Shown here one piece after another: positions 1 to 64,000 of a stretch of 64,000 nt of DNA (the stretch's first letter is position 1; each line of letters opens with the position of its first letter). The DNA comes from an uncultured Lachnospiraceae bacterium (GTDB lineage Bacteria; Bacillota; Clostridia; Lachnospirales; Lachnospiraceae): positions 372,001 through 436,000 of the forward strand of contig CACYNO010000001.1 of assembly GCA_902775895.1 (NCBI GenBank). The letters run 5' to 3'. The translations under genes and the position numbers were made by a program. The notes under the pieces were generated by a model that was given only the letters and a program-made list of their open reading frames with translations, searched no databases and was not told where the DNA came from.

Positions 1-95
1 GAGCGCAGATCATAAGTCTCGGAAGCAGGATACTGAGAACCGAAACTGCTGCCATGATGCTGATGTCTGTAATGATATATTTGTTTGAGGAATGA
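1..95 (+). CDS. rsmE: RsmE C-terminus (16S rRNA m3U1498 methyltransferase), partial
   Basis: An open frame enters from the left edge (first full codon at base 3) and stops at TGA 93-95, giving the last 30 residues of a protein. The stretch SLGSRILRTETA is the C-terminal signature of the RsmE family, SPOUT-fold methyltransferases that methylate U1498 of 16S rRNA; this segment belongs to the SAM-binding knot. The rest of the gene lies outside the window. The stop is two bases before the preferred start of the cysteine desulfurase, so the two are probably co-transcribed. The assignment rests on the tail alone, but the motif is distinctive. Confidence 0.85.
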   Translation, partial: AQIISLGSRILRTETAAMMLMSVMIYLFEE

Positions 96-97
96 AA

Positions 98-1255
98 ATG
101 GAGATTTATTTTGATAATGCAGCAACCACAAAACCCTTTCCTGAGGTTGCAAAAGAGGTTTTTGAAGTATCCCTGTCAGATTACGGCAACCCGTCTTCAA
201 AGCACATGAAAGGCGTGGACGCTGAAAAACATATAAAAAATACTAAAGAGATCTTATTACGTATACTGAAATGTAAAGAAAATGAGATTATCTTTACATC
301 AGGTGCCACTGAATCAAATAACATGGCGATAAAAGGTGCGGTGAAAGCCCGTGAGCGTTACGGAAAACATATCATCACAACATCCGTGGAGCATGCTTCG
401 GTAAGAGAACCTTTTTTGGAACTGGAAAAGCAGGGGTATGATGTTACTTTTCTTCCCACGGACTCTTTCGGCAAGGTTGATCTTGAGAGTCTGAAAGAAA
501 GTCTCCGGGAAGATACGGTCTTTGTTTCCGTAATGTATGTGAATAACGAGACCGGTATCATCCAGCCGGTAAGCGAGATAGGTGAGATTTTAAAAACATA
601 CAACAGTGACATAATATTTCATGTGGACGCAGTCCAGGCTTTCGGTAAGATGCGTGTTATCCCGAAGAATATCAAGGCTGATCTTTTATCGGTCAGTGCC
701 CACAAATTTCACGGTCCCAAGGGTGTGGGATTTTTGTATGTCAGGGACGGCGTAAGGGTACTTCCCATGATAGAGGGAGGCGGGCAGCAAAAAGGGATGC
801 GGTCCGGCACCGAAAATGTACCGGGGATCGCAGGACTTGGAAAGGCCGTTGATATCATCTATTCAGGTGATCTTGACTTACGTATCAGTCATTTAAAAGA
901 TTTAAGAGAGTGGTTTTTAACCGGGATATCGGGACTGGAAGGTATTACAGTTAATGGTGGAGATGGAGATGACCAGGCACCGCATATCGTGAGTGTAACC
1001 GTGTCCGGCATTCGCAGCGAGGTACTGCTTCATGCCATGGAAGATAAAGGTATCTACATATCATCCGGTTCTGCATGCTCTTCAAATAAACCGGGGCTTA
1101 GCTTTGCTCTCACTGCTATGGGACTTTCCAAAGAGGAAACGGAGTCAACCGTCAGGTTCAGTTTTTCCTATGAGTCCACAAAGGATGAGATCGATATGAG
1201 TATCAAAGCTTTAAAGGAGCTGGTGCCGGTGCTCAGACAATTTGTAAGAAAATGA
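98..1255 (+). CDS. iscS: Cysteine desulfurase (NifS/IscS family), partner of ThiI
   Basis: PLP-dependent class V aminotransferase-fold enzyme that takes sulfur from cysteine as a persulfide. It opens with EIYFDNAATTKP; the PLP lysine sits in SAHKFHGPKG (about residue 203) and the persulfide cysteine in SGSACSS (about residue 327). At 385 residues it is family-typical. ATG 98 is chosen over ATG 92 because the Shine-Dalgarno GAGGA (87-91) is six bases before 98 but touches 92. thiI follows 19 bp downstream, the same pairing as nifZ-thiI in Bacillus, so the likely role is sulfur donation for tRNA 4-thiouridine (and perhaps thiamine), rather than general Fe-S assembly; that role is inferred from context. 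Confidence 0.93.
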   Translation: MEIYFDNAATTKPFPEVAKEVFEVSLSDYGNPSSKHMKGVDAEKHIKNTKEILLRILKCKENEIIFTSGATESNNMAIKGAVKARERYGKHIITTSVEHASVREPFLELEKQGYDVTFLPTDSFGKVDLESLKESLREDTVFVSVMYVNNETGIIQPVSEIGEILKTYNSDIIFHVDAVQAFGKMRVIPKNIKADLLSVSAHKFHGPKGVGFLYVRDGVRVLPMIEGGGQQKGMRSGTENVPGIAGLGKAVDIIYSGDLDLRISHLKDLREWFLTGISGLEGITVNGGDGDDQAPHIVSVTVSGIRSEVLLHAMEDKGIYISSGSACSSNKPGLSFALTAMGLSKEETESTVRFSFSYESTKDEIDMSIKALKELVPVLRQFVRK

Positions 1256-1274
1256 TGGTTTTACGGGGTATAAA

Positions 1275-2456
1275 ATGTATAAAGCTTTTTTGATAAAATA
1301 CGGAGAGATAGGATTAAAGGGAAATAACCGCCATCTTTTTGAGGATGCTTTGGTAAGCGAGATCGCAAGAGTCCTTAAAAAAACTGACGGGGATTTTTTA
1401 GTGACAAAAGAAAACGGCAGAATATATGCCACTGCAAGGTCGGAATTTGACTATGACGAGGTAGTTGAGATACTGGGTAAAGTATTCGGTATCGTATGGA
1501 TCTGCCCCGTAGTTCAGATAGAAGATAATGGCGTGGAAGATCTGGGAGAAAATCTTATCAGATATATCGATTCTGCATATAAGGATAAGAATTTTACCTT
1601 TAAAGTTGAAGCAAGGAGAGCAAGAAAGAATTTTCCACTTAACTCCATGGAGATAAATCAGGAAATGGGTCATATTCTTCTTGAAAAATTCCCTGAAATG
1701 AAAGTTGATGTACATGATCCGGATGTTCTTATTTCCATCGAGGTCAGAAAGCAGATCAACATCTACTCAAAAGAGATTCCCGGGCAGGGCGGCATGCCTG
1801 CCGGTATATCAGGAAGTGCAATGCTTCTTCTTTCAGGCGGCATAGATTCACCTGTGGCGGGATATATGATCGCAAAAAGAGGTGTTAAGGTTTTTGCGAC
1901 TTATTTTCATGCACCTCCATACACAAGTGAGCGTGCAAAGCAAAAGGTTGTGGATCTGGCTAAGATCGTTTCAGAATATGCCGGTCCGATCACATTAAAT
2001 ATCATTGATTTTACAGCTATTCAGCTTGAGATATATAAGTCATGTCCCCATGATGAGCTTACTATCATCATGAGGCGTATCATGATGCGTATCGCACAAG
2101 ATCTGGCAGAAAAAAATAACTGCATGGGGCTTGTGACGGGAGAAAGTATAGGCCAGGTTGCCAGTCAGACCATGCACGGACTATATTGTACAAACGAGGT
2201 TTGTACCATGCCTGTATACAGACCGCTGATAGCATTTGATAAACAGGACATCATAGATGTGGCAAAAAGGATAGGGACTTACGAGACATCCATCCAGCCA
2301 TTTGAAGACTGCTGTACTATCTTTGTTGCAAAACATCCGGTGACAAAGCCTAAGCTTGATATCATAAAAAGAGATGAGACTAAATTGCCTGAAAATATTG
2401 AAGATATGATAAAGACCGCCGAAGAAACGGCGGAGATCATAATATGTGAAAAATAA
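1275..2456 (+). CDS. thiI: tRNA sulfurtransferase ThiI (4-thiouridine synthase)
   Basis: 393 residues with the expected order: N-terminal ferredoxin-like and THUMP region that binds tRNA (about 1-165), then a PP-loop ATP pyrophosphatase domain with LLLSGGIDSPVAGYM near residue 185. It adenylates U8 of tRNA and installs sulfur supplied by the adjacent cysteine desulfurase. The C-terminal rhodanese domain of the E. coli enzyme is absent, as in Bacillus-type ThiI. The cysteine-rich stretch FEDCCTIF near residue 340 is conserved in the family. GGGG lies six bases before the ATG. Confidence 0.95.
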   Translation: MYKAFLIKYGEIGLKGNNRHLFEDALVSEIARVLKKTDGDFLVTKENGRIYATARSEFDYDEVVEILGKVFGIVWICPVVQIEDNGVEDLGENLIRYIDSAYKDKNFTFKVEARRARKNFPLNSMEINQEMGHILLEKFPEMKVDVHDPDVLISIEVRKQINIYSKEIPGQGGMPAGISGSAMLLLSGGIDSPVAGYMIAKRGVKVFATYFHAPPYTSERAKQKVVDLAKIVSEYAGPITLNIIDFTAIQLEIYKSCPHDELTIIMRRIMMRIAQDLAEKNNCMGLVTGESIGQVASQTMHGLYCTNEVCTMPVYRPLIAFDKQDIIDVAKRIGTYETSIQPFEDCCTIFVAKHPVTKPKLDIIKRDETKLPENIEDMIKTAEETAEIIICEK

Positions 2457-2473
2457 AAAAGGAGGAGATCACT

Positions 2474-4249
2474 ATTTTACTAACTGAAAATCAAAGGGCG
2501 GCGGCCATGCATTATAAGGGTCCCGCCCTTGTTCTTGCAGGACCCGGCAGCGGAAAGACCACGGTGCTTGTTGAGAGGGTGAAAAACCTTATCCTGGAAC
2601 GAAATGTGAGTCCCGACAAGATCCTTGTGGTTACATTTGCCAGGTCTGCCGCCGCTCAGATGCAGGAACGTTTTTTAAGATCAACTGAAGGAAGATTTGC
2701 TTCCGTTACATTTTCTACAATTCATTCGGTATGTTATTCAATCATTAATTCTGAAGATTCTTTTGTAAATTATTCTTTATTACCCGAGAATGAAAAAACA
2801 GATTTTTTAAGAAAAACCATTCAGGAATATTTTTTAAGATTCCCGGAACAGACTAAAGTGCCGGGATTATTAAAGGATGTTCTGATGGAGTTGTCAGCCT
2901 TTAAAAAAGGTAAAAACATGAGAGGGGGATATAAGACCAAATATTGTGACCGGCGCCTGTTTGAATACTGTAAAAATAAGCTTGAAGAATTTAAGGCGTT
3001 TAATAAATATTTTGATTTTGATGATATGGCAGAAATGACAGACAGATTATTATCATCGAACACTGAACTTTACGGAAGGTCTGTCCGGTTCGAGTATGTG
3101 CTGGTTGATGAGTTTCAGGATACGGGAGCTGATCAGTTTTCGTTTTTAAGAAAGCTTTGCATTGAGGATAATTTTTACGCAGTAGGTGATGAAGACCAGT
3201 CAATTTACGGCTTCAGGGGAGCCTGCCCTGAGATCATGCTTAAGTTTCGGGAATATTTCAGTGATTGCAGGATATACGATCTGCCTGAAAATTTCAGAAG
3301 CCATTCTGAAATAGTAAACAAATCTGCAACACTTATCAAAAATAATAAAAAAAGATATGACAAAAGATCTCTGGCTGTTTTAAAATCCGAAAATGATGAA
3401 AGCGTTAAGATCTTATCCGCAAAAGACGAAAATGAGGAACTTGATCTTTTGATATCAGAGATCAGAAGGGTAGCAAAAACATCGGAGAGCATTGCGGTGC
3501 TTGTCAGGACAAGAGGGTCGCTGGATCTTGTCGCAGGAAAGTTAATTCAAAACGATATCAATTTTTTTGTAAAAGATAAGGTCAGCAATATTTTTGAAGT
3601 TCCTGTTATAAAGACCGTTATGTCTTTTTTTGAAGTATCTGCCGGTGCAGGAAGCACGGATGACTATATAAGGATTTTTAAAACAACGGATCTTAAAGCC
3701 TATGAAAGTTTTTTGGGGTCACATAGTTTCAGTTGGGAAAGTATTCGTTCGTACTACAGAGGAGATGAAAAAGTAAAAGATTTTGAATACAAAGTAAAAA
3801 GCATCAGAAAATTTTCTCCCGAGATCGCACTTGAGTTTATAAGAAATGTTTTAGGGTTGGACAGAAAAATATCTGTTTATGAAAAAAGTAAGCTTTGTGA
3901 ATTTGAGATGGTTATTAAAGGGTGCGAGAATATCCGGAGCGTCTTAGATCGTGAAAAGACTTATAGTGAAATGGTTGAATGTAAGAATACTGATAAAAAT
4001 CTTGTATTATCAACCATACATTCTGCAAAGGGGCTTGAGTTTGACAGAGTGTTCATACCCTTTATGAACGAAGGAAACATCCCGTTATCAAAAGCAGTGT
4101 CTGAAAATGACACGGAAGAAGAACGGAGGATCTTTTATGTAGCGCTTACCAGGGCAAAAAATGGGGTTACAATGAGTTTTCATGAATCCTTACGAAATAA
4201 AAGAGCAGTACCTTCCCGTTTTTTAAAGGAAATGGGATTTTTGCCTTGA
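2474..4249 (+). CDS. Short UvrD/PcrA-like superfamily 1 helicase with AUU start
   Basis: 591-residue SF1A helicase. Visible motifs: Walker A GPGSGKTT (about residue 24), VDEFQDT (about 211), GDEDQSIYGFRGA (motif III), LPENFRSHSEIV (motif IV), TIHSAKGLEFDRVF (motif V) and RRIFYVALTRAK (motif VI, about 550). The Q motif (LTENQRAAA) lies upstream of the first ATG (2507), so translation must begin earlier. The only plausible initiator is ATT at 2474, seven bases after GGAGGA (2461-2466). UvrD and PcrA are usually over 700 residues; this one lacks the long C-terminal tail and has a reduced 2B region. It probably acts in DNA repair or replication restart, but the exact role is unknown. Confidence 0.85.
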   Translation: MLLTENQRAAAMHYKGPALVLAGPGSGKTTVLVERVKNLILERNVSPDKILVVTFARSAAAQMQERFLRSTEGRFASVTFSTIHSVCYSIINSEDSFVNYSLLPENEKTDFLRKTIQEYFLRFPEQTKVPGLLKDVLMELSAFKKGKNMRGGYKTKYCDRRLFEYCKNKLEEFKAFNKYFDFDDMAEMTDRLLSSNTELYGRSVRFEYVLVDEFQDTGADQFSFLRKLCIEDNFYAVGDEDQSIYGFRGACPEIMLKFREYFSDCRIYDLPENFRSHSEIVNKSATLIKNNKKRYDKRSLAVLKSENDESVKILSAKDENEELDLLISEIRRVAKTSESIAVLVRTRGSLDLVAGKLIQNDINFFVKDKVSNIFEVPVIKTVMSFFEVSAGAGSTDDYIRIFKTTDLKAYESFLGSHSFSWESIRSYYRGDEKVKDFEYKVKSIRKFSPEIALEFIRNVLGLDRKISVYEKSKLCEFEMVIKGCENIRSVLDREKTYSEMVECKNTDKNLVLSTIHSAKGLEFDRVFIPFMNEGNIPLSKAVSENDTEEERRIFYVALTRAKNGVTMSFHESLRNKRAVPSRFLKEMGFLP

Positions 4250-4274
4250 TAATTTCTAAAGTTAAGTGTAAAAT
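4246..4274 (+). promoter_or_regulatory. Sigma-A-type promoter for the Lrp/leuA unit
   Basis: TTGATA (4246-4251), a 17-bp spacer, and TAAAAT (4269-4274). The -35 overlaps the stop codon of the helicase. Predicted start is about 40 bases before the regulator's ATG. No T-box or leader-peptide structure was found ahead of leuA, so control may fall to the Lrp-like protein itself. Confidence 0.7.
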
Positions 4275-4323
4275 AAATATTAATTAATAATTTAAAGTTT
4301 TTTCTTATATCTGGAGGAACATA

Positions 4324-4791
4324 ATGGATAAAATTGATAAAAAACTTGTAACACTACTTCAGGAGAATGCGCGTATGCCCCTAAAGGCACTGGCAGAGCA
4401 GGTATTTCTGTCATCGCCCGCAGTTTCAGCCCGCATTGAGAGGCTTGAGGAAGAGGGTATAATACAGGGATATGAAGCAAAGATCAATCAATTAAAGATA
4501 GGCTATCATATTACTGCATTTATCAATCTTGAGGTTGCGCCTGCAAGGAAGCCGGAATTTTATCCTTTTATACAAAGTTGTTCAAGTGTTGTTGAATGTA
4601 ACTGCGTTACCGGTAATTATTCCATGCTTCTGAAGGTGGTATTTCCAAGCACTATGGAGCTTGATGCATTTATCGGACAACTGCAGCAATTCGGCAGGAC
4701 CAGTACACAGATCGTTTTTTCCACACCTGTACAGACAAGGGGAATAAACGTAAATGTGGATGTGAATGATATAGGAAATACAACAGAATAA
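4324..4791 (+). CDS. Lrp/AsnC family transcriptional regulator
   Basis: 155 residues: N-terminal winged helix-turn-helix (DKIDKKLVTLLQENARMPL through SARIERLEEEGII, residues 2-48), then an AsnC_trans_reg/RAM ligand domain (about 65-140). These proteins form dimers or octamers and respond to amino acids such as leucine. TGGAGGAAC precedes the ATG. leuA starts 18 bp downstream on the same strand, so it probably senses branched-chain amino acids and adjusts leuA; the ligand is an inference. Confidence 0.92.
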   Translation: MDKIDKKLVTLLQENARMPLKALAEQVFLSSPAVSARIERLEEEGIIQGYEAKINQLKIGYHITAFINLEVAPARKPEFYPFIQSCSSVVECNCVTGNYSMLLKVVFPSTMELDAFIGQLQQFGRTSTQIVFSTPVQTRGINVNVDVNDIGNTTE

Positions 4792-4809
4792 AAAAAGGAG
4801 GAAAAGGTC

Positions 4810-6477
4810 ATGTTTGATTTCAGACAATATAAAAGAGGCTATTATATGCCTCCGGTCGAATGTAATGACTGGGTTAAAAAAGAATATATAGACAAAGCGC
4901 CTGTATGGTGTTCCGTAGATCTCAGGGATGGAAATCAGGCTCTTATCGAGCCGATGGGTCTGGATGAAAAGCTTGAGTTTTTTAAGACTCTTTTAAAGGT
5001 CGGGTTTAAGCACATTGAAGTCGGCTTTCCTGCCGCATCCGATACGGAATATGAATTTTTAAGGACACTTATCGATAACGATATGATCCCCGACGATGTT
5101 ACTATCCAGGTTCTGACCCAGGCAAGAGAGCATATCATCAGAAAGACGTTTCAAGCCGTATCGGGTGCCAAGAATGTTATCGTGCATGTGTATAATTCTA
5201 CGTCAGTAGCACAAAGAGAGCAGGTTTTCGGAAAAACAAAAGAAGAGGTAAAGCAGATCGCGATAAATGGTGCCAAACTTTTGAAAGAGCTGGCTGAAGA
5301 CCAGCCGGGAAATATCATATTTGAATATTCTCCCGAAAGCTTCACGGGAACAGAGCCGGAATATGCTCTTGAGGTGTGTAATGCTGTTATAGATATATGG
5401 GAGCCTGTACCTGAGCATAAATGTATAATCAATCTTCCCGTAACTGTGGAAATGTCTATGCCTCATGTGTATGCTTCACAAGTAGAGTATATGAGCAAGA
5501 ACCTTCACAGAAGAGACAGCGTTCTTATCTCCATACATCCGCATAATGACAGGGGGACGGCTGTGGCGGATGCCGAACTTGCAATACTTGCAGGAGGAGA
5601 CCGTATTGAAGGAACTCTTTTCGGTAACGGTGAGAGGACGGGAAATGTTGACATTATTACCCTGGCAATGAATATGTATGCCCAGGGAGTTGATCCTGAA
5701 CTTGATTTTTCCGACATGAAGTCCATTGTCAAAGTGTATGAGAGATGTACACAGTTTAAGGTTGAAGACAGAAGACCGTACTGCGGAAAGCTTGTTTTTG
5801 CTGCTTTTTCCGGTTCACATCAGGATGCCATTGCAAAAGGCATGCGCTACAAGACAGAAAACAACAGCAATACATGGGCAGTTCCTTATCTTCCTATCAA
5901 TCCGGAGGACGTGGGAAGAACCTATGATACAGATGTTATCCGTATTAATTCCCAGTCAGGTAAGGGCGGTGTTGCATACGTTTTAGAGATGAACTACGGA
6001 ATAGATATCCCTAAGGCCATGCGTGAAGATATCGGTTATGCGGTTAAGGATGTATCTGATGAGATGCACAAGGAACTTTCGCCTCAGGAAGTATACGATA
6101 TTTTCAAGAGCAGATATTTAAAGTATGATCCCGTGTTTAAGATAGACGGAGTTCATTTTGTCCAGGAAGACAATAATGAGATCACTGCTAAAGTAAATAT
6201 CGTACATAATGGTAAGGCAACAGAGGTGGCTGAAAAAGGAAACGGTCGTCTGAACGCCGTTGCCAAAGCGCTTGAGTCGTATTTTAATACCAGCTGCAAT
6301 GTAACTCTTTATGAGGAACACGCCCTTGCAAACGGCTCTGATTCATCCGCTATTGCATATGTAGGTGTTTCTGATGATAAGGACAGAGTCTTTTTCGGAG
6401 CAGGTATAGACCCCGATATCATGAGAGCGTCTATTGATGCATTGGAGTCGGCTGTAAACAGACAGTTGGAAAATTGA
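4810..6477 (+). CDS. leuA: 2-isopropylmalate synthase (long LeuA form)
   Basis: Condenses acetyl-CoA with 2-ketoisovalerate, the first committed step of leucine synthesis. 555 residues: N-terminal extension, HMGL-like TIM barrel starting at VDLRDGNQAL (about residue 37), metal-site motif HPHNDRGTAV and the ERTGN segment typical of LeuA, then a C-terminal allosteric LeuA_dimer domain (about 430-555), where leucine would bind. It resembles the long form of Actinobacteria and many Clostridia. AAAGGAGG sits eight bases before the ATG. leuB, leuC and leuD are not in the window. Confidence 0.95.
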   Translation: MFDFRQYKRGYYMPPVECNDWVKKEYIDKAPVWCSVDLRDGNQALIEPMGLDEKLEFFKTLLKVGFKHIEVGFPAASDTEYEFLRTLIDNDMIPDDVTIQVLTQAREHIIRKTFQAVSGAKNVIVHVYNSTSVAQREQVFGKTKEEVKQIAINGAKLLKELAEDQPGNIIFEYSPESFTGTEPEYALEVCNAVIDIWEPVPEHKCIINLPVTVEMSMPHVYASQVEYMSKNLHRRDSVLISIHPHNDRGTAVADAELAILAGGDRIEGTLFGNGERTGNVDIITLAMNMYAQGVDPELDFSDMKSIVKVYERCTQFKVEDRRPYCGKLVFAAFSGSHQDAIAKGMRYKTENNSNTWAVPYLPINPEDVGRTYDTDVIRINSQSGKGGVAYVLEMNYGIDIPKAMREDIGYAVKDVSDEMHKELSPQEVYDIFKSRYLKYDPVFKIDGVHFVQEDNNEITAKVNIVHNGKATEVAEKGNGRLNAVAKALESYFNTSCNVTLYEEHALANGSDSSAIAYVGVSDDKDRVFFGAGIDPDIMRASIDALESAVNRQLEN

Positions 6478-6501
6478 CAGATCTGAAAGGCAGATTTTTA
6501 A

Positions 6502-7278
6502 ATGAAAAAACTGGTGGCAAGTGATATAGACGGAACTTTATTGCCATTCGGTCATACCCATATCAGTCAGAGTTTTTTTGATGTCATCAATGAACTTGAC
6601 CGTATGGGTATTATTTTTGTTGCCGCAAGCGGCAGGCAGATACCGAGCCTGCACATGCTGTTTGATAAAGTAAAGGATAAGATCCTTTTTATCGCGGAAA
6701 ACGGGGCATATGTAGAATATAAAGGAGAGGTCCTTCATGAAGCGGGGATGAGCCATTCTCTAGTAAAAGAGATAGTTGCTGATATCGAAAAAACCCCGGG
6801 GTGCGAACCCATTGTTTCGACTAAGGAAACTGTTTATATAACAAAGCATGCAGATGAGTTTTTCAGATCAAGGGAAAAAGAGATCCTGTATTCCACAACC
6901 GTAACGGATGATTTTTTCAACATAAATGATAAGGTGTTTAAGGTTACGGCCTGCAACTATGACGGCATCCTGCAAAATGCCCGTACATTTGCCAAATCAT
7001 GGGAAAAGTTTGCGTCTGTCACGGTATCGGGCTTTATGTATTTTGACTTTATGGATCTGTCTGTCAGCAAAGGAAATGCGCTGGGGAAGGTCATGAACAT
7101 ATTAAAACTTGCTCCCGATGACTGCATGGTGTTCGGTGATAATTATAACGATATTTCGATGCTGAAAAAAACACCCAATGCTTTTGCTATGGAACATTCA
7201 GATGATACGGTCAAGGCGTATGCAAGATATTTGACCGGAGATGTTGAAGATACTATTAGAAAAATATATAATATTTGA
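6502..7278 (+). CDS. Cof-type HAD-superfamily phosphatase
   Basis: 258 residues with HAD motif I DIDGTLLP (residues 8-15), an IIB-type Cof cap domain, the conserved lysine in the VSKGNALGKV region (about 195) and motif IV GDNYNDISML (about 213). The family removes phosphate from sugar phosphates, nucleotides or cofactors such as FMN and PLP; the substrate cannot be read from sequence. It follows leuA by 24 bp and precedes a peptidyl-prolyl isomerase by 27 bp, with no functional link evident. Confidence 0.88.
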   Translation: MKKLVASDIDGTLLPFGHTHISQSFFDVINELDRMGIIFVAASGRQIPSLHMLFDKVKDKILFIAENGAYVEYKGEVLHEAGMSHSLVKEIVADIEKTPGCEPIVSTKETVYITKHADEFFRSREKEILYSTTVTDDFFNINDKVFKVTACNYDGILQNARTFAKSWEKFASVTVSGFMYFDFMDLSVSKGNALGKVMNILKLAPDDCMVFGDNYNDISMLKKTPNAFAMEHSDDTVKAYARYLTGDVEDTIRKIYNI

Positions 7279-7305
7279 AGTTTTTTAAAAATCACAGGTG
7301 ATATT

Positions 7306-8304
7306 ATGAGTTCAAAAAGATCAGGTAAAGCTAAGATTTGGTTTATTATAGCCGGTATCATTACGGCAGGTATTGTTGTATTCACCATTTTCTTTAACGG
7401 AAACGGCTTGTACTTTACATTTGGGATGCCTTCGGAAACGGCGTTACGGGCAGACGGTGAGGCCGCATCTGTTATGGCGGCAAAGATACTGCTTGTCGAT
7501 GAGAAGACGAAGCTTTTGGATGTATCAGATGATAAAATACTTCCTGCTTCAGTAAACGGTGAGACCGTGGAAGATTACATAAAGAACAATGTGAAAAGCC
7601 GTCTTTCAAGAGTCGCAGCCCTTAATGCAATGGCGAAGAAAAAAGGCGTAGTTCTTTCACACGTTCAAAAAGAAGAAGTGGAAAATGCAGCCTCTGTTTA
7701 TTATCAGGGATTAAGTGATGAGCAAAGGGGAAGCCTTGAAGTCAGCAAAGACAAGCTTTCTGACATGTTCAGACAGTTTAAGGTCGCTGAGGAGATGAAA
7801 AACTACATCTTATCTGATGACTCGGTGGAAGTAAGCACTGACGAGGCAAGGGTAATATCCATTCTCTATATTTGCAACGAATCTGAGGAAGAAGCACGAA
7901 AAGCTCTTGATGAGTTAAAGAGCGGAACTCCGTTTTATGATGTTGCGGCAAAATATAATTCCGATGAATCATATACGGCAGAGCTAAAAAGAGGGGATAC
8001 GGAAAAAAGTTTTGAAAACGTTGCTTTTAACCTTAAATCCGGGGAACTCAGTGATGTTGTATCATCTGAGGGAAGATTCTATATAATCAAGTGTTCAAGT
8101 GACAATGAACAGTCTAAGACAGACGCTAACAAGGAATATCTTCTTGCAAAGAAAAGAAATGAGGAATTTGAAAGACTTTTCCTTCCTTATGAGAATTCGA
8201 CTTATATAGAACTGAACGGTTCACAATGGGAAAAGATGAACGTTAATGATATCCCTGAAGCAGACGTTTTATTTGATGACATTTACAGACAATATATTAA
8301 TTAA
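7306..8304 (+). CDS. Membrane-anchored parvulin-type peptidyl-prolyl isomerase (PrsA/SurA-like)
   Basis: 332 residues. A lysine-rich start and one hydrophobic segment (about 12-31) indicate an uncleaved anchor or signal peptide without a lipobox. A SurA_N-like helical chaperone region follows (about 75-170), then a parvulin domain around residues 180-270 (ARVISILYICNE ... ELKRGDTEKSFENVAF ... GRFYIIKC). It would fold exported proteins outside the membrane. The parvulin domain is divergent, so it may act mainly as a chaperone. The ATG follows AGGTGAT. Confidence 0.8.
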   Translation: MSSKRSGKAKIWFIIAGIITAGIVVFTIFFNGNGLYFTFGMPSETALRADGEAASVMAAKILLVDEKTKLLDVSDDKILPASVNGETVEDYIKNNVKSRLSRVAALNAMAKKKGVVLSHVQKEEVENAASVYYQGLSDEQRGSLEVSKDKLSDMFRQFKVAEEMKNYILSDDSVEVSTDEARVISILYICNESEEEARKALDELKSGTPFYDVAAKYNSDESYTAELKRGDTEKSFENVAFNLKSGELSDVVSSEGRFYIIKCSSDNEQSKTDANKEYLLAKKRNEEFERLFLPYENSTYIELNGSQWEKMNVNDIPEADVLFDDIYRQYIN

Positions 8305-8320
8305 TAACCAGAGGTAAAAG

Positions 8321-10237
8321 ATGGCAGAAAAAAAATACGGTGCAGAGAATATATCTATCTTAGAAGGACTTGAAGCGGTAAGAAAAAGACCGGGTATGTA
8401 CATAGGAAGTGTGGGGACCAGAGGTCTGAATCATCTTATCTATGAGATAGTTGATAACTCTGTGGATGAACACCTGGCGGGTTTTTGTAAAGAGATAGGT
8501 GTCACCCTTAATAAGGACGGTTCTGTTACAGTAGAGGATAACGGAAGGGGTATACCCGTAAATATCCATCCGGGAGCAGGAGTGTCTGCCGTAGAGGTAG
8601 TGTTTACCATACTTCATTCCGGAGGTAAGTTCGGAGATGAGACGTATAAGATATCAGGTGGTCTTCACGGCGTTGGTTCTGCCGTGGTTAATGCATTGTC
8701 CAAATATCTGAAAGTAACCGTAAAAAGAGACGGAAAAAAATACACCCAGGAATTTGAAAGAGGAAAACCTTTATATGCATTAAAGGAAACGGGCACATGT
8801 CCTAAAAAGGATACAGGTACTACGGTAACATTTTTACCGGATGATGAGATATTTGAAAAAACGGTATTTAAAGCTGAATCCATACGATCCAGGCTGCATG
8901 AGACAGCTTATCTCAACCCTGATCTGAAGATCGATTTTGAGGATAAACGGGAAGGTTTGGAATGCAAAGAGGTTTATTATGAGCCGGACGGTCTGAGTGC
9001 GTATGTCAGAGAACTAAACAAAGGCAAGGAAGCGGTTTGTGACATAGTAAGATTTTCGGATACAGTCGATAATGTGGAGGTGGAGATTGCTTTTCAGTTC
9101 GTGGATGTATTTGAAGAAAACATCCTCGGATTTTGTAATACCATTTTCACCCAGGAAGGCGGCACCCACATAACCGGCTTTAAGACCAAATTTACTACCA
9201 TCATCAATCAGTATGCCAGGGAGCTTGGGGTTTTAAAGGATAAAGATGCCAACTTTACGGGATACGATGTAAGAAACGGCATGACTGCCATTGTTGCCAT
9301 AAAGCATCCGGACCCGAGGTTTGAAGGACAGACAAAGACCAAGCTGGACAACCCTGATGCCGCAAATATTGTGGCAGGTATAACCGGGACAGGTGTCACC
9401 CACTTTTTTGATAAAAACCCGGACCAGCTTAAAGCCGTGCTTGAGTGTGCACTTAAATCAGCAAAGATAAGAAAAGCTGAAGAAAAAACCAGGTCAAATA
9501 TGCTTTCCAAATCAAAGTTTTCATTTGACAGCAACGGAAAGCTTGCAAACTGTGAGAGTAAAAAGCCGGAAGAGTGCGAAATATTTATTGTTGAGGGAGA
9601 TTCTGCGGGAGGCTCTGCAAAGACTGCGAGAAACAGGGCCACTCAGGCCATACTTCCCATACGCGGAAAGATATTGAATGTTGAAAAGGCCGGTATAGAT
9701 AAGGTCCTCGGCAATGCAGAGATACAGGCAATGATCCTGGCTTTCGGCTGCGGATTCCTTGAAGGTTACGGAAATGACTTTGATATAAGCAAGCTGCGCT
9801 ATGACAAGATAGTTATTATGACTGATGCAGACGTTGACGGTGCGCATATAGATACGCTTCTTCTTACCTTCTTTTACAGATTCATGCCGGAACTTATTAC
9901 CCACGGACATGTATATATTGCCACACCGCCTCTCTATCAGGTAAAACCGAAAAAAGGTGAGGCGCAGTATCTTTACGATGACAGGGCTTTGGAAAAATAC
10001 AGAAGCGAGCACGAAGGTGAAAGCTTTGAGATACAAAGATATAAGGGTCTCGGAGAGATGGATCCTGAACAGCTGTGGGAAACAACTTTAAATCCTGAAA
10101 CAAGGATATTAAAACAGGTCGAGATAGAAGACGGGATACTTGCGTCTCAGGTGACGGAAATGCTTATGGGAAGTGAAGTTCCGCCAAGACGTGAATTTAT
10201 ATATGAACACGCTGATGAAGCTGTGATAGATGCTTGA
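8321..10237 (+). CDS. Type IIA DNA topoisomerase, ATPase subunit (GyrB/ParE family)
   Basis: 638 residues. GHKL ATPase domain: IVDNSVDEHLAG, VEDNGRGIPV and GGLHGVGSAVVNALS; then a transducer domain and a TOPRIM domain with EGDSAGGSAK and TDADVDGAHIDTLLL, and the C-terminal RYKGLGEMDPEQLWETT. It pairs with the gene 13 bp downstream to form an A2B2 enzyme. The ending EVPPRREFI looks gyrase-like, but the neighbourhood lacks dnaA, dnaN and recF, which normally flank gyrBA in Firmicutes, so this may be the topoisomerase IV pair. I leave the symbol open. Confidence 0.9.
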   Translation: MAEKKYGAENISILEGLEAVRKRPGMYIGSVGTRGLNHLIYEIVDNSVDEHLAGFCKEIGVTLNKDGSVTVEDNGRGIPVNIHPGAGVSAVEVVFTILHSGGKFGDETYKISGGLHGVGSAVVNALSKYLKVTVKRDGKKYTQEFERGKPLYALKETGTCPKKDTGTTVTFLPDDEIFEKTVFKAESIRSRLHETAYLNPDLKIDFEDKREGLECKEVYYEPDGLSAYVRELNKGKEAVCDIVRFSDTVDNVEVEIAFQFVDVFEENILGFCNTIFTQEGGTHITGFKTKFTTIINQYARELGVLKDKDANFTGYDVRNGMTAIVAIKHPDPRFEGQTKTKLDNPDAANIVAGITGTGVTHFFDKNPDQLKAVLECALKSAKIRKAEEKTRSNMLSKSKFSFDSNGKLANCESKKPEECEIFIVEGDSAGGSAKTARNRATQAILPIRGKILNVEKAGIDKVLGNAEIQAMILAFGCGFLEGYGNDFDISKLRYDKIVIMTDADVDGAHIDTLLLTFFYRFMPELITHGHVYIATPPLYQVKPKKGEAQYLYDDRALEKYRSEHEGESFEIQRYKGLGEMDPEQLWETTLNPETRILKQVEIEDGILASQVTEMLMGSEVPPRREFIYEHADEAVIDA

Positions 10238-10250
10238 TAAGGGAGATAAA

Positions 10251-12545
10251 ATGGCAGAACAGATAGTAAAAACCGAATATTCGGAGGTTATGCAAAAATC
10301 ATATATTGATTATTCCATGAGTGTTATAACCGCAAGGGCACTACCTGATATACGTGACGGATTAAAACCCGTTCAGAGAAGAGTTCTTTATGCGATGGAC
10401 AGACTCGGGCTTAATGCGGACAAGCCGCACAGGAAGTCTGCACGTATCGTGGGAGATGCCATGGGTAAATATCACCCTCACGGAGACAGCTCCATTTACG
10501 AGACTCTTGTTGTGATGTCCCAGGATTTTAAAAAGGGCATGGCTCTTGTAGACGGACACGGAAACTTCGGCTCCATTGAGGGAGACGGAGCTGCGGCCAT
10601 GCGATACACGGAAGCAAAGCTCAAAAAATTTACCCAGGAGGTGTTTCTTGCCGACCTGGATAAAAATATCGTCGAATTCATACCGAATTTTGACGGTTCG
10701 GAATATGAACCCGAGGTTCTTCCCGTAAGGGTGCCCAATATCCTTATAAATGGTGCGGACGGTATCGCGGTAGGAATGGTCACAAATATTCCCACCCATA
10801 ATCTTTCTGAGGTTGTGGATGCTGTGATATATTACCTGAACAATTCCGTCCTTGAAAAAAGAGACGTGGAGTTAAGCGAGCTTATGGAACTTTGTCCGGG
10901 TCCGGATTTTCCGACAGGCGGTATAGTTATCAACAAGTCTGAGCTCCACGACATTTACCGTGACGGTGTCGGTAAGATCAAACTCAGGGGTAAAGTGGAA
11001 CTTGAAGAGGTTAAGGGACGTTCTGCTAAGGATCGTCTCGTTATTAAAGAGATTCCTTATACAATGATCGGCGGTAATATTTCCAAATTTATGCAGGATG
11101 TTTACGCACTTGTAGAGAGCCGCCAGCTTACGGAGGTTACGGACATTTCCAACGAGTCCTCAAAAGACGGTATCAGGATCGTTCTTGAACTTAAAAAAGA
11201 CGCTGACGTGGAATATGTGAAGAACCTTCTTTACAAAAAGACCAAGCTGGAGGACACTTTCGGTGTAAATATGCTGGCCATAGTTGACGGCAGACCGGAG
11301 ACCTTGGGCTTTAAGGATATCATCAGACATTTCTGTGATTTCCAGATCGAACTTAATACCAAGAAATACACCACGCTTCTTGAAAAGGAAGAGGAAAATA
11401 AAGAGATAAAAGAAGGCCTTATCGCCGCAGTGGATGTCATCGATCTTATCATCGAGATCCTCCGGGGCAGTAAGAATCTTGCCATGGCTAAGGGCTGTCT
11501 TATAAACGGTGAGACAAAGGATATTAATTTTAAAAGCCCCGCGTCTAAAAAGGCTGCTTCAAAGCTTTCTTTTACAGAGAGGCAGGCAGATGCCATACTT
11601 GCCATGCGACTTTCAAAGCTTATAGGTCTTGAAGTGGAGGCTCTGCAGGAAGAGTATGAGAAGTGCCTGAAAGCGATCAAAGAGTATACAAAGATCCTGA
11701 AGAACAAAAAGACCATGATCAACGTGATCATAAAAGATCTTGAAAAGATCAAAAAGGATTATGCTGTTCCCAGACGTACTCTTATAGAAGACGGGGAAGC
11801 AGCCGTTATACCTGATAAGCCGATGGTCATTCAGGAGCTTGTAATGCTTATGGACCGTTTTGGTTATGTAAAGACTATAGACAGATCCGTTTATGAAAAA
11901 AACAAAGAGACGGCTGATGCCGATAATAAAACGGTATTGCCGGTACTTAATACAGACACGTTGTGTATATTTACAGATGCGGGTAATATGCACCGGGTAA
12001 ATGTAAAGGATATGCCCCAGACCAAGCTTAAAGACAAGGGGGTGCCAATAGACAATTTGTCCAATTACAGATCTTCTGATGAGGAGATAGTCTATATGTG
12101 TCCGGCGAAGGAACTTGATGAAGCTGCTGCCATGTCATCTGAAGAGTCACTGCTATTTGTTACACAGAATGCAATGATAAAAAGAGTCAGCGCAGATGAA
12201 TTTGTGGTAAGCAAAAGAACCATTGCGGCGACAAAGCTTGCCGAAAAGGACAAACTTCTTACCATCATAAATCTGTATGAGCACAAGAGTCTTTTTGACG
12301 GAGCCGAAAGCGAAGGACAGATGTCCATATCCTCCGGAGATCCGCAGGAAAGAACCGTTTCTTTGGTCACTAAAAAGGGATATAAACTTAGATTTCCTCT
12401 TAGTGAAGTCCCGGGAAAGAAAAAGGGTGCTGTAGGCGTCCGCGGCATGAAGCTTGGAGACGGAGACGTTCTTAAAGAAGCAGAAGTAATAAAGGGAAAA
12501 GTTAAAGGTACTGTAGGACACAGAGATGCCAAAGGGAGAAAATAA
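10251..12545 (+). CDS. Type IIA DNA topoisomerase, breakage-reunion subunit (GyrA/ParC family)
   Basis: 764 residues. Winged-helix domain with the quinolone-determining segment KYHPHGDSSIYETLV, catalytic tyrosine in AAAMRYTEAKL (about residue 118), tower and coiled-coil with ADAILAMRLSKLIGLE, then a C-terminal beta-pinwheel. The last blade has GKKKGAVGVRGMKL, which resembles repeats in both GyrA and ParC; a canonical GyrA box (QRRGGRG-like) is not evident, favouring ParC or a divergent GyrA. ATG 10251, five bases after GGGAG, is preferred to ATG 10230, which lacks a ribosome binding site and overlaps the upstream gene. Confidence 0.9.
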   Translation: MAEQIVKTEYSEVMQKSYIDYSMSVITARALPDIRDGLKPVQRRVLYAMDRLGLNADKPHRKSARIVGDAMGKYHPHGDSSIYETLVVMSQDFKKGMALVDGHGNFGSIEGDGAAAMRYTEAKLKKFTQEVFLADLDKNIVEFIPNFDGSEYEPEVLPVRVPNILINGADGIAVGMVTNIPTHNLSEVVDAVIYYLNNSVLEKRDVELSELMELCPGPDFPTGGIVINKSELHDIYRDGVGKIKLRGKVELEEVKGRSAKDRLVIKEIPYTMIGGNISKFMQDVYALVESRQLTEVTDISNESSKDGIRIVLELKKDADVEYVKNLLYKKTKLEDTFGVNMLAIVDGRPETLGFKDIIRHFCDFQIELNTKKYTTLLEKEEENKEIKEGLIAAVDVIDLIIEILRGSKNLAMAKGCLINGETKDINFKSPASKKAASKLSFTERQADAILAMRLSKLIGLEVEALQEEYEKCLKAIKEYTKILKNKKTMINVIIKDLEKIKKDYAVPRRTLIEDGEAAVIPDKPMVIQELVMLMDRFGYVKTIDRSVYEKNKETADADNKTVLPVLNTDTLCIFTDAGNMHRVNVKDMPQTKLKDKGVPIDNLSNYRSSDEEIVYMCPAKELDEAAAMSSEESLLFVTQNAMIKRVSADEFVVSKRTIAATKLAEKDKLLTIINLYEHKSLFDGAESEGQMSISSGDPQERTVSLVTKKGYKLRFPLSEVPGKKKGAVGVRGMKLGDGDVLKEAEVIKGKVKGTVGHRDAKGRK

Positions 12546-12600
12546 AAAAACGGTCACGTGATCGCTCAGTGATACAGAGCGGTCAATGTGACCGTTTTTT
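12545..12600. terminator. Bidirectional intrinsic terminator between topoisomerase genes and argH
   Basis: AAAAAACGGTCAC (12545-12557) pairs with GTGACCGTTTTTT (12588-12600), and an inner GATCGCTC/GAGCGGTC pairing extends the stem. T-runs on both strands suit the convergent arrangement. Confidence 0.85.
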
Positions 12601-12605
12601 ATGGT

Positions 12606-12655
12606 TGTCACAGGTGTTGTCAAGAGAACCGTCCCCGTGTCATCACCGTGTCGCC
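12606..12655. repeat. REP-like palindrome (single copy)
   Basis: On the minus strand it contains TGACACGGGGACGGTTCTC followed by TTGACA, bracketed by GGTG and CACC. This resembles the REP/BIME-type palindromes with a GGGGACGGTTCT core seen near IS200-like (RAYT) transposases in many bacteria; that resemblance is from memory. It lies between the stop codon of argH and the shared terminator. No transposase is present in the window. Confidence 0.55.
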
Positions 12656-14026
12656 TTATTTAACATATTCATTATAAAAGGCAATCGCTTTTTCCATACT
12701 TTCCCTTCCCGGAGCACCGGTGGTGATACGTGTATCAACGCAGGTTTTAAGACTGATGGCATCATAGAAATCGTCTTTAAAGACATCCGAAAAACCATGG
12801 AGTTCTTCCATGCTCATTTCATCAATAGACTTGTTTTTTTCTATACAGTAAAGAACGATACGTCCTATAATCCCGTGGGCATCCCTGAATGCAACACCGT
12901 TTTTTACAAGATAGTCGGCAGCGTCAGTAGCATTTGTAAATCCGCGTTTGGAGCTTTCTTCCATACGATCATTATTAAACTTAATTGTATCGATCATGCC
13001 GGCAAATAAAGTAACAGACATATTAACCGTATCGACCACGTCAAATATCTGTTCTTTATCCTCCTGCATATCTTTGTTATAAGCCAACGGAAGAGCTTTC
13101 ATTGTTGTAAGAAGTGACATAAGGGAACCGTAGACCCTTCCCGTCTTTCCCCTGACGAGTTCAGCGATATCAGGGTTTTTCTTTTGGGGCATAATGGAGC
13201 TTCCGGTACTGTAAGCATCATCAAGCTCAACAAAACCGTAATCATTGGAATTCCAAATACATATCTCTTCGGAAAAACGGCTAAGATGCATCATGATTAT
13301 GGAGGCTGCGTTTAAGAACTCTATAGCATAATCACGATCTGATACAGAGTCCATGGAGTTTCTGGTAGGTCCGTCAAATCCAAGTTTTTCCGCACAGTAT
13401 TCCCTGTCAAGCGGGTAAGTGGTCCCTGCGAGAGCGCCTGCTCCGAGAGGGCATAGGTTTAGTCTTTTTCTGCAATCAGAAAGCCTGCTCCTGTCTCTGA
13501 TCAGCATCTCGAAATATGCACTGAAATGATGTGCCACGGTAACAGGCTGGGCTTTTTGCAGATGTGTGAACCCGGGTATATATGTGTCAACATTTTCTTT
13601 AATGATACGCAGAAGTATCTTTTGGAATTCCAGTATGTTATCTGAAAGAATATCTATCTGTTCCCTTACAAACATACGTGTATCAAGCGCAACCTGATCG
13701 TTCCTGCTTCTTCCTGTATGAAGTTTTTTGCCTGTTTCGCCAATACGCTCAATGAGAGTGGCTTCAACAAAGGTATGGATATCCTCATATGTATCATCAA
13801 TGATCAGAGTTCCGTTTTCGATGTCAGCCAATATGCCCTCAAGCCCTTTTATGATCGTATCAGATTCTTCTTTTGAAATGATACCCTGTTTTCCAAGCAT
13901 TCCCGCATGGATTATGCTGCCCCTTATATCATGGGAATACAGCTTTTTATCAAATGAAATTGATGCATTGAAATCATTTACCAGCTGGTTTGTCTCGGTC
14001 GTGAAACGTCCGCCCCATAATTTCAT
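12656..14026 (-). CDS. argH: Argininosuccinate lyase
   Basis: 456 residues of the fumarase/aspartase superfamily; cleaves argininosuccinate to arginine and fumarate, the last step of arginine synthesis. Markers: N-terminal LWGGRFTTETNQLV, HTGRSRNDQVALDTRMF, THLQKAQPVTVAHH with the catalytic histidine, and the mobile loop GSSIMPQKKNPDIAEL (about residues 275-290). argG is not nearby. The gene begins one base after the stop of the upstream membrane protein gene (14028), so it is probably translated from that transcript; AGGGAGGAAAAT precedes the ATG. Confidence 0.96.
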   Translation of the reverse strand: MKLWGGRFTTETNQLVNDFNASISFDKKLYSHDIRGSIIHAGMLGKQGIISKEESDTIIKGLEGILADIENGTLIIDDTYEDIHTFVEATLIERIGETGKKLHTGRSRNDQVALDTRMFVREQIDILSDNILEFQKILLRIIKENVDTYIPGFTHLQKAQPVTVAHHFSAYFEMLIRDRSRLSDCRKRLNLCPLGAGALAGTTYPLDREYCAEKLGFDGPTRNSMDSVSDRDYAIEFLNAASIIMMHLSRFSEEICIWNSNDYGFVELDDAYSTGSSIMPQKKNPDIAELVRGKTGRVYGSLMSLLTTMKALPLAYNKDMQEDKEQIFDVVDTVNMSVTLFAGMIDTIKFNNDRMEESSKRGFTNATDAADYLVKNGVAFRDAHGIIGRIVLYCIEKNKSIDEMSMEELHGFSDVFKDDFYDAISLKTCVDTRITTGAPGRESMEKAIAFYNEYVK

Positions 14027-14027
14027 G

Positions 14028-16577
14028 TTATTTTCCTCCCTTTGATCTTTTTTTACTGATTATCATCCACGTTGCGACTATACCCACACTTACAAGACTG
14101 ATGATCACTCCCGGTGCAAGTCCGTAAGGAGTATATTTTAACACTACTTCATGTTCTCCGGCCTCTGTATTGAAAGAGAGGAATGCTCCCATGGCAGGCA
14201 GAGCTTCCTGTTTCTTGCCGTCCACAAAAACGGTCCAGCCTTTTTCATAAGGAATACTGAACATATATCTTCCTGAAGAATCTGCGTTATATTTGCCCTG
14301 CACTTCAGTGTCGGAAATATAAGTGATATCAAATCCTGATGGGGCAAGTTTTTCGTAACCTTCCACAAGCTTGTTAACGTCCATATAAGATATAAAACCG
14401 GTCATCTCATCATCAGAATTAAGAACCATGGTTTCATCCTTTTGTATATAACCCAGATCGATGAGACGGTTGTGCTTCTTTATATCGCTGAATGAAAGGG
14501 TCTCACCTTCGTCTATACATGCGGTTATATCTTCTGGAAGAGTACCTGTAAAAGTAATAAAATAATGTCCGTCCTGTTTTGCTTTGAACGTGTATTCTTT
14601 AACTCCTTCAAGGTCATACAGGTTAGTGAAAAGATCTGATATACCTGTAGCCTCTTCAAACACAACATTCTGGTGATTGATGGCACTGCTGACAGATGCA
14701 GATTTTTCAGGAGCATTTTTTGCAAGTTCTTCCGGGATCATATAGCCCAGAGGAAGGGTGTTGTCATTTTTGTACACATAAAGACCGTTATGCTCAAAAT
14801 GGAATTTTTTGACCGGGTCATTTTCGTTAAGCTTAGTAGTAGATATGATATATTTAGAAGATAAAAACATATCCAGCAGATTTGTTGCTCCCAGACGCTG
14901 GTAAGAGTTCATTGAAGCCTTTGTACCAAATGATTTATAAAAATCAGAAACCCCTGCTATGGAAGTGGAAGAGAAGGCATTCACGGATCTGTATGAATAC
15001 CATGATCCGTCGTTTGCCGTTCTTGCCGCTTCCTGATCCACCCGGTAAAACTCCGTGTCTGTATTTTCGTTTTTTATGCGCCTCAGGATCTCGGCGTAAT
15101 TATCATCATTTTTACAATACTCCGTGTAGTTTACAAGCCCCAGACCCGTATTAAACATGTGGGTGGAGCATTCCGTTATGGCAACTGCAAAAAGCCCTAA
15201 GGTTGCAAAGATACGGACGGAGCTTTTTCGTCTGAATAAGAGAAACAGCGTAAAATATGCTCCCAGAAAAGCGGCGTTAAGAAGTATGAGCAGTAAGGAA
15301 TAAGAAAAACTGTCCTCGTCGGCTACGGTCTTGTCTCCATGATATGCAATGGCTGTTATTATAAGAAGCGTGGCACAGATCTCGGCTGAGATGAGTATGT
15401 CTCTTTTCTTAGTGTCTTTAAAATGGGTTACTGCTTCAAATCCCATGATAAGCACAAAGAAAATGTAAATAAATGACTGGCGGGCAGGAAGGCAATTGGG
15501 GAAATGGAACCCGTGCCAGATATATTCAGGAACATTGAACATGAAGGAAAATAAAAATATACCTATGATGATCCCTTTAACGATCTTTTCCTTTGCAGGT
15601 ATCTTTCTGCATAAGAAATAAAGCGGTAAAAGGGCGACGCTGAATATACCGCAGTAAATATTCGGATAGTGCTCAAGCCATGTATAAGAAGGCGAATAAG
15701 TCATGTGCCTTGAGAATTCCTGTAGGAAAGAATGATACGCCTTAAACACCGTTGGAAATGTGGAAGAAGATGAAGCAGACTGTCCGAAAGCAAAAATCTC
15801 AGGCAATAAAAGTACTGCCGCAAGCCCTGCGGCTATTGCAGCGGCGATCAGAAACAGTATGATCCTTTTTATTACCGCAAAACGTTCACCCGATCTGTCC
15901 ATAAGAAATAAAAGACAGATAAAGTAGATGACTGCGGCAAAAACAACCATTATTGAAATATAATAGTTAAATAAAACACTCAGACCAAGTGCTATTATGA
16001 ACAGAAATGGTTTTTTCTTGTGAACCAGACGTTCCAGTCCAAGCATTACAAGCGGAAAAACCGCAACACAATCAAGCCACATGATATTCCATGCAAAGGC
16101 CGCAATATAGCCTGACATGCAATAAAACAGGGCAAATATACATATGATCACGCTCTTAGAGCGGAAACGATTGGAAGCATAGATCGTAAAAAAGAGTGAT
16201 GCAAGCATCATCTTTATTACAATGATCATATCCATGAGGGGTGCTGTCATGGAATGTGGTGTAAAAGCCAGCAGAAAATTCAGCGGGCTTGAAAGGTAAT
16301 ATGCAAAAAGAGAGGTAAAGTTGGTACCAAGTCCTATATTCCATGAATAAAAAAGGCTGCCGCCGTTATGAAGCTTGTTTGACATCTCCGAAAAAAACGG
16401 ACAGTACTGGTGATACATATCGGATGTAAGATACACACTATGCCCGAAAGGAGATATCCCTTTGATCGCAAAAAGGACCAAAAAAATCGCCAACGGCATT
16501 ATGAGTGCTATCAGATAAATGATATTACCTGAAAGAATTCTGTTTTTATTTTTTTCAATGAATTTTCCCCTGCTCAA
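14028..16577 (-). CDS. YfhO-family multispanning membrane protein (likely glycosyltransferase-type)
   Basis: 849 residues with an N-terminal segment of some 13-14 transmembrane helices. The loop SVYLTSDMYHQYCPFFSEM after helix 1 carries the acidic residue expected of GT-C-like enzymes. A soluble extracytoplasmic domain (about 500-810) and a last helix plus basic tail complete it. Bacillus YfhO and relatives act in lipoteichoic-acid or lipid glycosylation; the substrate here is unknown. The start is TTG 16577 behind GGAGAAG: the in-frame ATG at 16643 lies inside the promoter at 16615-16644 and cannot be in the mRNA if that promoter is used. Confidence 0.82.
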   Translation of the reverse strand: MSRGKFIEKNKNRILSGNIIYLIALIMPLAIFLVLFAIKGISPFGHSVYLTSDMYHQYCPFFSEMSNKLHNGGSLFYSWNIGLGTNFTSLFAYYLSSPLNFLLAFTPHSMTAPLMDMIIVIKMMLASLFFTIYASNRFRSKSVIICIFALFYCMSGYIAAFAWNIMWLDCVAVFPLVMLGLERLVHKKKPFLFIIALGLSVLFNYYISIMVVFAAVIYFICLLFLMDRSGERFAVIKRIILFLIAAAIAAGLAAVLLLPEIFAFGQSASSSSTFPTVFKAYHSFLQEFSRHMTYSPSYTWLEHYPNIYCGIFSVALLPLYFLCRKIPAKEKIVKGIIIGIFLFSFMFNVPEYIWHGFHFPNCLPARQSFIYIFFVLIMGFEAVTHFKDTKKRDILISAEICATLLIITAIAYHGDKTVADEDSFSYSLLLILLNAAFLGAYFTLFLLFRRKSSVRIFATLGLFAVAITECSTHMFNTGLGLVNYTEYCKNDDNYAEILRRIKNENTDTEFYRVDQEAARTANDGSWYSYRSVNAFSSTSIAGVSDFYKSFGTKASMNSYQRLGATNLLDMFLSSKYIISTTKLNENDPVKKFHFEHNGLYVYKNDNTLPLGYMIPEELAKNAPEKSASVSSAINHQNVVFEEATGISDLFTNLYDLEGVKEYTFKAKQDGHYFITFTGTLPEDITACIDEGETLSFSDIKKHNRLIDLGYIQKDETMVLNSDDEMTGFISYMDVNKLVEGYEKLAPSGFDITYISDTEVQGKYNADSSGRYMFSIPYEKGWTVFVDGKKQEALPAMGAFLSFNTEAGEHEVVLKYTPYGLAPGVIISLVSVGIVATWMIISKKRSKGGK

Positions 16578-16614
16578 AGATTCTTCTCCGTTCAAATTAT
16601 TATTACAGCATAAT

Positions 16615-16644
16615 ATCATAATTATTACGTCCGATAAAGTCAAT
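16615..16644 (-). promoter_or_regulatory. Promoter for the yfhO-like gene and argH
   Basis: Minus-strand TTGACT (16644-16639), an 18-bp spacer, and TATGAT (16620-16615). Predicted start near 16608, about 30 bases before the TTG initiator. Confidence 0.7.
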
Positions 16645-16660
16645 TTTTGTTTAAAAACTC

Positions 16661-16689
16661 TTGTATTTAGGGCTTTGTTTGGGTATTAT
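16661..16689 (+). promoter_or_regulatory. Candidate promoter for comEA
   Basis: TTGTAT (16661-16666), a 17-bp spacer, TATTAT (16684-16689). The transcript would carry a short leader of about 45 bases that includes the hairpin over the Shine-Dalgarno at 16712-16733. Confidence 0.5.
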
Positions 16690-16711
16690 TTAAACAACTG
16701 CACTGAAGGGA

Positions 16712-16733
16712 CCTTAAGATGCGGATTTTAAGG
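16712..16733 (+). promoter_or_regulatory. Leader hairpin covering the comEA Shine-Dalgarno
   Basis: CCTTAA (16712-16717) pairs with TTAAGG (16728-16733) around a 10-base loop. The right arm overlaps AAGGAG (16730-16735), the ribosome binding site of comEA. A six-pair AT-rich stem is weak, so its effect may be mild. Confidence 0.35.
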
Positions 16734-16741
16734 AGTGCACA

Positions 16742-17353
16742 TTGAAAACAAAACAAATTAAACTATTAGTCATTATCGCGTCTGTGGCAGTTGCCGGGAT
16801 ATTTGCCTTTCAAAGATCAAAGGTATCCGATGCTTCGGATGAACTGATGATAGGAGAAAGGATGGAAGAGTCCGGAGAGAGTATTTCTTCCGAACCGGTT
16901 ACTGCACCGGTAGAACTTACGGCATATATTTGCGGAGAAGTAAGATCTCCCGGCGTATACAAAGTCGGATCCGGTGCGAGGATCTCCGAACTGGTGGATA
17001 AGGCAGGTGGCATGACTGAGGATGCGGATCTGACAAGCATTAATCTGGCCCGGGAAGTGACAGACGGTGAACAGATAATAATCGGTTCCGTAAAAGGCGG
17101 GCAGGTTGTTTCCGGTAGTGAACCCGGAAGCACATCAGGCACCGGCGATACAAGTACCGGTAAGCTCATAAACATAAACACGGCTGATAAGACTGCTTTA
17201 ATGACATTGCCCGGCATTGGAGAAGTGCGTGCCGAAGCTATAATCTCGTATCGCGATTCAAACGGTCTTTTTAAGAAAAAAGAGGATATAAAAAAAGTCT
17301 CGGGCATAAAAGACGGTTCTTATGACAAAATAAAAGATTTGATCACAGTATGA
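16742..17353 (+). CDS. comEA: ComEA-type DNA-binding competence protein
   Basis: 203 residues: one N-terminal membrane anchor (about 5-22), an SLBB/polysaccharide-export-like domain (ELTAYICGEVRSPGVYKVG ... GEQIIIG, about 57-117), a Ser/Gly/Thr linker, and a helix-hairpin-helix pair (LININTADKTALMTLPGIG ... FKKKEDIKKVSGI, about 138-203). ComEA binds double-stranded DNA at the cell surface and passes it to the ComEC channel, which is encoded 3 kb downstream. The start is TTG 16742, six bases after AAGGAG. A two-component system is placed between it and comEC. Confidence 0.88.
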   Translation: MKTKQIKLLVIIASVAVAGIFAFQRSKVSDASDELMIGERMEESGESISSEPVTAPVELTAYICGEVRSPGVYKVGSGARISELVDKAGGMTEDADLTSINLAREVTDGEQIIIGSVKGGQVVSGSEPGSTSGTGDTSTGKLININTADKTALMTLPGIGEVRAEAIISYRDSNGLFKKKEDIKKVSGIKDGSYDKIKDLITV

Positions 17354-17371
17354 TTATCCGGAGGAATAAAA

Positions 17372-18064
17372 ATGGCTGTAAAGGTTTTGGTAGTAGACGA
17401 TGAAAAGATTATTGTTAAAGGACTTACGTTCAGTCTAGAACAGGACGGGATGGAAGTTTCTGCTGCTTATGACGGCGAAGAAGCCCTTAATATGGTTAGA
17501 TCCGAATCCTATGACATTATCCTGCTTGATCTTATGCTTCCGAAGATCGACGGATTACAGGTTTGTCGTGAGATCAGGGAATTCTCCGATGTTCCCATCA
17601 TAATGCTTACCGCAAAGGGTGAGGACATGGATAAGATAATGGGGCTGGAGTACGGGGCCGATGATTACATTACCAAGCCTTACAATATCCTTGAGGTTAA
17701 AGCAAGGATAAAAGCCATCCTCAGGCGTAACACCAAAAAGGAAACGACCGTTAAAGAAAACGATACGGTACTCCGTTTTAAAGATCTTACTCTTGATACT
17801 GACAGCAGAACACTTTTTATCAATGACCGTGAGATAAATCTTACTGCAAGAGAGTTCAATCTTTTGGAGCTTATGGCCAAACATCCTAATAAAGTCTACA
17901 GTAGAGAGGGACTTTTAAAGGAAGCATGGGGATCAAGGTTTCCGGGAGATGAAAGAACGGTTGACGTACATATAAGACGTCTGAGAGAAAAGATAGAGGA
18001 GGATCCGGGACATCCCCGCTTTGTTCATACCAAATGGGGAGTAGGATATTATTTCCATGTCTAA
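17372..18064 (+). CDS. OmpR/PhoB-family response regulator
   Basis: 230 residues. Receiver domain: acidic pair VVDDEK (about 8-13), phospho-acceptor aspartate in ILLDLMLPKIDG (about 53), conserved lysine in YITKPYN (about 103). Winged-helix DNA-binding domain from about 130 with LTAREFNLLELMAKHP and ERTVDVHIRRLREKIE. Clear CGGAGGAATAAAA ribosome binding site. It overlaps the kinase gene by 8 bp, so the two are made together. It resembles WalR/PhoB-type regulators; target genes cannot be read from sequence. Confidence 0.93.
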   Translation: MAVKVLVVDDEKIIVKGLTFSLEQDGMEVSAAYDGEEALNMVRSESYDIILLDLMLPKIDGLQVCREIREFSDVPIIMLTAKGEDMDKIMGLEYGADDYITKPYNILEVKARIKAILRRNTKKETTVKENDTVLRFKDLTLDTDSRTLFINDREINLTAREFNLLELMAKHPNKVYSREGLLKEAWGSRFPGDERTVDVHIRRLREKIEEDPGHPRFVHTKWGVGYYFHV

Positions 18065-19577
18065 TACAACGGATACAATCGAATCGGAAAAAAAGACTTC
18101 AGGATTTTTATTTATTCTGAAGCGTTTTTTTCGCAGTTTTGCATTCAGGATATTTGTTTATCTGATGATATTTGCTATCATTCCGGCAACTATCATGAAT
18201 ATTCTTGATAATTATTATTTCGGGAATATCATATCTGAAACAGAGACCGAAAGTGTGGGTATGCAGGCTGCCGTTATCGCAAATGAGATGAAAAACTATG
18301 AGTCTCTTGAGGAGGCTTCAAAAGCCGGACAGTTCAGCGTATACACGAATTTTGCCTCGATCAACGAGATCAGGATAAGGATACTTGATAACAATTACAG
18401 GATAGTTCTTGATACTTACGGATTTGACACCGGAAAGACCATGATCAATGAAAGTGCCGTGAAGGCTATGGAATCGGGAGCCGGTGTGACCACTTATGTC
18501 CGTGATGATACTATTGTGGAGAGTGCATCTGTACTTACCAATAATAAAGGCGATACCATAGGTATTGTACTTATGGGTCAGAATATGTCAAAGGTAAATG
18601 CTTCCATATCTGATGTGCACAGGTATTCCACTCTTATCACCGTTTCGGTAATTTTATCACTTGCAGTCGTAGCGGGATTTTTGGCGTTTAAGTTCAGCAA
18701 CAAATATCGTGCTGTTAAAGAATCCGTTGATGATATTGCTGCAGGAAAGACAGATAACAGACTTAATGTGAACGGTTATACAGAGTATCAGGATTTTTCC
18801 ATCAGATTTAACGACATACTGGATAATGCCGGAGAGTTGAACAAATCAAGAGAAGAATTTGTATCAAACGTATCCCACGAATTAAAGACGCCTATGACTT
18901 CTATCAAGCTTCTTGCTGATTCCCTTCTTGCCAATCCGGACACACCGGTAGAGGTTTATAAAGAGTTCATGCAGGACATTGCCAACGAGATCGACAGGGA
19001 GAACGGTATCATCGAGGATCTTCTTTCTCTGGTTCGTATGGATAACTCTGTAGCCAATCTTAATCTGGCTTTTGTGAATATCAACGAACTGATCGAAAAA
19101 GTCATGAGGAAGCTGACACCTATAGCAGACAGGAAATCCATAGAGCTTGTATTTGAAAGTATAAGACCTGTTGAAGCTGAGATAGATGAGATCAAGATCA
19201 CTCAGGTTGCCACAAACCTTATAGAAAATGCCATTAAGTACAACAGGGAACACGGGTTTGTTCACGTTTCTCTGAACGCCGATTATGAGTTTTTCTATCT
19301 GCGTGTAGAAGATAACGGTTTCGGTATCCCGGAAGAAGATCAAAAGAATGTATTCCAGAGGTTCTACCGGGTAGACAAAGCCAGATCGAGGGAGACCGGA
19401 GGAACAGGACTCGGCCTGTCCATCGTAAAGACCATTGTGCTGATGCATGACGGTCAGATCAAGCTGTACAGCGAGCCTGAAAGTGAAAACGGTGAAGAGG
19501 GCACAACAGTATTTACGGTAAAGATACCGTTAAAAAGTAAGAATTCACAGCGTCAGGGTGTATCAAATGAGAATTAA
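18057..19577 (+). CDS. Membrane sensor histidine kinase (PhoR/WalK-like)
   Basis: 506 residues: two transmembrane helices (about 28-48 and 193-213) flanking an extracytoplasmic sensor region of some 140 residues, a HAMP linker, HisKA with SHELKTPMTSIKLL (phospho-histidine about residue 280), and an HATPase domain with NLIENAIKYN, DNGFGIPEED, FYRVDKARS and GTGLGLSIVK. No PAS domain is obvious between HAMP and HisKA, unlike Bacillus WalK. It is encoded with the response regulator before it and a GerMN lipoprotein after it, which suggests an envelope-sensing unit. Confidence 0.92.
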   Translation: MSNTTDTIESEKKTSGFLFILKRFFRSFAFRIFVYLMIFAIIPATIMNILDNYYFGNIISETETESVGMQAAVIANEMKNYESLEEASKAGQFSVYTNFASINEIRIRILDNNYRIVLDTYGFDTGKTMINESAVKAMESGAGVTTYVRDDTIVESASVLTNNKGDTIGIVLMGQNMSKVNASISDVHRYSTLITVSVILSLAVVAGFLAFKFSNKYRAVKESVDDIAAGKTDNRLNVNGYTEYQDFSIRFNDILDNAGELNKSREEFVSNVSHELKTPMTSIKLLADSLLANPDTPVEVYKEFMQDIANEIDRENGIIEDLLSLVRMDNSVANLNLAFVNINELIEKVMRKLTPIADRKSIELVFESIRPVEAEIDEIKITQVATNLIENAIKYNREHGFVHVSLNADYEFFYLRVEDNGFGIPEEDQKNVFQRFYRVDKARSRETGGTGLGLSIVKTIVLMHDGQIKLYSEPESENGEEGTTVFTVKIPLKSKNSQRQGVSNEN

Positions 19578-20478
19578 TGCTTTTAAAAAGTTAATATTAC
19601 TTTCCGGTGCATGTCTCTTTATCACTGCATGCGGTAAAAATGCCGATAATGTTTACAGGCTATATTATACGAATATCGCCGGCACCAGGCTTACCGTGAA
19701 GGATTTTAAGACTGATACAAAAGATAAGGTCAAGCTTGCTGAGGAATTGTTGTCCGGGCTTGATACGGTTGAGAGTTCTGATCAGTATGTTGTGATAAAG
19801 CCCGGTGATATACATGTGAATAATGTGAGTTTTCAGGAGGGTGATCTTATCCTTACTTTTTCTGATAACTATAAAAGCATGGATGCCACTACGGAGGCAA
19901 TGTATCGTACGGCTGCAGTAAAGACGCTTTCACAGATAGCTGACGTGGAAAGCGTTACTTTTCGTGACTCAAAAGATGTGATCACCCTTGATTCAGGTCT
20001 TAGGCTGTCGTCTTTGAGAAGCGATGATTATATAGATGATTCAAATGATATCTTTTATGACACACAGTGGATGAACGTGGGGCTTTATTACACAAATGAA
20101 AAAGGAGACTCACTTATCCGTACCGAGGCCAACATAGCTTACAACAGTGATGAATCCATTGAAAAAATGATCGTATCCAGGCTTACAGACGGCCCTGACG
20201 AAGCTGGATTGTATCCTGTTATTCCCGAAAATACAGAACTATTAGGCGTTACTTTTGTGAACGGAGTGTGTTACGTGAATTTTGACCAGCTTTTTCTTTC
20301 CGGTAACGTAAATGCTTCCGGGAATCTGCCGGTATATTCCGTTGTTAATTCCCTGTGTGAGTTGGACGAAGTAAATGAGGTCCGTATTTTGATCGACGGA
20401 AGCTCAGATGTGGTTTACAGAGAAAGTCTGTCTCTGGACAAAAATTTTCAATTTGATCATTCTTATGTTTCCAATTAA
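19567..20478 (+). CDS. GerMN-domain lipoprotein, putative kinase accessory protein
   Basis: 303 residues. Signal peptide with lipobox LFITAC (lipidated cysteine at about residue 22), then two GerMN-like domains: the first around GDLILTFSDNYKSM, the second around GVCYVNFDQLFLSG. GerMN domains occur in GerM and in actinobacterial LpqB, a lipoprotein that works with the kinase MtrB. Here it overlaps the histidine kinase gene by 11 bp, so it is probably an outside-facing partner of that kinase; this is inference. ATG 19567 is preferred over GTG 19558 because it gives a clean signal peptide and follows AGGGTG. Confidence 0.8.
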   Translation: MRINAFKKLILLSGACLFITACGKNADNVYRLYYTNIAGTRLTVKDFKTDTKDKVKLAEELLSGLDTVESSDQYVVIKPGDIHVNNVSFQEGDLILTFSDNYKSMDATTEAMYRTAAVKTLSQIADVESVTFRDSKDVITLDSGLRLSSLRSDDYIDDSNDIFYDTQWMNVGLYYTNEKGDSLIRTEANIAYNSDESIEKMIVSRLTDGPDEAGLYPVIPENTELLGVTFVNGVCYVNFDQLFLSGNVNASGNLPVYSVVNSLCELDEVNEVRILIDGSSDVVYRESLSLDKNFQFDHSYVSN

Positions 20479-20503
20479 ATATTTCTATAACGAAAGGAGT
20501 TAA

Positions 20504-22912
20504 ATGAAACGACCTGTTTTATGGTTGGCACTTCCTGTTATTGTGATGTGTATCGCAGGAGCGACAGGGGATGCCGGCTTTATCTTTGTGTTTTTTGCGC
20601 TTATCGTATGCGTTGTTTTATTCGTATTACTAAACAAAAACAAAAAATTTTTTATTCCTTGGATGATATTCTTGATCATTTCTTTTTTCTGCATTATCAG
20701 CAATCTGAGTATTCCAAAAACAGTCAAATACATAAATGATTCAAATGAAAGTGTTGAGTGCGAGCTTTCCGGAAGAGTCGTTAAATTTACAAAAAAAGAA
20801 GAATACATGAGCGTTCATCTGAAAAACGCATCTTTGCATAATAAACAGTGCAAAGAAGATATCAGGGGGGTTTTAGTGTATTGTGACCCGTGTGATATAA
20901 AACTCGGAGACAAGATCTTGCTTCACGGAAAACTTAAACCCCTTGAAAAACCTCGTATGGAAGGCTGTTTTGATGAGAAGAGTTATTACGAGTCCATAAA
21001 TATATTTTCAAAATTTAATGCAGATAGTATTCAAGTAATATCTCATGATGCAAATCCTGTTACAGTTACGGCTAATTCCGTGAAGGAATATCTTAACAGA
21101 TCATATCAAAAAATATCACCGGACTATGCCGGGAGGCTGTCGGCAATAACGTTGGGAGACCAGAGCCTTCTGGAAGAAGATATAAAAGAATCCTACAAAA
21201 AAAACGGTATAGGACATCTTCTGGCGATAAGTGGTCTTCATGTCTCTCTTACGGGAATGTTCTTCTACAAACTTTTAAGAAAAGCAGGGCTTTCCTTTGT
21301 GCCCTGTGTGTTATGCGGGACGGTTATTATCCTGATATACACGGTACTTACGGGAGGCTCCATATCATCAATAAGGGCCGGTGTTATGTTTTGTATGACT
21401 GTTATGGCAGATATTCCCGGCAGGTCTTACGATCCTCTTTCTTCACTATCCCTTCAATGTATGGTGACACTTTTGATGAATCCTTATTCTATCCGGGGAC
21501 CGTCATTTTTGATGTCATATTTATCTGTATTATCAATAATAATATTAGGTACACAATTCAATAAAATAAGAATTGTCTATAAAAAATCTGCTTTTTCAAA
21601 GATTGTTTTCGCTGATCTCATGGTTTCTTTTTCAGTATTTTTAGGGTTGTTGCCTGTCAATCTGTTGTTCTACAACGAAACACCTCTTTATTCTGTTCCC
21701 ATAAACCTGATGATCATTCCCCTTTCCCCGCTATTGATGGGGGCGGCTCTCGTTGCCGGATCAGTCGGTGGGATATTACCGCAGGCAGGTGTGTTTTTGA
21801 TCGCTATATCAGAGAGGATATTTGACTTTTATGATCATCTGTGTGATCTGTTTTCCGGAATATTTAAAGGTTTTTATCTTACGGGAACCCCTAAATTACT
21901 CAGTGTTATCCTTTATTATTGTCTTATCGTTTTATTCTGCATTATCCTGAAGTACAAGATCGCTGACAGATTATGTTATGCACATAAAGCAGGACTTTTG
22001 ATCGACAGATCAGGGCGTAAAAAAATAAGAGATAAGATAAAAATACCTGCAATGATCTCATGTGTGATCGTACCTGCAGGAATAATTCTTGTGGCAGCCA
22101 AACCGGATGAAGGCTTTTATTGTACCATGCTTGATGTGGGGCAGGGGGACTGTATCTTTATACATACTGAAAGCGGCAGGAATCTTTTGTTTGACGGCGG
22201 ATCGAGTAACATAAAAAATGTTTATTCAAAAAGAGTAGAGCCTTTTTTATTATCTAAAGGGATCAGAAATCTTGACGGCGTGTTTATAAGCCATAGTGAT
22301 GACGATCACATAAATGCTGTGCAGGATATGATAGATAAAGGTAACATACGTATATCCAACATTATCCTTCCTGATATTAATGATGATCTGAAAGATGAAG
22401 ATTATAAAGATGTTCTATACAAGTCAGAAGAAAAAGGGATCAAAGTATCTTATGCCTCCGAAGGCTTTAATGTAAGCGAAAGGGATTACAGTCTTAAATG
22501 TATCTTCCCGGGAAAAGAAGATTCTTTTACAGATATAAACTCCTTAAGCGCGGTTTACAGATTTGAATATGAAGGCCTGTCTGTTCTTCTTACCGGTGAT
22601 ACCACGGAAGAGTCGGAAAAAAAGATGCTTGAAGACGGAAAGATAAAGCAGGCTACAATACTGAAAGCAGCACATCACGGATCAAATAATTCAAGTCATG
22701 ATGAATTTCTGGAAGCAGTATCACCTGAGATCGCGCTGATCTCCTGCGGCGTAAATAACAGGTATAACCATCCGGGCAGCAAGACCACTGAAAGGTTAAA
22801 GGATCATGAAATACCTTATATAGTCACGTCCAAAGCCGGGGCCGTAACTATCAGATCATCGGGCAAAGGATTTCGGGTAAAAGGATTTTTGAATACAAGA
22901 TTTGAGGAATAA
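20504..22912 (+). CDS. comEC: ComEC/Rec2 DNA-uptake channel
   Basis: 802 residues: N-terminal hydrophobic segments and a DUF4131-like region, the Competence domain with GIGHLLAISGLHVSLTG (about 230) and a bundle of transmembrane helices to about 480, then a C-terminal metallo-beta-lactamase-like domain with FISHSDDDHINAV, LLTGDTTEESEK and ILKAAHHGSNNS. ComEC carries one DNA strand across the membrane; the hydrolase-like domain has been proposed to degrade the other strand. The gene follows AAAGGAG. comEA is upstream and holA downstream, a common order in Firmicutes apart from the signalling genes placed between them. Confidence 0.93.
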   Translation: MKRPVLWLALPVIVMCIAGATGDAGFIFVFFALIVCVVLFVLLNKNKKFFIPWMIFLIISFFCIISNLSIPKTVKYINDSNESVECELSGRVVKFTKKEEYMSVHLKNASLHNKQCKEDIRGVLVYCDPCDIKLGDKILLHGKLKPLEKPRMEGCFDEKSYYESINIFSKFNADSIQVISHDANPVTVTANSVKEYLNRSYQKISPDYAGRLSAITLGDQSLLEEDIKESYKKNGIGHLLAISGLHVSLTGMFFYKLLRKAGLSFVPCVLCGTVIILIYTVLTGGSISSIRAGVMFCMTVMADIPGRSYDPLSSLSLQCMVTLLMNPYSIRGPSFLMSYLSVLSIIILGTQFNKIRIVYKKSAFSKIVFADLMVSFSVFLGLLPVNLLFYNETPLYSVPINLMIIPLSPLLMGAALVAGSVGGILPQAGVFLIAISERIFDFYDHLCDLFSGIFKGFYLTGTPKLLSVILYYCLIVLFCIILKYKIADRLCYAHKAGLLIDRSGRKKIRDKIKIPAMISCVIVPAGIILVAAKPDEGFYCTMLDVGQGDCIFIHTESGRNLLFDGGSSNIKNVYSKRVEPFLLSKGIRNLDGVFISHSDDDHINAVQDMIDKGNIRISNIILPDINDDLKDEDYKDVLYKSEEKGIKVSYASEGFNVSERDYSLKCIFPGKEDSFTDINSLSAVYRFEYEGLSVLLTGDTTEESEKKMLEDGKIKQATILKAAHHGSNNSSHDEFLEAVSPEIALISCGVNNRYNHPGSKTTERLKDHEIPYIVTSKAGAVTIRSSGKGFRVKGFLNTRFEE

Positions 22913-22930
22913 ATCTTTTTATATTATAAT
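22902..22930 (+). promoter_or_regulatory. Promoter giving a probable leaderless holA transcript
   Basis: TTGAGG (22902-22907), a 17-bp spacer and a perfect TATAAT (22925-22930). Seven bases downstream is 22937-22938, exactly the G before, or the A of, the holA ATG. No Shine-Dalgarno precedes that ATG (ATCTCACC). Confidence 0.55.
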
Positions 22931-22937
22931 CTCACCG

Positions 22938-23900
22938 ATGAAAAACATTAATAATGACATAAAATCAAATACTTTCAAACACTGTTACCTGCTTGTGGGT
23001 GAAGAGGATTATCTTAAAAAACAGATGAAGGATAATCTGGTCTGCGCAATTGCGGGCAACGATACCATGAACAAGACAGTGTACAAGGAAAAACCTGATG
23101 AAAAAGAAGTCTGTGAACTGGCGCTGACCCTGCCTTTCTTTTCAGAGAGGCGTCTTTTGGTTTTTGATTCCTCTGATTTTTTTTCATGGGCTTCGGATGA
23201 TCTATGCGACATATTAAAAGACATCCCTGACTATCTGTACATTATCATCGTTGAAGATTCAGCCGATAAAAGAAAAAAGGCTTATAAGGCAATAGAAAAG
23301 TCAGGGTATATCTGCGAACTGAAAACACAGGCTAAAGGAGACCTTAAAAAGTTTATACAGACTAAATGTGACGGAGAGGGTGTGCAGATAGAACCTGCTG
23401 CGATTGATACGCTGATCAGTGCAACAAACGGGGATCTGAACACCATCTCAAATGAACTTGAGAAACTTTTTGCTTATTGCTTCGAGAAGAAACGCATAGA
23501 TCAGGACGATGTAAAAAATGTCTGCAGCGTATGTCTTGAGGACAGAGTCTTTGATATGATCGAAGCTATTGGTAAAAAGGATGCGGGTAAAGCATTGGTA
23601 CTTTATGATGATCTTATCGCATTAAAAGAGGCTCCGATCAAGATACTGATACTTATGGAGAGGCAGTTTATGGGGATAGCACAGGTAAAGGATTCAAAAG
23701 AGATCAATGCTTCTCAGATCGGAATGAAGGGTGTGGCGCCTTTTGTGGTCAAAAAATACAAGGATCAGGCGGAGAACTTTTCTCTTTCTGAGCTAAAAGA
23801 ACTTCTCAGGCTTTTTGAGGATACTGAATACAGGATAAAAACAGGGCTTATCAGCGACAGAAACGGTCTGGAGATCATAATATCAAAAGCCCTTGCATGA
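22938..23900 (+). CDS. holA: DNA polymerase III delta subunit
   Basis: 320 residues. Starts MKNINNDIKSNTFKHCYLL followed by VGEEDYLKKQM, as in Gram-positive HolA; AAA+-like domain with LPFFSERRLLVF and the YLYIIIVED strand, then a helical collar domain with NDLNTISNELEKL-type sequence (TNGDLNTISNELEKLFAY). It opens and loads the beta sliding clamp as part of the clamp loader. ATG 22938 is preferred over TTG 22902, which adds 12 residues not expected in the family. Neither start has a good ribosome binding site; a promoter ending seven bases before the ATG suggests leaderless translation. Confidence 0.9.
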   Translation: MKNINNDIKSNTFKHCYLLVGEEDYLKKQMKDNLVCAIAGNDTMNKTVYKEKPDEKEVCELALTLPFFSERRLLVFDSSDFFSWASDDLCDILKDIPDYLYIIIVEDSADKRKKAYKAIEKSGYICELKTQAKGDLKKFIQTKCDGEGVQIEPAAIDTLISATNGDLNTISNELEKLFAYCFEKKRIDQDDVKNVCSVCLEDRVFDMIEAIGKKDAGKALVLYDDLIALKEAPIKILILMERQFMGIAQVKDSKEINASQIGMKGVAPFVVKKYKDQAENFSLSELKELLRLFEDTEYRIKTGLISDRNGLEIIISKALA

Positions 23901-23932
23901 AAAAAACAACCCGTCTGTACGGGTTGTTTTTT
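23901..23932. terminator. Bidirectional terminator shared by holA and rpsT
   Basis: AAAAAACAACCCGT (23901-23914) pairs with ACGGGTTGTTTTTT (23919-23932) around a four-base loop. The right arm overlaps the rpsT stop codon (23931-23933). Confidence 0.9.
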
Positions 23933-24191
23933 AAAGAGCGTTAACTGCCTTTGTAAGTCTTGCAATCTTTCTTGCAGCTGTATTCTTGTGGTAAATACCT
24001 TTGTTTGCTGCTTTCTGGATGGCGCTTACTGCAGGTGTTAAAGCTTCTGTTGCAGCTGATTTGTCTTTTGCAGCGATAGCAGCATCGACTTTCTTGATAT
24101 CAGTCTTAACAGCGCTCTTTACAGCCTTGTTTCTGTCGGCTCTGGCATTGTTGGTTCTGATCCTCTTTTTTGCAGATTTGATGTTAGCCAT
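23931..24191 (-). CDS. rpsT: Small ribosomal subunit protein bS20
   Basis: 86 residues, rich in Ala, Lys and Arg: MANIKSAKKRIRTNNARADR at the start and KGIYHKNTAARKIARLTK near the end are diagnostic of S20, which binds 16S rRNA early in 30S assembly. A strong CAGGAGGAT site precedes the ATG. It faces holA, a pairing found in many Firmicutes. The leader between promoter and ATG is about 50 bases. Confidence 0.97.
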   Translation of the reverse strand: MANIKSAKKRIRTNNARADRNKAVKSAVKTDIKKVDAAIAAKDKSAATEALTPAVSAIQKAANKGIYHKNTAARKIARLTKAVNAL

Positions 24192-24250
24192 TAAAGTATA
24201 TCCTCCTGATGTTTATTATTAATAATTCGTTGAATTAAACATACTTCGCT

Positions 24251-24279
24251 ATTTTATAGATACATATGTAAATTGTCAA
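24251..24279 (-). promoter_or_regulatory. Strong promoter for rpsT
   Basis: Minus-strand consensus TTGACA (24279-24274), a 17-bp spacer, TAAAAT (24256-24251). The -35 overlaps a TTGTCA on the plus strand that could serve pepD. Confidence 0.85.
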
Positions 24280-24302
24280 CACATTGACGGTTGTTTTATG
24301 AT
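24273..24302 (+). promoter_or_regulatory. Candidate pepD promoter sharing the rpsT -35
   Basis: TTGTCA (24273-24278), an 18-bp spacer and TATGAT (24297-24302). The predicted start (about 24309) falls within the ribosome binding site AAGGAG (24307-24312), leaving a leader of only about ten bases, which weakens the call. Confidence 0.4.
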
Positions 24303-24318
24303 TTTTAAGGAGAAAACC

Positions 24319-25773
24319 ATGGATCTACATGTTTTAACTGATAAATATCCCTTTTGGAGATTTTTTAAGGAAATATCCGGGATACCGAGAGGGTCGGGGA
24401 ACTGTGATGCGATCAGCGATTATATCGTAAACTTCGCAAAAGAAAGAGGATTGCGATACAGAAAAGACAAAAGCAATAATGTTATCGTCTTCAAAGAGGC
24501 TTCGGATGACTGTACAAACGACAGAACCGTAATGCTTCAGAGTCATCTTGATATGGTTGCCGTTAAACGCAAGGATAAGATAAAAGATCTTAAGAAAGAG
24601 GGGATAGATCTTTTTATTGACGGCGACTTTTTAAAGGCTGACGGTACCAGCCTGGGGGCAGACGACGGTATCGGAGTAGCATATGCTCTTGAAGTGCTTG
24701 ATGACAGGGAAATGTCACATCCTGCTATTGAAGCCGTGTTTACCACTGACGAGGAGATAGGTATGCTCGGTGCCGAAGCGCTGGATACCTCTGACTTAAA
24801 AAGCAGCTTTATATTAAATATCGACTCGGAAGATGAAGGAGTGTTTACAGCAGGATGTGCGGGAACGACTATCTGCAGTATAAGTTTTGTCCCTGAGCTT
24901 GAAAAGACGAAAGGAAATTGTTTTAAGATATATTTTAATGATCTGACGGGCGGTCATTCCGGCATAGAGATTGATAAACACAGGGGAAATGCCTACAGAC
25001 TGTTGGGACGTCTTATTTTGAGGCTGAACAGATCAGGTGCAGATGTGCGGTATATCAATGTGGGTGGCGGCGGAAAAGATAATGCTATTGCAGAAAGCTG
25101 TGAGGCTGAGATCCTTACCGGTATTGGATCAGGTGAATTCGAAAAGCTTTTTTGTGAAGAATCAGAAAAGATCAAGGATGCATATTTTTTAAGCGATCCT
25201 GATATGAAGATCAATCTGGTAAACAACGGTTTTTCTGAAATGAAAGAAGCTTTTTCAGAGGCTGATTCAAAAAAATTGACTGCGCTTCTTACACAGCTTC
25301 CTGACGGGGTGGTGCGGATGTTCGGAGACACAACTCTTATGACAGAGACTTCCCTGAACCTTGGTATCGTAAACGCCTGTAAAGATTTTGTTGATATGAG
25401 TATATGCTTAAGGAGCAATGTGGACTCACAGAGGGAATATCTTAAAGATCTTCTTGAAGACATGGTTGATCGTATTGACGCGGATATCTCATTCGGTCCT
25501 GAAACACAGATATGGAACTATCGAAAGGATTCGCTGCTAAGAGACATCATCACAGATGTGTATGAGAAGGTATCAGGAAAGAAGGGAGAAGTAAATGTTA
25601 TACATGCCGGTGTGGAGTGTGGTTTTTTTACAAAAAAAATGCCGGATACGGACTGTGTTTCATTCGGACCCCGTATAGATGAGATACACACATGGAACGA
25701 AAAACTGAGTATTTCCTCTGCGGAAATGTACTGTGAGATCATAAGAGAAACATTAAAGCAATTAAGTACTTGA
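24319..25773 (+). CDS. pepD: Aminoacyl-histidine dipeptidase (M20 family, PepD)
   Basis: 484-residue zinc peptidase of clan MH. Metal-site motifs: LQSHLDMVAVK (about 78), GTSLGADDGIGVAYALEVL (Asp ligand, about 115), TTDEEIGMLGAEAL (catalytic glutamate, about 143) and NIDSEDEGVF (about 168); the last ligand is in VIHAGVECGFF. A dimerisation lid is inserted. It hydrolyses Xaa-His and other dipeptides in the cytoplasm. ATG 24319, seven bases after AAGGAG, is preferred over 24298. Confidence 0.93.
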   Translation: MDLHVLTDKYPFWRFFKEISGIPRGSGNCDAISDYIVNFAKERGLRYRKDKSNNVIVFKEASDDCTNDRTVMLQSHLDMVAVKRKDKIKDLKKEGIDLFIDGDFLKADGTSLGADDGIGVAYALEVLDDREMSHPAIEAVFTTDEEIGMLGAEALDTSDLKSSFILNIDSEDEGVFTAGCAGTTICSISFVPELEKTKGNCFKIYFNDLTGGHSGIEIDKHRGNAYRLLGRLILRLNRSGADVRYINVGGGGKDNAIAESCEAEILTGIGSGEFEKLFCEESEKIKDAYFLSDPDMKINLVNNGFSEMKEAFSEADSKKLTALLTQLPDGVVRMFGDTTLMTETSLNLGIVNACKDFVDMSICLRSNVDSQREYLKDLLEDMVDRIDADISFGPETQIWNYRKDSLLRDIITDVYEKVSGKKGEVNVIHAGVECGFFTKKMPDTDCVSFGPRIDEIHTWNEKLSISSAEMYCEIIRETLKQLST

Positions 25774-25798
25774 CAAATAATTATACATACAATAATAT
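25770..25798 (+). promoter_or_regulatory. Promoter-like sequence directly ahead of a terminator
   Basis: TTGACA (25770-25775, overlapping the pepD stop), a 17-bp spacer and TAATAT (25793-25798). The expected start, about 25805, is at the base of the terminator hairpin 25803-25830. It may be fortuitous in AT-rich DNA, or may drive the DUF5688 gene by read-through. Confidence 0.4.
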
Positions 25799-25802
25799 AA
25801 TC

Positions 25803-25830
25803 ACCGAATCTTTCATGGATTCGGTTTTTT
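25803..25830 (+). terminator. Intrinsic terminator after pepD
   Basis: ACCGAATC (25803-25810) pairs with GATTCGGT (25818-25825), followed by TTTTTATTTT. Confidence 0.85.
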
Positions 25831-25957
25831 ATTTTCTGAAAATTCATTTTTATTTTTTCTTAAAGAAATCTGATTTGCATTCGCGAATACTTTGAATTTC
25901 TAATGATATTTTCCCGAAAATCTAAAAACAAATATTTAAACACAAAGAGAGGAAAGA

Positions 25958-26848
25958 ATGATGGAATATGCTAATTTCATTGAAACCATCCGTAAACGTG
26001 CAGTAAAAACTGCAGGAGAGGATGGTAAGGTTTTTATCAACAAAGTTGTAAAAAACAACGGAAAGGAGATGGACGGACTTGTCATTTTAGAAAACGGTTA
26101 CAGTATCGCGCCAACCATTTATCTGAATGATTATTACGAAAACTACCGCTGCGGAGCAGACATTGATGACATAATGAACGAGATCCTGACTATTTATTAC
26201 AGAAACAGGGATGCCGTATGCTTTAACACGGAGATGTTTAATGACTTTGAAAGCGTTAAAGGCAGTATAGTGTACAAGCTCATTAATTTTGAAAAGAACA
26301 AAGAACTCCTGCGGGAAGTTCCGCACAAACGGTTCCTTGATCTGGCCGTAGTGTGCTACTGTATAGTAAAACGTTTAAATAATTATATAGCGACTACCAT
26401 GATCAAAAATGATTTTCTTGATAAGTGGGGTGTAAGTTCAGATGTTCTTTTTGATATGGCTAAAAAAAACACTCCGGAATTATTGTCTGCAAGGATATCA
26501 CCAATAACCGGATTCCTGAACGAAATATCCGGAAATGATATATATGAAGTTCCTGATAAAGACGATGTATCAATGTTTGTAATGACAAATGAGACTCACG
26601 TTAACGGCGCAGCATGTATGCTCTATACGGATGTTATCGACAGACTCAGTAAAGATCTGGACAAGGATCTGTACATCCTTCCTTCTTCAGTTCACGAACT
26701 GATCATCGTACCTTTTGATGATAATATTTCCGGAAGTGATCTTGCTATGATAGTAAAAGATATAAACGAAAAAGGCGTGGCTGCAGAAGAGGTTCTGTCA
26801 GACAATGTTTACGAATTCAGGCGCAGTGATAAAAAAATTCATTTATAA
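25958..26848 (+). CDS. DUF5688 family protein of unknown function
   Basis: 296 residues, no signal peptide or membrane helix. The layout EYANFIETIRKRAVKTAGED, then KNNGKEMDGLVILENGYSIA and PTIYLNDYYENY, is that of the DUF5688 family, which is common and often multicopy in Lachnospiraceae; family name from memory. The C-terminal part (about 190-290: AACMLYTDVIDRLSKDLDKD, LYILPSSVHELIIVPFDD) resembles a small alpha/beta domain. No catalytic motif is recognised. GAGAGGAAAG precedes the ATG. It stands alone between a terminator and the HPr-like gene's promoter. Confidence 0.75.
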   Translation: MMEYANFIETIRKRAVKTAGEDGKVFINKVVKNNGKEMDGLVILENGYSIAPTIYLNDYYENYRCGADIDDIMNEILTIYYRNRDAVCFNTEMFNDFESVKGSIVYKLINFEKNKELLREVPHKRFLDLAVVCYCIVKRLNNYIATTMIKNDFLDKWGVSSDVLFDMAKKNTPELLSARISPITGFLNEISGNDIYEVPDKDDVSMFVMTNETHVNGAACMLYTDVIDRLSKDLDKDLYILPSSVHELIIVPFDDNISGSDLAMIVKDINEKGVAAEEVLSDNVYEFRRSDKKIHL

Positions 26849-26853
26849 AAAAG

Positions 26854-26882
26854 TTGACTTTAATTTGATCATGCTGTATATA
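26854..26882 (+). promoter_or_regulatory. Promoter for the HPr-like gene
   Basis: TTGACT (26854-26859), a 17-bp spacer and TATATA (26877-26882), about 40 bases before the ATG. Starts four bases beyond the stop region of the DUF5688 gene. Confidence 0.7.
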
Positions 26883-26920
26883 AAGAAGACATATACTAAC
26901 ATTTTAGAGGTGCGATTCAA

Positions 26921-27169
26921 ATGAAAAAGACAATTGAAGTTTCAGATATCACTAAAAAATATAAAAACCCGGTTGCGGAACTTGTTGAGGCTGCCTGTGG
27001 TTATTCATCACATATAGACCTTGAGTGTGATGGTAAAAACATAAATGCAAAGAGCCTTATGGGAGTTATGGCGTTTGGTCTTAAAAAGGGAATGGTCATA
27101 AACATCTCCACAGAAGGTGATGACTGTGAACTTGCACTTGAGGGGATATCTGAGTTTCTTTCCGCCTGA
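26921..27169 (+). CDS. HPr/Crh-like phosphocarrier homologue lacking the phospho-histidine
   Basis: 82 residues that align along their full length with HPr: beta strand KKTIEVSD, the helix PVAELVEAACGY, strand HIDLECDGKNIN, then AKSLMGVMAFGLKKGMVINIS and a closing helix. The HPr active site (I/L)HARP is replaced by KYKNP, so His15 becomes Tyr14 and Arg17 becomes Asn16. The regulatory serine of HPr (Ser46) is kept as Ser45 in NAKSLMGVM. This is the state of Bacillus Crh (Gln15, Ser46), a regulator rather than a sugar-transport phosphocarrier. It is monocistronic, with its own promoter and terminator. A CcpA-type co-regulator role is inference. Confidence 0.85.
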   Translation: MKKTIEVSDITKKYKNPVAELVEAACGYSSHIDLECDGKNINAKSLMGVMAFGLKKGMVINISTEGDDCELALEGISEFLSA

Positions 27170-27195
27170 ACGCATTAATGTCATATGATCCATAG

Positions 27196-27238
27196 TCCGT
27201 CTTACTTTTAACAGTAAGGCGGATTTCTTTGATTTTTT
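27196..27238 (+). terminator. Terminator after the HPr-like gene
   Basis: TCCGTCTTACT (27196-27206) pairs, with one G-T wobble, with AGTAAGGCGGA (27213-27223); a T-rich tract TTTCTTTGATTTTTT follows. Confidence 0.75.
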
Positions 27239-27257
27239 AGCATTTATAAGATATACT
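27229..27257 (+). promoter_or_regulatory. Promoter for the carD-like/valS operon
   Basis: TTGATT (27229-27234), a 17-bp spacer and TATACT (27252-27257). The -35 lies in the T-rich tail of the preceding terminator. Confidence 0.6.
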
Positions 27258-27316
27258 TTAAGACAAATACGCAAAAATGTTTATGTTAAATCTTACGGAA
27301 AGGAGTGTAGTGTAAA

Positions 27317-27811
27317 GTGTTTGAAGTTGATGACAAGGTAATGTACGGAGTGATCGGTGTGTGTACTGTTTCAAAGATCGACACACCGCCAATTAAAGAT
27401 GTAAGCGGCGAATATTATTTTTTACAGCCCTTTTTTGATGACAGGGGACTTATTTACTCACCTGTTGAAAACAAAGTTCCCATGCGTCCCATAATAACAA
27501 AACAACAATGCGACAAACTCCGCCATAAGGCGATGCATTGTAAAACTGATGAAGATCTGAATAAGAGGCTGTCAGCCAAAGAGTACGACAGCGTTATAAA
27601 ATCCCAGGATGCCAATCTGCTCCTTCACATGATACGTTTTTTATACAATATAAAGAACGAAAGAGCTAAAGAACTGCGCAAGATGAAATCCGTAGACAGC
27701 AGAACACTGCTTACTGCAAGAAAGCTCTTATACGGCGAGATGGCAGTTGCCATGGATTGTAATTTTGACAAGATAAGCGAAGAGATGGACGCTTTTCTAT
27801 CCATCGGATAA
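27317..27811 (+). CDS. CarD/CdnL-family RNA polymerase-binding regulator
   Basis: 164 residues. N-terminal Tudor-like RNA polymerase interaction domain (FEVDDKVMYGVIGVCTVSKI, YYFLQPFFDDRGLIYSPVE, about 1-60) and a C-terminal helical domain (about 65-160). CarD proteins bind the beta subunit and stabilise open promoter complexes, often at rRNA and translation genes. GTG start behind AAAGGAGTG. valS begins 22 bp downstream on the same strand, so a translation enzyme is tied directly to a global transcription factor. Confidence 0.88.
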   Translation: MFEVDDKVMYGVIGVCTVSKIDTPPIKDVSGEYYFLQPFFDDRGLIYSPVENKVPMRPIITKQQCDKLRHKAMHCKTDEDLNKRLSAKEYDSVIKSQDANLLLHMIRFLYNIKNERAKELRKMKSVDSRTLLTARKLLYGEMAVAMDCNFDKISEEMDAFLSIG

Positions 27812-27833
27812 AAACAGACAAGAGGTAAGAGTT

Positions 27834-30464
27834 TTGGATAAAAAATATTCTCCTTCGGATATAGAAGGGCGTTTATATAAAAAATGGATCGATAACAGAT
27901 ATTTTCATGCTGAGGCAGATGCGGGTAAAAAGCCGTTTTCCATTGTGATGCCGCCTCCGAATGTGACCGGTAAGCTTCACATGGGACATGCCCTTGATAA
28001 TACCATGCAGGACATAATCATAAGATTCAAACGTATGCAGGGGTATGCAGCAGTCTGGATACCGGGTACGGATCATGCCAGTATTTCCACTGAAGTAAAA
28101 GTTATAAATGCTCTCAGGGAAGAGGGGATAGATAAAAACGACATCGGGCGTGAGGCTTTTCTGAAAAGAACCTGGGAGTGGAAAGAAGAATACGGCGGCA
28201 CGATAATATCACAGTTAAAAAAGATAGGATCATCTTGCGATTGGGAAAGAGAGCGCTTCACCATGGATGAAGGGCTCTCAAAAGCTGTTACAAAGTCTTT
28301 TATAGATATGTATGAAAAGGGGCTTATTTATAAAGGCGCAAGGATCATTAACTGGTGTCCTGTTTGTAAGACATCTATTTCCGATGCCGAAGTTGAATAC
28401 GCTGAAAAAGACGGTAAGTTTTATCATATTAAATATCCTGTTACGGGGGAGGAAGGTAAATATGTGGAACTTGCCACCACAAGACCCGAGACCATGCTTG
28501 GAGACACCGCAGTTGCTGTAAATCCCGAGGATGAAAGATATAAGGATCTTGTAGGGAAAACAGTAAGGATCCCGCTCTGCAACAGAGAAATCCCTGTTAT
28601 TGCCGATGAATATGTGGACATGGAGTTCGGTACGGGTGTTGTTAAGATAACCCCTGCTCACGACCCTAATGATTTTGCGGTAGGTGAGCGTCACGGACTT
28701 CCACAGATCAATATTTTAAATGATGATGCCACCATCAATGAAAACGGCGGTACATACAAAGGGATGGACAGATACGAAGCACGTAAGTCCATTGTTAGTG
28801 ATCTGGAAAAAGAGGGTTATCTTGTGGGCATAAAAGAACATGTTCACAATGTGGGTACACATGACAGATGCTCTACCGTAGTAGAACCCATGATAAAAGA
28901 GCAGTGGTTCGTAAAGATGCGAGATCTCATAAAGCCTGCCATAGAAGGCGTTAAAAACGGTGAGATCAGACTGATCCCTTCAAGTATCGAAAAGACCTAC
29001 TACCACTGGACAGACAATATAAGAGACTGGTGTATCTCCCGCCAGCTTTGGTGGGGACACAGGATACCTGCCTATTACTGTGAATCATGCGGTCATATCA
29101 CCGTATCAGATGAAGATGTATCAAAATGTCCCGAATGCGGAGGAGAGGTGCGACAGGACGAGGACACACTTGATACATGGTTTTCATCTGCCCTTTGGCC
29201 CTTCTCAACTCTTGGATGGCCGGAGAAGACAAAAGATCTGGAATATTTTTATCCCACATCTGTACTTGTTACGGGATATGACATATTGTTCTTCTGGGTT
29301 ATCAGAATGATATTCTCAGGATATGAACATATGGGTGAAGCACCGTTTAAGGATGTTTTATTCCACGGTCTCGTCCGTGATGAAAAGGGGCGTAAAATGA
29401 GTAAGTCCCTGGGCAACGGCATCGATCCCATCGATGTGATAGACGAGTACGGTGCGGATGCACTTCGTGCATCTCTTATTTCAAACACATCTCCCGGAAA
29501 TGATATGAGATTTTTCATGTCAAGGGTGGAGGCTGCAAGAAACTTTGCAAATAAGATATGGAACTCTGCAAGATTTATCATGATGAATGATGAAGGGGCA
29601 CGGATAAACCCGTCGGATCCCATGCCGGATAATCTTACAGATGCCGACAAATGGATCCTTTCCGGGGTAAACAGACTTGTAAAGGATGTGACTGATAATC
29701 TTAACAAATACGAGCTGGGAATAGCCTATGACAAGGTTGATGCTTTTGCATGGGATGAATTTTGTGACTGGTATGTGGAGATGGTCAAATCCCGTCTCTA
29801 CAATGAAAATGACGACACAAAAGATGCGGCTGTATGGACGTTAAAGACCGTGCTTATAAAGATACTTAAACTGCTTCATCCTTTCATGCCTTTTGTGACT
29901 GAAGAGATATACTGTGCGATACAGTCTGAAGAGGAGTCCGTAGTCATATCTGAGTGGCCGAAGTATAGTGAAGATCTGAATTTCCCCGAAGAGGAAAATG
30001 CCACAAGAAATATCCAGGACGCTGTAAAAGCTGTCCGCAATATTCGTGCACAAAAGGATGTGCCTCCTTCCAAGAAACTGGATATATATGTTGTAACGGA
30101 AAATAAAGACACTCTTGATATATTCGAGAAAGGAAAAGCGTTCTTTAAGCTTCTTTCCGGTGCCCAGGAAGTATTTATCAAGTCTGATGCTGACAGTATT
30201 CCCGCGCAGTGTGTTACTGCGGTAATAGAGAATGCCTCAGTTTATATACCCCTTAGTGACCTTGTGGATATAGAACAGGAAAAAGAAAAGCTTACTTTGG
30301 AGATGAAGCGCCTTGAGGGCGAAGTGAAAAGGTGCGAAGGCATGCTTGCAAATGAGAATTTTGTAGCCAAGGCACCTGAAGCAAAGATAAACGAGGAAAA
30401 AGAAAAGCTCGAGAAATACAGACAGATGCTTGAGAACGTAAAGGAAAATCTTTCAAAGATATGA
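27834..30464 (+). CDS. valS: Valyl-tRNA synthetase
   Basis: 876-residue class Ia synthetase. HIGH motif as KLHMGHAL (about residue 48), CP1 editing domain with TTRPETMLGDTAVAV, KMSKS motif in GRKMSKSLGNGID (about 525), the anticodon-binding domain and a C-terminal coiled-coil arm (EKEKLTLEMKRLEGEVKRCE). The start is TTG 27834 following AGAGGTAAG. No T-box leader precedes it, since the gap to the CarD-like gene is only 22 bp. The stop overlaps the rimO start (ATGA). Confidence 0.97.
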   Translation: MDKKYSPSDIEGRLYKKWIDNRYFHAEADAGKKPFSIVMPPPNVTGKLHMGHALDNTMQDIIIRFKRMQGYAAVWIPGTDHASISTEVKVINALREEGIDKNDIGREAFLKRTWEWKEEYGGTIISQLKKIGSSCDWERERFTMDEGLSKAVTKSFIDMYEKGLIYKGARIINWCPVCKTSISDAEVEYAEKDGKFYHIKYPVTGEEGKYVELATTRPETMLGDTAVAVNPEDERYKDLVGKTVRIPLCNREIPVIADEYVDMEFGTGVVKITPAHDPNDFAVGERHGLPQINILNDDATINENGGTYKGMDRYEARKSIVSDLEKEGYLVGIKEHVHNVGTHDRCSTVVEPMIKEQWFVKMRDLIKPAIEGVKNGEIRLIPSSIEKTYYHWTDNIRDWCISRQLWWGHRIPAYYCESCGHITVSDEDVSKCPECGGEVRQDEDTLDTWFSSALWPFSTLGWPEKTKDLEYFYPTSVLVTGYDILFFWVIRMIFSGYEHMGEAPFKDVLFHGLVRDEKGRKMSKSLGNGIDPIDVIDEYGADALRASLISNTSPGNDMRFFMSRVEAARNFANKIWNSARFIMMNDEGARINPSDPMPDNLTDADKWILSGVNRLVKDVTDNLNKYELGIAYDKVDAFAWDEFCDWYVEMVKSRLYNENDDTKDAAVWTLKTVLIKILKLLHPFMPFVTEEIYCAIQSEEESVVISEWPKYSEDLNFPEEENATRNIQDAVKAVRNIRAQKDVPPSKKLDIYVVTENKDTLDIFEKGKAFFKLLSGAQEVFIKSDADSIPAQCVTAVIENASVYIPLSDLVDIEQEKEKLTLEMKRLEGEVKRCEGMLANENFVAKAPEAKINEEKEKLEKYRQMLENVKENLSKI

Positions 30465-31801
30465 AAATATTATTTGTCTCCCTCGGATGTGATAAAAACC
30501 TTGTAGATACGGAAGAGATGCTTGGACTTCTGGGGGATAACGGCTTCGAACTTACAGACGATGAAGAGCAGGCAGAGATCATCATAATCAATACCTGCTG
30601 CTTTATTCATGATGCAAAAAAAGAAAGCATAGAAACCATCCTCGAGATGGCTGAGCATAAAAAAAACGGTACATGCTTGTCACTTATAGTGACAGGATGC
30701 CTGGGACAGCGTTACAAGGATGAAATACTCGGGGAGATCCCGGAGATCGACGCAATAGTCGGTACGGCTTCTACAGACAGGATCGTGGAAGCTGTTAATG
30801 CATCCTTGGAAAAGAAAGAAAAGTTTTTTATTGATCCCACAGACAGACTTGCCATAGTAAAGGCTGACAGGGTAAGTGTTACCGGTGGATGGTATGAATA
30901 TTTAAAGATAGCAGAAGGCTGTGATAAAAACTGTACATACTGTATCATTCCGAAAGTAAGAGGAAGATACAGAAGTTATCCTATGAAATACCTCCTGGAA
31001 AGAGCGAGAGACCTGGTGGCAAACGGTGCTAAAGAGATCATTCTCGTGGCCCAGGAAGTAACAAGATACGGCACGGATCTTCCCGGAAAGCATAAGATGC
31101 TCACAAGGCTTATCAAGGGACTTGCAAGCATTCAGGGCTTGGAGTGGATAAGGCTTTTATATTGTTATCCGGAAGAGATAACAGATGACCTTATCTACCT
31201 TATGCAGAATGAGCCAAAGCTACTGCATTATATAGATATGCCCATACAGCATGCGTCAGACTCAGTTCTTAAATACATGGGGCGCAAGACCGATAAGAAG
31301 CATATAGAAAAGATCATCAAAAAGCTCAGGGACAAGATCCCGGATATCTGCATCAGAACCACGCTTATAAGCGGTTTTCCCGGCGAGACTGATTATGACC
31401 ATAAGTCTTTAAAAGATTTTGTTAAATTCAATGAATTTGACCGTCTCGGTGTGTTTACTTATTCCAGAGAAGAGGGAACGCCTGCCGATAAGTTTTCCAA
31501 TCAGATTCCTGAAGAATTAAAGACCGAAAGACGAAATGAGATAATGGAGATTCAGCAGGAGATCTCTAAGAAAAAATCTGCCGGATTTGTCGGGCGTATG
31601 ATGACTGCCATTATTGACGGATACATACCTGAGGACGACGTATATGTAGGCAGGACTTACAGGGATGCCCCGGGTGTAGACGGTAATATTTTTATAACGC
31701 CCTCAGAGAATACTTCAAGGGATATGGTGTCCGGCACTTTTATTAAAGTAAAAGTGACCGGTTCCACGGAATACGATCTAATCGGCGATATAGTCGAATG
31801 A
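30461..31801 (+). CDS. rimO: Ribosomal protein uS12 methylthiotransferase RimO
   Basis: 446-residue radical SAM enzyme of the MiaB/RimO family: N-terminal UPF0004 domain (VSLGCDKNLVDTE, NTCCFIHDA, VTGCLGQRY; three cysteines for the auxiliary cluster), radical SAM core with EGCDKNCTYCIIP, and a C-terminal TRAM domain. It methylthiolates Asp88 of S12. NLVD and the DKNLVDTEEML signature point to RimO rather than MiaB. Its ATG overlaps the valS stop; pgsA follows 13 bp later. Confidence 0.95.
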   Translation: MKILFVSLGCDKNLVDTEEMLGLLGDNGFELTDDEEQAEIIIINTCCFIHDAKKESIETILEMAEHKKNGTCLSLIVTGCLGQRYKDEILGEIPEIDAIVGTASTDRIVEAVNASLEKKEKFFIDPTDRLAIVKADRVSVTGGWYEYLKIAEGCDKNCTYCIIPKVRGRYRSYPMKYLLERARDLVANGAKEIILVAQEVTRYGTDLPGKHKMLTRLIKGLASIQGLEWIRLLYCYPEEITDDLIYLMQNEPKLLHYIDMPIQHASDSVLKYMGRKTDKKHIEKIIKKLRDKIPDICIRTTLISGFPGETDYDHKSLKDFVKFNEFDRLGVFTYSREEGTPADKFSNQIPEELKTERRNEIMEIQQEISKKKSAGFVGRMMTAIIDGYIPEDDVYVGRTYRDAPGVDGNIFITPSENTSRDMVSGTFIKVKVTGSTEYDLIGDIVE

Positions 31802-31814
31802 CGGGAGGCTTTTT

Positions 31815-32357
31815 ATGAATCTACCTAACAAATTAACCATATTAAGAATATGCATGATACCTCCTTTTTTGTTTTTTTTATACTGCAGCTTTGGAGGAGG
31901 TGCAAATAACTGGATAGCTTTTGCTATTTTTCTTGCGGCATCACTGACTGATATGTTTGACGGTAAGATCGCAAGAAAATATAACCTTATCACTAACTTC
32001 GGAAAATTTATGGATCCGTTGGCGGACAAGCTGCTGGTTGATTCCGCTTTGATCGCGCTTTGTGAGCTTGGCAGGATACAGGGATGGATAGTTATCATAA
32101 TAATCGCGAGAGAGTTTATAATCAGCGGTTTCAGACTTGTGGCAGCAGACAAAGGAACCGTCATTGCCGCCGGATGGTGGGGTAAAGCCAAGACTGTTGC
32201 CCAGATGGGTGCAGTTATACTTCTGATAATAGATTTTAAAAACACGCCAATGTGGGTCATTACCCAGATACTGGTGTATGTATCGTTAGCTCTTACCGTA
32301 ATTTCCCTTGTGGATTATCTTATGAAAAATAAAAATGTTATATCCGACATTAAATAA
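31815..32357 (+). CDS. pgsA: CDP-diacylglycerol-glycerol-3-phosphate 3-phosphatidyltransferase
   Basis: 180 residues, multispanning membrane enzyme. The CDP-alcohol phosphotransferase signature D-G-x2-A-R-x8-G-x3-D-x3-D is present as DMFDGKIARKYNLI then TNFGKFMDPLADK (about 50-75). Makes phosphatidylglycerol phosphate for anionic phospholipids. GGGAGGC precedes the ATG. The order rimO-pgsA-recA is usual in Clostridia. Confidence 0.95.
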   Translation: MNLPNKLTILRICMIPPFLFFLYCSFGGGANNWIAFAIFLAASLTDMFDGKIARKYNLITNFGKFMDPLADKLLVDSALIALCELGRIQGWIVIIIIAREFIISGFRLVAADKGTVIAAGWWGKAKTVAQMGAVILLIIDFKNTPMWVITQILVYVSLALTVISLVDYLMKNKNVISDIK

Positions 32358-32379
32358 ATAAAAAAATATATTTTTGGTA

Positions 32380-32408
32380 TTTACAAACAGATGTTTGCGA
32401 TGTATAAT
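32380..32408 (+). promoter_or_regulatory. recA promoter
   Basis: TTTACA (32380-32385), a 17-bp spacer and a perfect TATAAT (32403-32408). The LexA box at 32384-32397 sits across the -35 and spacer, where bound LexA would block RNA polymerase. Confidence 0.85.
32384..32397. promoter_or_regulatory. LexA (SOS) operator of recA
   Basis: CAAACAGATGTTTG is a perfect palindrome apart from the central GA, and fits the Gram-positive SOS box (CGAAC-N4-GTTYG). Similar sequences flank lexA in this window (45203-45216 and 45235-45248). Confidence 0.85.
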
Positions 32409-32440
32409 CATGATATATTTTTTATAAAGGAGACTGTGTT

Positions 32441-33499
32441 ATGAACGATAACATGAACAAAGACGACAGATTGAGGGCGCTTGATGCTGCCATCGCAAAT
32501 ATTGAAAAGGAATTCGGGAAAGGCTCCGTTATGCGTCTGGGTGATGCAGAGGACAACATAGATGTAAGCGTTATCCCTACGGGATGCATGAGTCTGGATG
32601 TTGCATTAGGAGTAGGGGGTATACCTAGAGGAAGGGTTATCGAGATATACGGCCCCGAATCAAGCGGTAAGACGACGGTAGCCCTTCATATGGTCGCAGA
32701 AGCGCAGAAGCTCGGAGGTATTGCCGGTTTTATTGATGCAGAGCATGCCCTTGATCCCGTTTACGCTAAAAAGATCGGAGTGGATATTGATAACCTTTAT
32801 ATTTCTCAGCCGGACAGCGGAGAGCAGGCATTGGAGATAGCAGAGACCATGGTAAGATCCGGTGCGATCGATATTATCGTGGTGGATTCCGTAGCGGCAC
32901 TTGTACCAAAGCAGGAGATAGACGGGGTAATGGGCGAGGCTCACATGGCGCTTCAGGCAAGACTGATGTCCCAGGCTTTGAGAAAGCTTACCCCTGTGAT
33001 CAGCAAGAGCAATTGCGCCATCGTATTTATTAATCAGTTAAGGGAAAAAGTGGGAATAATGTTCGGTAATCCTGAGACAACCTCCGGTGGCCGTGCGCTC
33101 AAGTTTTATTCGTCAGTAAGACTTGATGTAAGGAGAAAAGAAGCTATCAAGCAAAACGGTGAAGTTGTGGGTAACCATGTCTGTGTGAAAGTAGTAAAGA
33201 ACAAAGTAGCTCCTCCGTTCAAAGAGGCAGAGTTTGATATCATGTTCGGGACAGGTATTTCTTCAGAGGGAGATCTTCTTGACCTTGCTGCAAAAAAAGA
33301 CATCATTCAAAAAAGCGGTGCATGGTTTGCTTACAACGGTGAGAAGATCGGGCAGGGACGCGAAAATGCAAAGCAGTACCTGATAGATAATCCTGATTTC
33401 TGCAAAGAGATAGAAGAAAAAGTCCGTGAAGCATTTAATATCGATGGAGGATCAAATACCTCTGCAAGCGATAATGTTACAGAAGAAGATGAAGGATAA
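32441..33499 (+). CDS. recA: Recombinase RecA
   Basis: 352 residues. Walker [10 protein letters not shown] (about 69-77), Walker B region [10 protein letters not shown], loop L1 [19 protein letters not shown], loop L2 [20 protein letters not shown]. Catalyses strand exchange and triggers LexA self-cleavage; lexA is 12 kb downstream. The acidic, serine-rich tail ([17 protein letters not shown]) is typical. The ATG follows AAAGGAG. Expression should be damage-inducible given the LexA operator. Confidence 0.98.
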
Positions 33500-33595
33500 G
33501 ATCAGGTATTTGCCTTATTTACAGATATGTGGTAATATGGCCGTAACACTCTTGTAATATTTTTGAAATATTTGATTATATATGGGGATATATTT

Positions 33596-34897
33596 ATGAG
33601 AAAAAAGAAGTCAAAGCTTATTAAGATCATATGTGGTGTTGTGGCTGCGGCATCTGTTGTTACTGCTGTACCTACTCTTTATGCGGATACTCTGGATGAT
33701 TTAAAAAATAAGCAGGAAGAACTTAAGAAAGAACAGGAAGAGCTTGAAAAAAAATCTCAGGATCTGAAGAACGAAAAGAATATAACTCAGGAAGAGATAG
33801 ACAAGCTTGAGCAGCAACTCAAGGAACTCCTTGATAAGATCAATGAATTAGACAGGAAAGCTTCCGAGCTTACTACGAAGATCTTCGAGACGAACCAAAA
33901 GCTTGAAGAGCAGATCGCCATACAGGAAAAACAATATAGCGAGATGAAGCTTCGTATCCAGTATATGTACGAAAATCAGAATGCTGATGTTGCCGAATCT
34001 TTCATTACTTCAGACAGTATGGCAGATCTTCTTAATTCTGTGGAGTATTACCAGAAGATATATGATTATGACCGCAGTAAACTCGATGAGATCGAGGCAA
34101 CAAGGCGTGAGATAGAGACTCTTAAGAATCAGCTTGAAAATGAACTTGAAGAAGTTAAAAAAGCTGAAGAAGAGATGAACCAGAAAAGAGCTGAGGTTAC
34201 TGAACTGGTAGATCAAAAAGAGGAGTATCTTGCCTCGGTTAATTCTGACCTTGTAAATAACGCGAACAGGATCGCCAGCACCCAGAAAGAACTGGAGAAC
34301 AATAAGGACGCTATTGCGGAAGAGGAAGAGCGTATCAGACAGGCCGAGCTTGAAAGACAGCGTCGTGCAGCTGAAGAAGCAGCAGCCAGACTGGCGGCTC
34401 AAAGAGCAGCAAGCAGTTCTTCATCAGGAGGTTCTTATTCAAGCGGTTCATCAGGATCGGGCAGTTCCACAAGATCTTATTCATCCTCCAGTAATGTTTC
34501 ATCATCTTATGCTTCAGGTACGGCTGCACGCGTTGCCGATTACGCAAGCAGAGGTATAAGTTCACATCCTGCTACTTACGGATGGTGCGCAGCATGGGTT
34601 TCGGGAGTATACTACATGGCCGGTGTTACTCCTCCTCACGGTGATGCGTATGATTATTGGAGAAAGTGGGGATCTTCTTCTACAGCTGCAGGCACACCTA
34701 TCCCTATCGGATCCTGCGTGATATTTGCTCCCTCAAGTGCTAACGGCGGATACGGTCATATAGGTATCTACATCGGAAACAATATGATCGCTCACAACGG
34801 TGGCGGAGTAAGGATACAGGATATACAGACAGTTGCAAATTGGACAGGCGGAAGATATGTTGGCTGGGTTTGGCCGAACGGAACACCGCTTAATTAA
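33596..34897 (+). CDS. Secreted coiled-coil CHAP-domain peptidoglycan hydrolase (PcsB-like)
   Basis: 433 residues: signal peptide with probable cleavage after LYA (about residue 31), a long charged coiled coil (about 32-270), a Ser/Gly-rich linker (about 280-320), and a C-terminal amidase/endopeptidase domain with the catalytic cysteine in YGWCAAWVSG and the histidine in GYGHIGIYIGN. The arrangement matches PcsB/CwlO proteins, whose coiled coil docks to FtsEX to activate wall cleavage at division; ftsEX is not in the window. ATG 33596 behind GGGGAT is preferred over TTG 33563. It lies between recA and recX. Confidence 0.87.
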   Translation: MRKKKSKLIKIICGVVAAASVVTAVPTLYADTLDDLKNKQEELKKEQEELEKKSQDLKNEKNITQEEIDKLEQQLKELLDKINELDRKASELTTKIFETNQKLEEQIAIQEKQYSEMKLRIQYMYENQNADVAESFITSDSMADLLNSVEYYQKIYDYDRSKLDEIEATRREIETLKNQLENELEEVKKAEEEMNQKRAEVTELVDQKEEYLASVNSDLVNNANRIASTQKELENNKDAIAEEEERIRQAELERQRRAAEEAAARLAAQRAASSSSSGGSYSSGSSGSGSSTRSYSSSSNVSSSYASGTAARVADYASRGISSHPATYGWCAAWVSGVYYMAGVTPPHGDAYDYWRKWGSSSTAAGTPIPIGSCVIFAPSSANGGYGHIGIYIGNNMIAHNGGGVRIQDIQTVANWTGGRYVGWVWPNGTPLN

Positions 34898-34903
34898 TTG
34901 TTT

Positions 34904-34936
34904 AAGACGGTAAGATTTTACCGTCTTTTATTTTTT
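34904..34936 (+). terminator. Terminator after the CHAP-domain gene
   Basis: AAGACGGTAA (34904-34913) pairs with TTACCGTCTT (34918-34927), followed by TTATTTTTT. Confidence 0.85.
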
Positions 34937-34953
34937 AAGAAAGGTACAAATAT

Positions 34954-35574
34954 ATGACTGTGACTGAGATAAAAGAAATCTCCGCAAAAAAGGTTCTGAT
35001 AATTACAGACGAAGAATATGATCTCCCTTTATCATCATATGACGTTAAAAAATATAAAATCTTACCCGGTTCGGAGATAGACAGTGACCTGTTAGAGGAG
35101 ATAAAAGAAAAAGTTATATATCCTGTTGCTTTAAACAAAGCTTTGTATCTTATCAGAGCAAAAGAGTATACAAAGCACGAGATGGAACAAAAACTTGTCC
35201 AAAGCCATTATCCTGAAGATATTATAAGTTCCGTTTTAAACGAACTTGAAAAAAACAGATTTATCGATGATGAAAGATACGTTGAGAATTATATATCATG
35301 TCACTGTGCTATTAAATCCGTTCAGGCCGTTAAAATTACACTTATGACCAAAGGTATTGAAAAAGACACTATCGAAGAGGCGATTGATCATTACCAAGAA
35401 GAAAATCCTGATCAGGAGATGATCCTTTGTAAACAGTTGTTAGAAAAAAAATATTCATCCGGTACAGACGAACCTGATTTTAATACCGTGAACAAAGCAA
35501 AAATGTTTCTTGTAAGAAAGGGGTTTTCTTATTCTGTGGCTGATTCGGCCGTAAAAGAATTCTTTGACATATAA
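34954..35574 (+). CDS. recX: RecX regulatory protein
   Basis: 206 residues of three-helix repeats: KALYLIRAKEYTKHEMEQKL (about 64-83), the middle repeat with NRFIDDERYVENYISC, and a final repeat ending in RKGFSYSVADSAVKEFF. RecX binds the RecA filament and limits its activity. It lies 1.4 kb after recA, separated by the CHAP-domain gene and a terminator, so it is not co-transcribed with recA. AAGAAAGG precedes the ATG. The N-terminal region of about 60 residues is long for the family but common in Firmicutes. Confidence 0.88.
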   Translation: MTVTEIKEISAKKVLIITDEEYDLPLSSYDVKKYKILPGSEIDSDLLEEIKEKVIYPVALNKALYLIRAKEYTKHEMEQKLVQSHYPEDIISSVLNELEKNRFIDDERYVENYISCHCAIKSVQAVKITLMTKGIEKDTIEEAIDHYQEENPDQEMILCKQLLEKKYSSGTDEPDFNTVNKAKMFLVRKGFSYSVADSAVKEFFDI

Positions 35575-35599
35575 GCCGTATAAGTGTTAGTATATTAAT

Positions 35600-35621
35600 G
35601 TTGTATATTTATTTATACAAC
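35600..35621 (+). promoter_or_regulatory. Perfect hairpin in the rny leader
   Basis: GTTGTATA (35600-35607) pairs exactly with TATACAAC (35614-35621) around a six-base loop, 35 bp before the GTG. There is no T-run directly after it, so it is not a terminator; it could be a protein-binding site, or an RNA processing or stability element. Confidence 0.45.
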
Positions 35622-35655
35622 TCGCACAATGAAAACTGAATAAGGAGGTGCTTTC

Positions 35656-37203
35656 GTGATAACAACTTTAATCTCCAGTTTTGTTACCGGAGGAGTTGTG
35701 GCGCTGATCACCTGGTTTATTTCATTAAAAACGATTGAAGGTTCCAACAAAAAAACAATCGGAACAGCTGAAGAGCGTGCTAAAGAGATCGTTGAGAACG
35801 CTCAGTTAAAAGCAGACACTATTTATAAAGAGGCGGAGATCTCAGCAAAAGAGTCTGCTCTTCAATTAAAGAAAGATATGGAAAATGAAGTAAAGGAACA
35901 GCGTAACGAGGTACAACAGTATGAAAAGCGTGTGATCGCCAAAGAAGAGGCTATAGATAAAAAATTCGATGCCATAGAAGAGCGTACGACGGAGCTTGCC
36001 AAAAAGGAAGAACAGCTTGCCCTCGAAGAGGACAGGATCGAAGAGATCAAGCAAAGTCAGCTGAAGGCTTTAGAGGATATATCAGGTTTATCCTCACAGG
36101 AAGCCAGAGACTTACTTCTCAAAAATGTAGAGGAAGAAGTAAAAGAAGATTCAGCACGAATGATAAGGACCATTGAGTCCGAAGCACGCGAAGAAGCCGA
36201 TAGAAAAGCCAGAGACATAATCGTAAGAGCCATATCACGTTGTGATGTGGATCAGATCTCTGAAGCTACGGTATCTGTTGTCGAACTCCCCGGAGATGAT
36301 ATGAAGGGAAGGATAATCGGTAGAGAAGGACGAAATATCCGTACATTTGAGACATTGACAGGTGTTGAGCTTATTGTAGACGACACACCGGAAGCAGTAG
36401 TTTTATCATGCTTCAATCCGATCAGACGCCAGATTGCAAAGATGGCTCTTGAGAAGCTTATCGTAGACGGACGTATACATCCTGCCAGGATAGAAGAGAT
36501 GGTACAAAAGTCAACAAATGAGGTTGAAGCAACCATTAAGCAAAAAGGTGAGGAAGCTGTTATGGATGTAGGTCTTCATGGCATACATCCTGAGATAGTT
36601 AAGCTTTTGGGCCGTATGCATTATCGGACCAGTTACGGTCAGAATGTCTTAAAACACTCAATAGAGGTTGCACTTCTTACAGGTCTTCTTGCAGCCGAGG
36701 TCGGTGAGGATGAAAAACTTGCAAAAAGGGCAGGTCTTCTCCATGACATAGGAAAGGCAGTAGATTTTGAGATGGAAGGTACGCATGTACAGATCGGTTC
36801 TGAGATCTGCCGCAAATATAAGGAATCCGGCGTTGTCGTTAATGCTGTAGAATCACATCACGGTGACGTGGAAGCGGATAATCTTATATCTGTCCTGGTT
36901 CAGTGTGCCGATGCTATTTCGGCCGCCAGACCGGGTGCAAGACGCGAGGACATGGAGGTCTACATAAATCGTCTTAAGAGACTTGAAGAGATCGCTGATG
37001 CCCATAAAGGCGTTGAGAAATCATTTGCCATCCAGGCAGGTCGCGAGATCAGGGTAATGGTTGTGCCTGAAGAAGTATCCGATGCGGATATGGTGATCAT
37101 GGCAAGAAAGATTTCTAAGCAGATAGAAGATGAACTGCAGTATCCGGGACAGATAAAAGTTAATATTGTCCGGGAATCAAGAGCAGTTGAATACGCAAAA
37201 TGA
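35656..37203 (+). CDS. rny: Ribonuclease Y
   Basis: 515 residues: N-terminal membrane helix (about 3-20), a long coiled coil (about 30-180), KH domain with [21 protein letters not shown] (about 215-235), and an HD domain with [24 protein letters not shown] and ESHHGD (about 333-425). It is the membrane endonuclease that starts mRNA decay in Firmicutes. GTG start eight bases after AAGGAGG. Confidence 0.97.
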
Positions 37204-37208
37204 TCCTT

Positions 37209-37238
37209 AAAGACAGACTTTTGTCTGTCTTTTTTTTA
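37209..37238 (+). terminator. Terminator after rny
   Basis: AAAGACAGAC (37209-37218) pairs with GTCTGTCTTT (37223-37232) and runs into TTTTTTT. Confidence 0.9.
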
Positions 37239-37249
37239 TTGCCATCTTA

Positions 37250-37278
37250 TTGATTTTGATAAATTCAAAGTGTATTAT
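37250..37278 (+). promoter_or_regulatory. Promoter for the aminotransferase/proC unit
   Basis: TTGATT (37250-37255), a 17-bp spacer, TATTAT (37273-37278), roughly 50 bases before the aminotransferase ATG. Confidence 0.6.
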
Positions 37279-37329
37279 ATATGGAAATGTGTATATACTA
37301 AGTGAAATTATGGTAAAAGGAGTCACATC

Positions 37330-38607
37330 ATGCAATTTACGGATTTATCATCTGACGAGTTGAAAGAATTACTTCAGAAGTTGGAATCTCAGTATAACGA
37401 AATAAAAGCGCAAAATCTTCAGCTTAATATGGCAAGAGGTAAGCCTGCCCCTGCACAGTTAAAGGTTTCTTTCCCCCTGCTTGATTCTCTGGGTTCATCA
37501 AGCAATCTTATTTCCGAAGACGGAACGGATTGTACAAATTACGGTAATATCGACGGCATTATTGAAGCAAGACGTCTTATGGCAGACATGATGGGTACCG
37601 ACATAGAAAATGTTATCGTTATGGGAAACTCCAGTCTGAATATCATGTTTGACCAGGTGTCCAGAGGGTTTACTCACGGATATCTGGGATGCAGGCCATG
37701 GCATGAACTTGATAAGGTCAGGTTTTTATGTCCTGTTCCGGGATACGACAGACACTTTATGGTAACTGAGCACTTCGGTGTTGAGATGATAAACATTCCG
37801 ATGACTACTGATGGACCTGACATGGATATGGTTGAAAAGTATGTATCGGAAGACGAGTCTGTTAAAGGTATATGGTGTGTTCCGAAATACTCCAATCCTA
37901 CGGGTTATGTGTATTCAGATGAGACACTGCGCCGTCTCGCGTCACTTAAGCCAAAAGCAAAGGACTTCAGGATCTTTTATGATAATGCTTATTGCGTTCA
38001 TGACCTTTATGATGACTGTCCCGATATCCCGGATATCATTTCTTTATGCAAAGAGTGCGGAAATCCTGATATAGTCTTTGAATTTTCTTCGACCTCTAAG
38101 ATCAGCTTTCCCGGAGGCGGTATAGCGGCTGTTGCGGCATCTCAGGATAATCTGAAAGATATTAAAGGTCATTTAAAGTTCCAGACTATAGGTCATGATA
38201 AAATAAATCAGCTCCGTCACGTACAGTTCTTTAAAAATGCAGATGGTATAAAAGAGCACATGAAAAAACATGCCGATCACATCCGTCCTAAATTTGAAAA
38301 AGTGATCGAGATATTATCTTCCGAACTTGAAGGACTGGGGATAGGAGAGTGGACGGATCCGAAGGGCGGTTATTTTATATCATTTAACTCCGCTCTTCAT
38401 TGTGCTGACAGGATATACGAGCTCTGTAAAGAGGCAGGTGTTACACTTACTAATGTGGGAGCGACATACCCTTACGGAAAGGATCCGGAAAACGCCAACT
38501 TAAGGATTGCACCCACATTCCCGACGATTGAAGAATTGGAAAAAGCAACCGGACTTTTTGCTTTAGCCGTAAAGATTGCGTCAGTTGAGACTCTTTTAAA
38601 TAAATGA
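37330..38607 (+). CDS. PLP-dependent aminotransferase (fold type I, AspT-like)
   Basis: 425 residues. N-terminal NLQLNMARGKPAPAQ and DGTDCTNYGNIDGI, substrate-region VPKYSNPTGYVYSD and the PLP lysine in SSTSKISFPGGGIAA (about residue 255). This layout belongs to the aminotransferase subgroup (Pfam PF12897) that includes the Corynebacterium aspartate aminotransferase AspT; older labels call it alanine-glyoxylate or MocR-like aminotransferase, but there is no helix-turn-helix. Aspartate or a related amino acid is the likely donor. proC follows 19 bp downstream, pointing to amino-acid synthesis. Confidence 0.85.
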   Translation: MQFTDLSSDELKELLQKLESQYNEIKAQNLQLNMARGKPAPAQLKVSFPLLDSLGSSSNLISEDGTDCTNYGNIDGIIEARRLMADMMGTDIENVIVMGNSSLNIMFDQVSRGFTHGYLGCRPWHELDKVRFLCPVPGYDRHFMVTEHFGVEMINIPMTTDGPDMDMVEKYVSEDESVKGIWCVPKYSNPTGYVYSDETLRRLASLKPKAKDFRIFYDNAYCVHDLYDDCPDIPDIISLCKECGNPDIVFEFSSTSKISFPGGGIAAVAASQDNLKDIKGHLKFQTIGHDKINQLRHVQFFKNADGIKEHMKKHADHIRPKFEKVIEILSSELEGLGIGEWTDPKGGYFISFNSALHCADRIYELCKEAGVTLTNVGATYPYGKDPENANLRIAPTFPTIEELEKATGLFALAVKIASVETLLNK

Positions 38608-38626
38608 TCATTAAGGAGAAATAAAA

Positions 38627-39421
38627 ATGGATAAGATCGGTTTTATAGGCATGGGGAACATGGGAAGTGCAATGCTTAAAGGTGCGCTTACTTGTTTTTC
38701 TGCAAGCGATATGTGTTTTTATGATATAAATGCGGAGAAATGTGATGCCATTACAAGAGAGACACATGTAATCTCCGTGGGAAGCATACAGGAATGTGTA
38801 AAAGAATGTAAATACATAATCCTTGCCATCAAACCCCAGGCATACGAAGAGGCCACTCAGAAGATAAAGGAAGTCCTTACAAGTGATCACGTTGTTATTT
38901 CACTGGCTCCAACGATCTCGATAAGCGATCTGACCAGGATGCTTGATATAAATGCAAGGATCGTAAGGGCAATGCCAAATACGCCTGCCCTTATAGGAGA
39001 AGGAATGACGGGGCTCTGTGCTAAAGATAATACATTTACCGAAGAAGAACTCTTGACCGTTGAGAAGTTCTTTTCTTCCTTCGGAAAATGCAAATTTGTA
39101 TCAGAAACCGTCATGAGTGCCGTTGTTTGCGCCAGCGGTTCTTCTCCTGCATATGTATATATCTTTATCGAAGCTCTTGCCGATTCCTGTGTGAAATACG
39201 GCATGTCCAGGGAAGATGCATACGAATTTGCTGCACAGGCTGTATACGGGTCTGCTAAGATGGTTGTTGAATCAAAAGAAGTCCCGGCCTCCCTCAAAGA
39301 TAAAGTTTGCTCTCCGGGTGGCACAACTATTAGAGCCGTTGAGGCGTTAGAAGAGCACGGGTTCAGGAACGCTATCTTTAAGGCTACAGAAGCATGTTTT
39401 GATAAATGTGAGGGGAATTAA
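38627..39421 (+). CDS. proC: Pyrroline-5-carboxylate reductase
   Basis: 264 residues. N-terminal Rossmann motif IGFIGMGNMGSAMLKG, the VRAMPNTPALIGEGMTG segment (about 108-125) and the C-terminal family signature SPGGTTIRAVEALEEHGFR. Reduces pyrroline-5-carboxylate to proline with NAD(P)H. AAGGAG precedes the ATG. A terminator follows at 39441-39475. Confidence 0.97.
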   Translation: MDKIGFIGMGNMGSAMLKGALTCFSASDMCFYDINAEKCDAITRETHVISVGSIQECVKECKYIILAIKPQAYEEATQKIKEVLTSDHVVISLAPTISISDLTRMLDINARIVRAMPNTPALIGEGMTGLCAKDNTFTEEELLTVEKFFSSFGKCKFVSETVMSAVVCASGSSPAYVYIFIEALADSCVKYGMSREDAYEFAAQAVYGSAKMVVESKEVPASLKDKVCSPGGTTIRAVEALEEHGFRNAIFKATEACFDKCEGN

Positions 39422-39433
39422 ACCATATTAAAA

Positions 39434-39480
39434 AACATTAAGCGGTTGCTGAACTTGTTAAAGCATCGCTTTTTTAATGT
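39434..39480 (+). terminator. Terminator after proC
   Basis: AGCGGTTGCT (39441-39450) pairs imperfectly with AAGCATCGCT (39461-39470), followed by TTTTTT; an outer ACATTAA/TTAATGT pairing extends the stem. Confidence 0.65.
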
Positions 39481-39490
39481 GAAACTGCAA

Positions 39491-39754
39491 TTCTGTCTTT
39501 GACCGACGATGTTCAGTGACCTGTTTACATTTTCAAACATTAGAAAACGGTTCAAAAAATTAAGACCGGCTAAATCGTTTACGAACAAAAAGCATAGCTG
39601 CTTAGCATATTCATGTAAAGAAAATCTATAACGCAGCATTTATGCTTTTTGTTCGTGTTCAAACGATTTTGTCGGTCTTTAAATTTTTTAGAACCGGATT
39701 CTACAGTTTGAAAATGTAAATCACGGGAGCTGATATAAGTCGGCAAAGACAGAA
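39491..39754. repeat. Long imperfect inverted repeat in a gene-free gap
   Basis: The region 39422-39776 (355 bp) holds no gene. From 39491 to 39754 its two halves are near reverse complements over about 115 bases each. Matching blocks include TTCTGTCTTTG (39491) with CAAAGACAGAA (ending 39754); TTTACATTTTCAAAC (39524) with GTTTGAAAATGTAAA (39706-39720); AAGACCG with CGGTCTT; AAATCGTTT with AAACGATTT; and CGAACAAAAAGCAT with ATGCTTTTTGTTCG. The loop is about 30 bases around 39620. It lies between convergent proC and the DAHP synthase gene. It may be a MITE-like insertion or a structured RNA; no transposase or clear target duplication was seen. Confidence 0.8.
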
Positions 39755-39776
39755 AAACAATATATAACCTAAATAA

Positions 39777-40805
39777 TTATATAAGTTCAGCCATCTCAAG
39801 TAATAATCTTTCTGTGTCATCCCATCCCAGGCAAGGATCGGTGATCGACTGTCCGTAAACACCGTTACCTACTTTCTGGCAACCCGGTTCGATATAACTT
39901 TCAATCATAAATCCTTTTACGATCTCCTTTATATCATCAGAACCGCGTCTGCTGTGCAGAGCTTCCTTTACGATCCTTATCTGTTCTTTGAACTGTTTAC
40001 CGGAATTGCTGTGATTCGAATCAATGATCACGGCAGGGTTTGCAAGTTCTCTGTCCATATACATCTTGTAAAGACGGATAAGATCTTCGTAATGATAATT
40101 AGGTATGTTCTGACCGTGCTTATTAACGGCACCTCTTATTATGGTATGAGTAAGAGGATTGCCGGGAGTCTTTACTTCCCAGTTCCTGTACATAAATGAC
40201 TGTGCGGACTGGGCGGCTACTACAGAGTTAAGCATAACACTGAAGTCTCCGCTGGTGGGATTCTTCATACCCACAGGCACGTCGAAACCGCTGGCGACCA
40301 ATCTGTGCTGCTGGTTCTCAACAGAGCGTGCGCCGACCGCTATATAACTTAATACATCATCAAGATACCAGGCGTTTTCAGGATAGAGCATCTCGTCTGC
40401 AGTCATGAAGCCTGTATTTTCCATAACATGAAGATGCATGTTCCTGATGGCGATAAGACCGGAAAGCAGATCAGATGCTTTTTCGGGATCCGGCTGATGA
40501 AGCATTCCCTTATAACCTGTTCCCGTAGTCCTCGGTTTATTAGTATAAACACGGGGAATAAGCAGAAGCTTCTCATATACCTTGTCCTGAACTTTTCTCA
40601 GACGCTGTGTATAATCCAGTACAGCATCTTCATTATCTGCAGAACACGGACCTATAATAACCAGTACCTTGTCTGATTCGCCTGTGATGATCTCTTTTAC
40701 TTCTTCATCAAAAGCTTCTTTTTTTTCTTTGAAACCCTCCGGTACGGGGTACTGATCTTTGATCTCACCCGGATCCGGAATCTGTTTGATCAATTCAAAA
40801 CTCAT
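39777..40805 (-). CDS. aroF: DAHP synthase (3-deoxy-7-phosphoheptulonate synthase, class I)
   Basis: 342 residues of the AroFGH type: VLVIIGPCSADNEDAV (about 47), PRVYTNKPRTTGTGYKGM, GARSVENQQHRLVASG, VGMKNPTSGD, IDSNHSNSGK and the GFMIESYIEPGCQ segment. Joins PEP and erythrose 4-phosphate, the first shikimate step. Which aromatic amino acid inhibits it cannot be told, so the letter F is nominal. Steps 3, 4 and 5 are encoded 15 kb away in the same window. AGAAGGTAAT precedes the ATG. Confidence 0.94.
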   Translation of the reverse strand: MSFELIKQIPDPGEIKDQYPVPEGFKEKKEAFDEEVKEIITGESDKVLVIIGPCSADNEDAVLDYTQRLRKVQDKVYEKLLLIPRVYTNKPRTTGTGYKGMLHQPDPEKASDLLSGLIAIRNMHLHVMENTGFMTADEMLYPENAWYLDDVLSYIAVGARSVENQQHRLVASGFDVPVGMKNPTSGDFSVMLNSVVAAQSAQSFMYRNWEVKTPGNPLTHTIIRGAVNKHGQNIPNYHYEDLIRLYKMYMDRELANPAVIIDSNHSNSGKQFKEQIRIVKEALHSRRGSDDIKEIVKGFMIESYIEPGCQKVGNGVYGQSITDPCLGWDDTERLLLEMAELI

Positions 40806-40852
40806 AATATTACCTTCTTTCTATATCCATAATTTTATCAGGATACTTTTCG

Positions 40853-40881
40853 ATTATATATTAATGTCATCTTATTGACAA
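40853..40881 (-). promoter_or_regulatory. Promoter for the DAHP synthase gene
   Basis: Minus-strand TTGTCA (40881-40876), a 17-bp spacer and a perfect TATAAT (40858-40853). The -35 is almost the same bases as the -35 of the divergent prp promoter. Confidence 0.8.
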
Positions 40882-40903
40882 GAAATATTAAAAAAGATAA
40901 CAT
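40875..40903 (+). promoter_or_regulatory. Promoter for prp-obgE, overlapping the divergent -35
   Basis: Consensus TTGACA (40875-40880), a 17-bp spacer, TAACAT (40898-40903). The predicted start, about 40910, lies after ATG 40907 and before ATG 40928, supporting the later start for prp. Confidence 0.7.
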
Positions 40904-40927
40904 AACATGAATACAGGAATTTCAAAA

Positions 40928-41257
40928 ATGACAGAGATTATTTTTTTTAAGAACGACAAAGATCAAATTAAAAAGTTTGAAGTCAGGGGGCACGCTGATC
41001 TTGACATAAAAGGAAAAGATGTGCTTTGTGCTGCCGTTTCAACCCTTGCGTCCCATACTATAGGTGCTATTCAGGAATTTACTAATGAACCGTGTCTGAA
41101 CACCATAGATGAGGAAAACGCCAAGGTTATTTTTTCGTTGTCTGAAGATGAGCCATGTGAGATTGCAAGTGCTTTTCTTAATGCTTTTGCGTCATCATCG
41201 GAAGAACTGGCATATGTGTATCCTGAAAACATCAGAGTAGAATACAAGGAAATTTAA
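40928..41257 (+). CDS. prp: Ribosomal-processing cysteine protease Prp
   Basis: 109 residues. MTEIIFFKNDKDQIKKFEVRG, then GHAD with the catalytic histidine (about 23) and DVLCAAVSTLASHT with the catalytic cysteine (about 34). In Firmicutes Prp removes the N-terminal extension of ribosomal protein bL27 and normally lies between rplU and rpmA. Here neither L21 nor L27 is present and Prp is directly before obgE, 6 bp apart. ATG 40928, behind AGGA, is preferred over 40907 on family length and promoter position. Confidence 0.88.
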   Translation: MTEIIFFKNDKDQIKKFEVRGHADLDIKGKDVLCAAVSTLASHTIGAIQEFTNEPCLNTIDEENAKVIFSLSEDEPCEIASAFLNAFASSSEELAYVYPENIRVEYKEI

Positions 41258-42562
<1,305 letters not shown>

Positions 42563-42574
42563 ACAGAGGTAATT

Positions 42575-42868
42575 ATGACAAGTAAAGAAAGAGCCTATCT
42601 GATAAAAGAGGGCAGTAAACTAAATCCGATATTTCAGTTCGGAAAATCGGGTATTAACCCGCAGCTTACAAGTGCCATTAAGGATGCACTTGATGCCCGT
42701 GAGCTTATAAAAGTTGCAGTTTTAAAAAACTGTGATGATGACGTAAGAGAGATCGCGGATATTGTTTCCGAAAGAACGGGATCACAGGTTGTTAATGTTA
42801 TAGGGAAAAAGATCGTGCTTTATAAGCCCGACAAAGATCCGGAAAAAAGAAAATTTGACGTGGAGTAA
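42575..42868 (+). CDS. yhbY: YhbY/CRM-domain RNA-binding protein
   Basis: 97 residues, a single CRM domain: LIKEGSKLNPIFQFGKSG with the GxxG-like loop, VAVLKNCDDD and a final strand VIGKKIVLYKP. Associates with pre-50S ribosomal particles in other bacteria. AGAGGTAATT precedes the ATG; nadD begins 6 bp later. Confidence 0.92.
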   Translation: MTSKERAYLIKEGSKLNPIFQFGKSGINPQLTSAIKDALDARELIKVAVLKNCDDDVREIADIVSERTGSQVVNVIGKKIVLYKPDKDPEKRKFDVE

Positions 42869-42874
42869 CATATC

Positions 42875-43483
42875 ATGAAATCTTCTCGTATCGGTGTTCT
42901 GGGCGGGTCGTTTAATCCGATCCATCTCGGACATATTGAACTTGCAAAAAAAGCACATGAACAGTTCAATCTGCCCCTGGTACTGCTTATGCCTACATCA
43001 AAGTCTTATTATAAAGATTCGTCCGCGTATGCAGATTCTTACCATAGATTAAAAATGGCTGAGCTTGCTGCAAAAGAATGTGCCCCCGGGTATCTTGAGG
43101 CGTCTTCTCTTGATCTTGACAGGGGAGGTTATACATATACCTGCGATACGATAAATGAATTAAGTAAGGATCATAAAGAGATATTTTTTATAGTCGGCAG
43201 TGATTCTCTTTTGTATATCGACAAATGGAAGGATTCTGAAGATTTTTTAAAAAAATGTATCATACTATACGGTAAAAGAGAGGGTGCTACTACCGGTGAA
43301 ACTGACAGAAAAGCTAAATATTTAAGAGATATATTTCACGCTGATGTCCGGGAACTGAATATCAAGGATCATCCTATCAGCTCCTCGGACATAAGAGAAA
43401 TGATCCGAAATAAAAAAAGTATTTCGGGCCTGGTTCCCAAAAGTGTAGAGGAATACATAATAAGGAATAATTTGTACAGATAG
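42875..43483 (+). CDS. nadD: Nicotinate-mononucleotide adenylyltransferase
   Basis: 202 residues. GVLGGSFNPIHLGHIELAK holds the nucleotidyl-transferase (H/T)xGH motif (HLGH), and ISSSDIREMI is the C-terminal phosphate-binding ISSTxIR-like motif. Transfers AMP to nicotinate mononucleotide to make the precursor of NAD. Coupled with yqeK as in B. subtilis. Confidence 0.95.
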   Translation: MKSSRIGVLGGSFNPIHLGHIELAKKAHEQFNLPLVLLMPTSKSYYKDSSAYADSYHRLKMAELAAKECAPGYLEASSLDLDRGGYTYTCDTINELSKDHKEIFFIVGSDSLLYIDKWKDSEDFLKKCIILYGKREGATTGETDRKAKYLRDIFHADVRELNIKDHPISSSDIREMIRNKKSISGLVPKSVEEYIIRNNLYR

Positions 43484-43499
43484 TTATCGGAGATTATTT

Positions 43500-44096
43500 A
43501 TGGATTACGAACAGATTCAGAATATTACAAAAAAAGTCGAAGAGGTTCTCAGTGAAAATCCCAAAAGATTCCGCCATTCCCTGGGCGTTGCTGATACGGC
43601 AATGTGTCTTGCGGCCTGCCACGGCGCGGATATGCTGAAAGCGTATACCGCCGGCATATTGCATGATAATGCAAAGTATATCGACTACGATAAACAGATA
43701 AAGATGTGCGATGATCTGGGTATGGGTATCACACGTATCGAACGCGACAATCCTTACCTTTTGCACGCTAAAGTCGGGGCATATCTTGCAGGTGAAAAAT
43801 TCGGTATTAACGATCTTTCGATCACGGAAGCCATAAAATGGCATACAACCGGAAAACCCGCAATGAACAAGATAGAAATGATAATATTCATAGCTGATTA
43901 TATTGAGCCAATGCGTCATACAGCAAAAAATCTTGAAGATATCAGGAAGACAGCTTTTATAAGTCTTGAAGAAACCGTTTTTAAGATCCTTGGCGATACC
44001 CTTGATCTGTTAAAAGCGAAAGGACGAACTATTGATCTGATGACTAAAGAAGCATACGAATATTACAAAGATAAATTATCCGGAAAGGACATTTGA
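43500..44096 (+). CDS. yqeK: YqeK-family HD-domain Ap4A hydrolase
   Basis: 198 residues. HD-domain metal ligands in RHSLGVADTAM, GILHDNAKYIDYD, and HTTGKPAMNKIEMIIFIADYIEP. The family hydrolyses diadenosine tetraphosphate symmetrically to ADP. CGGAG precedes the ATG. The order nadD-yqeK-rsfS is conserved in Firmicutes. Confidence 0.93.
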   Translation: MDYEQIQNITKKVEEVLSENPKRFRHSLGVADTAMCLAACHGADMLKAYTAGILHDNAKYIDYDKQIKMCDDLGMGITRIERDNPYLLHAKVGAYLAGEKFGINDLSITEAIKWHTTGKPAMNKIEMIIFIADYIEPMRHTAKNLEDIRKTAFISLEETVFKILGDTLDLLKAKGRTIDLMTKEAYEYYKDKLSGKDI

Positions 44097-44100
44097 TAAT

Positions 44101-44454
44101 ATGACAAATACAGACACCCCTGTTATCGATCTGATAAAGATCACGGAAAAAGCAATCTCCGAAAAAAAGGGAGAGGATATAAGGATACTGGACATACACG
44201 ACATATCTTCTTTTGCCGATTACTTTATCATTGCTGCCGGCAGCAATAAAAAGCAGATACAAACTATTGCAGACAATATCGAAGAGAAATTAAAAAAAAT
44301 CGGCACGGAGCCGAAAGGAATAGAGGGTTATCCGGAAGCCTCCTGGGTGCTTATGGACTACGGTGAATTCATAGTGCATATATTCTCAGCAGAAGAACGT
44401 CTCTTTTATGACCTTGAAAGGATATGGAAAGACGGGAAGGAAATAACCCTGTGA
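44101..44454 (+). CDS. rsfS: Ribosomal silencing factor RsfS
   Basis: 117 residues: AEKAISEKKGEDI-like helix, DIHDISSFADYFIIAAGSN (about 37-55) and the C-terminal EGYPEASWVLMDYGEFIVHIFSAEERLFYDLERIW region, diagnostic of RsfS/Iojap. It binds L14 and blocks subunit joining when nutrients are scarce. Ends only 6 bp from the convergent lexA, with no terminator visible between. Confidence 0.95.
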   Translation: MTNTDTPVIDLIKITEKAISEKKGEDIRILDIHDISSFADYFIIAAGSNKKQIQTIADNIEEKLKKIGTEPKGIEGYPEASWVLMDYGEFIVHIFSAEERLFYDLERIWKDGKEITL

Positions 44455-44460
44455 TCATTA

Positions 44461-45081
44461 TTATTTGATATCAAATCTGAACAGACCTATAACTTTGCCA
44501 AGGATCATGCAATCATCAACGATTATAGGTTCCATGAACATATTCTCGGGCTGAAGTCTGATATGACCGTCTTCTTTAAAAAATCTCTTTACTGTTGCGG
44601 AATCATCCACCAAGGCGACAACGATCTCGCCGTTTGATGCGGTGTTGGTCTGCTCGACGATAAGACGGTCACCGTCAAAGATACCCACATCCACCATACT
44701 GTCGCCTTTTACACGGAGAATAAAGGTCTTTTCATTGGGAAGATACTCCGTAGGGATAGGAAAATATCCGCTTGTGTTCTCTACTGCAAGAAGAGGAGTA
44801 CCGGCTGCAACGTCACCGATCTCCGGCACATATGACATTTCACGACGTACCTCGTTAAAATCCTCGTCTATGATCTCTATAGTACGGGATTTGGCGGGGT
44901 CTCTTTTTATATATCCGTTCTTTTCAAGCTTTTCCAGGTGTGAATGAACGGATGAGGTGGATTTAAGGTTAACAGCTGCGCAGATATCCCTTACTGAGGG
45001 AGGATATCCCTTATTTAATATCTGATCTTTGATATAATTGAGTATTTCCTGTTGTTTTGCGGAAATCTTACCGTATGACAT
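44461..45081 (-). CDS. lexA: SOS repressor LexA
   Basis: 206 residues. N-terminal winged helix (KISAKQQEILNYIKDQI, GYPPSVRDICAAVNL, SSVHSHLEKLEKNGYI), the autocleavage site AAGTPLLA (Ala-Gly, about 92), and the serine/lysine peptidase dyad in VKGDSMVDVGIFDGD (Ser) and IVVALVDDSATVKRF (Lys). Represses DNA-damage genes until RecA filaments stimulate cleavage. Start follows CAGGAGGTT. Two LexA boxes lie in the upstream divergent region, so it is likely self-regulated. Confidence 0.97.
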   Translation of the reverse strand: MSYGKISAKQQEILNYIKDQILNKGYPPSVRDICAAVNLKSTSSVHSHLEKLEKNGYIKRDPAKSRTIEIIDEDFNEVRREMSYVPEIGDVAAGTPLLAVENTSGYFPIPTEYLPNEKTFILRVKGDSMVDVGIFDGDRLIVEQTNTASNGEIVVALVDDSATVKRFFKEDGHIRLQPENMFMEPIIVDDCMILGKVIGLFRFDIK

Positions 45082-45127
45082 ATATAAACCTCCTGAACTG
45101 AAAGCAATCTTTATCTTCTAATCATGA

Positions 45128-45156
45128 ATAATAGCACGCATTAATAACAATATCAA
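45128..45156 (-). promoter_or_regulatory. lexA promoter
   Basis: Minus-strand TTGATA (45156-45151), a 17-bp spacer, TATTAT (45133-45128). A weak LexA-like site, AGAATAAATGTTCA at 45165-45178, lies just upstream of this -35. Confidence 0.65.
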
Positions 45157-45198
45157 CAGTTTTCAGAATAAATGTTCAGATTTTTTGTTCGAAACATA

Positions 45199-45227
45199 TT
45201 GACAAACGATTGTTCGGCATTTATAAT
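45199..45227 (+). promoter_or_regulatory. Consensus promoter for the LysM gene
   Basis: Perfect TTGACA (45199-45204), a 17-bp spacer and perfect TATAAT (45222-45227). A promoter this strong needs repression; a LexA box covers its -35 and spacer. Confidence 0.88.
45203..45216. promoter_or_regulatory. LexA operator 1 in the lexA/LysM intergenic region
   Basis: CAAACGATTGTTCG fits CAAAC-N4-GTTYG and overlaps the -35 and spacer of the LysM gene promoter. Confidence 0.8.
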
Positions 45228-45234
45228 CATCTCA

Positions 45235-45248
45235 CAAACATTCGTTTG
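45235..45248. promoter_or_regulatory. LexA operator 2 in the lexA/LysM intergenic region
   Basis: CAAACATTCGTTTG, the same form as the recA operator, lies at about the transcription start of the LysM gene, 32 bp (about three helical turns) from operator 1. Confidence 0.8.
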
Positions 45249-45302
45249 CGAACATTATTTTGCATATATCATATTATTTAACTGTTTACGGAGGTGTTAT
45301 TT

Positions 45303-45635
45303 ATGAAAGCTAAGACTAGATACAGGCTTACTACAGCCGGAAAGAAGCTGGTTCTGATCATGGTTTTGCTTTGTATAGCAGTTATTACGGCTGTGGGAAG
45401 TATAATGATAACAAGTGCTACGGAAAAAAGAAACGAGCCATCAGACGTCAGATTATATTCAAGCATTACATTACAGGACAATGATACATTATGGGATCTT
45501 GCAAAAAAGTATCACGGTGATGATGAATCTGTTGATGAATACATTGCAAACATCAAAGTGATGAACGGTCTTAAAGGAAGCATGATCCACACAGGTAAAA
45601 ATATCACGTATTATTATTACGGAAATGCAGATTGA
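45303..45635 (+). CDS. LysM-domain membrane protein, YneA-like SOS cell-division inhibitor
   Basis: 110 residues: short basic N-terminus, one membrane helix (about 17-37) and a C-terminal LysM-like domain (ITLQDNDTLWDLAKKYHGD ... IKVMNGLKGSMIHTGKNITYY). Size, topology and the divergent position beside lexA match B. subtilis YneA, which halts division during DNA damage. Two LexA boxes in its promoter support SOS control. ATG 45303, six bases after GGAGGTG, is preferred over the upstream GTG 45294. Sequence similarity to YneA is only structural in kind. Confidence 0.8.
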   Translation: MKAKTRYRLTTAGKKLVLIMVLLCIAVITAVGSIMITSATEKRNEPSDVRLYSSITLQDNDTLWDLAKKYHGDDESVDEYIANIKVMNGLKGSMIHTGKNITYYYYGNAD

Positions 45636-45664
45636 TCAGCTGCATTTTAACAGATAAAAAACAT

Positions 45665-45703
45665 AAAAAGGTCATTCCGTACACATGCGGGATGGCCTTT
45701 TTA
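45665..45703 (+). terminator. Terminator after the LysM gene
   Basis: AAAAAGGTCATTCCG (45665-45679) pairs with CGGGATGGCCTTTTT (45688-45702) with minor mismatches. It separates the LysM gene from the recombinase. The remaining gap to 45869 holds only the recombinase promoter. Confidence 0.8.
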
Positions 45704-45763
45704 GTAAGGAAATATGCGGGTTTGGGCTACTTGGTATATTTTAGCACAATTTATTCGTTAAAC

Positions 45764-45792
45764 TTGAATTTACCGAATAAATATGTTATTAT
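45764..45792 (+). promoter_or_regulatory. Promoter for the tyrosine recombinase with a flanking inverted repeat
   Basis: TTGAAT (45764-45769), a 17-bp spacer, TATTAT (45787-45792). The inverted repeat TTATTCG (45751-45757) / CGAATAA (45774-45780) brackets the -35 and could be an operator; it does not match the LexA consensus. Confidence 0.5.
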
Positions 45793-45869
45793 CATCGCAT
45801 CAAATAATACTGCTGTCACACCGTGATTATTTCATAATAATCTGCGGTTGATCTTAAGGAGGAATAAGC

Positions 45870-46931
45870 ATGGCTGATAATAACGGCTCCACATATTCAA
45901 AACAGGAAGAAGTCAAACTGGCATTAAAGCTTAACCAGATGCTGGATGAGCTTCCCGGTTTTTGTGTTGATTATTTTAACAGCCTGGAATTTACAAAACA
46001 ACCCAGGACTAAGATAGCATATGCACGAGATCTTCAGGGCTTTTTTTATTTTCTTACGAACTCCAGAGGTCCGTTAAAAGGAAAGGAAGTCACATCTCTT
46101 ACTACAGATGATCTTGATAAAGTAAGCGGTGATGATATATCCGATTATCTGAGACACTGCAAGGTCTACGAAAAGGACGGTAATATAAAGAATAACGGTG
46201 ATCGTGCCATAAAGCGCAAGCTCTGCTCTCTTCGCGGCTTTTTTTCATATTACTACAAACATGAAAGGATAACAGGAAATCCTTCCGTAAAGGTAGAAAT
46301 GCCAAAGATCCATGACAATGCAATTGTACGTATGGAGCCTAATGAAGTTGCTGAATTTCTTGATAATGTGGAATCTGGGAATAAACTGACCAATAACCAG
46401 CTAAGATTCCATAAGAAACTTAGATCAAGGGACCTTGCTCTTCTTACGCTTATGCTTGGCACCGGTATTCGTGTATCTGAATGTGTCGGTCTTGATATAT
46501 CTGATGTTGACTTTGACAACGTACGTATCCGTGTGATCAGAAAAGGCGGTGCCGAGAGCTTTGTGTACTTTGGTGATGAGGTTGATAAAGCCTTAAAGGA
46601 TTATCTCGTTGACAGGAAAGAAGAAAAACCATTGCCGGGACACGAAAACGCCCTCTTTTTATCACAGCAGAGAAAAAGATTGGGCGTTCGTTCCGTTGAG
46701 AAGCTTGTAAAAAAATACGCTTCTACTGTCACTACCGTTAAGCATATTACACCACACAAATTACGAAGTACTTACGGGACAAATCTTTATCAGGAAAGCC
46801 GTGATATTTACCTTGTAGCTGACGTTTTGGGGCATAAAGATGTAAATACCACTCGACGTCATTATGCCGATCAGGTTGATGAAAACAAACGTAAAGCAAG
46901 AAATATCGTTAAATTAAGAAAGGATGACTGA
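45870..46931 (+). CDS. Tyrosine recombinase (XerC/XerD-like)
   Basis: 353 residues: N-terminal SAM-like core-binding domain (about 25-140) and a catalytic domain with Arg in GTGIRVSECVGL (about 205), Lys in IRKGGAESFVYF, HKLRST (His-x-x-Arg), LGHKDVNTTRRHY with the final His and the nucleophile Tyr (about 335). All six catalytic positions are present. It is longer than XerC or XerD (about 300). No integrase-type flanks, att repeats or other phage genes are near, so a chromosome-dimer or SOS-linked role is more likely than mobility. AAGGAGG precedes the ATG. Confidence 0.88.
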   Translation: MADNNGSTYSKQEEVKLALKLNQMLDELPGFCVDYFNSLEFTKQPRTKIAYARDLQGFFYFLTNSRGPLKGKEVTSLTTDDLDKVSGDDISDYLRHCKVYEKDGNIKNNGDRAIKRKLCSLRGFFSYYYKHERITGNPSVKVEMPKIHDNAIVRMEPNEVAEFLDNVESGNKLTNNQLRFHKKLRSRDLALLTLMLGTGIRVSECVGLDISDVDFDNVRIRVIRKGGAESFVYFGDEVDKALKDYLVDRKEEKPLPGHENALFLSQQRKRLGVRSVEKLVKKYASTVTTVKHITPHKLRSTYGTNLYQESRDIYLVADVLGHKDVNTTRRHYADQVDENKRKARNIVKLRKDD

Positions 46932-46950
46932 TAACCGGTCATCCTTTTTT
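46919..46950. terminator. Bidirectional terminator between recombinase and LCP gene
   Basis: AAAGGATGAC (46919-46928) pairs with GTCATCCTTT (46938-46947), followed by TTT; the left arm overlaps the recombinase stop region. Confidence 0.85.
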
Positions 46951-46955
46951 GCATA

Positions 46956-48392
46956 TTATTCGCTTTGAACAGCCTTTATAAGACGTTTCGCTTCTTCTAT
47001 TGAGTCTTCATCAGGGATAAAGACATAAAGCTGTGTGCCGGGCATAGAATATGTTTCAGCATTAGTACCCGTTCCGGTAACTGCATAGGAATCAATATTC
47101 CATCCTGATGAATCAGATAACTGCTGGTTTATCATCCCGTAAATAGTACCGCTTGGAACAGATGTCTGCATTGATTCAGACAAACCGCCAAGTACACCTT
47201 TGTAGTTTGAAAGCAGTTCTCCCGATGAAGTAAGCTTACTGATTATAGCTTCTATAACCCTCATTTGGTGTATACCACGCTGACTGTCGCCGTTTTCCAG
47301 GGATTTACGCTCTCTCGCAAATGCAAGAGCTTCGATACCGTTCATATGATTCATTCCTTTTACAAAAGAAAATCCTCCGCCTGCAACAGTAAAATCCTGA
47401 TCCGAATAAACATCAACACCGCCAATGGAGTCGATTATCTCCTGGAATCCGGTAAAATTAACTCTCATGTATCCGTCAAGATCAATATCATAAAGATCAC
47501 CTATAGTCTGCATAGAGTTCTCAATACCGTATATTCCCGCGTGGGTAAGCTTATCCTTCATATCCCCGCTGTTTGGAAGATATACATACGCATCTCGTGG
47601 TGTATTGATAAGTTGTATGTGTTTGGTCTTTCTGTTGACGACAGCAATTATATTAACATCACTTCTGCTGGTGGCTGCAGGTGAACCGTAGGTATCAATA
47701 CCGCTTATATAAAGTGTAAATACATCCCCTAGTGAATCCTCAGATATCTCAACACTTTTTGTAATATCAATGCTGTATATGTACTTTATCTCATCCTTAA
47801 AAGTTTCATAACCGTCAACTTCATCAAACATAGCGACCTGACCTTCATTAACGATGATCGCATCAGTATCACCGCTTCTCAGATCATCTGCAAGATTCAT
47901 AAGGTTCTGTGATTTAGTATAATCACAACCTGAAACATGCTCATTTATATCTGCTATGACTTTATCAATGGTGTCCTCTTCATCAGAGGCTGAATACGAC
48001 AGCGTTTTTCCTTCCAGGTCCTCCAATGAATCATACCGGCTGTCTTTTAAAACAGCCACTTTTATCGTAGTAACATCACTTGCTTTACCGGTGACTTTGT
48101 CAATAGTCTTTATGAATTCGCCGGTAAACATTGCTGCATATATCATCACGCAGCAGGCTATACCGGATATTATGATCATAACAATGTTAGACCATTTCCT
48201 CTTCATTGCAAATATCGAAACTATAAGGATAGCGCCGACGATTATAAGTATGGTTATTATATAACCCGTCGGCATCATACCCCGTCCGGCGGTTGTGGCA
48301 ATGACTATTGCTGTCATAGCAGCAAGAAGTGCCATTAAACCAAGTAAAACAAAGTTTAGTATCCTGCTCCGCTTTTTTGTCCTTGTACTCAT
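46956..48392 (-). CDS. LytR-CpsA-Psr (LCP) protein with an extra extracytoplasmic domain
   Basis: 478 residues. Three membrane helices (about 11-32, 41-60, 68-90) rather than the usual one. Next is a region of about 120 residues (TTIKVAVLKDSRYDSLEDLE ... DAIIVNEGQVAMFDEVDGYE) that resembles a solute-binding-protein lobe, and then the LCP domain from about 240 (SRSDVNIIAVVNRKTKHIQL, NTPRDAYV, KLTHAGIYG, FAREREK-like FARERKSLENGDSQRG). LCP enzymes attach teichoic acids or capsule to peptidoglycan. It ends the gmk-rpoZ-helicase cluster. Confidence 0.88.
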   Translation of the reverse strand: MSTRTKKRSRILNFVLLGLMALLAAMTAIVIATTAGRGMMPTGYIITILIIVGAILIVSIFAMKRKWSNIVMIIISGIACCVMIYAAMFTGEFIKTIDKVTGKASDVTTIKVAVLKDSRYDSLEDLEGKTLSYSASDEEDTIDKVIADINEHVSGCDYTKSQNLMNLADDLRSGDTDAIIVNEGQVAMFDEVDGYETFKDEIKYIYSIDITKSVEISEDSLGDVFTLYISGIDTYGSPAATSRSDVNIIAVVNRKTKHIQLINTPRDAYVYLPNSGDMKDKLTHAGIYGIENSMQTIGDLYDIDLDGYMRVNFTGFQEIIDSIGGVDVYSDQDFTVAGGGFSFVKGMNHMNGIEALAFARERKSLENGDSQRGIHQMRVIEAIISKLTSSGELLSNYKGVLGGLSESMQTSVPSGTIYGMINQQLSDSSGWNIDSYAVTGTGTNAETYSMPGTQLYVFIPDEDSIEEAKRLIKAVQSE

Positions 48393-48419
48393 TTAAATCT
48401 CTCCCCCAAAATACAAATA

Positions 48420-50030
48420 TCAACCTCTTTTTGATCTTTTTCTTCCGATAGATATTTCAGCATTAACTCTTCTGCCGTTGATCACTGAACCGTTTAGTGA
48501 ACTAAGCACATTCTGTGTTTTACTCTTATCTACTTCAACAAACGAAAACTTTTCAAGTATGTCTATGTCAAAAATCTCATCGTCATTTACATTACAATTA
48601 TTAAGAAGCTTTTTAAATTGTACGGGCTTTATAGAATCCATCTTACCCAGATTGATAAATATCCTGTCTGACCTTGAGTTGACCTCTCTCTTTTTTGTAG
48701 ATCTGCCCGGACCCGGATCATCTCCTGTATCTGATCCTGCCTCATTTTTTAAGAATGCTGCCGCAATGTCAAGGATCGTATATTCATCGCCTGAATCTTC
48801 CATGAATTTTTGTATGGCTTCGGAATACATCTTAAGGTCTGAATGTGTCAGCGTGTCCATGATCCCTGCCATAGTCTGCTGGATACGTACATTAGTTGTC
48901 TCAGTAGCGTTAGGTATTGTAGTAAACCTTATCTTTGCTTTTGTATACTTCATGATCTCATGAAGCTTATACATTTCACGCCGGGACACAAGGGAATATG
49001 AAACTCCTTCCCTGTTGGCCCTTCCTGTCCTGCCTATCCTGTGTACATAATATTCAAGATCATCCGGTAGATCGTAGTTAAAAACTGCATCTACATCTTT
49101 GATGTCTATTCCTCTGGCTGCAACATCGGTCGCTATAAGAATCTCGACACGTCCGGTCTTAAAGGCTTTCATAACCCTGTCACGCTGAGTCTGCCTCATG
49201 TCACCATGAAGTCCTACAGCGTTATACCCTCGTGCTATCATCTCATGCGCAAGCTCATCAACCTTTCTCTTGGTATTACAGAAAATAATAGAGAGTTTAA
49301 AGTCATTTATATCTATCAGCCTGGCAAGTATATCTGTCTTTTGGATCTGTGAAACCTCAAGATAATACTGCTTTACGGATTTAACAGTGACCTCGCTTTT
49401 TGTTATCTGGACCTTGACCGGATCAGTAAGATACTTTTTAGTTATCGACAGGATCTCTTTTGACATAGTGGCGGAAAAAAGAACGGTCTGACGATCCTTA
49501 GGAACTGTTCGTAGTATCTCATCTATATCGTCACGAAATCCCATATCCAGCATCTCATCAGCCTCATCCAGGACCACATGTTTCAAACGGTCAAGCCGAA
49601 TGGTATGACGCCTCATATGGTCCATGAGACGTCCGGGTGTAGCCACTATTATCTGTGGTCGCTTTTTAAGCGCTGATATCTGTCTTTCGATATTCTGTCC
49701 GCCGTAAACAGCTACTACTCTGATATTCTTTTTGTATTTTGTGAGCTTCAAAAGTTCATTAGTAGTCTGCACTACCAACTCTCTTGTCGGACAAAGAATA
49801 AGAGAGCCTACGGCTCTCTCTCCCGGTTCGGTCTTTTCGATTATCGGTATACCAAAAGAACAGGTTTTTCCGGTCCCCGTGGGTGCCTGCGCCACAACGT
49901 CTTTTCCTGATAAAACAGAAGGAATGCTCCTGCTCTGCACAGGGGTAGCCTCCACAAAGTCCATATCACGAAGGGCTTTTTTTATCTCTGCAGATATTTT
50001 TAAATCTTCAAATAATACTGTCTTTTCCAT
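48420..50030 (-). CDS. DEAD-box RNA helicase (DbpA/CshA-like)
   Basis: 536 residues. Q motif and F in ATPVQSRSIP, motif I APTGTGKT, GG, TPGRLMDH, DEAD (VVLDEADEML), SAT (LFSATMS), then the second RecA domain with IIFCNTKRKV, ARGIDIKDV and HRIGRTGRANREG. A C-terminal RRM-like DbpA RNA-binding domain (about 455-530, RIFINLGKMDSIKPVQF) suggests binding to 23S rRNA and a role in 50S assembly. Its ATG overlaps the rpoZ stop by one base. Confidence 0.93.
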   Translation of the reverse strand: MEKTVLFEDLKISAEIKKALRDMDFVEATPVQSRSIPSVLSGKDVVAQAPTGTGKTCSFGIPIIEKTEPGERAVGSLILCPTRELVVQTTNELLKLTKYKKNIRVVAVYGGQNIERQISALKKRPQIIVATPGRLMDHMRRHTIRLDRLKHVVLDEADEMLDMGFRDDIDEILRTVPKDRQTVLFSATMSKEILSITKKYLTDPVKVQITKSEVTVKSVKQYYLEVSQIQKTDILARLIDINDFKLSIIFCNTKRKVDELAHEMIARGYNAVGLHGDMRQTQRDRVMKAFKTGRVEILIATDVAARGIDIKDVDAVFNYDLPDDLEYYVHRIGRTGRANREGVSYSLVSRREMYKLHEIMKYTKAKIRFTTIPNATETTNVRIQQTMAGIMDTLTHSDLKMYSEAIQKFMEDSGDEYTILDIAAAFLKNEAGSDTGDDPGPGRSTKKREVNSRSDRIFINLGKMDSIKPVQFKKLLNNCNVNDDEIFDIDILEKFSFVEVDKSKTQNVLSSLNGSVINGRRVNAEISIGRKRSKRG

Positions 50031-50380
50031 TATCCCTCCGAATCCTCGGTCAGTGTAAGATATCCGTCATAAAGCTCGTCTACTGCAACTGAAAGAGGCT
50101 TTCTTTCATCCGCATCAGCGATAAGCGGTGCTCCTCTTCTTAAAGTGATGATATCTTCTTTAGACATATTTACAGTGGCTTCCTGTCCGCTCTGATCTCC
50201 GGAGCCTGTTGAAAGAAGCTTGCTTACCTTTTCTTCGAGAGCACGGGCTTCAATGATCTGCTTAGCTCTGTTAGCAGTTGCCTTTACTATAGAGTAACGG
50301 CTCTGTACGACGGGAGTAGCTCCCTCCTCCACGTCTTTGTTTATTCTTTCCATAAGTTCAGCGTATGATGGATGCAGCAT
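50030..50380 (-). CDS. rpoZ: RNA polymerase omega subunit
   Basis: 116 residues. The core YSIVKATANRAKQIIEARALE (about 29-49) and the later KPLSVAVDELYDG helix are typical of omega, which helps assemble beta-prime. An insert of low complexity (LLSTGSGDQSGQEATVNMSK) separates them, so the protein is longer than B. subtilis omega. It lies 31 bp after gmk, the usual gmk-rpoZ order. Confidence 0.93.
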   Translation of the reverse strand: MLHPSYAELMERINKDVEEGATPVVQSRYSIVKATANRAKQIIEARALEEKVSKLLSTGSGDQSGQEATVNMSKEDIITLRRGAPLIADADERKPLSVAVDELYDGYLTLTEDSEG

Positions 50381-50411
50381 TTTAAATTCCTTTCTTAAAA
50401 CAGTATATTTA

Positions 50412-51041
50412 TCAACAATAATGTCCTACAAGATCTTTTCTGATCTTATCAATGAAGTCTTTCTGTCTTGATACCTTTAGCTTTTCGGCGTTGATCATTC
50501 CATGTATCGCATCAGTACATTCTTCAACGTCGTCGTTGATGACTATGTAATCATAATCATAGGCACTTTCTATTTCCTTGCAGGCACGGGACATCCTCTC
50601 GGTTATAACCTGATCAGTCTCTGTACCCCTGTTCTTCAGTCTTTTTTCAAGTTCATCAACAGTAGGAGGAAACAAAAATATCAAAACAGCTTCAGGAAAG
50701 ATCTTTTTTACTTTTAAAGCTCCCTGTATCTCAATTTCGAGGATAACATTACAGCCTTCGTTAAGTTTTTCTTCGACATAATCCTTTGGAGTGCCGTAAA
50801 AATTATCTACGTATCTTGCATACTCGATAAGCTCATCATTTGAGATCATGGATTCAAATTCTTCTCTGGTCTTGAAGAAATATTCACGGCCGTGAACCTC
50901 TCCTTCTCTAGGAGAGCGGGTTGTGGCTGAAATGGAAAGGGCATAAAAATCACCGTATTTATCAAGCAGGCGGTTCACCACTGTCCCCTTTCCCGCGCCG
51001 GAAAAACCTGAAATGATCATCAACAAGCCTTTGTTGTTCAT
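50412..51041 (-). CDS. gmk: Guanylate kinase
   Basis: 209 residues. P-loop SGFSGAGKGTVV (about 10-21), SATTRSPREGEVHGREYFF for GMP binding, and EIEIQGALKVKKIFP. Phosphorylates GMP to GDP. First gene of the gmk-rpoZ-helicase-LCP cluster; a strong promoter lies just upstream. GGGAG precedes the ATG by about 13 bases. Confidence 0.96.
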   Translation of the reverse strand: MNNKGLLMIISGFSGAGKGTVVNRLLDKYGDFYALSISATTRSPREGEVHGREYFFKTREEFESMISNDELIEYARYVDNFYGTPKDYVEEKLNEGCNVILEIEIQGALKVKKIFPEAVLIFLFPPTVDELEKRLKNRGTETDQVITERMSRACKEIESAYDYDYIVINDDVEECTDAIHGMINAEKLKVSRQKDFIDKIRKDLVGHYC

Positions 51042-51075
51042 ACAAATACTAATCTCCCAAAATTGATATTTTTAT

Positions 51076-51104
51076 ATTATATCAAAACCGGCACAAAAAT
51101 TCAA
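51076..51104 (-). promoter_or_regulatory. Promoter of the gmk operon
   Basis: Minus-strand TTGAAT (51104-51099), a 17-bp spacer, perfect TATAAT (51081-51076). The -35 overlaps the last codons of rqcH. Confidence 0.8.
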
Positions 51105-52846
51105 ACATCTGTATTCGGATCAGCTTGTTTTATCATACTTATATCAGTAGATGCTATCATTGAATAATTAGTATGATATATCACAAAACCGGCTGCTCCT
51201 CCGGGAGGTTTCCTGAGTTCTTTTTTTAGTGTATAGTCAACCTCTACCTTCTTTTGACCGCTCCCTTTTGAATAATGAGCAGCAAGAGAGGCAGCCTCTT
51301 CAAAGGTTCTGTCAGGAATATTACGGCCTGAACTTTTAAGTATCACATGAGATCCCGGAATATTCTTTGCGTGAAACCACCAGTCATCGGGAGATGCGAT
51401 CTTAAAAGTCACTTCTTCGTTTTGATAATTATTTTTTCCTACGAACATCTCAAATCCGTCTGAAGATATATACTTTAACGGGGCCGAGGTCAATTTCTTT
51501 TTTTTATCAATTCCGGCAGAGCGTATATATCCAAGATCAACAAGTTCCATTTTTATCTGAGCCAGATCATTTTCCGTTTCAGAAAAATCCAGCGCTCCTG
51601 AAACAGATTCGAGACTCCTTATCTCATCATTTGTTTCTTTCAGCTGTATAGTTGCCGCTTCAAAAGTCCTTTTTAACTTATTGTACTTCTTAAAAAAAAC
51701 AGCTGCGTTTTCCTGAGGATTTAATTCTTTATCTAACGGGATTGTTACAGGGTTGTTATCGTCATAATAATTCTCCACAGTTATACTTTCAGCACCTTCT
51801 TCCACGTTATATCCGTATGCCTGCAATAATTCCCCGTATATTCTGTATTTATCCCTGTTCTCTGTTTTTTTAAGATCCTTTTCCTGGACGGTTCTTTTTT
51901 TGTATGCTCTTTCAAGATATGTGGATACAAGCTTTCGGAGATCAGAGGACTTTTGACTGATCCTGTTTTTTTGCTCTTTCTCCTTATAATATTCTGTTAT
52001 CAATCCGCTGATATCTTTAAATATCTTTACCGGTGTTCTGTTCTTAAGCTGTATTGCACTGAATTCCAATTTATCAAGGTCATCATATATAGCAAACTTA
52101 TAGTCTGATCTTTTTACCTCATCAGTTATTTCACATAAATAATTATATAAAGAAAGCTTTTCGCTTCTTAAAAGAGAGTCAGTATGTTTTGATGCGTCCA
52201 CTCCCGCCCTCTCACAGATCTCATTTGCAAGCATGGGACTAAGTCCGGTAACAGACATATATAGCGCTTTGTATGATTCACAGTTGTGATTCAGAAGCTC
52301 TCTGCAAAACTCATCAAAAGACATATCAAAAGGATCAAGTTTTTCATTGATTCCCGGTATAAAATACTCCCTGCCGGGTAAAACCTCTCTGACAGAACTT
52401 ATCTGTACAGGAATCCTTTTAATAGAGTCAAGAATGATGTTTTCATCATTTACAAGAATGATATTACTGTGCTTACCCATGAATTCAGCTATAAGATGTC
52501 TAGATCTCATATCTCCCATTTCATCCATGTGCTCTATCTCAATATCTATTACTCTCTCCATCCCCGGTTGTGAAACAGAAAGCACTCTTCCGTTTTGAAG
52601 ATGTTTCCTTAAAAGCATACAAAAAGAAGGCGCTTTCAAAGGCGCCTCTTTTTTATCCTCTGAAAAATAAATCAGGGGAAAAGATGGATTTGCGGAAATG
52701 GTAAGCTTAAGTGTTTCGGAATTATTTTTAAAAGTAATAACGATCTCATCAGACTCGGGTTGTATTATCTTCATAACCCTTGACTGTATCAGTTTGTTTT
52801 CTAATTCCTGCCTTACGGCTGCAAGTGTAAAACCGTCAAATGCCAT
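51101..52846 (-). CDS. rqcH: RqcH (Rqc2/NEMF homologue, ribosome quality control)
   Basis: 581 residues: NFACT-N domain (AFDGFTLAAVRQELENKL), helix-hairpin-helix (TGLSPMLANEICERAG, about 195), coiled coil (about 290-445) and NFACT-R domain with SPDDWWFHAKNIPGSHVILK (about 490). Formerly annotated as fibronectin-binding protein. It binds split 50S subunits and adds C-terminal alanine tails to stalled chains. Follows tyrS by 12 bp. Confidence 0.93.
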   Translation of the reverse strand: MAFDGFTLAAVRQELENKLIQSRVMKIIQPESDEIVITFKNNSETLKLTISANPSFPLIYFSEDKKEAPLKAPSFCMLLRKHLQNGRVLSVSQPGMERVIDIEIEHMDEMGDMRSRHLIAEFMGKHSNIILVNDENIILDSIKRIPVQISSVREVLPGREYFIPGINEKLDPFDMSFDEFCRELLNHNCESYKALYMSVTGLSPMLANEICERAGVDASKHTDSLLRSEKLSLYNYLCEITDEVKRSDYKFAIYDDLDKLEFSAIQLKNRTPVKIFKDISGLITEYYKEKEQKNRISQKSSDLRKLVSTYLERAYKKRTVQEKDLKKTENRDKYRIYGELLQAYGYNVEEGAESITVENYYDDNNPVTIPLDKELNPQENAAVFFKKYNKLKRTFEAATIQLKETNDEIRSLESVSGALDFSETENDLAQIKMELVDLGYIRSAGIDKKKKLTSAPLKYISSDGFEMFVGKNNYQNEEVTFKIASPDDWWFHAKNIPGSHVILKSSGRNIPDRTFEEAASLAAHYSKGSGQKKVEVDYTLKKELRKPPGGAAGFVIYHTNYSMIASTDISMIKQADPNTDV

Positions 52847-52858
52847 ATCGTCACCAAA

Positions 52859-54076
52859 TCATAAATGTATCCTGACAAACTTCTTCTTGCCCTTTTGGAA
52901 GATCACCTCGTCTGAAAACAGTTCTTTATCAAAAAGATCATCCTTGGAGCTGACCTTTACTTTGTTGACTGAAACAGAACCCTGGTCGATCATCCTGCGC
53001 GCATCTGAGTTGGAAGTAAAAAGACCGGTGCTTACGGCAAGTGTTACCGCATCGATCTTACCGTCTTTGAACTGATCATCGGTCAATGTAACTTCGGGCA
53101 TGTTTTCGGAACTTCCACCGGAGAAAACGCTTCGTGCAGCCTCCAGGGCTTTGGCAGCCTTTTCTTCACCATGAACCTGTTTTGTGACCTCAAAGGCAAG
53201 GATCTCTTTTGCTTTGTTTAACTGTGCGCCTTCCCACTCAGACATTTCATTTATCTCTTCCAGAGGGAGGAATGTGATCATCTTCAGGCACTTTATAACA
53301 TCTGCATCATCAACATTTCTCCAATACTGGAAAAAGTCATAAACTGAAGTTTTGTTTTCGTCAAGCCAAAGGGCGCCTGAAACGGTCTTTCCCATCTTCT
53401 TTCCTTCGGAATTGGTAAGAAGCGGGATCGTAAGTGCGCTTGCATCTTTACCCAGTTTCTTTCTGATAAGTTCTGTTCCTGCAAGCATATTGCTCCACTG
53501 GTCATCTCCCCCGAATTCAAGATTACATCCGTATTTCTGGAAAAGGATATAAAAATCGTAAGCCTGCATGATCATGTAATTAAACTCAAGGAAACTCAAT
53601 CCTCTTTCGAGACGCTGCTTGTAGCATTCGGCACGAAGCATGATATTAACGTTAAAATGCGGACCCACCTCCCTCAAAAGATCAATATAGTTCAATCCCA
53701 TGAGCCAGTCTGCATTGTTTACCAGAAGTGCCTTATCATCATCAAAATCTATGAATCTTGAAACCTGGTCTTTGATACATGCCACATTATGTTCGATCTC
53801 TTCTCTGGTAAGCATTTTTCGCATATCAGTCTTGCCTGACGGATCTCCTATCATGGCCGTGCCGCCGCCCATCAGGCAGACAGGCTTGTTCCCGGACATC
53901 TGAAGTCTCTTCATAAGACAAAGAGTCATAAAATGCCCGATATGAAGCGAATCAGCAGTCGGATCAATGCCGATATAAAAACAGGCTTTTCCGTTGTTCA
54001 CCAGATCCTTGATAATATCTTCATCCGTGACCTGTGCTATCAGACCACGTTCCTGAAGTTCTTCATAAACTGTCAT
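52859..54076 (-). CDS. tyrS: Tyrosyl-tRNA synthetase
   Basis: 405-residue class Ic synthetase. HIGH-like SLHIGHFMTL (about 47), tyrosine-binding YMIMQAYDF, GGDDQWSNM, KMSKS-like KKMGKTVSG (about 235) and a C-terminal S4 RNA-binding domain (DARRMIDQGSVSVNKVKV). No T-box leader: the gap to the upstream gene is 17 bp. CAGGAGGATG precedes the ATG. Confidence 0.97.
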   Translation of the reverse strand: MTVYEELQERGLIAQVTDEDIIKDLVNNGKACFYIGIDPTADSLHIGHFMTLCLMKRLQMSGNKPVCLMGGGTAMIGDPSGKTDMRKMLTREEIEHNVACIKDQVSRFIDFDDDKALLVNNADWLMGLNYIDLLREVGPHFNVNIMLRAECYKQRLERGLSFLEFNYMIMQAYDFYILFQKYGCNLEFGGDDQWSNMLAGTELIRKKLGKDASALTIPLLTNSEGKKMGKTVSGALWLDENKTSVYDFFQYWRNVDDADVIKCLKMITFLPLEEINEMSEWEGAQLNKAKEILAFEVTKQVHGEEKAAKALEAARSVFSGGSSENMPEVTLTDDQFKDGKIDAVTLAVSTGLFTSNSDARRMIDQGSVSVNKVKVSSKDDLFDKELFSDEVIFQKGKKKFVRIHL

Positions 54077-54093
54077 TTGTCATCCTCCTGTTT

Positions 54094-55035
54094 TTAATCG
54101 CGTTTCAAATTTCCGTCTTTATCTCTGTATACATGATTGTGGTTGTGCAGATGGGCACTGCAGTACTCGAATGCGCCCGCACATGAAGTACAGTATCTGA
54201 ATTCTTCATCCGGAGAATTAAGCTCCGTCTTGCCGCAGATGCAACACCTGTGTCTCGGGATACGGGCCGCTCCTGAAGCGGCGTTTGACTGATAAGCGTT
54301 TCTTTGTGCATTACTGTCAGTTGATCTTTTATATGTTTTTTGTGACCCCGTACTTCTTTTGCCTGCTTTAAAAACAAAATAAAAGACGATAAAGTTCAGC
54401 ATGGCTATCAGTGCTGCAGTAGCCCCCGTAGGCGTAGGATTGATCCCGACATAATAAAGAGGCGTCAGAACAGATACAGGCAGCTGTACTGCCATGGATA
54501 GAAGTCCGAAAAATACGGTGACCGCAAAATATATACCGTCAATTATCGCAAACCATCTAACTTTGAAAGGTATCACAAAAAACAGCAGCATATAAGTATC
54601 AGGCTGTTCAAGTGCAAAAGCCATAAAAAGTGACAGGTTGATATAATAAACCGACATGGGCATGACCACACCGAATATCAGATAAATAACTATAGCTGCC
54701 GCAACGTTCAAGAACATTCCGGAGAAAAAATACAGATTAAACTTAAAAGTTCCCCACTGTCTCTCAAGATACCTGCCTATCATATAATAAAAATACAATG
54801 TAAGTAAAACAAAAACAGGCAGGGAATTGTTTGGTGGCTGAATGATATATGTAAAGATCCTCCAAACCTGACCATGAAGTATCCCTTCCGCATCAAGCGC
54901 AAGGAAACTCAAGGCCGCATAATTTCTTGTAATATAAAGCAAATACCCCACGGCATATGCGATGATTATGTATCGCATTAAATGAGGTATTGCAAAACGG
55001 CCTATTTTATTTTCTAATTTGTCGATAAATCTCAT
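54094..55035 (-). CDS. Rhomboid-like membrane protein without catalytic serine, zinc-ribbon tail
   Basis: 313 residues: about six membrane helices (20-235) in a rhomboid/derlin-like layout (WRIFTYIIQPPNN, then YYMIGRYLERQWGTFKFNLY). The rhomboid GxSG active site is not found; the equivalent helix reads YINLSLFMAFALEQPD. After a basic linker, the C-terminus has CCICGK ... CTSC, likely a zinc ribbon, and a histidine-rich end (CSAHLHNHNH). It resembles a rhomboid pseudoprotease; function unknown. It lies 4 bp after efp and 17 bp before tyrS. Confidence 0.72.
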   Translation of the reverse strand: MRFIDKLENKIGRFAIPHLMRYIIIAYAVGYLLYITRNYAALSFLALDAEGILHGQVWRIFTYIIQPPNNSLPVFVLLTLYFYYMIGRYLERQWGTFKFNLYFFSGMFLNVAAAIVIYLIFGVVMPMSVYYINLSLFMAFALEQPDTYMLLFFVIPFKVRWFAIIDGIYFAVTVFFGLLSMAVQLPVSVLTPLYYVGINPTPTGATAALIAMLNFIVFYFVFKAGKRSTGSQKTYKRSTDSNAQRNAYQSNAASGAARIPRHRCCICGKTELNSPDEEFRYCTSCAGAFEYCSAHLHNHNHVYRDKDGNLKRD

Positions 55036-55039
55036 CCTG

Positions 55040-55597
55040 TCAAACTCTTGAAAGATACTCGCCGGTACGTGTATCTATTTTTATCGTATCTCCCTGATTT
55101 ACAAAAAGAGGTACCATAACCTGTGCTCCTGTCTCGACAATGGCTGGCTTTGTAGCACCTGTTGCCGTATCACCTTTTACGCCCGGCTCTGACTCGGTTA
55201 TAACAAGTTCCACAAACATGGGAGGTTCAATGGCAAATACCGAACCATTATGTGACATGAGCTTACATACTTCATTTTCTTTTACAAACTTAAGTGCATC
55301 TCCTACCTGATCTGAAGAAAGAGCGATCTGGTCGAATGTCTCGTTATCCATGAAGTTAAAGAAATCACCATCCTGATATAAATACTGGCAATCCTTTTTA
55401 TCAATGTGAGCAAGCGGAAACTTCTCAGTAGGTCTGAATGACTTTTCAACGACTCCCCCACTCACAATATTTTTAAGCTTTGTACGAACGAAAGCTGCAC
55501 CTTTTCCGGGCTTAACATGCTGGAACTCTATGATCTGCCAAATGGCACCGTCCATCTCAATAGTTATACCGTTTTTAAAATCTCCCGCACTAATCAT
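55040..55597 (-). CDS. efp: Elongation factor P
   Basis: 185 residues with three OB-like domains: KOW-like N-domain ([39 protein letters not shown]), where Lys in PGKGAAF is the usual modification position, and C-terminal [17 protein letters not shown]. Relieves ribosome stalling at proline runs. CGGAGGAATT precedes the ATG. Confidence 0.97.
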
Positions 55598-55642
55598 TAT
55601 TAATTCCTCCGATGTATTTTTCCAAAATTCAAACTTCTCTTA

Positions 55643-55671
55643 ATACTAATATAGACCCTGTTTTTTTTCAA
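55643..55671 (-). promoter_or_regulatory. Candidate internal promoter for efp
   Basis: Minus-strand TTGAAA (55671-55666), a 17-bp spacer, TAGTAT (55648-55643), in the 85-bp gap between aroQ and efp. Would let efp and downstream genes be made without the aro genes. Confidence 0.5.
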
Positions 55672-55682
55672 GTGATTTAATG

Positions 55683-56126
55683 TCAACTCAAATTTACCAG
55701 ATCTGCAACAGCTTCCATGGCGTAAAGATATCCGTTGATGCCAAGACCGGATATCTGCCCGTCACAGGCTCCTGCAGTAATGGAATTTTTTCGGAAGTCC
55801 TCTCTTGAGTTGATGTTTGAAATATGCACTTCTATCTTAATGATATTCGAAACCGAAGCAAGGGCATCATGAAGTGCAACACTTGTATGAGTAAGACCTC
55901 CGGGATTGATTATGATACCATCAACCTTTTCATGGTATGCAAGCTGGATCCTGTCGATGATCTCGCCTTCGGAATTACTCTGGAACAATTCTGTATCAAC
56001 CCCCATCAGATCAGCTTTGTCTTGTATTCTTTCTTTTAAGAATTCATAATCCTTAGTACCGTAAATGTCTTTTTCCCTGATCCCGAGAAAATTAAGATTG
56101 GGGCCGTTTATTACCAGTATCTTCAT
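55683..56126 (-). CDS. aroQ: 3-Dehydroquinate dehydratase, type II
   Basis: 147 residues: NGPNLNFLGIREKDIYG (catalytic Arg and Tyr), NSEGEIIDRIQ, IINPGGLTHTSVALHDAL and EVHISNINSREDFRKNS with the catalytic histidine. Shikimate-pathway step 3. Its start lies inside the 3' end of the aroE-aroK fusion gene (35-bp overlap), giving tight coupling. Confidence 0.95.
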   Translation of the reverse strand: MKILVINGPNLNFLGIREKDIYGTKDYEFLKERIQDKADLMGVDTELFQSNSEGEIIDRIQLAYHEKVDGIIINPGGLTHTSVALHDALASVSNIIKIEVHISNINSREDFRKNSITAGACDGQISGLGINGYLYAMEAVADLVNLS

Positions 56127-57624
56127 TTCTTTGTCTCCTTCTTGGTCTGTAGTTGTTCTTGGGATAGTTCTTTTTGTATCCTGACATACCAGAACCCCTG
56201 ATCTTTTTGCGTATGATCTGGTATATCTTTGGGAAATACACTCCGTCAGTCCTTACTACGATATTTGCGGCCGACATATATGCAGGCTCACGTTTTTTTA
56301 ACATATCCTCTATAAGAAGCCGGCGTTCTCTTCCGTCTTTACCCTGCAAAAGAGGTCTTCTCACATCGTATCTGAGACGCTTCATAAGCTCTCCGGCAGA
56401 TGCTCTCAGATAAACAACAGTCCCTGTTTTTTTCAGTAGCTCTCTGTTTTTTTCTGCTACAGGAGTGCCGCCTCCAACAGAGATTACAAGTCCCGTCTTC
56501 TTTTCATTTACAAGTTTTTCAAGATACTCCGTTTCAAGTTTTCTGAAGTAAGATTCACCTTCCGTATCAAAAATCTCTTTGACAGTCAGCCCTGTCATTG
56601 CTTCTATCTCTCTGTCTGTATCGATCAGAGTCCGGCCTGTATGTTTTGCAATCCATTTTCCGAGAGTAGTCTTTCCGCTCCCCATAAATCCGACAAGAAT
56701 AATATTTTCATTGTTCTGACCGGGGCTTTTTGCGTTTTTATCCTTGTTTAACCCAAGAGCATCCTTTAACTTTGAATAAAGAACAAACTCCATACTGTTG
56801 GTGATCTCAACATCAAACCACATCTTATAAGCTTCTTCAGCCTGATATAAAAGCATTGGTAGTCCGTTTACAGCCCTTTTCCCTTTTTGCTTTAGCTTTT
56901 TCATAAAAGCAGTCTCATACGGATTATATATAACATCAAACCCGAAAACTGCCTTATCGTATAATACGCTTTCGCTCAAAAGAATTTCCTCTGTATTCGG
57001 ATACATTCCCACATTGGTAGTCTGTACAAGTAAAATATTTTCAATATCGAGCTGCTCAGAATCCTCAAGCGGTCCGGCCTCTATCCTGCCTTTTGCATCT
57101 TCTCCGAAATATTCAAAAATATCTGTTTTAATATTTTGGGCTTTTTCAACGGAACGATTCAGGATAATTGTCCTGGAAGCCCCTTCATTAACACAGGCAA
57201 AAGCAATGGCTCTGGCCACGCCGCCTGCACCTAAGATAACTACGTTTGCACCACTAAGAGAAAAATTATTTTTTTTCAACTCTCTTATAAATCCGAGAAT
57301 GTCCGTATTATATCCGTAATATCCGTCCTCTTTACGCACCAGGGTGTTTACGGCCCCTATCGCCTTTGCGATGGGATCCGTGCCGGAAAGATACTTTATA
57401 ACCTCTTCTTTATAGGGCACAGTAACATTTAATCCCTTTATACCCAAAGCAAAAGCACCTTTCACCGCATCCCCGAGATTATCCTTATCGGGTTCAAAGG
57501 TGATATATGCCATGTCTGTATAGGTCATGTATGCAAGGTTATTATGTATGAGCGGAGATAAAGAATGACCGGTGGGATTTCCAAGCAAAGCACATAGTCC
57601 GGTGGTACCTTTTATTTCTTTCAT
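56092..57624 (-). CDS. aroEK: Fused shikimate dehydrogenase-shikimate kinase (AroE-AroK)
   Basis: 510 residues. N-terminal AroE (about 1-285): GNPTGHSLSPLIHN, LNVTVPYKEEV with the catalytic lysine, GAVNTLV, and NADP site VILGAGGVARA. C-terminal AroK (about 305-475): Walker A GFMGSGKTTLG, DTDREIE, SYFRKLET and VISVGGGTPV. They carry out shikimate steps 4 and 5 in one chain. A basic, disordered tail (KKNYPKNNYRPRRRQRNEDT) ends the protein and overlaps aroQ. Both domains look intact. AGGAG precedes the ATG. AroE-AroK fusions are uncommon relative to separate genes. Confidence 0.93.
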   Translation of the reverse strand: MKEIKGTTGLCALLGNPTGHSLSPLIHNNLAYMTYTDMAYITFEPDKDNLGDAVKGAFALGIKGLNVTVPYKEEVIKYLSGTDPIAKAIGAVNTLVRKEDGYYGYNTDILGFIRELKKNNFSLSGANVVILGAGGVARAIAFACVNEGASRTIILNRSVEKAQNIKTDIFEYFGEDAKGRIEAGPLEDSEQLDIENILLVQTTNVGMYPNTEEILLSESVLYDKAVFGFDVIYNPYETAFMKKLKQKGKRAVNGLPMLLYQAEEAYKMWFDVEITNSMEFVLYSKLKDALGLNKDKNAKSPGQNNENIILVGFMGSGKTTLGKWIAKHTGRTLIDTDREIEAMTGLTVKEIFDTEGESYFRKLETEYLEKLVNEKKTGLVISVGGGTPVAEKNRELLKKTGTVVYLRASAGELMKRLRYDVRRPLLQGKDGRERRLLIEDMLKKREPAYMSAANIVVRTDGVYFPKIYQIIRKKIRGSGMSGYKKNYPKNNYRPRRRQRNEDTGNKRPQS

Positions 57625-57632
57625 AAAATCTC

Positions 57633-58148
57633 CTAAAAGTTAATATGGTTCTTTTTATGACTAAGTTCATATAATGAAACCACAGGCTTTTCGATTATTC
57701 TTTTCACCTTTATAAATGATGATTCATGCGACGAAATAGGTCTGACCAGAATAGATTTCAGACCGGCTATATTTGCGCCCATTATATCTGTGTATAACTG
57801 ATCTCCGATAAATAACGTATTGTCTTTATTGGTCTCGATCATATCCATTGCTTTTTTATAAGCCCACGAAAGAGGCTTTTGAGCCCTTGAAATATAAGAA
57901 GTCCCAAGCAGCTTTGCGAAAGGCTCTACCCTGTCTTTGCTGTTGTTGGACATTACGACGGTACGAAACCCGAGTCTGTGCAGATAATCAAAAAATCTGG
58001 CCTCCTTTTTCTCGGCTTTTACATTATGAATTGTAAGCGTATTGTCGATATCAAAAAGAAGTCCGAGAAATCCTCTCTTTTTTAAGGCTTTATAATCAAT
58101 GTCGAAAGTTGAATCATAGTATGCATCCGGAAATAATAAATGCTTCAT
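57633..58148 (-). CDS. yqeG: YqeG-family HAD phosphatase
   Basis: 171 residues of HAD subclass IIIA: LLFDIDNTLTIHN (nucleophile Asp about residue 33), VVMSNNS (motif II), KPLSWAYKKAM (lysine) and FIGDQLYTDIMGANIAG. In B. subtilis yqeG precedes yqeH and aroE; here it also lies beside aroE(K). Substrate unknown. AGAGGAT precedes the ATG. Confidence 0.92.
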   Translation of the reverse strand: MKHLLFPDAYYDSTFDIDYKALKKRGFLGLLFDIDNTLTIHNVKAEKKEARFFDYLHRLGFRTVVMSNNSKDRVEPFAKLLGTSYISRAQKPLSWAYKKAMDMIETNKDNTLFIGDQLYTDIMGANIAGLKSILVRPISSHESSFIKVKRIIEKPVVSLYELSHKKNHINF

Positions 58149-58161
58149 AAGTCTTTATCCT

Positions 58162-58611
58162 CTACTTATTTAAAAACTTTTGTATCTCTTCTATGTATGT
58201 GTTCACATCCTTGAATTCACGGTATACTGATGCAAAACGTACATAAGCTACCTCGTCTACGTTCTTAAGCTGTTCCATAACAAGCTCGCCTATATCATTG
58301 GTTCTTACTTCTTTCTTGTCCATGGCAAAAACGGCTGCTTCAACTGCGTCCGTCATTGCATCGATCTGGCTTGCAGATACGGGGCGTTTGTGACAGGAAC
58401 GCGTTATACCGGACTTTATCTTTTCCCTGTCATAAGACTCCCTGGTCTCATCTTTTTTTATCACCATCAGAGGTATGGGTTCAAAACGCTCATATGTGGT
58501 AAAACGTTCATCGCATTTCTCGCACATACGCCTTCTTCTGATAACTCCGGCTTCAGTCGGTCTGGAGTCGATAACTTTTGTGTTTTCATAACCGCAAAAC
58601 GGACAATTCAT
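58162..58611 (-). CDS. nrdR: Transcriptional repressor NrdR
   Basis: 149 residues: N-terminal zinc ribbon (MNCPFCGYENTKVIDSRPTE ... RRRMCEKCDERFTTYER) and an ATP-cone domain (VIKKDETRESYDREKIKSGI). Represses ribonucleotide reductase genes through NrdR boxes, sensing ATP and dATP. No nrd genes are in the window. It sits 21 bp after trpS. Confidence 0.96.
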   Translation of the reverse strand: MNCPFCGYENTKVIDSRPTEAGVIRRRRMCEKCDERFTTYERFEPIPLMVIKKDETRESYDREKIKSGITRSCHKRPVSASQIDAMTDAVEAAVFAMDKKEVRTNDIGELVMEQLKNVDEVAYVRFASVYREFKDVNTYIEEIQKFLNK

Positions 58612-58632
58612 AACTATCCCTTCTTTCTAAAA

Positions 58633-59718
58633 TCAATTGTTATACATCTCTTCCTGGGATCTTATAAGTGCGCTGTCATCAAAATAGTTGATCTTCATTG
58701 CCTCCTTAGCCTCAGCCAAAGTACTGTCGGCAACTTTATTAGCAGCAGCCGTACCGGCTTTAAGGATATCGTAAACACCGGCAATATCTTTTTCAAACTC
58801 GCTTCTGCGTTTTCTGATGGGAGACAATTCCCTCTCTAAAACATTTATAAGGAATTTCTTGATCTTAACATCGCCTAAACCGCCCTTTTTATAATGATCT
58901 TTCAGATCATCAAGACATGAGTATTCGGGAAGGAACTCTCCGAAATCATCCGGCACGCTGAAAGCATCAAGATAAGTAAATACAGTGTTCCCCTCAACTT
59001 TTCCGGGATCACTAACCTGGATATGATCAGGATCGGTGTACATACTCATCACTTTCTTTTTTACTGTCTCAGGATCATCGGAAATATAAATCCCGTTTCC
59101 CAGAGACTTGCTCATCTTTGCCTTTCCGTCAGTGCCGGGAAGTCTCTTGCAGACTTTGTTATCAGAAAGCAAAATCCTGGGTTCAACTAATACCTCACCA
59201 TATGTCTGATTGAATTTACGGACGATCTCCCTCGTCTGCTCTATCATGGGTTCCTGATCTTCTCCCGTGGGGACAACCGTTGCTTTAAAAGCAGTTATAT
59301 CAGCAGCCTGACTTATAGGATATGCAAAAAAACCAACAGGAAGATTTGAACTGAAGCCTCTCATCTCCACTTCGGATTTAACAGTAGGGTTTCTCTGGAG
59401 CCTTGCCACGGTAACAAGATTCATATAATAAAAACTAAGTTCAGCAAGTGCAGGGATCTGTGACTGTATAAGTATATTGGATCTGTCGGGATCTATACCT
59501 ACTGAAAGATAATCAAGAGCCACTTCTAAAATGTTTGTTCTGATCTTCTCCGGATTATCAGCATTATCAGTAAGGGCCTGTGCGTCTGCTATCATAATGA
59601 ATATCTTATCAAAATCACCCGAATCCTGAAGAACAACCCTTTGCTTCAGAGAACCAACATAATGTCCCAAATGTAATTTGCCGGTGGGACGGTCTCCGGT
59701 AAGTATGATTTCAGCCAT
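58633..59718 (-). CDS. trpS: Tryptophanyl-tRNA synthetase
   Basis: 361 residues. HIGH-like GKLHLGHYVGSL (about residue 11), GEDQEPMIEQTREIVRKFN, KMSKS in KAKMSKSLGNG (about 203). ATG 59718 follows AAGGATAG and gives the standard start AEIILTGDRPTG; longer in-frame starts at 59793 and 59736 extend upstream of or into the promoter region. It heads the long minus-strand cluster down to rqcH. Confidence 0.95.
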   Translation of the reverse strand: MAEIILTGDRPTGKLHLGHYVGSLKQRVVLQDSGDFDKIFIMIADAQALTDNADNPEKIRTNILEVALDYLSVGIDPDRSNILIQSQIPALAELSFYYMNLVTVARLQRNPTVKSEVEMRGFSSNLPVGFFAYPISQAADITAFKATVVPTGEDQEPMIEQTREIVRKFNQTYGEVLVEPRILLSDNKVCKRLPGTDGKAKMSKSLGNGIYISDDPETVKKKVMSMYTDPDHIQVSDPGKVEGNTVFTYLDAFSVPDDFGEFLPEYSCLDDLKDHYKKGGLGDVKIKKFLINVLERELSPIRKRRSEFEKDIAGVYDILKAGTAAANKVADSTLAEAKEAMKINYFDDSALIRSQEEMYNN

Positions 59719-59752
59719 TTCTCTATCCTTTTTCATTAATTTTTTCCGTGAT

Positions 59753-59781
59753 ATTTTACCATATATTGCGTATGCGGTCAA
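59753..59781 (-). promoter_or_regulatory. trpS promoter
   Basis: Minus-strand TTGACC (59781-59776), a 17-bp spacer, TAAAAT (59758-59753). The start would be near 59746, about 28 bases before the ATG, leaving no room for a T-box. Confidence 0.8.
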
Positions 59782-59813
59782 AAACGACCACAATTTTAAA
59801 AATGTAAATAAAC

Positions 59814-59842
59814 TTGATATTTTATAAAAAAAGTATTAAAAT
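59814..59842 (+). promoter_or_regulatory. Promoter of the 11-mer repeat membrane protein gene
   Basis: TTGATA (59814-59819), a 17-bp spacer, TAAAAT (59837-59842), about 46 bases before the ATG, which is preceded by AAGGAGG. Confidence 0.75.
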
Positions 59843-59888
59843 CAACATGGAGAAATAATTAACACAGCATTAAGAAGGAGGTTTTATC

Positions 59889-61004
59889 ATGGCACAAAGA
59901 AAAAGCATTTCAGGCCTTGTTCTTGTTTTTATCGGCCTGCTGATCGAGATATTCACCGCAATAGCTCAAAACTGGTCAGCCGTTCCCGGCTTCAGTACTG
60001 CTGCGGGCTGGATCGGAGTTGGCGGTATCGTCATTTCAATTATCGGCTTGACCCAGCTTTCAAAAGTTAACAGAAACTTTGCAAAAGCCCGTATTTTCTA
60101 TATTATCGATATCTGTGTTTCTATAGCATACGCTATCATACTTATCATTATCACTGCACTTGGTTCAGGTGTCGGCACTGCCATAGCATTGGTGATCGTC
60201 GGTGTTATCTTTACGGTTGCACTCTTTATCATCGATCTGCTTAAGGTTAAGACCTTGATGGGCGGATGTGCTGATGTTGCAAACGATAATAATGATTCTG
60301 TCTACGCAGCAAAATGTATCAATGCATGGGACAACTACCTCATTGCAAAGATCATTTTAACTGCAGCCGCTATCATTTCTTTGATAGTTTTTGCGGTACC
60401 TGTTGTAAATGTTATTTTTGCAATCATCACTGCCGCTGCCACAGTATATGCGATAATCGCTCTTATAATGGTACTTGTAAGAACCATAGGTACATATGCA
60501 CGCTTTAAAGACGGCAATATCAGTTCTTTCAGTGCAAGTACTTCAGATCTCCTTAATGACATTAAAGACGACCATAAGGATCTTTTAGGTGATGCAAAAG
60601 AAGGTATGTCAAATGCCGGCAGTACATTTAAAGAAGGCGTTACAGGAACTGTAAGTGACATTAAAGACAATGCTTCTTCTGTCGGAGGAACCATAAAGGA
60701 CGGATTTGGTGAGTTCGCAGGCGGAGCAAAAGATGCTGCTGCTAACGTTGGCGGAAAGGTCGCTGACGGTGCAAAAAATGTTGGCGGAAAGGTTGCCGAC
60801 GGTGCAAAAAATGTTGCTGAAGGCGCAAAAGATGTAGCTGAAAATGTTGGTGAAAAAGTCGCTGACGGTGCAAAAGGTGTAGCTAAAGGTACAAAAGATT
60901 TTGCCGAAGATGTAAAGGATACGGTAACCGGAAGGGCTGATGATGCAAAGGAAGCTGCTGAAGACGTTGTGGATGATATCAAAGACCATACCGATAACGC
61001 ATAA
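59889..61004 (+). CDS. Membrane protein with LEA-like 11-residue repeat tail
   Basis: 371 residues. The first 205 hold about six membrane helices, with a cytosolic or exposed loop near residue 120 (LMGGCADVANDNND). The rest (about 215-371) is hydrophilic, rich in Ala, Asp, Lys and Gly, and built of 11-residue units: GGKVADGAKNV twice, then AEGAKDVAENV, GEKVADGAKGV, AKGTKDFAEDV, KDTVTGRADDA, KEAAEDVVDDI. This is the pattern of group 3 LEA and apolipoprotein-like amphipathic helices, known to coat membranes or stabilise dry or stressed proteins. No family name recognised; a stress or membrane-shape role is inference. It stands alone between its own promoter and terminator. Confidence 0.8.
   Translation: MAQRKSISGLVLVFIGLLIEIFTAIAQNWSAVPGFSTAAGWIGVGGIVISIIGLTQLSKVNRNFAKARIFYIIDICVSIAYAIILIIITALGSGVGTAIALVIVGVIFTVALFIIDLLKVKTLMGGCADVANDNNDSVYAAKCINAWDNYLIAKIILTAAAIISLIVFAVPVVNVIFAIITAAATVYAIIALIMVLVRTIGTYARFKDGNISSFSASTSDLLNDIKDDHKDLLGDAKEGMSNAGSTFKEGVTGTVSDIKDNASSVGGTIKDGFGEFAGGAKDAAANVGGKVADGAKNVGGKVADGAKNVAEGAKDVAENVGEKVADGAKGVAKGTKDFAEDVKDTVTGRADDAKEAAEDVVDDIKDHTDNA
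60747..60812 (+). repeat. Tandem 33-bp direct repeat inside the repeat-tail gene
   Basis: Two adjacent 33-bp copies (60747-60779 and 60780-60812), each encoding one 11-residue unit (starting VGGKVADGAKN), differ at only two positions. This suggests a recent duplication and potential for length variation. Confidence 0.85.
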
Positions 61005-61025
61005 CTTTTAAAATTTTGATAAAAC

Positions 61026-61089
61026 TATCCCGGTCACATGACAAACTTTAAGCCATGCTTAATTGTTAAACTGACCGGGTATTTTTTTA
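61026..61089 (+). terminator. Terminator after the repeat-tail gene
   Basis: TATCCCGGTCA (61026-61036) pairs with TGACCGGGTA (61072-61081), followed by TTTTTTT. The loop region is long (about 35 bases) and may hold a further small stem. Confidence 0.75.
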
Positions 61090-61118
61090 TTTACACGGGA
61101 ATAATTTCAGGTTAAAAT
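61090..61118 (+). promoter_or_regulatory. pyrBI promoter
   Basis: TTTACA (61090-61095), a 17-bp spacer, TAAAAT (61113-61118). The leader is only about 20 bases, so neither a PyrR attenuator nor a pyrBI-type leader peptide is present. Confidence 0.65.
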
Positions 61119-61144
61119 AAAAGAAAAATTTAGGAGGTTCATAA

Positions 61145-62068
61145 ATGAAGCATTTATTAAGTCCTTTAGATTTTACCGTTCAGGAAACAGAAGAGCTTCT
61201 TGATCTGGCACATGATATCAGGATCTCTCCAGACAATTATTCCCATCACTGTGACGGAAAAAAGATCGCTACTCTCTTTTATGAACCAAGTACAAGAACG
61301 AGACTCAGCTTCGAAGCTGCTATGATGAACATGGGCGGGACCTGCCTTGGTTTTTCCGAAGCAGCTTCCAGTTCGGCCACAAAAGGTGAGACGGTGGCTG
61401 ATACTATCCGTGTTGTATCGAGTTATGCTGATATTTGCGCCATCAGACATCCTAAAGAAGGTGCACCCCGCGTAGCTGCCGATCATTCCACTATCCCAAT
61501 AGTTAATGCCGGTGACGGCGGACACCAGCACCCTACCCAGACTCTTGCCGATATAATGACTATACGTGAGCTTCGCGGATCTCTGAACAACTTCACGATT
61601 GGTATATGCGGTGATCTGAAATTCGGTCGAACGGTGCACTCACTTATACATGCACTGATCAGATATGAGAATGTCCGTTTTGTGCTTATCTCACCACGGG
61701 AATTACGCGTGCCAGAATACGTAAGGGAAGATCTTCTTGTTGATAACGGCGTTGATTTCCGGGAAGTCGAAAAACTTGAAGATGTGATAGATATGCTGGA
61801 TATTTTGTATATGACAAGGGTTCAGAAGGAAAGATTCTTTTCCGAGGATGAATATATCAGAATGAAAGATTACTACATCCTTAACAAGGATAAGTTGGAA
61901 TATGCAAAACCTGATATGTACGTACTCCACCCCCTGCCCCGTAACAACGAGATCGCTTCAGACGTTGACAATGACCCCAGAGCAAAATATTTCGAACAGG
62001 TAAATAACGCTGTTTACGTGCGGCAGTCAGTTATACTTACACTTTTAAGATCTGCCGGTACTCTTTAA
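61145..62068 (+). CDS. pyrB: Aspartate carbamoyltransferase catalytic chain
   Basis: 307 residues. Carbamoyl-phosphate site [13 protein letters not shown] (about 47), HPKEGAPR, and [14 protein letters not shown]; aspartate site [15 protein letters not shown] (about 262). Second step of pyrimidine synthesis. Paired with a regulatory chain gene 20 bp downstream, so the enzyme is the allosteric, E. coli-like class B holoenzyme. TAGGAGGTT precedes the ATG. Confidence 0.97.
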
Positions 62069-62088
62069 TGTTTTAATGGAGGAATTTT

Positions 62089-62508
62089 ATGTTAAATATA
62101 GGACAGCTTAACGAAGGGATAGTTCTTGATCATATAGAAGCCGGTAAAGCCATGGAGATATACTCTCTTCTTGGACTCGGGGAGCTTGATTGCGGCGTTG
62201 CGATAATAAAAAATGCCCATTCCAATAAGATGGGCAAAAAAGATATCATCAAGATCGAAGGTGGTCTTGATCTGGTGGATCTCGACGCTCTCGGTTACAT
62301 AGATTGTAACATCACAGTCGATATCATACGTAACGGAGTTGTTGCCGAAAAGAAAGTACTCACTCTTCCAAAAGTACTGACAAATGTCATCAAGTGCCAT
62401 AATCCCAGATGTATCACATCTGTGGAACATCAGCTTGATCAGGTCTTTTATCTTACCAACGAAAAAAAACATATTTATCGTTGCAGATATTGTGAGGAAA
62501 AAGCCTGA
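62089..62508 (+). CDS. pyrI: Aspartate carbamoyltransferase regulatory chain
   Basis: 139 residues. N-terminal nucleotide-binding domain (GIVLDHIEAGKAMEI) and C-terminal zinc domain with four cysteines (KCHNPRCIT ... YRCRYCEE). Binds CTP and ATP to tune PyrB. Its TGA abuts the TGA of the convergent pyridoxamine kinase gene, forming TGATCA at 62506-62511. Confidence 0.95.
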   Translation: MLNIGQLNEGIVLDHIEAGKAMEIYSLLGLGELDCGVAIIKNAHSNKMGKKDIIKIEGGLDLVDLDALGYIDCNITVDIIRNGVVAEKKVLTLPKVLTNVIKCHNPRCITSVEHQLDQVFYLTNEKKHIYRCRYCEEKA

Positions 62509-63348
62509 TCACATCTTTATTTTTAAAAACTCTTCAAAGCACACCCCGTCTGATACGGGAATATTTAACTCATCGGATCTTGCGATACATTTTGCAACAA
62601 AGTCCGATGCTTTTTTTATTGATGAAAGAAAATCCTTTTTCATTAATGCATCACCGGCTATTATGCCTGAGAAAACATCTCCGGTGCCGGGCCTTGATCT
62701 GCCTGCTGATTTTTTCCTGACTATGCTTATCCGTGCTTTTTTACCATTCCTTTCATAGCAGAGATTGCCTATCATACTTCCCATACTTAAACCGGTTATA
62801 ACACACTTCGCGGGACCTTCGGAAGACAAGATTTCCGCTATCTCACACCACTCTTTTATGCTTCTCTTTTCTTTATATAAAACTCCGCTGAGGAAGCATG
62901 CTTCCGTGGCATTTGGAGTGATGATAGCAGAATATTTTAAAAGATCTTTTAATGCATTTGCAGTATTTTTACTGTATCCGGAATAAAGAGTTCCTTCATC
63001 TCCCATCACCGGATCCAATATCACCATTGTGTCTTTTTTAGAAAAATCTTTAATGAACTCTTTTATGATCTTTATCTGTGATGATGAAGTAAGATATCCG
63101 ATATAGATCCCGTCAAAAGAAAGCCCGAGATCTTTCCATTTTTTTATGTACTCAGGCATAAATCCTGTAAGATCTTTTTTTGTATAGTCCGGGTAACCGG
63201 TATGATTAGAAAAAATGCCTGTAGGTATGGGACAAGCCTGTATTCCCATTGCGGATAATATCGGAATCTGGACGCTTAAAGAACACCTTCCAAATCCGGA
63301 AAGATCATTTATAATGGCTATTTTTTTTTGCATTGTTTTTTTGATCAT
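62509..63348 (-). CDS. Pyridoxamine/pyridoxal kinase (PdxY-like)
   Basis: 279-residue ribokinase-family enzyme. IAIINDLSGFGRCSLSVQIP at the start, FDGIYIGYLTSSSQ, VILDPVMGDEGTLY, TPNATEACFLSG and the anion-hole/catalytic motif RPGTGDVFSGIIAGD (catalytic Asp about 228). Phosphorylates B6 vitamers in salvage. Most like clostridial pyridoxamine kinases; hydroxymethylpyrimidine kinase (ThiD) is less likely given GRCSLS. ATG 63348 has an AAGGAT site; the second ATG, five codons on, has none. Confidence 0.88.
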   Translation of the reverse strand: MIKKTMQKKIAIINDLSGFGRCSLSVQIPILSAMGIQACPIPTGIFSNHTGYPDYTKKDLTGFMPEYIKKWKDLGLSFDGIYIGYLTSSSQIKIIKEFIKDFSKKDTMVILDPVMGDEGTLYSGYSKNTANALKDLLKYSAIITPNATEACFLSGVLYKEKRSIKEWCEIAEILSSEGPAKCVITGLSMGSMIGNLCYERNGKKARISIVRKKSAGRSRPGTGDVFSGIIAGDALMKKDFLSSIKKASDFVAKCIARSDELNIPVSDGVCFEEFLKIKM

Positions 63349-63363
63349 GTAATATCCGTATCC

Positions 63364-64000
63364 TTATTGTGGCAGCATTTCTTTTGACTTTAATTTTTTA
63401 TCTATCGCGTATGAGATGATCTTTTCGGAGATCATCTCCATCTGCTTTATAGTATCATCACCTACGGTGAACTTAAACAGTTTATCTGTATCACATGTTA
63501 ATACATAATTAAATGCATTAAGAGTGTTTGCCGACAGTACATCTGAAGGAGAAGCAAAAAGCTTATCCAGAGGAGGACACTCTCCCTGATCGGATACCAC
63601 TCTTATCTCATAGACGGCTTTTGAAAGTTTTCTTTCCGGAGACTGCCTGGTAAGTGAAGATATCGCAGCATATAAAAGATTGATGGCATCTTTTGACTCA
63701 AGTCCTTCTCTACCGTAATAATCGGCTATCTCGCAAAAATAGCAGGCATAAAGAGTGGAATCATAATCCTTTAATACATTTTCAAAATAATTTTTTATTT
63801 CAGCACCGTGGATGCTGTAGGAAGAACGACCCTCATAAACAAAAAAAGTACCGAAAGAAAAAACCCTTGTAAGACCTGCAAGATGACTCGTGGGTCTTCT
63901 TGCACCTTTTGCAAAGCACGCAATCTTCCCGCGTTCTTTCGTCAGGATGACTACTCTTCTGTCATATTCACCAATAGGCTGACTTGATAAGATGATACCG
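63364..64000 (-). CDS. recO: DNA repair protein RecO, N-terminus cut by window edge
   Basis: A single open frame runs from the right edge to a TAA at 63364, about 211 residues; the first few residues lie beyond 64000. Translating in from the edge gives GIILSSQPIGEYDRRVVILT, then ERGKIACFAKGARRPTSHLA, FSFGTFFVYEGRSSYSIHGA and EIKNYFENV, the OB-fold region of RecO, followed by the helical C-terminal domain (YACYFCEIADYYG). Loads RecA onto SSB-coated DNA with RecR. The CxxC zinc cysteines of some RecO proteins are not evident. It lies 15 bp before the kinase gene. Confidence 0.93.
   Translation of the reverse strand, partial: GIILSSQPIGEYDRRVVILTKERGKIACFAKGARRPTSHLAGLTRVFSFGTFFVYEGRSSYSIHGAEIKNYFENVLKDYDSTLYACYFCEIADYYGREGLESKDAINLLYAAISSLTRQSPERKLSKAVYEIRVVSDQGECPPLDKLFASPSDVLSANTLNAFNYVLTCDTDKLFKFTVGDDTIKQMEMISEKIISYAIDKKLKSKEMLPQ

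Follow-up and report, generated by a model that had tools for sequence, protein, structure and literature searches.

The gap between the convergent genes for pyrroline-5-carboxylate reductase (proC) and 3-deoxy-7-phosphoheptulonate (DAHP) synthase holds an imperfect palindrome (39491-39754) that belongs to a family of hairpin elements dispersed through the genome. The core of these elements has a selected fold, which is biased to one strand. We favour, with middling confidence, a lineage-restricted and non-autonomous mobile hairpin family that spreads as one folded strand and whose outer arms arise from local fold-back copying. Positions are those of the window, the whole 64-kb stretch of DNA analysed.

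The palindrome in the proC gap

An inverted repeat had been annotated at this place, and folding bears it out. Three nested arm pairs of 36, 27 and 22 nt, with complementarities of 86, 81 and 91%, lie between 39524 and 39720, and the region 39450-39790 has a folding energy of -139.4 kcal/mol, compared with -61.4 (sd 5.4) in 100 shuffled sequences (z -14.4). The palindrome is the source of the three best among the nine inverted repeats found in the window (minimum 20 nt, distance limit 400 nt). The neighbouring proC protein is 91% identical to one from an uncultured Lachnospiraceae bacterium.

Where does the element end? TTCTGTCTTTG and CAAAGACAGAA, which the initial annotation proposed as its ends, are both specific to this copy and absent from the other aligned copies; the common core runs from about 39516 to 39730 (Table 1). 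The left outer arm (39491-39507) is not common to the 16 other copies in one alignment. Model R1 scores the window copy at 212.3 bits on the + strand and 103.2 bits on the - strand. The palindrome may reach further outward, given that GCTGAACTT by the proC end (39448-39456) is a mirror image of the codons that close the DAHP synthase gene (39783-39791); chance could also account for this.

Table 1. Features of the window copy and its two neighbouring genes
Feature	Position	Strand	Basis
proC, pyrroline-5-carboxylate reductase, left neighbour	38627..39421	+	TIGR00112, 256.8 bits
Candidate intrinsic terminator for proC, distinct from the element and upstream of it; stem imperfect, about 11 nt in the loop, with a T run	39440..39475	+	by eye
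Left outer arm, copy-specific; includes TTCTGTCTTTG (39491-39501)	39491..39507	+	pairs with 39739-39754
Common core of the hairpin element	39516..39730	+	alignment of 31 copies; model R1 match 39518-39730
AACATTAGAA, with the 5' half of the conserved internal mismatch (AT, 39539-39540, facing CA)	39536..39545	+	alignment
Apical loop; length and sequence differ among copies	39602..39632	+	alignment
4-nt bulge GTTC, 3' arm only; GTTC, GTTT and similar in other copies	39657..39660	+	by eye, alignment and structure
Bulge, 3' arm only; TAA here, somewhat variable in sequence and length in other copies	39680..39682	+	by eye, alignment and structure
TTCTACAGTT, with the 3' half of the conserved internal mismatch (CA, 39704-39705)	39699..39708	+	alignment
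Right outer arm, copy-specific; includes CAAAGACAGAA (39744-39754)	39739..39754	+	fold and alignment
3-deoxy-7-phosphoheptulonate (DAHP) synthase, right neighbour, convergent	39777..40805	-	TIGR00034, 253.4 bits

Copies in the genome and its relatives

A BLASTN search of the palindrome's own genome (G000) returned 68 matches, some of which are the other strand of a copy. Together with a profile search of fetched regions and the window copy, these define about 40 dispersed places, and further members occur in two sister species; the idea of homologues confined to a single locus is therefore abandoned. The copies are spread over contigs C2 (17), C6 (5), C1 (4), C3 (4), C10 (3), C11 (3), C7 (2), C5 (1) and C12 (1), and a half copy at C2:69298 was left out of every count. 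C2 makes up 14% of the genome and carries 42% of the copies; the enrichment (p 2.7e-6) was computed for 18 of 40 copies, where our own list gives 17 of 40. No copy was found by model search in a 160-kb stretch of C1. Full-length copies have a common core of about 185-220 nt, and copy lengths range from an 84-bp core to a nested form of about 600 bp, seen by eye, in G009.

The model, which was built from 31 copies (29 from G000 and two from G004), matches three of 98 relatives. All three are among the 11 genomes of the genus, G000 included, and none of the 87 others matched. The two further carriers, G004 and G009, are the sister species. A search of 397 sampled genomes of the family under strict filters matched only the window's own genome and none of the 396 others; this set overlaps the 98 relatives, five candidates were scored per genome, and the other two carriers are not listed in it.

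The richest contig, C2, also carries the origin region, with dnaA, dnaN, recF, gyrB and gyrA recognised by eye and from gene order (L132:7113-8468, at about 82.5 kb of C2). C1 has four copies in 613 kb and probably holds the terminus, because its GC skew changes sign. The hairpins of G009 are nested or repeating with a period of about 145 bp and often lie at contig ends (L060:7394-7990, L063:1-430, L066:1-400), so that arrays of them probably break the assembly.

A selected fold

The fold of the core is selected. In the alignment of 31 copies, double compensatory changes occur in 44 of the 64 stem pairs and 96.2% of cells are paired, while pairing falls to 46-47% when the partner is shifted by one column. 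The covariation analysis called for in the initial annotation gave no shuffle out of 500 that reached any of five covariation measures. The irregularities of the stem are conserved as well. The doublet mismatch of AT opposite CA is nonstandard in 29 of 31 copies at columns 24/208 and in 29 of 30 at columns 25/207, and the two bulges, followed by eye through alignment and structure, are confined to the 3' arm. The same mismatch and bulges are readable in L077, a G004 copy whose stem has diverged from that of the G000 element in the orthologous gap (L043), where the flanks are 73-77% identical. Between the two interpretations offered earlier, selected pairing is upheld, and an ageing element fits the core poorly, since its mismatches are nonrandom.

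Which strand folds? DNA palindromy alone would predict G-U and A-C mismatches to be about equally common. The cores of 41 copies, with arms aligned by plain DNA scoring, contain 178 G-U and 29 A-C mismatches, although these cell counts are not independent because the copies share descent. G-U mismatches are more numerous in 37 copies, A-C mismatches in two, and two copies are tied. When each column is counted once, 30 columns have G-U only and six A-C only (p 7e-5); the trimmed set of 71 pairs gives 25 against five columns (p 3e-4). For the 41-copy count, four G004 copies (L075, L077, L079 and L081) were turned against the model orientation, which applies to all of them the direction indicated by aligning L077 with L043; L083, L085 and L089 kept the model orientation.

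Strand-biased deamination alone is insufficient to explain the asymmetry, because both routes to G-U show it: the C-to-T route accounts for 17 columns against seven for its mirror, G-to-A, and the A-to-G route for 14 against four for T-to-C. Neither a cruciform nor a hairpin that works in both directions nor simple decay agrees well with the asymmetry. Under RNA and DNA energies alike, 30 of 31 copies have the lower folding energy on the + strand, and RNA and single-stranded DNA are therefore not told apart by this measure; our preference for single-stranded DNA as the folding form is a judgement.

Outer arms

Outside the core the arms follow a different rule. In 13 of 31 copies the left arm fits its own right arm better than any other, where about one would be expected, and the remaining 18 do not show this best fit. 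Mismatches in the outer arms have no G-U bias (58 to 49), and many of the aligned bases there are probably unpaired flank. The copy at L048:1971 has as its left arm the last codons of a CNNM/CorC-type gene and as its right arm an antisense copy of them. The end of this protein is common to G009 and nearly so to G004, which indicates that this arm, at least, was copied from the host. The L043 and L047 copies also run into a gene end, and the direction of copying is not readable there.

Placement and turnover

Neighbouring genes were called for 39 of the 40 places (C2:154316 was omitted), and 38 of these copies adjoin the 3' end of a gene. The gaps are convergent in 22 cases, tandem in 16 and divergent in one; C2, the C1 stretch and the window together have 41 divergent gaps, and none of these holds the element. 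The barrier once proposed for the palindrome, tied to proC and the DAHP synthase gene in particular, does not agree with relatives at some 39 other places.

How stable are the copies? There is one clean empty site: the flanks of a short G004 copy, L059, adjoin each other at C2:216274 in G000. These flanks are too diverged to fix any target duplication, and the site could conceivably reflect a deletion in G000 instead of a gain. The G000 gap matching that of L081 (G004) contains other sequence, and in the gap of the L048 copy G004 has a different hairpin, as judged by eye (L099). Other places are occupied in two species. L046 and L057 lie between the genes for tRNA-Gln and tRNA-Ser in both, so some copies are old and stable; L036 and L058 also correspond, the G000 copy having lost part of its 3' arm, as do the diverged members L043 and L077. 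G009 L061 and L062 are placed by one flank only.

For the G004 copies L079 and L085, the left and right flanks correspond to separate regions of C2, a pattern that recombination of one copy with another would give. At L058 and L081 there is a break about 0.5-0.65 kb beyond the copy.

A proposed mobile hairpin and its candidate movers

Under the mobile hairpin reading, the + strand would be exposed as a single strand, most likely as single-stranded DNA during replication, and would then fold. A putative enzyme supplied in trans would recognise the stem together with the mismatch and bulges, in a manner similar to the recognition of REP hairpins or of attC sites in integrons. Badly folding copies would fail to spread, and it is for this reason that pairing would be kept and that G-U, but not A-C, would persist. 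The outer arms would be copy-specific because fold-back (template-switch) synthesis on the adjacent host DNA creates or extends them on the spot. In its most specific form, this would be a new mobile hairpin with a single-strand fold of about 185-220 nt, handled by an enzyme with no relation to either Y1 transposases or reverse transcriptases, a hairpin which spreads to gene 3' ends and acquires host arms by fold-back so that a copy mirrors its neighbour gene; we put this forward very tentatively and consider it unlikely as a whole.

Which enzyme could move such an element? REP-type Y1 transposases (PF01797) and reverse transcriptases (PF00078) were both rejected, as neither has a match in G000, G004 or G009, two of which are only 86-88% complete. 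PF01797 does match four of the 11 genus genomes, none of them a carrier. No recombinase or transposase was found among 20 proteins scanned near copies. Loss of SbcD was rejected as a cause of the long palindromes, since SbcD is present in all 11 genus genomes. The element has no plasmid match. A phage origin was likewise rejected: the only match covers 43 bases (E 6e-3) and involves two phiR1-37 records, a Yersinia phage, which is taken as chance, and viral contigs searched with one exact pattern gave no match.

Could the family instead act as RNA? A possible but doubtful alternative is that the copies encode a structured RNA, either at 3' ends or antisense, and are kept for that function; the + transcript would fold, be bound or cut at its internal loop and bulges by RNase III or a similar protein, and affect neighbouring mRNAs. 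Strand-specific covariation with abundant G-U pairs is a classical sign of RNA, and both the location of nearly all copies at gene 3' ends and the positions common to two species are consistent with it. However, the folding strand is antisense to the neighbouring genes in 11 of the 16 tandem copies and co-oriented in five (p 0.21, not significant), and read-through would yield the other strand. A promoter signal upstream of the + strand is not above that of the other side (32 copies, p 0.44), and no Rfam family matches 39300-39900 at threshold; eight of the nine sub-threshold matches in that interval are microRNA precursors. Sister species differ in which sites are filled. The often antisense orientation, the promoter result and the difference in sites are the reasons why mobility is preferred over an RNA function.

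The initial annotation also raised a MITE. A classical one, in which a DDE transposase acts on terminal inverted repeats and which is now decaying, is improbable. The part of that proposal which stands is that copies are dispersed, short, non-coding and palindromic, with one filled and empty site. Against this, the outermost repeats differ among copies, no target duplication was established at the one empty site, no transposase of an autonomous partner turned up among the 20 proteins scanned near copies, lengths vary from the bare core to the nested form, and the whole stem covaries, with mismatches that are strand-biased and in some cases conserved.

A bidirectional terminator or insulator between convergent genes, which would work through the RNAs of both strands or through a cruciform in the DNA, is very improbable, although the placement of copies speaks for it. 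Convergent gaps hold 22 of the 39 copies and make up 22 of the 112 gaps on C2 (the others being 71 tandem and 19 divergent), and on C2 they hold a match more often than other gaps do (7/22 against 10/90, p 0.04, a test that counts three weak matches outside the 40 places, at C2:40456, 41991 and 112016, and from which three C2 elements lying outside called gaps are absent). Yet a symmetric function predicts no asymmetry between G-U and A-C, and the asymmetry is strong; the bulges are one-sided; and the element is missing from 15 of 22 convergent gaps on C2 and from 10 of 11 on the C1 stretches and the window. Moreover, proC may have its own terminator upstream of the element, seen by eye and not listed by a terminator scan that took loops of 3-8 only and listed none in the window gap. 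There is a modest enrichment of T runs downstream of the - strand hairpin (32 copies, p 0.018).

Least probable of all is a purely mutational product of quasi-palindrome correction and fold-back copying without selection for the fold. It would account for outer arms that differ from copy to copy and for the duplicated end of a gene, but such copying is inferred to be strand-neutral and bulge-erasing, while the core has a strand bias and conserved mismatches.

Comparison with known repeat families

The best functional parallel to a hairpin mobile as a single folded strand is the REP hairpins of E. coli, for which single-strand processing, strand specificity and a required mismatch bulge are reported in PMC8266576. 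REP and REPIN elements with TnpA-REP (RAYT) are similarly intergenic, present in many copies and imperfectly palindromic, with conserved mismatches and a strand-specific hairpin. Membership nevertheless fails on size, foot motif and transposase: REP sequences are given as 20-40 nt in PMC3733652, compared with the much longer core here, the alignments show no conserved GTAG 5' of the core, the three carriers lack the PF01797 transposase, and the outer arms are copy-specific.

Filled and empty sites have been reported for the Yersinia palindromic sequence/RU-2 in PMC2229807. This family, like ERIC, Correia/NEMIS and RPE, consists of short palindromic repeats near genes; in contrast, the present elements have no common ends, covary on one strand, and have a conserved internal mismatch and bulges. 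The study of stem-loop sequence families is reportedly that of Petrillo and others (2008). In those families the fold is generally common to both strands except where G-U pairs are essential, according to the passages available of PMC2267715; the present family is in none of these passages, and it differs in having a long fold with a bias to one strand. Integron attC sites also act as a folded single strand with a strong strand preference. Unlike these, the copies described here have no cassette arrays noticed around them, and their identified neighbours are mostly housekeeping genes.

No description of Butyrivibrio or Lachnospiraceae hairpins of this kind was found in the literature. Among the palindromic repeats of bacterial intergenic regions, the elements form a new family, marked by covariation on one strand and by arms private to each copy, and undescribed as judged by Rfam and literature searches only. 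Counting G-U against A-C mismatches in palindromic repeats is a simple and general sign of which strand acts folded, and with this family, sister species can be compared for gain, loss and arm renewal. A new enzyme, if there is one, would mean a new mode of mobility for small DNA. The arm copied from a host gene end illustrates a way in which long inverted repeats may grow although the genome retains SbcD.

Other long hairpins

Long imperfect hairpins without a model match are also present on C2 of G000 (206620-207220, 88665-88904 and 203560-203784), and the hairpin pair at C2 40456/41991 has weak model matches only (the C2 hairpins lie within L134-L145). These may be further families of a similar sort. 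Two hairpins similar to each other, and of different sequence from the present family, lie downstream of a CorC-type gene in G010 (L101, about 2870-3130) and are apparently another repeat family.
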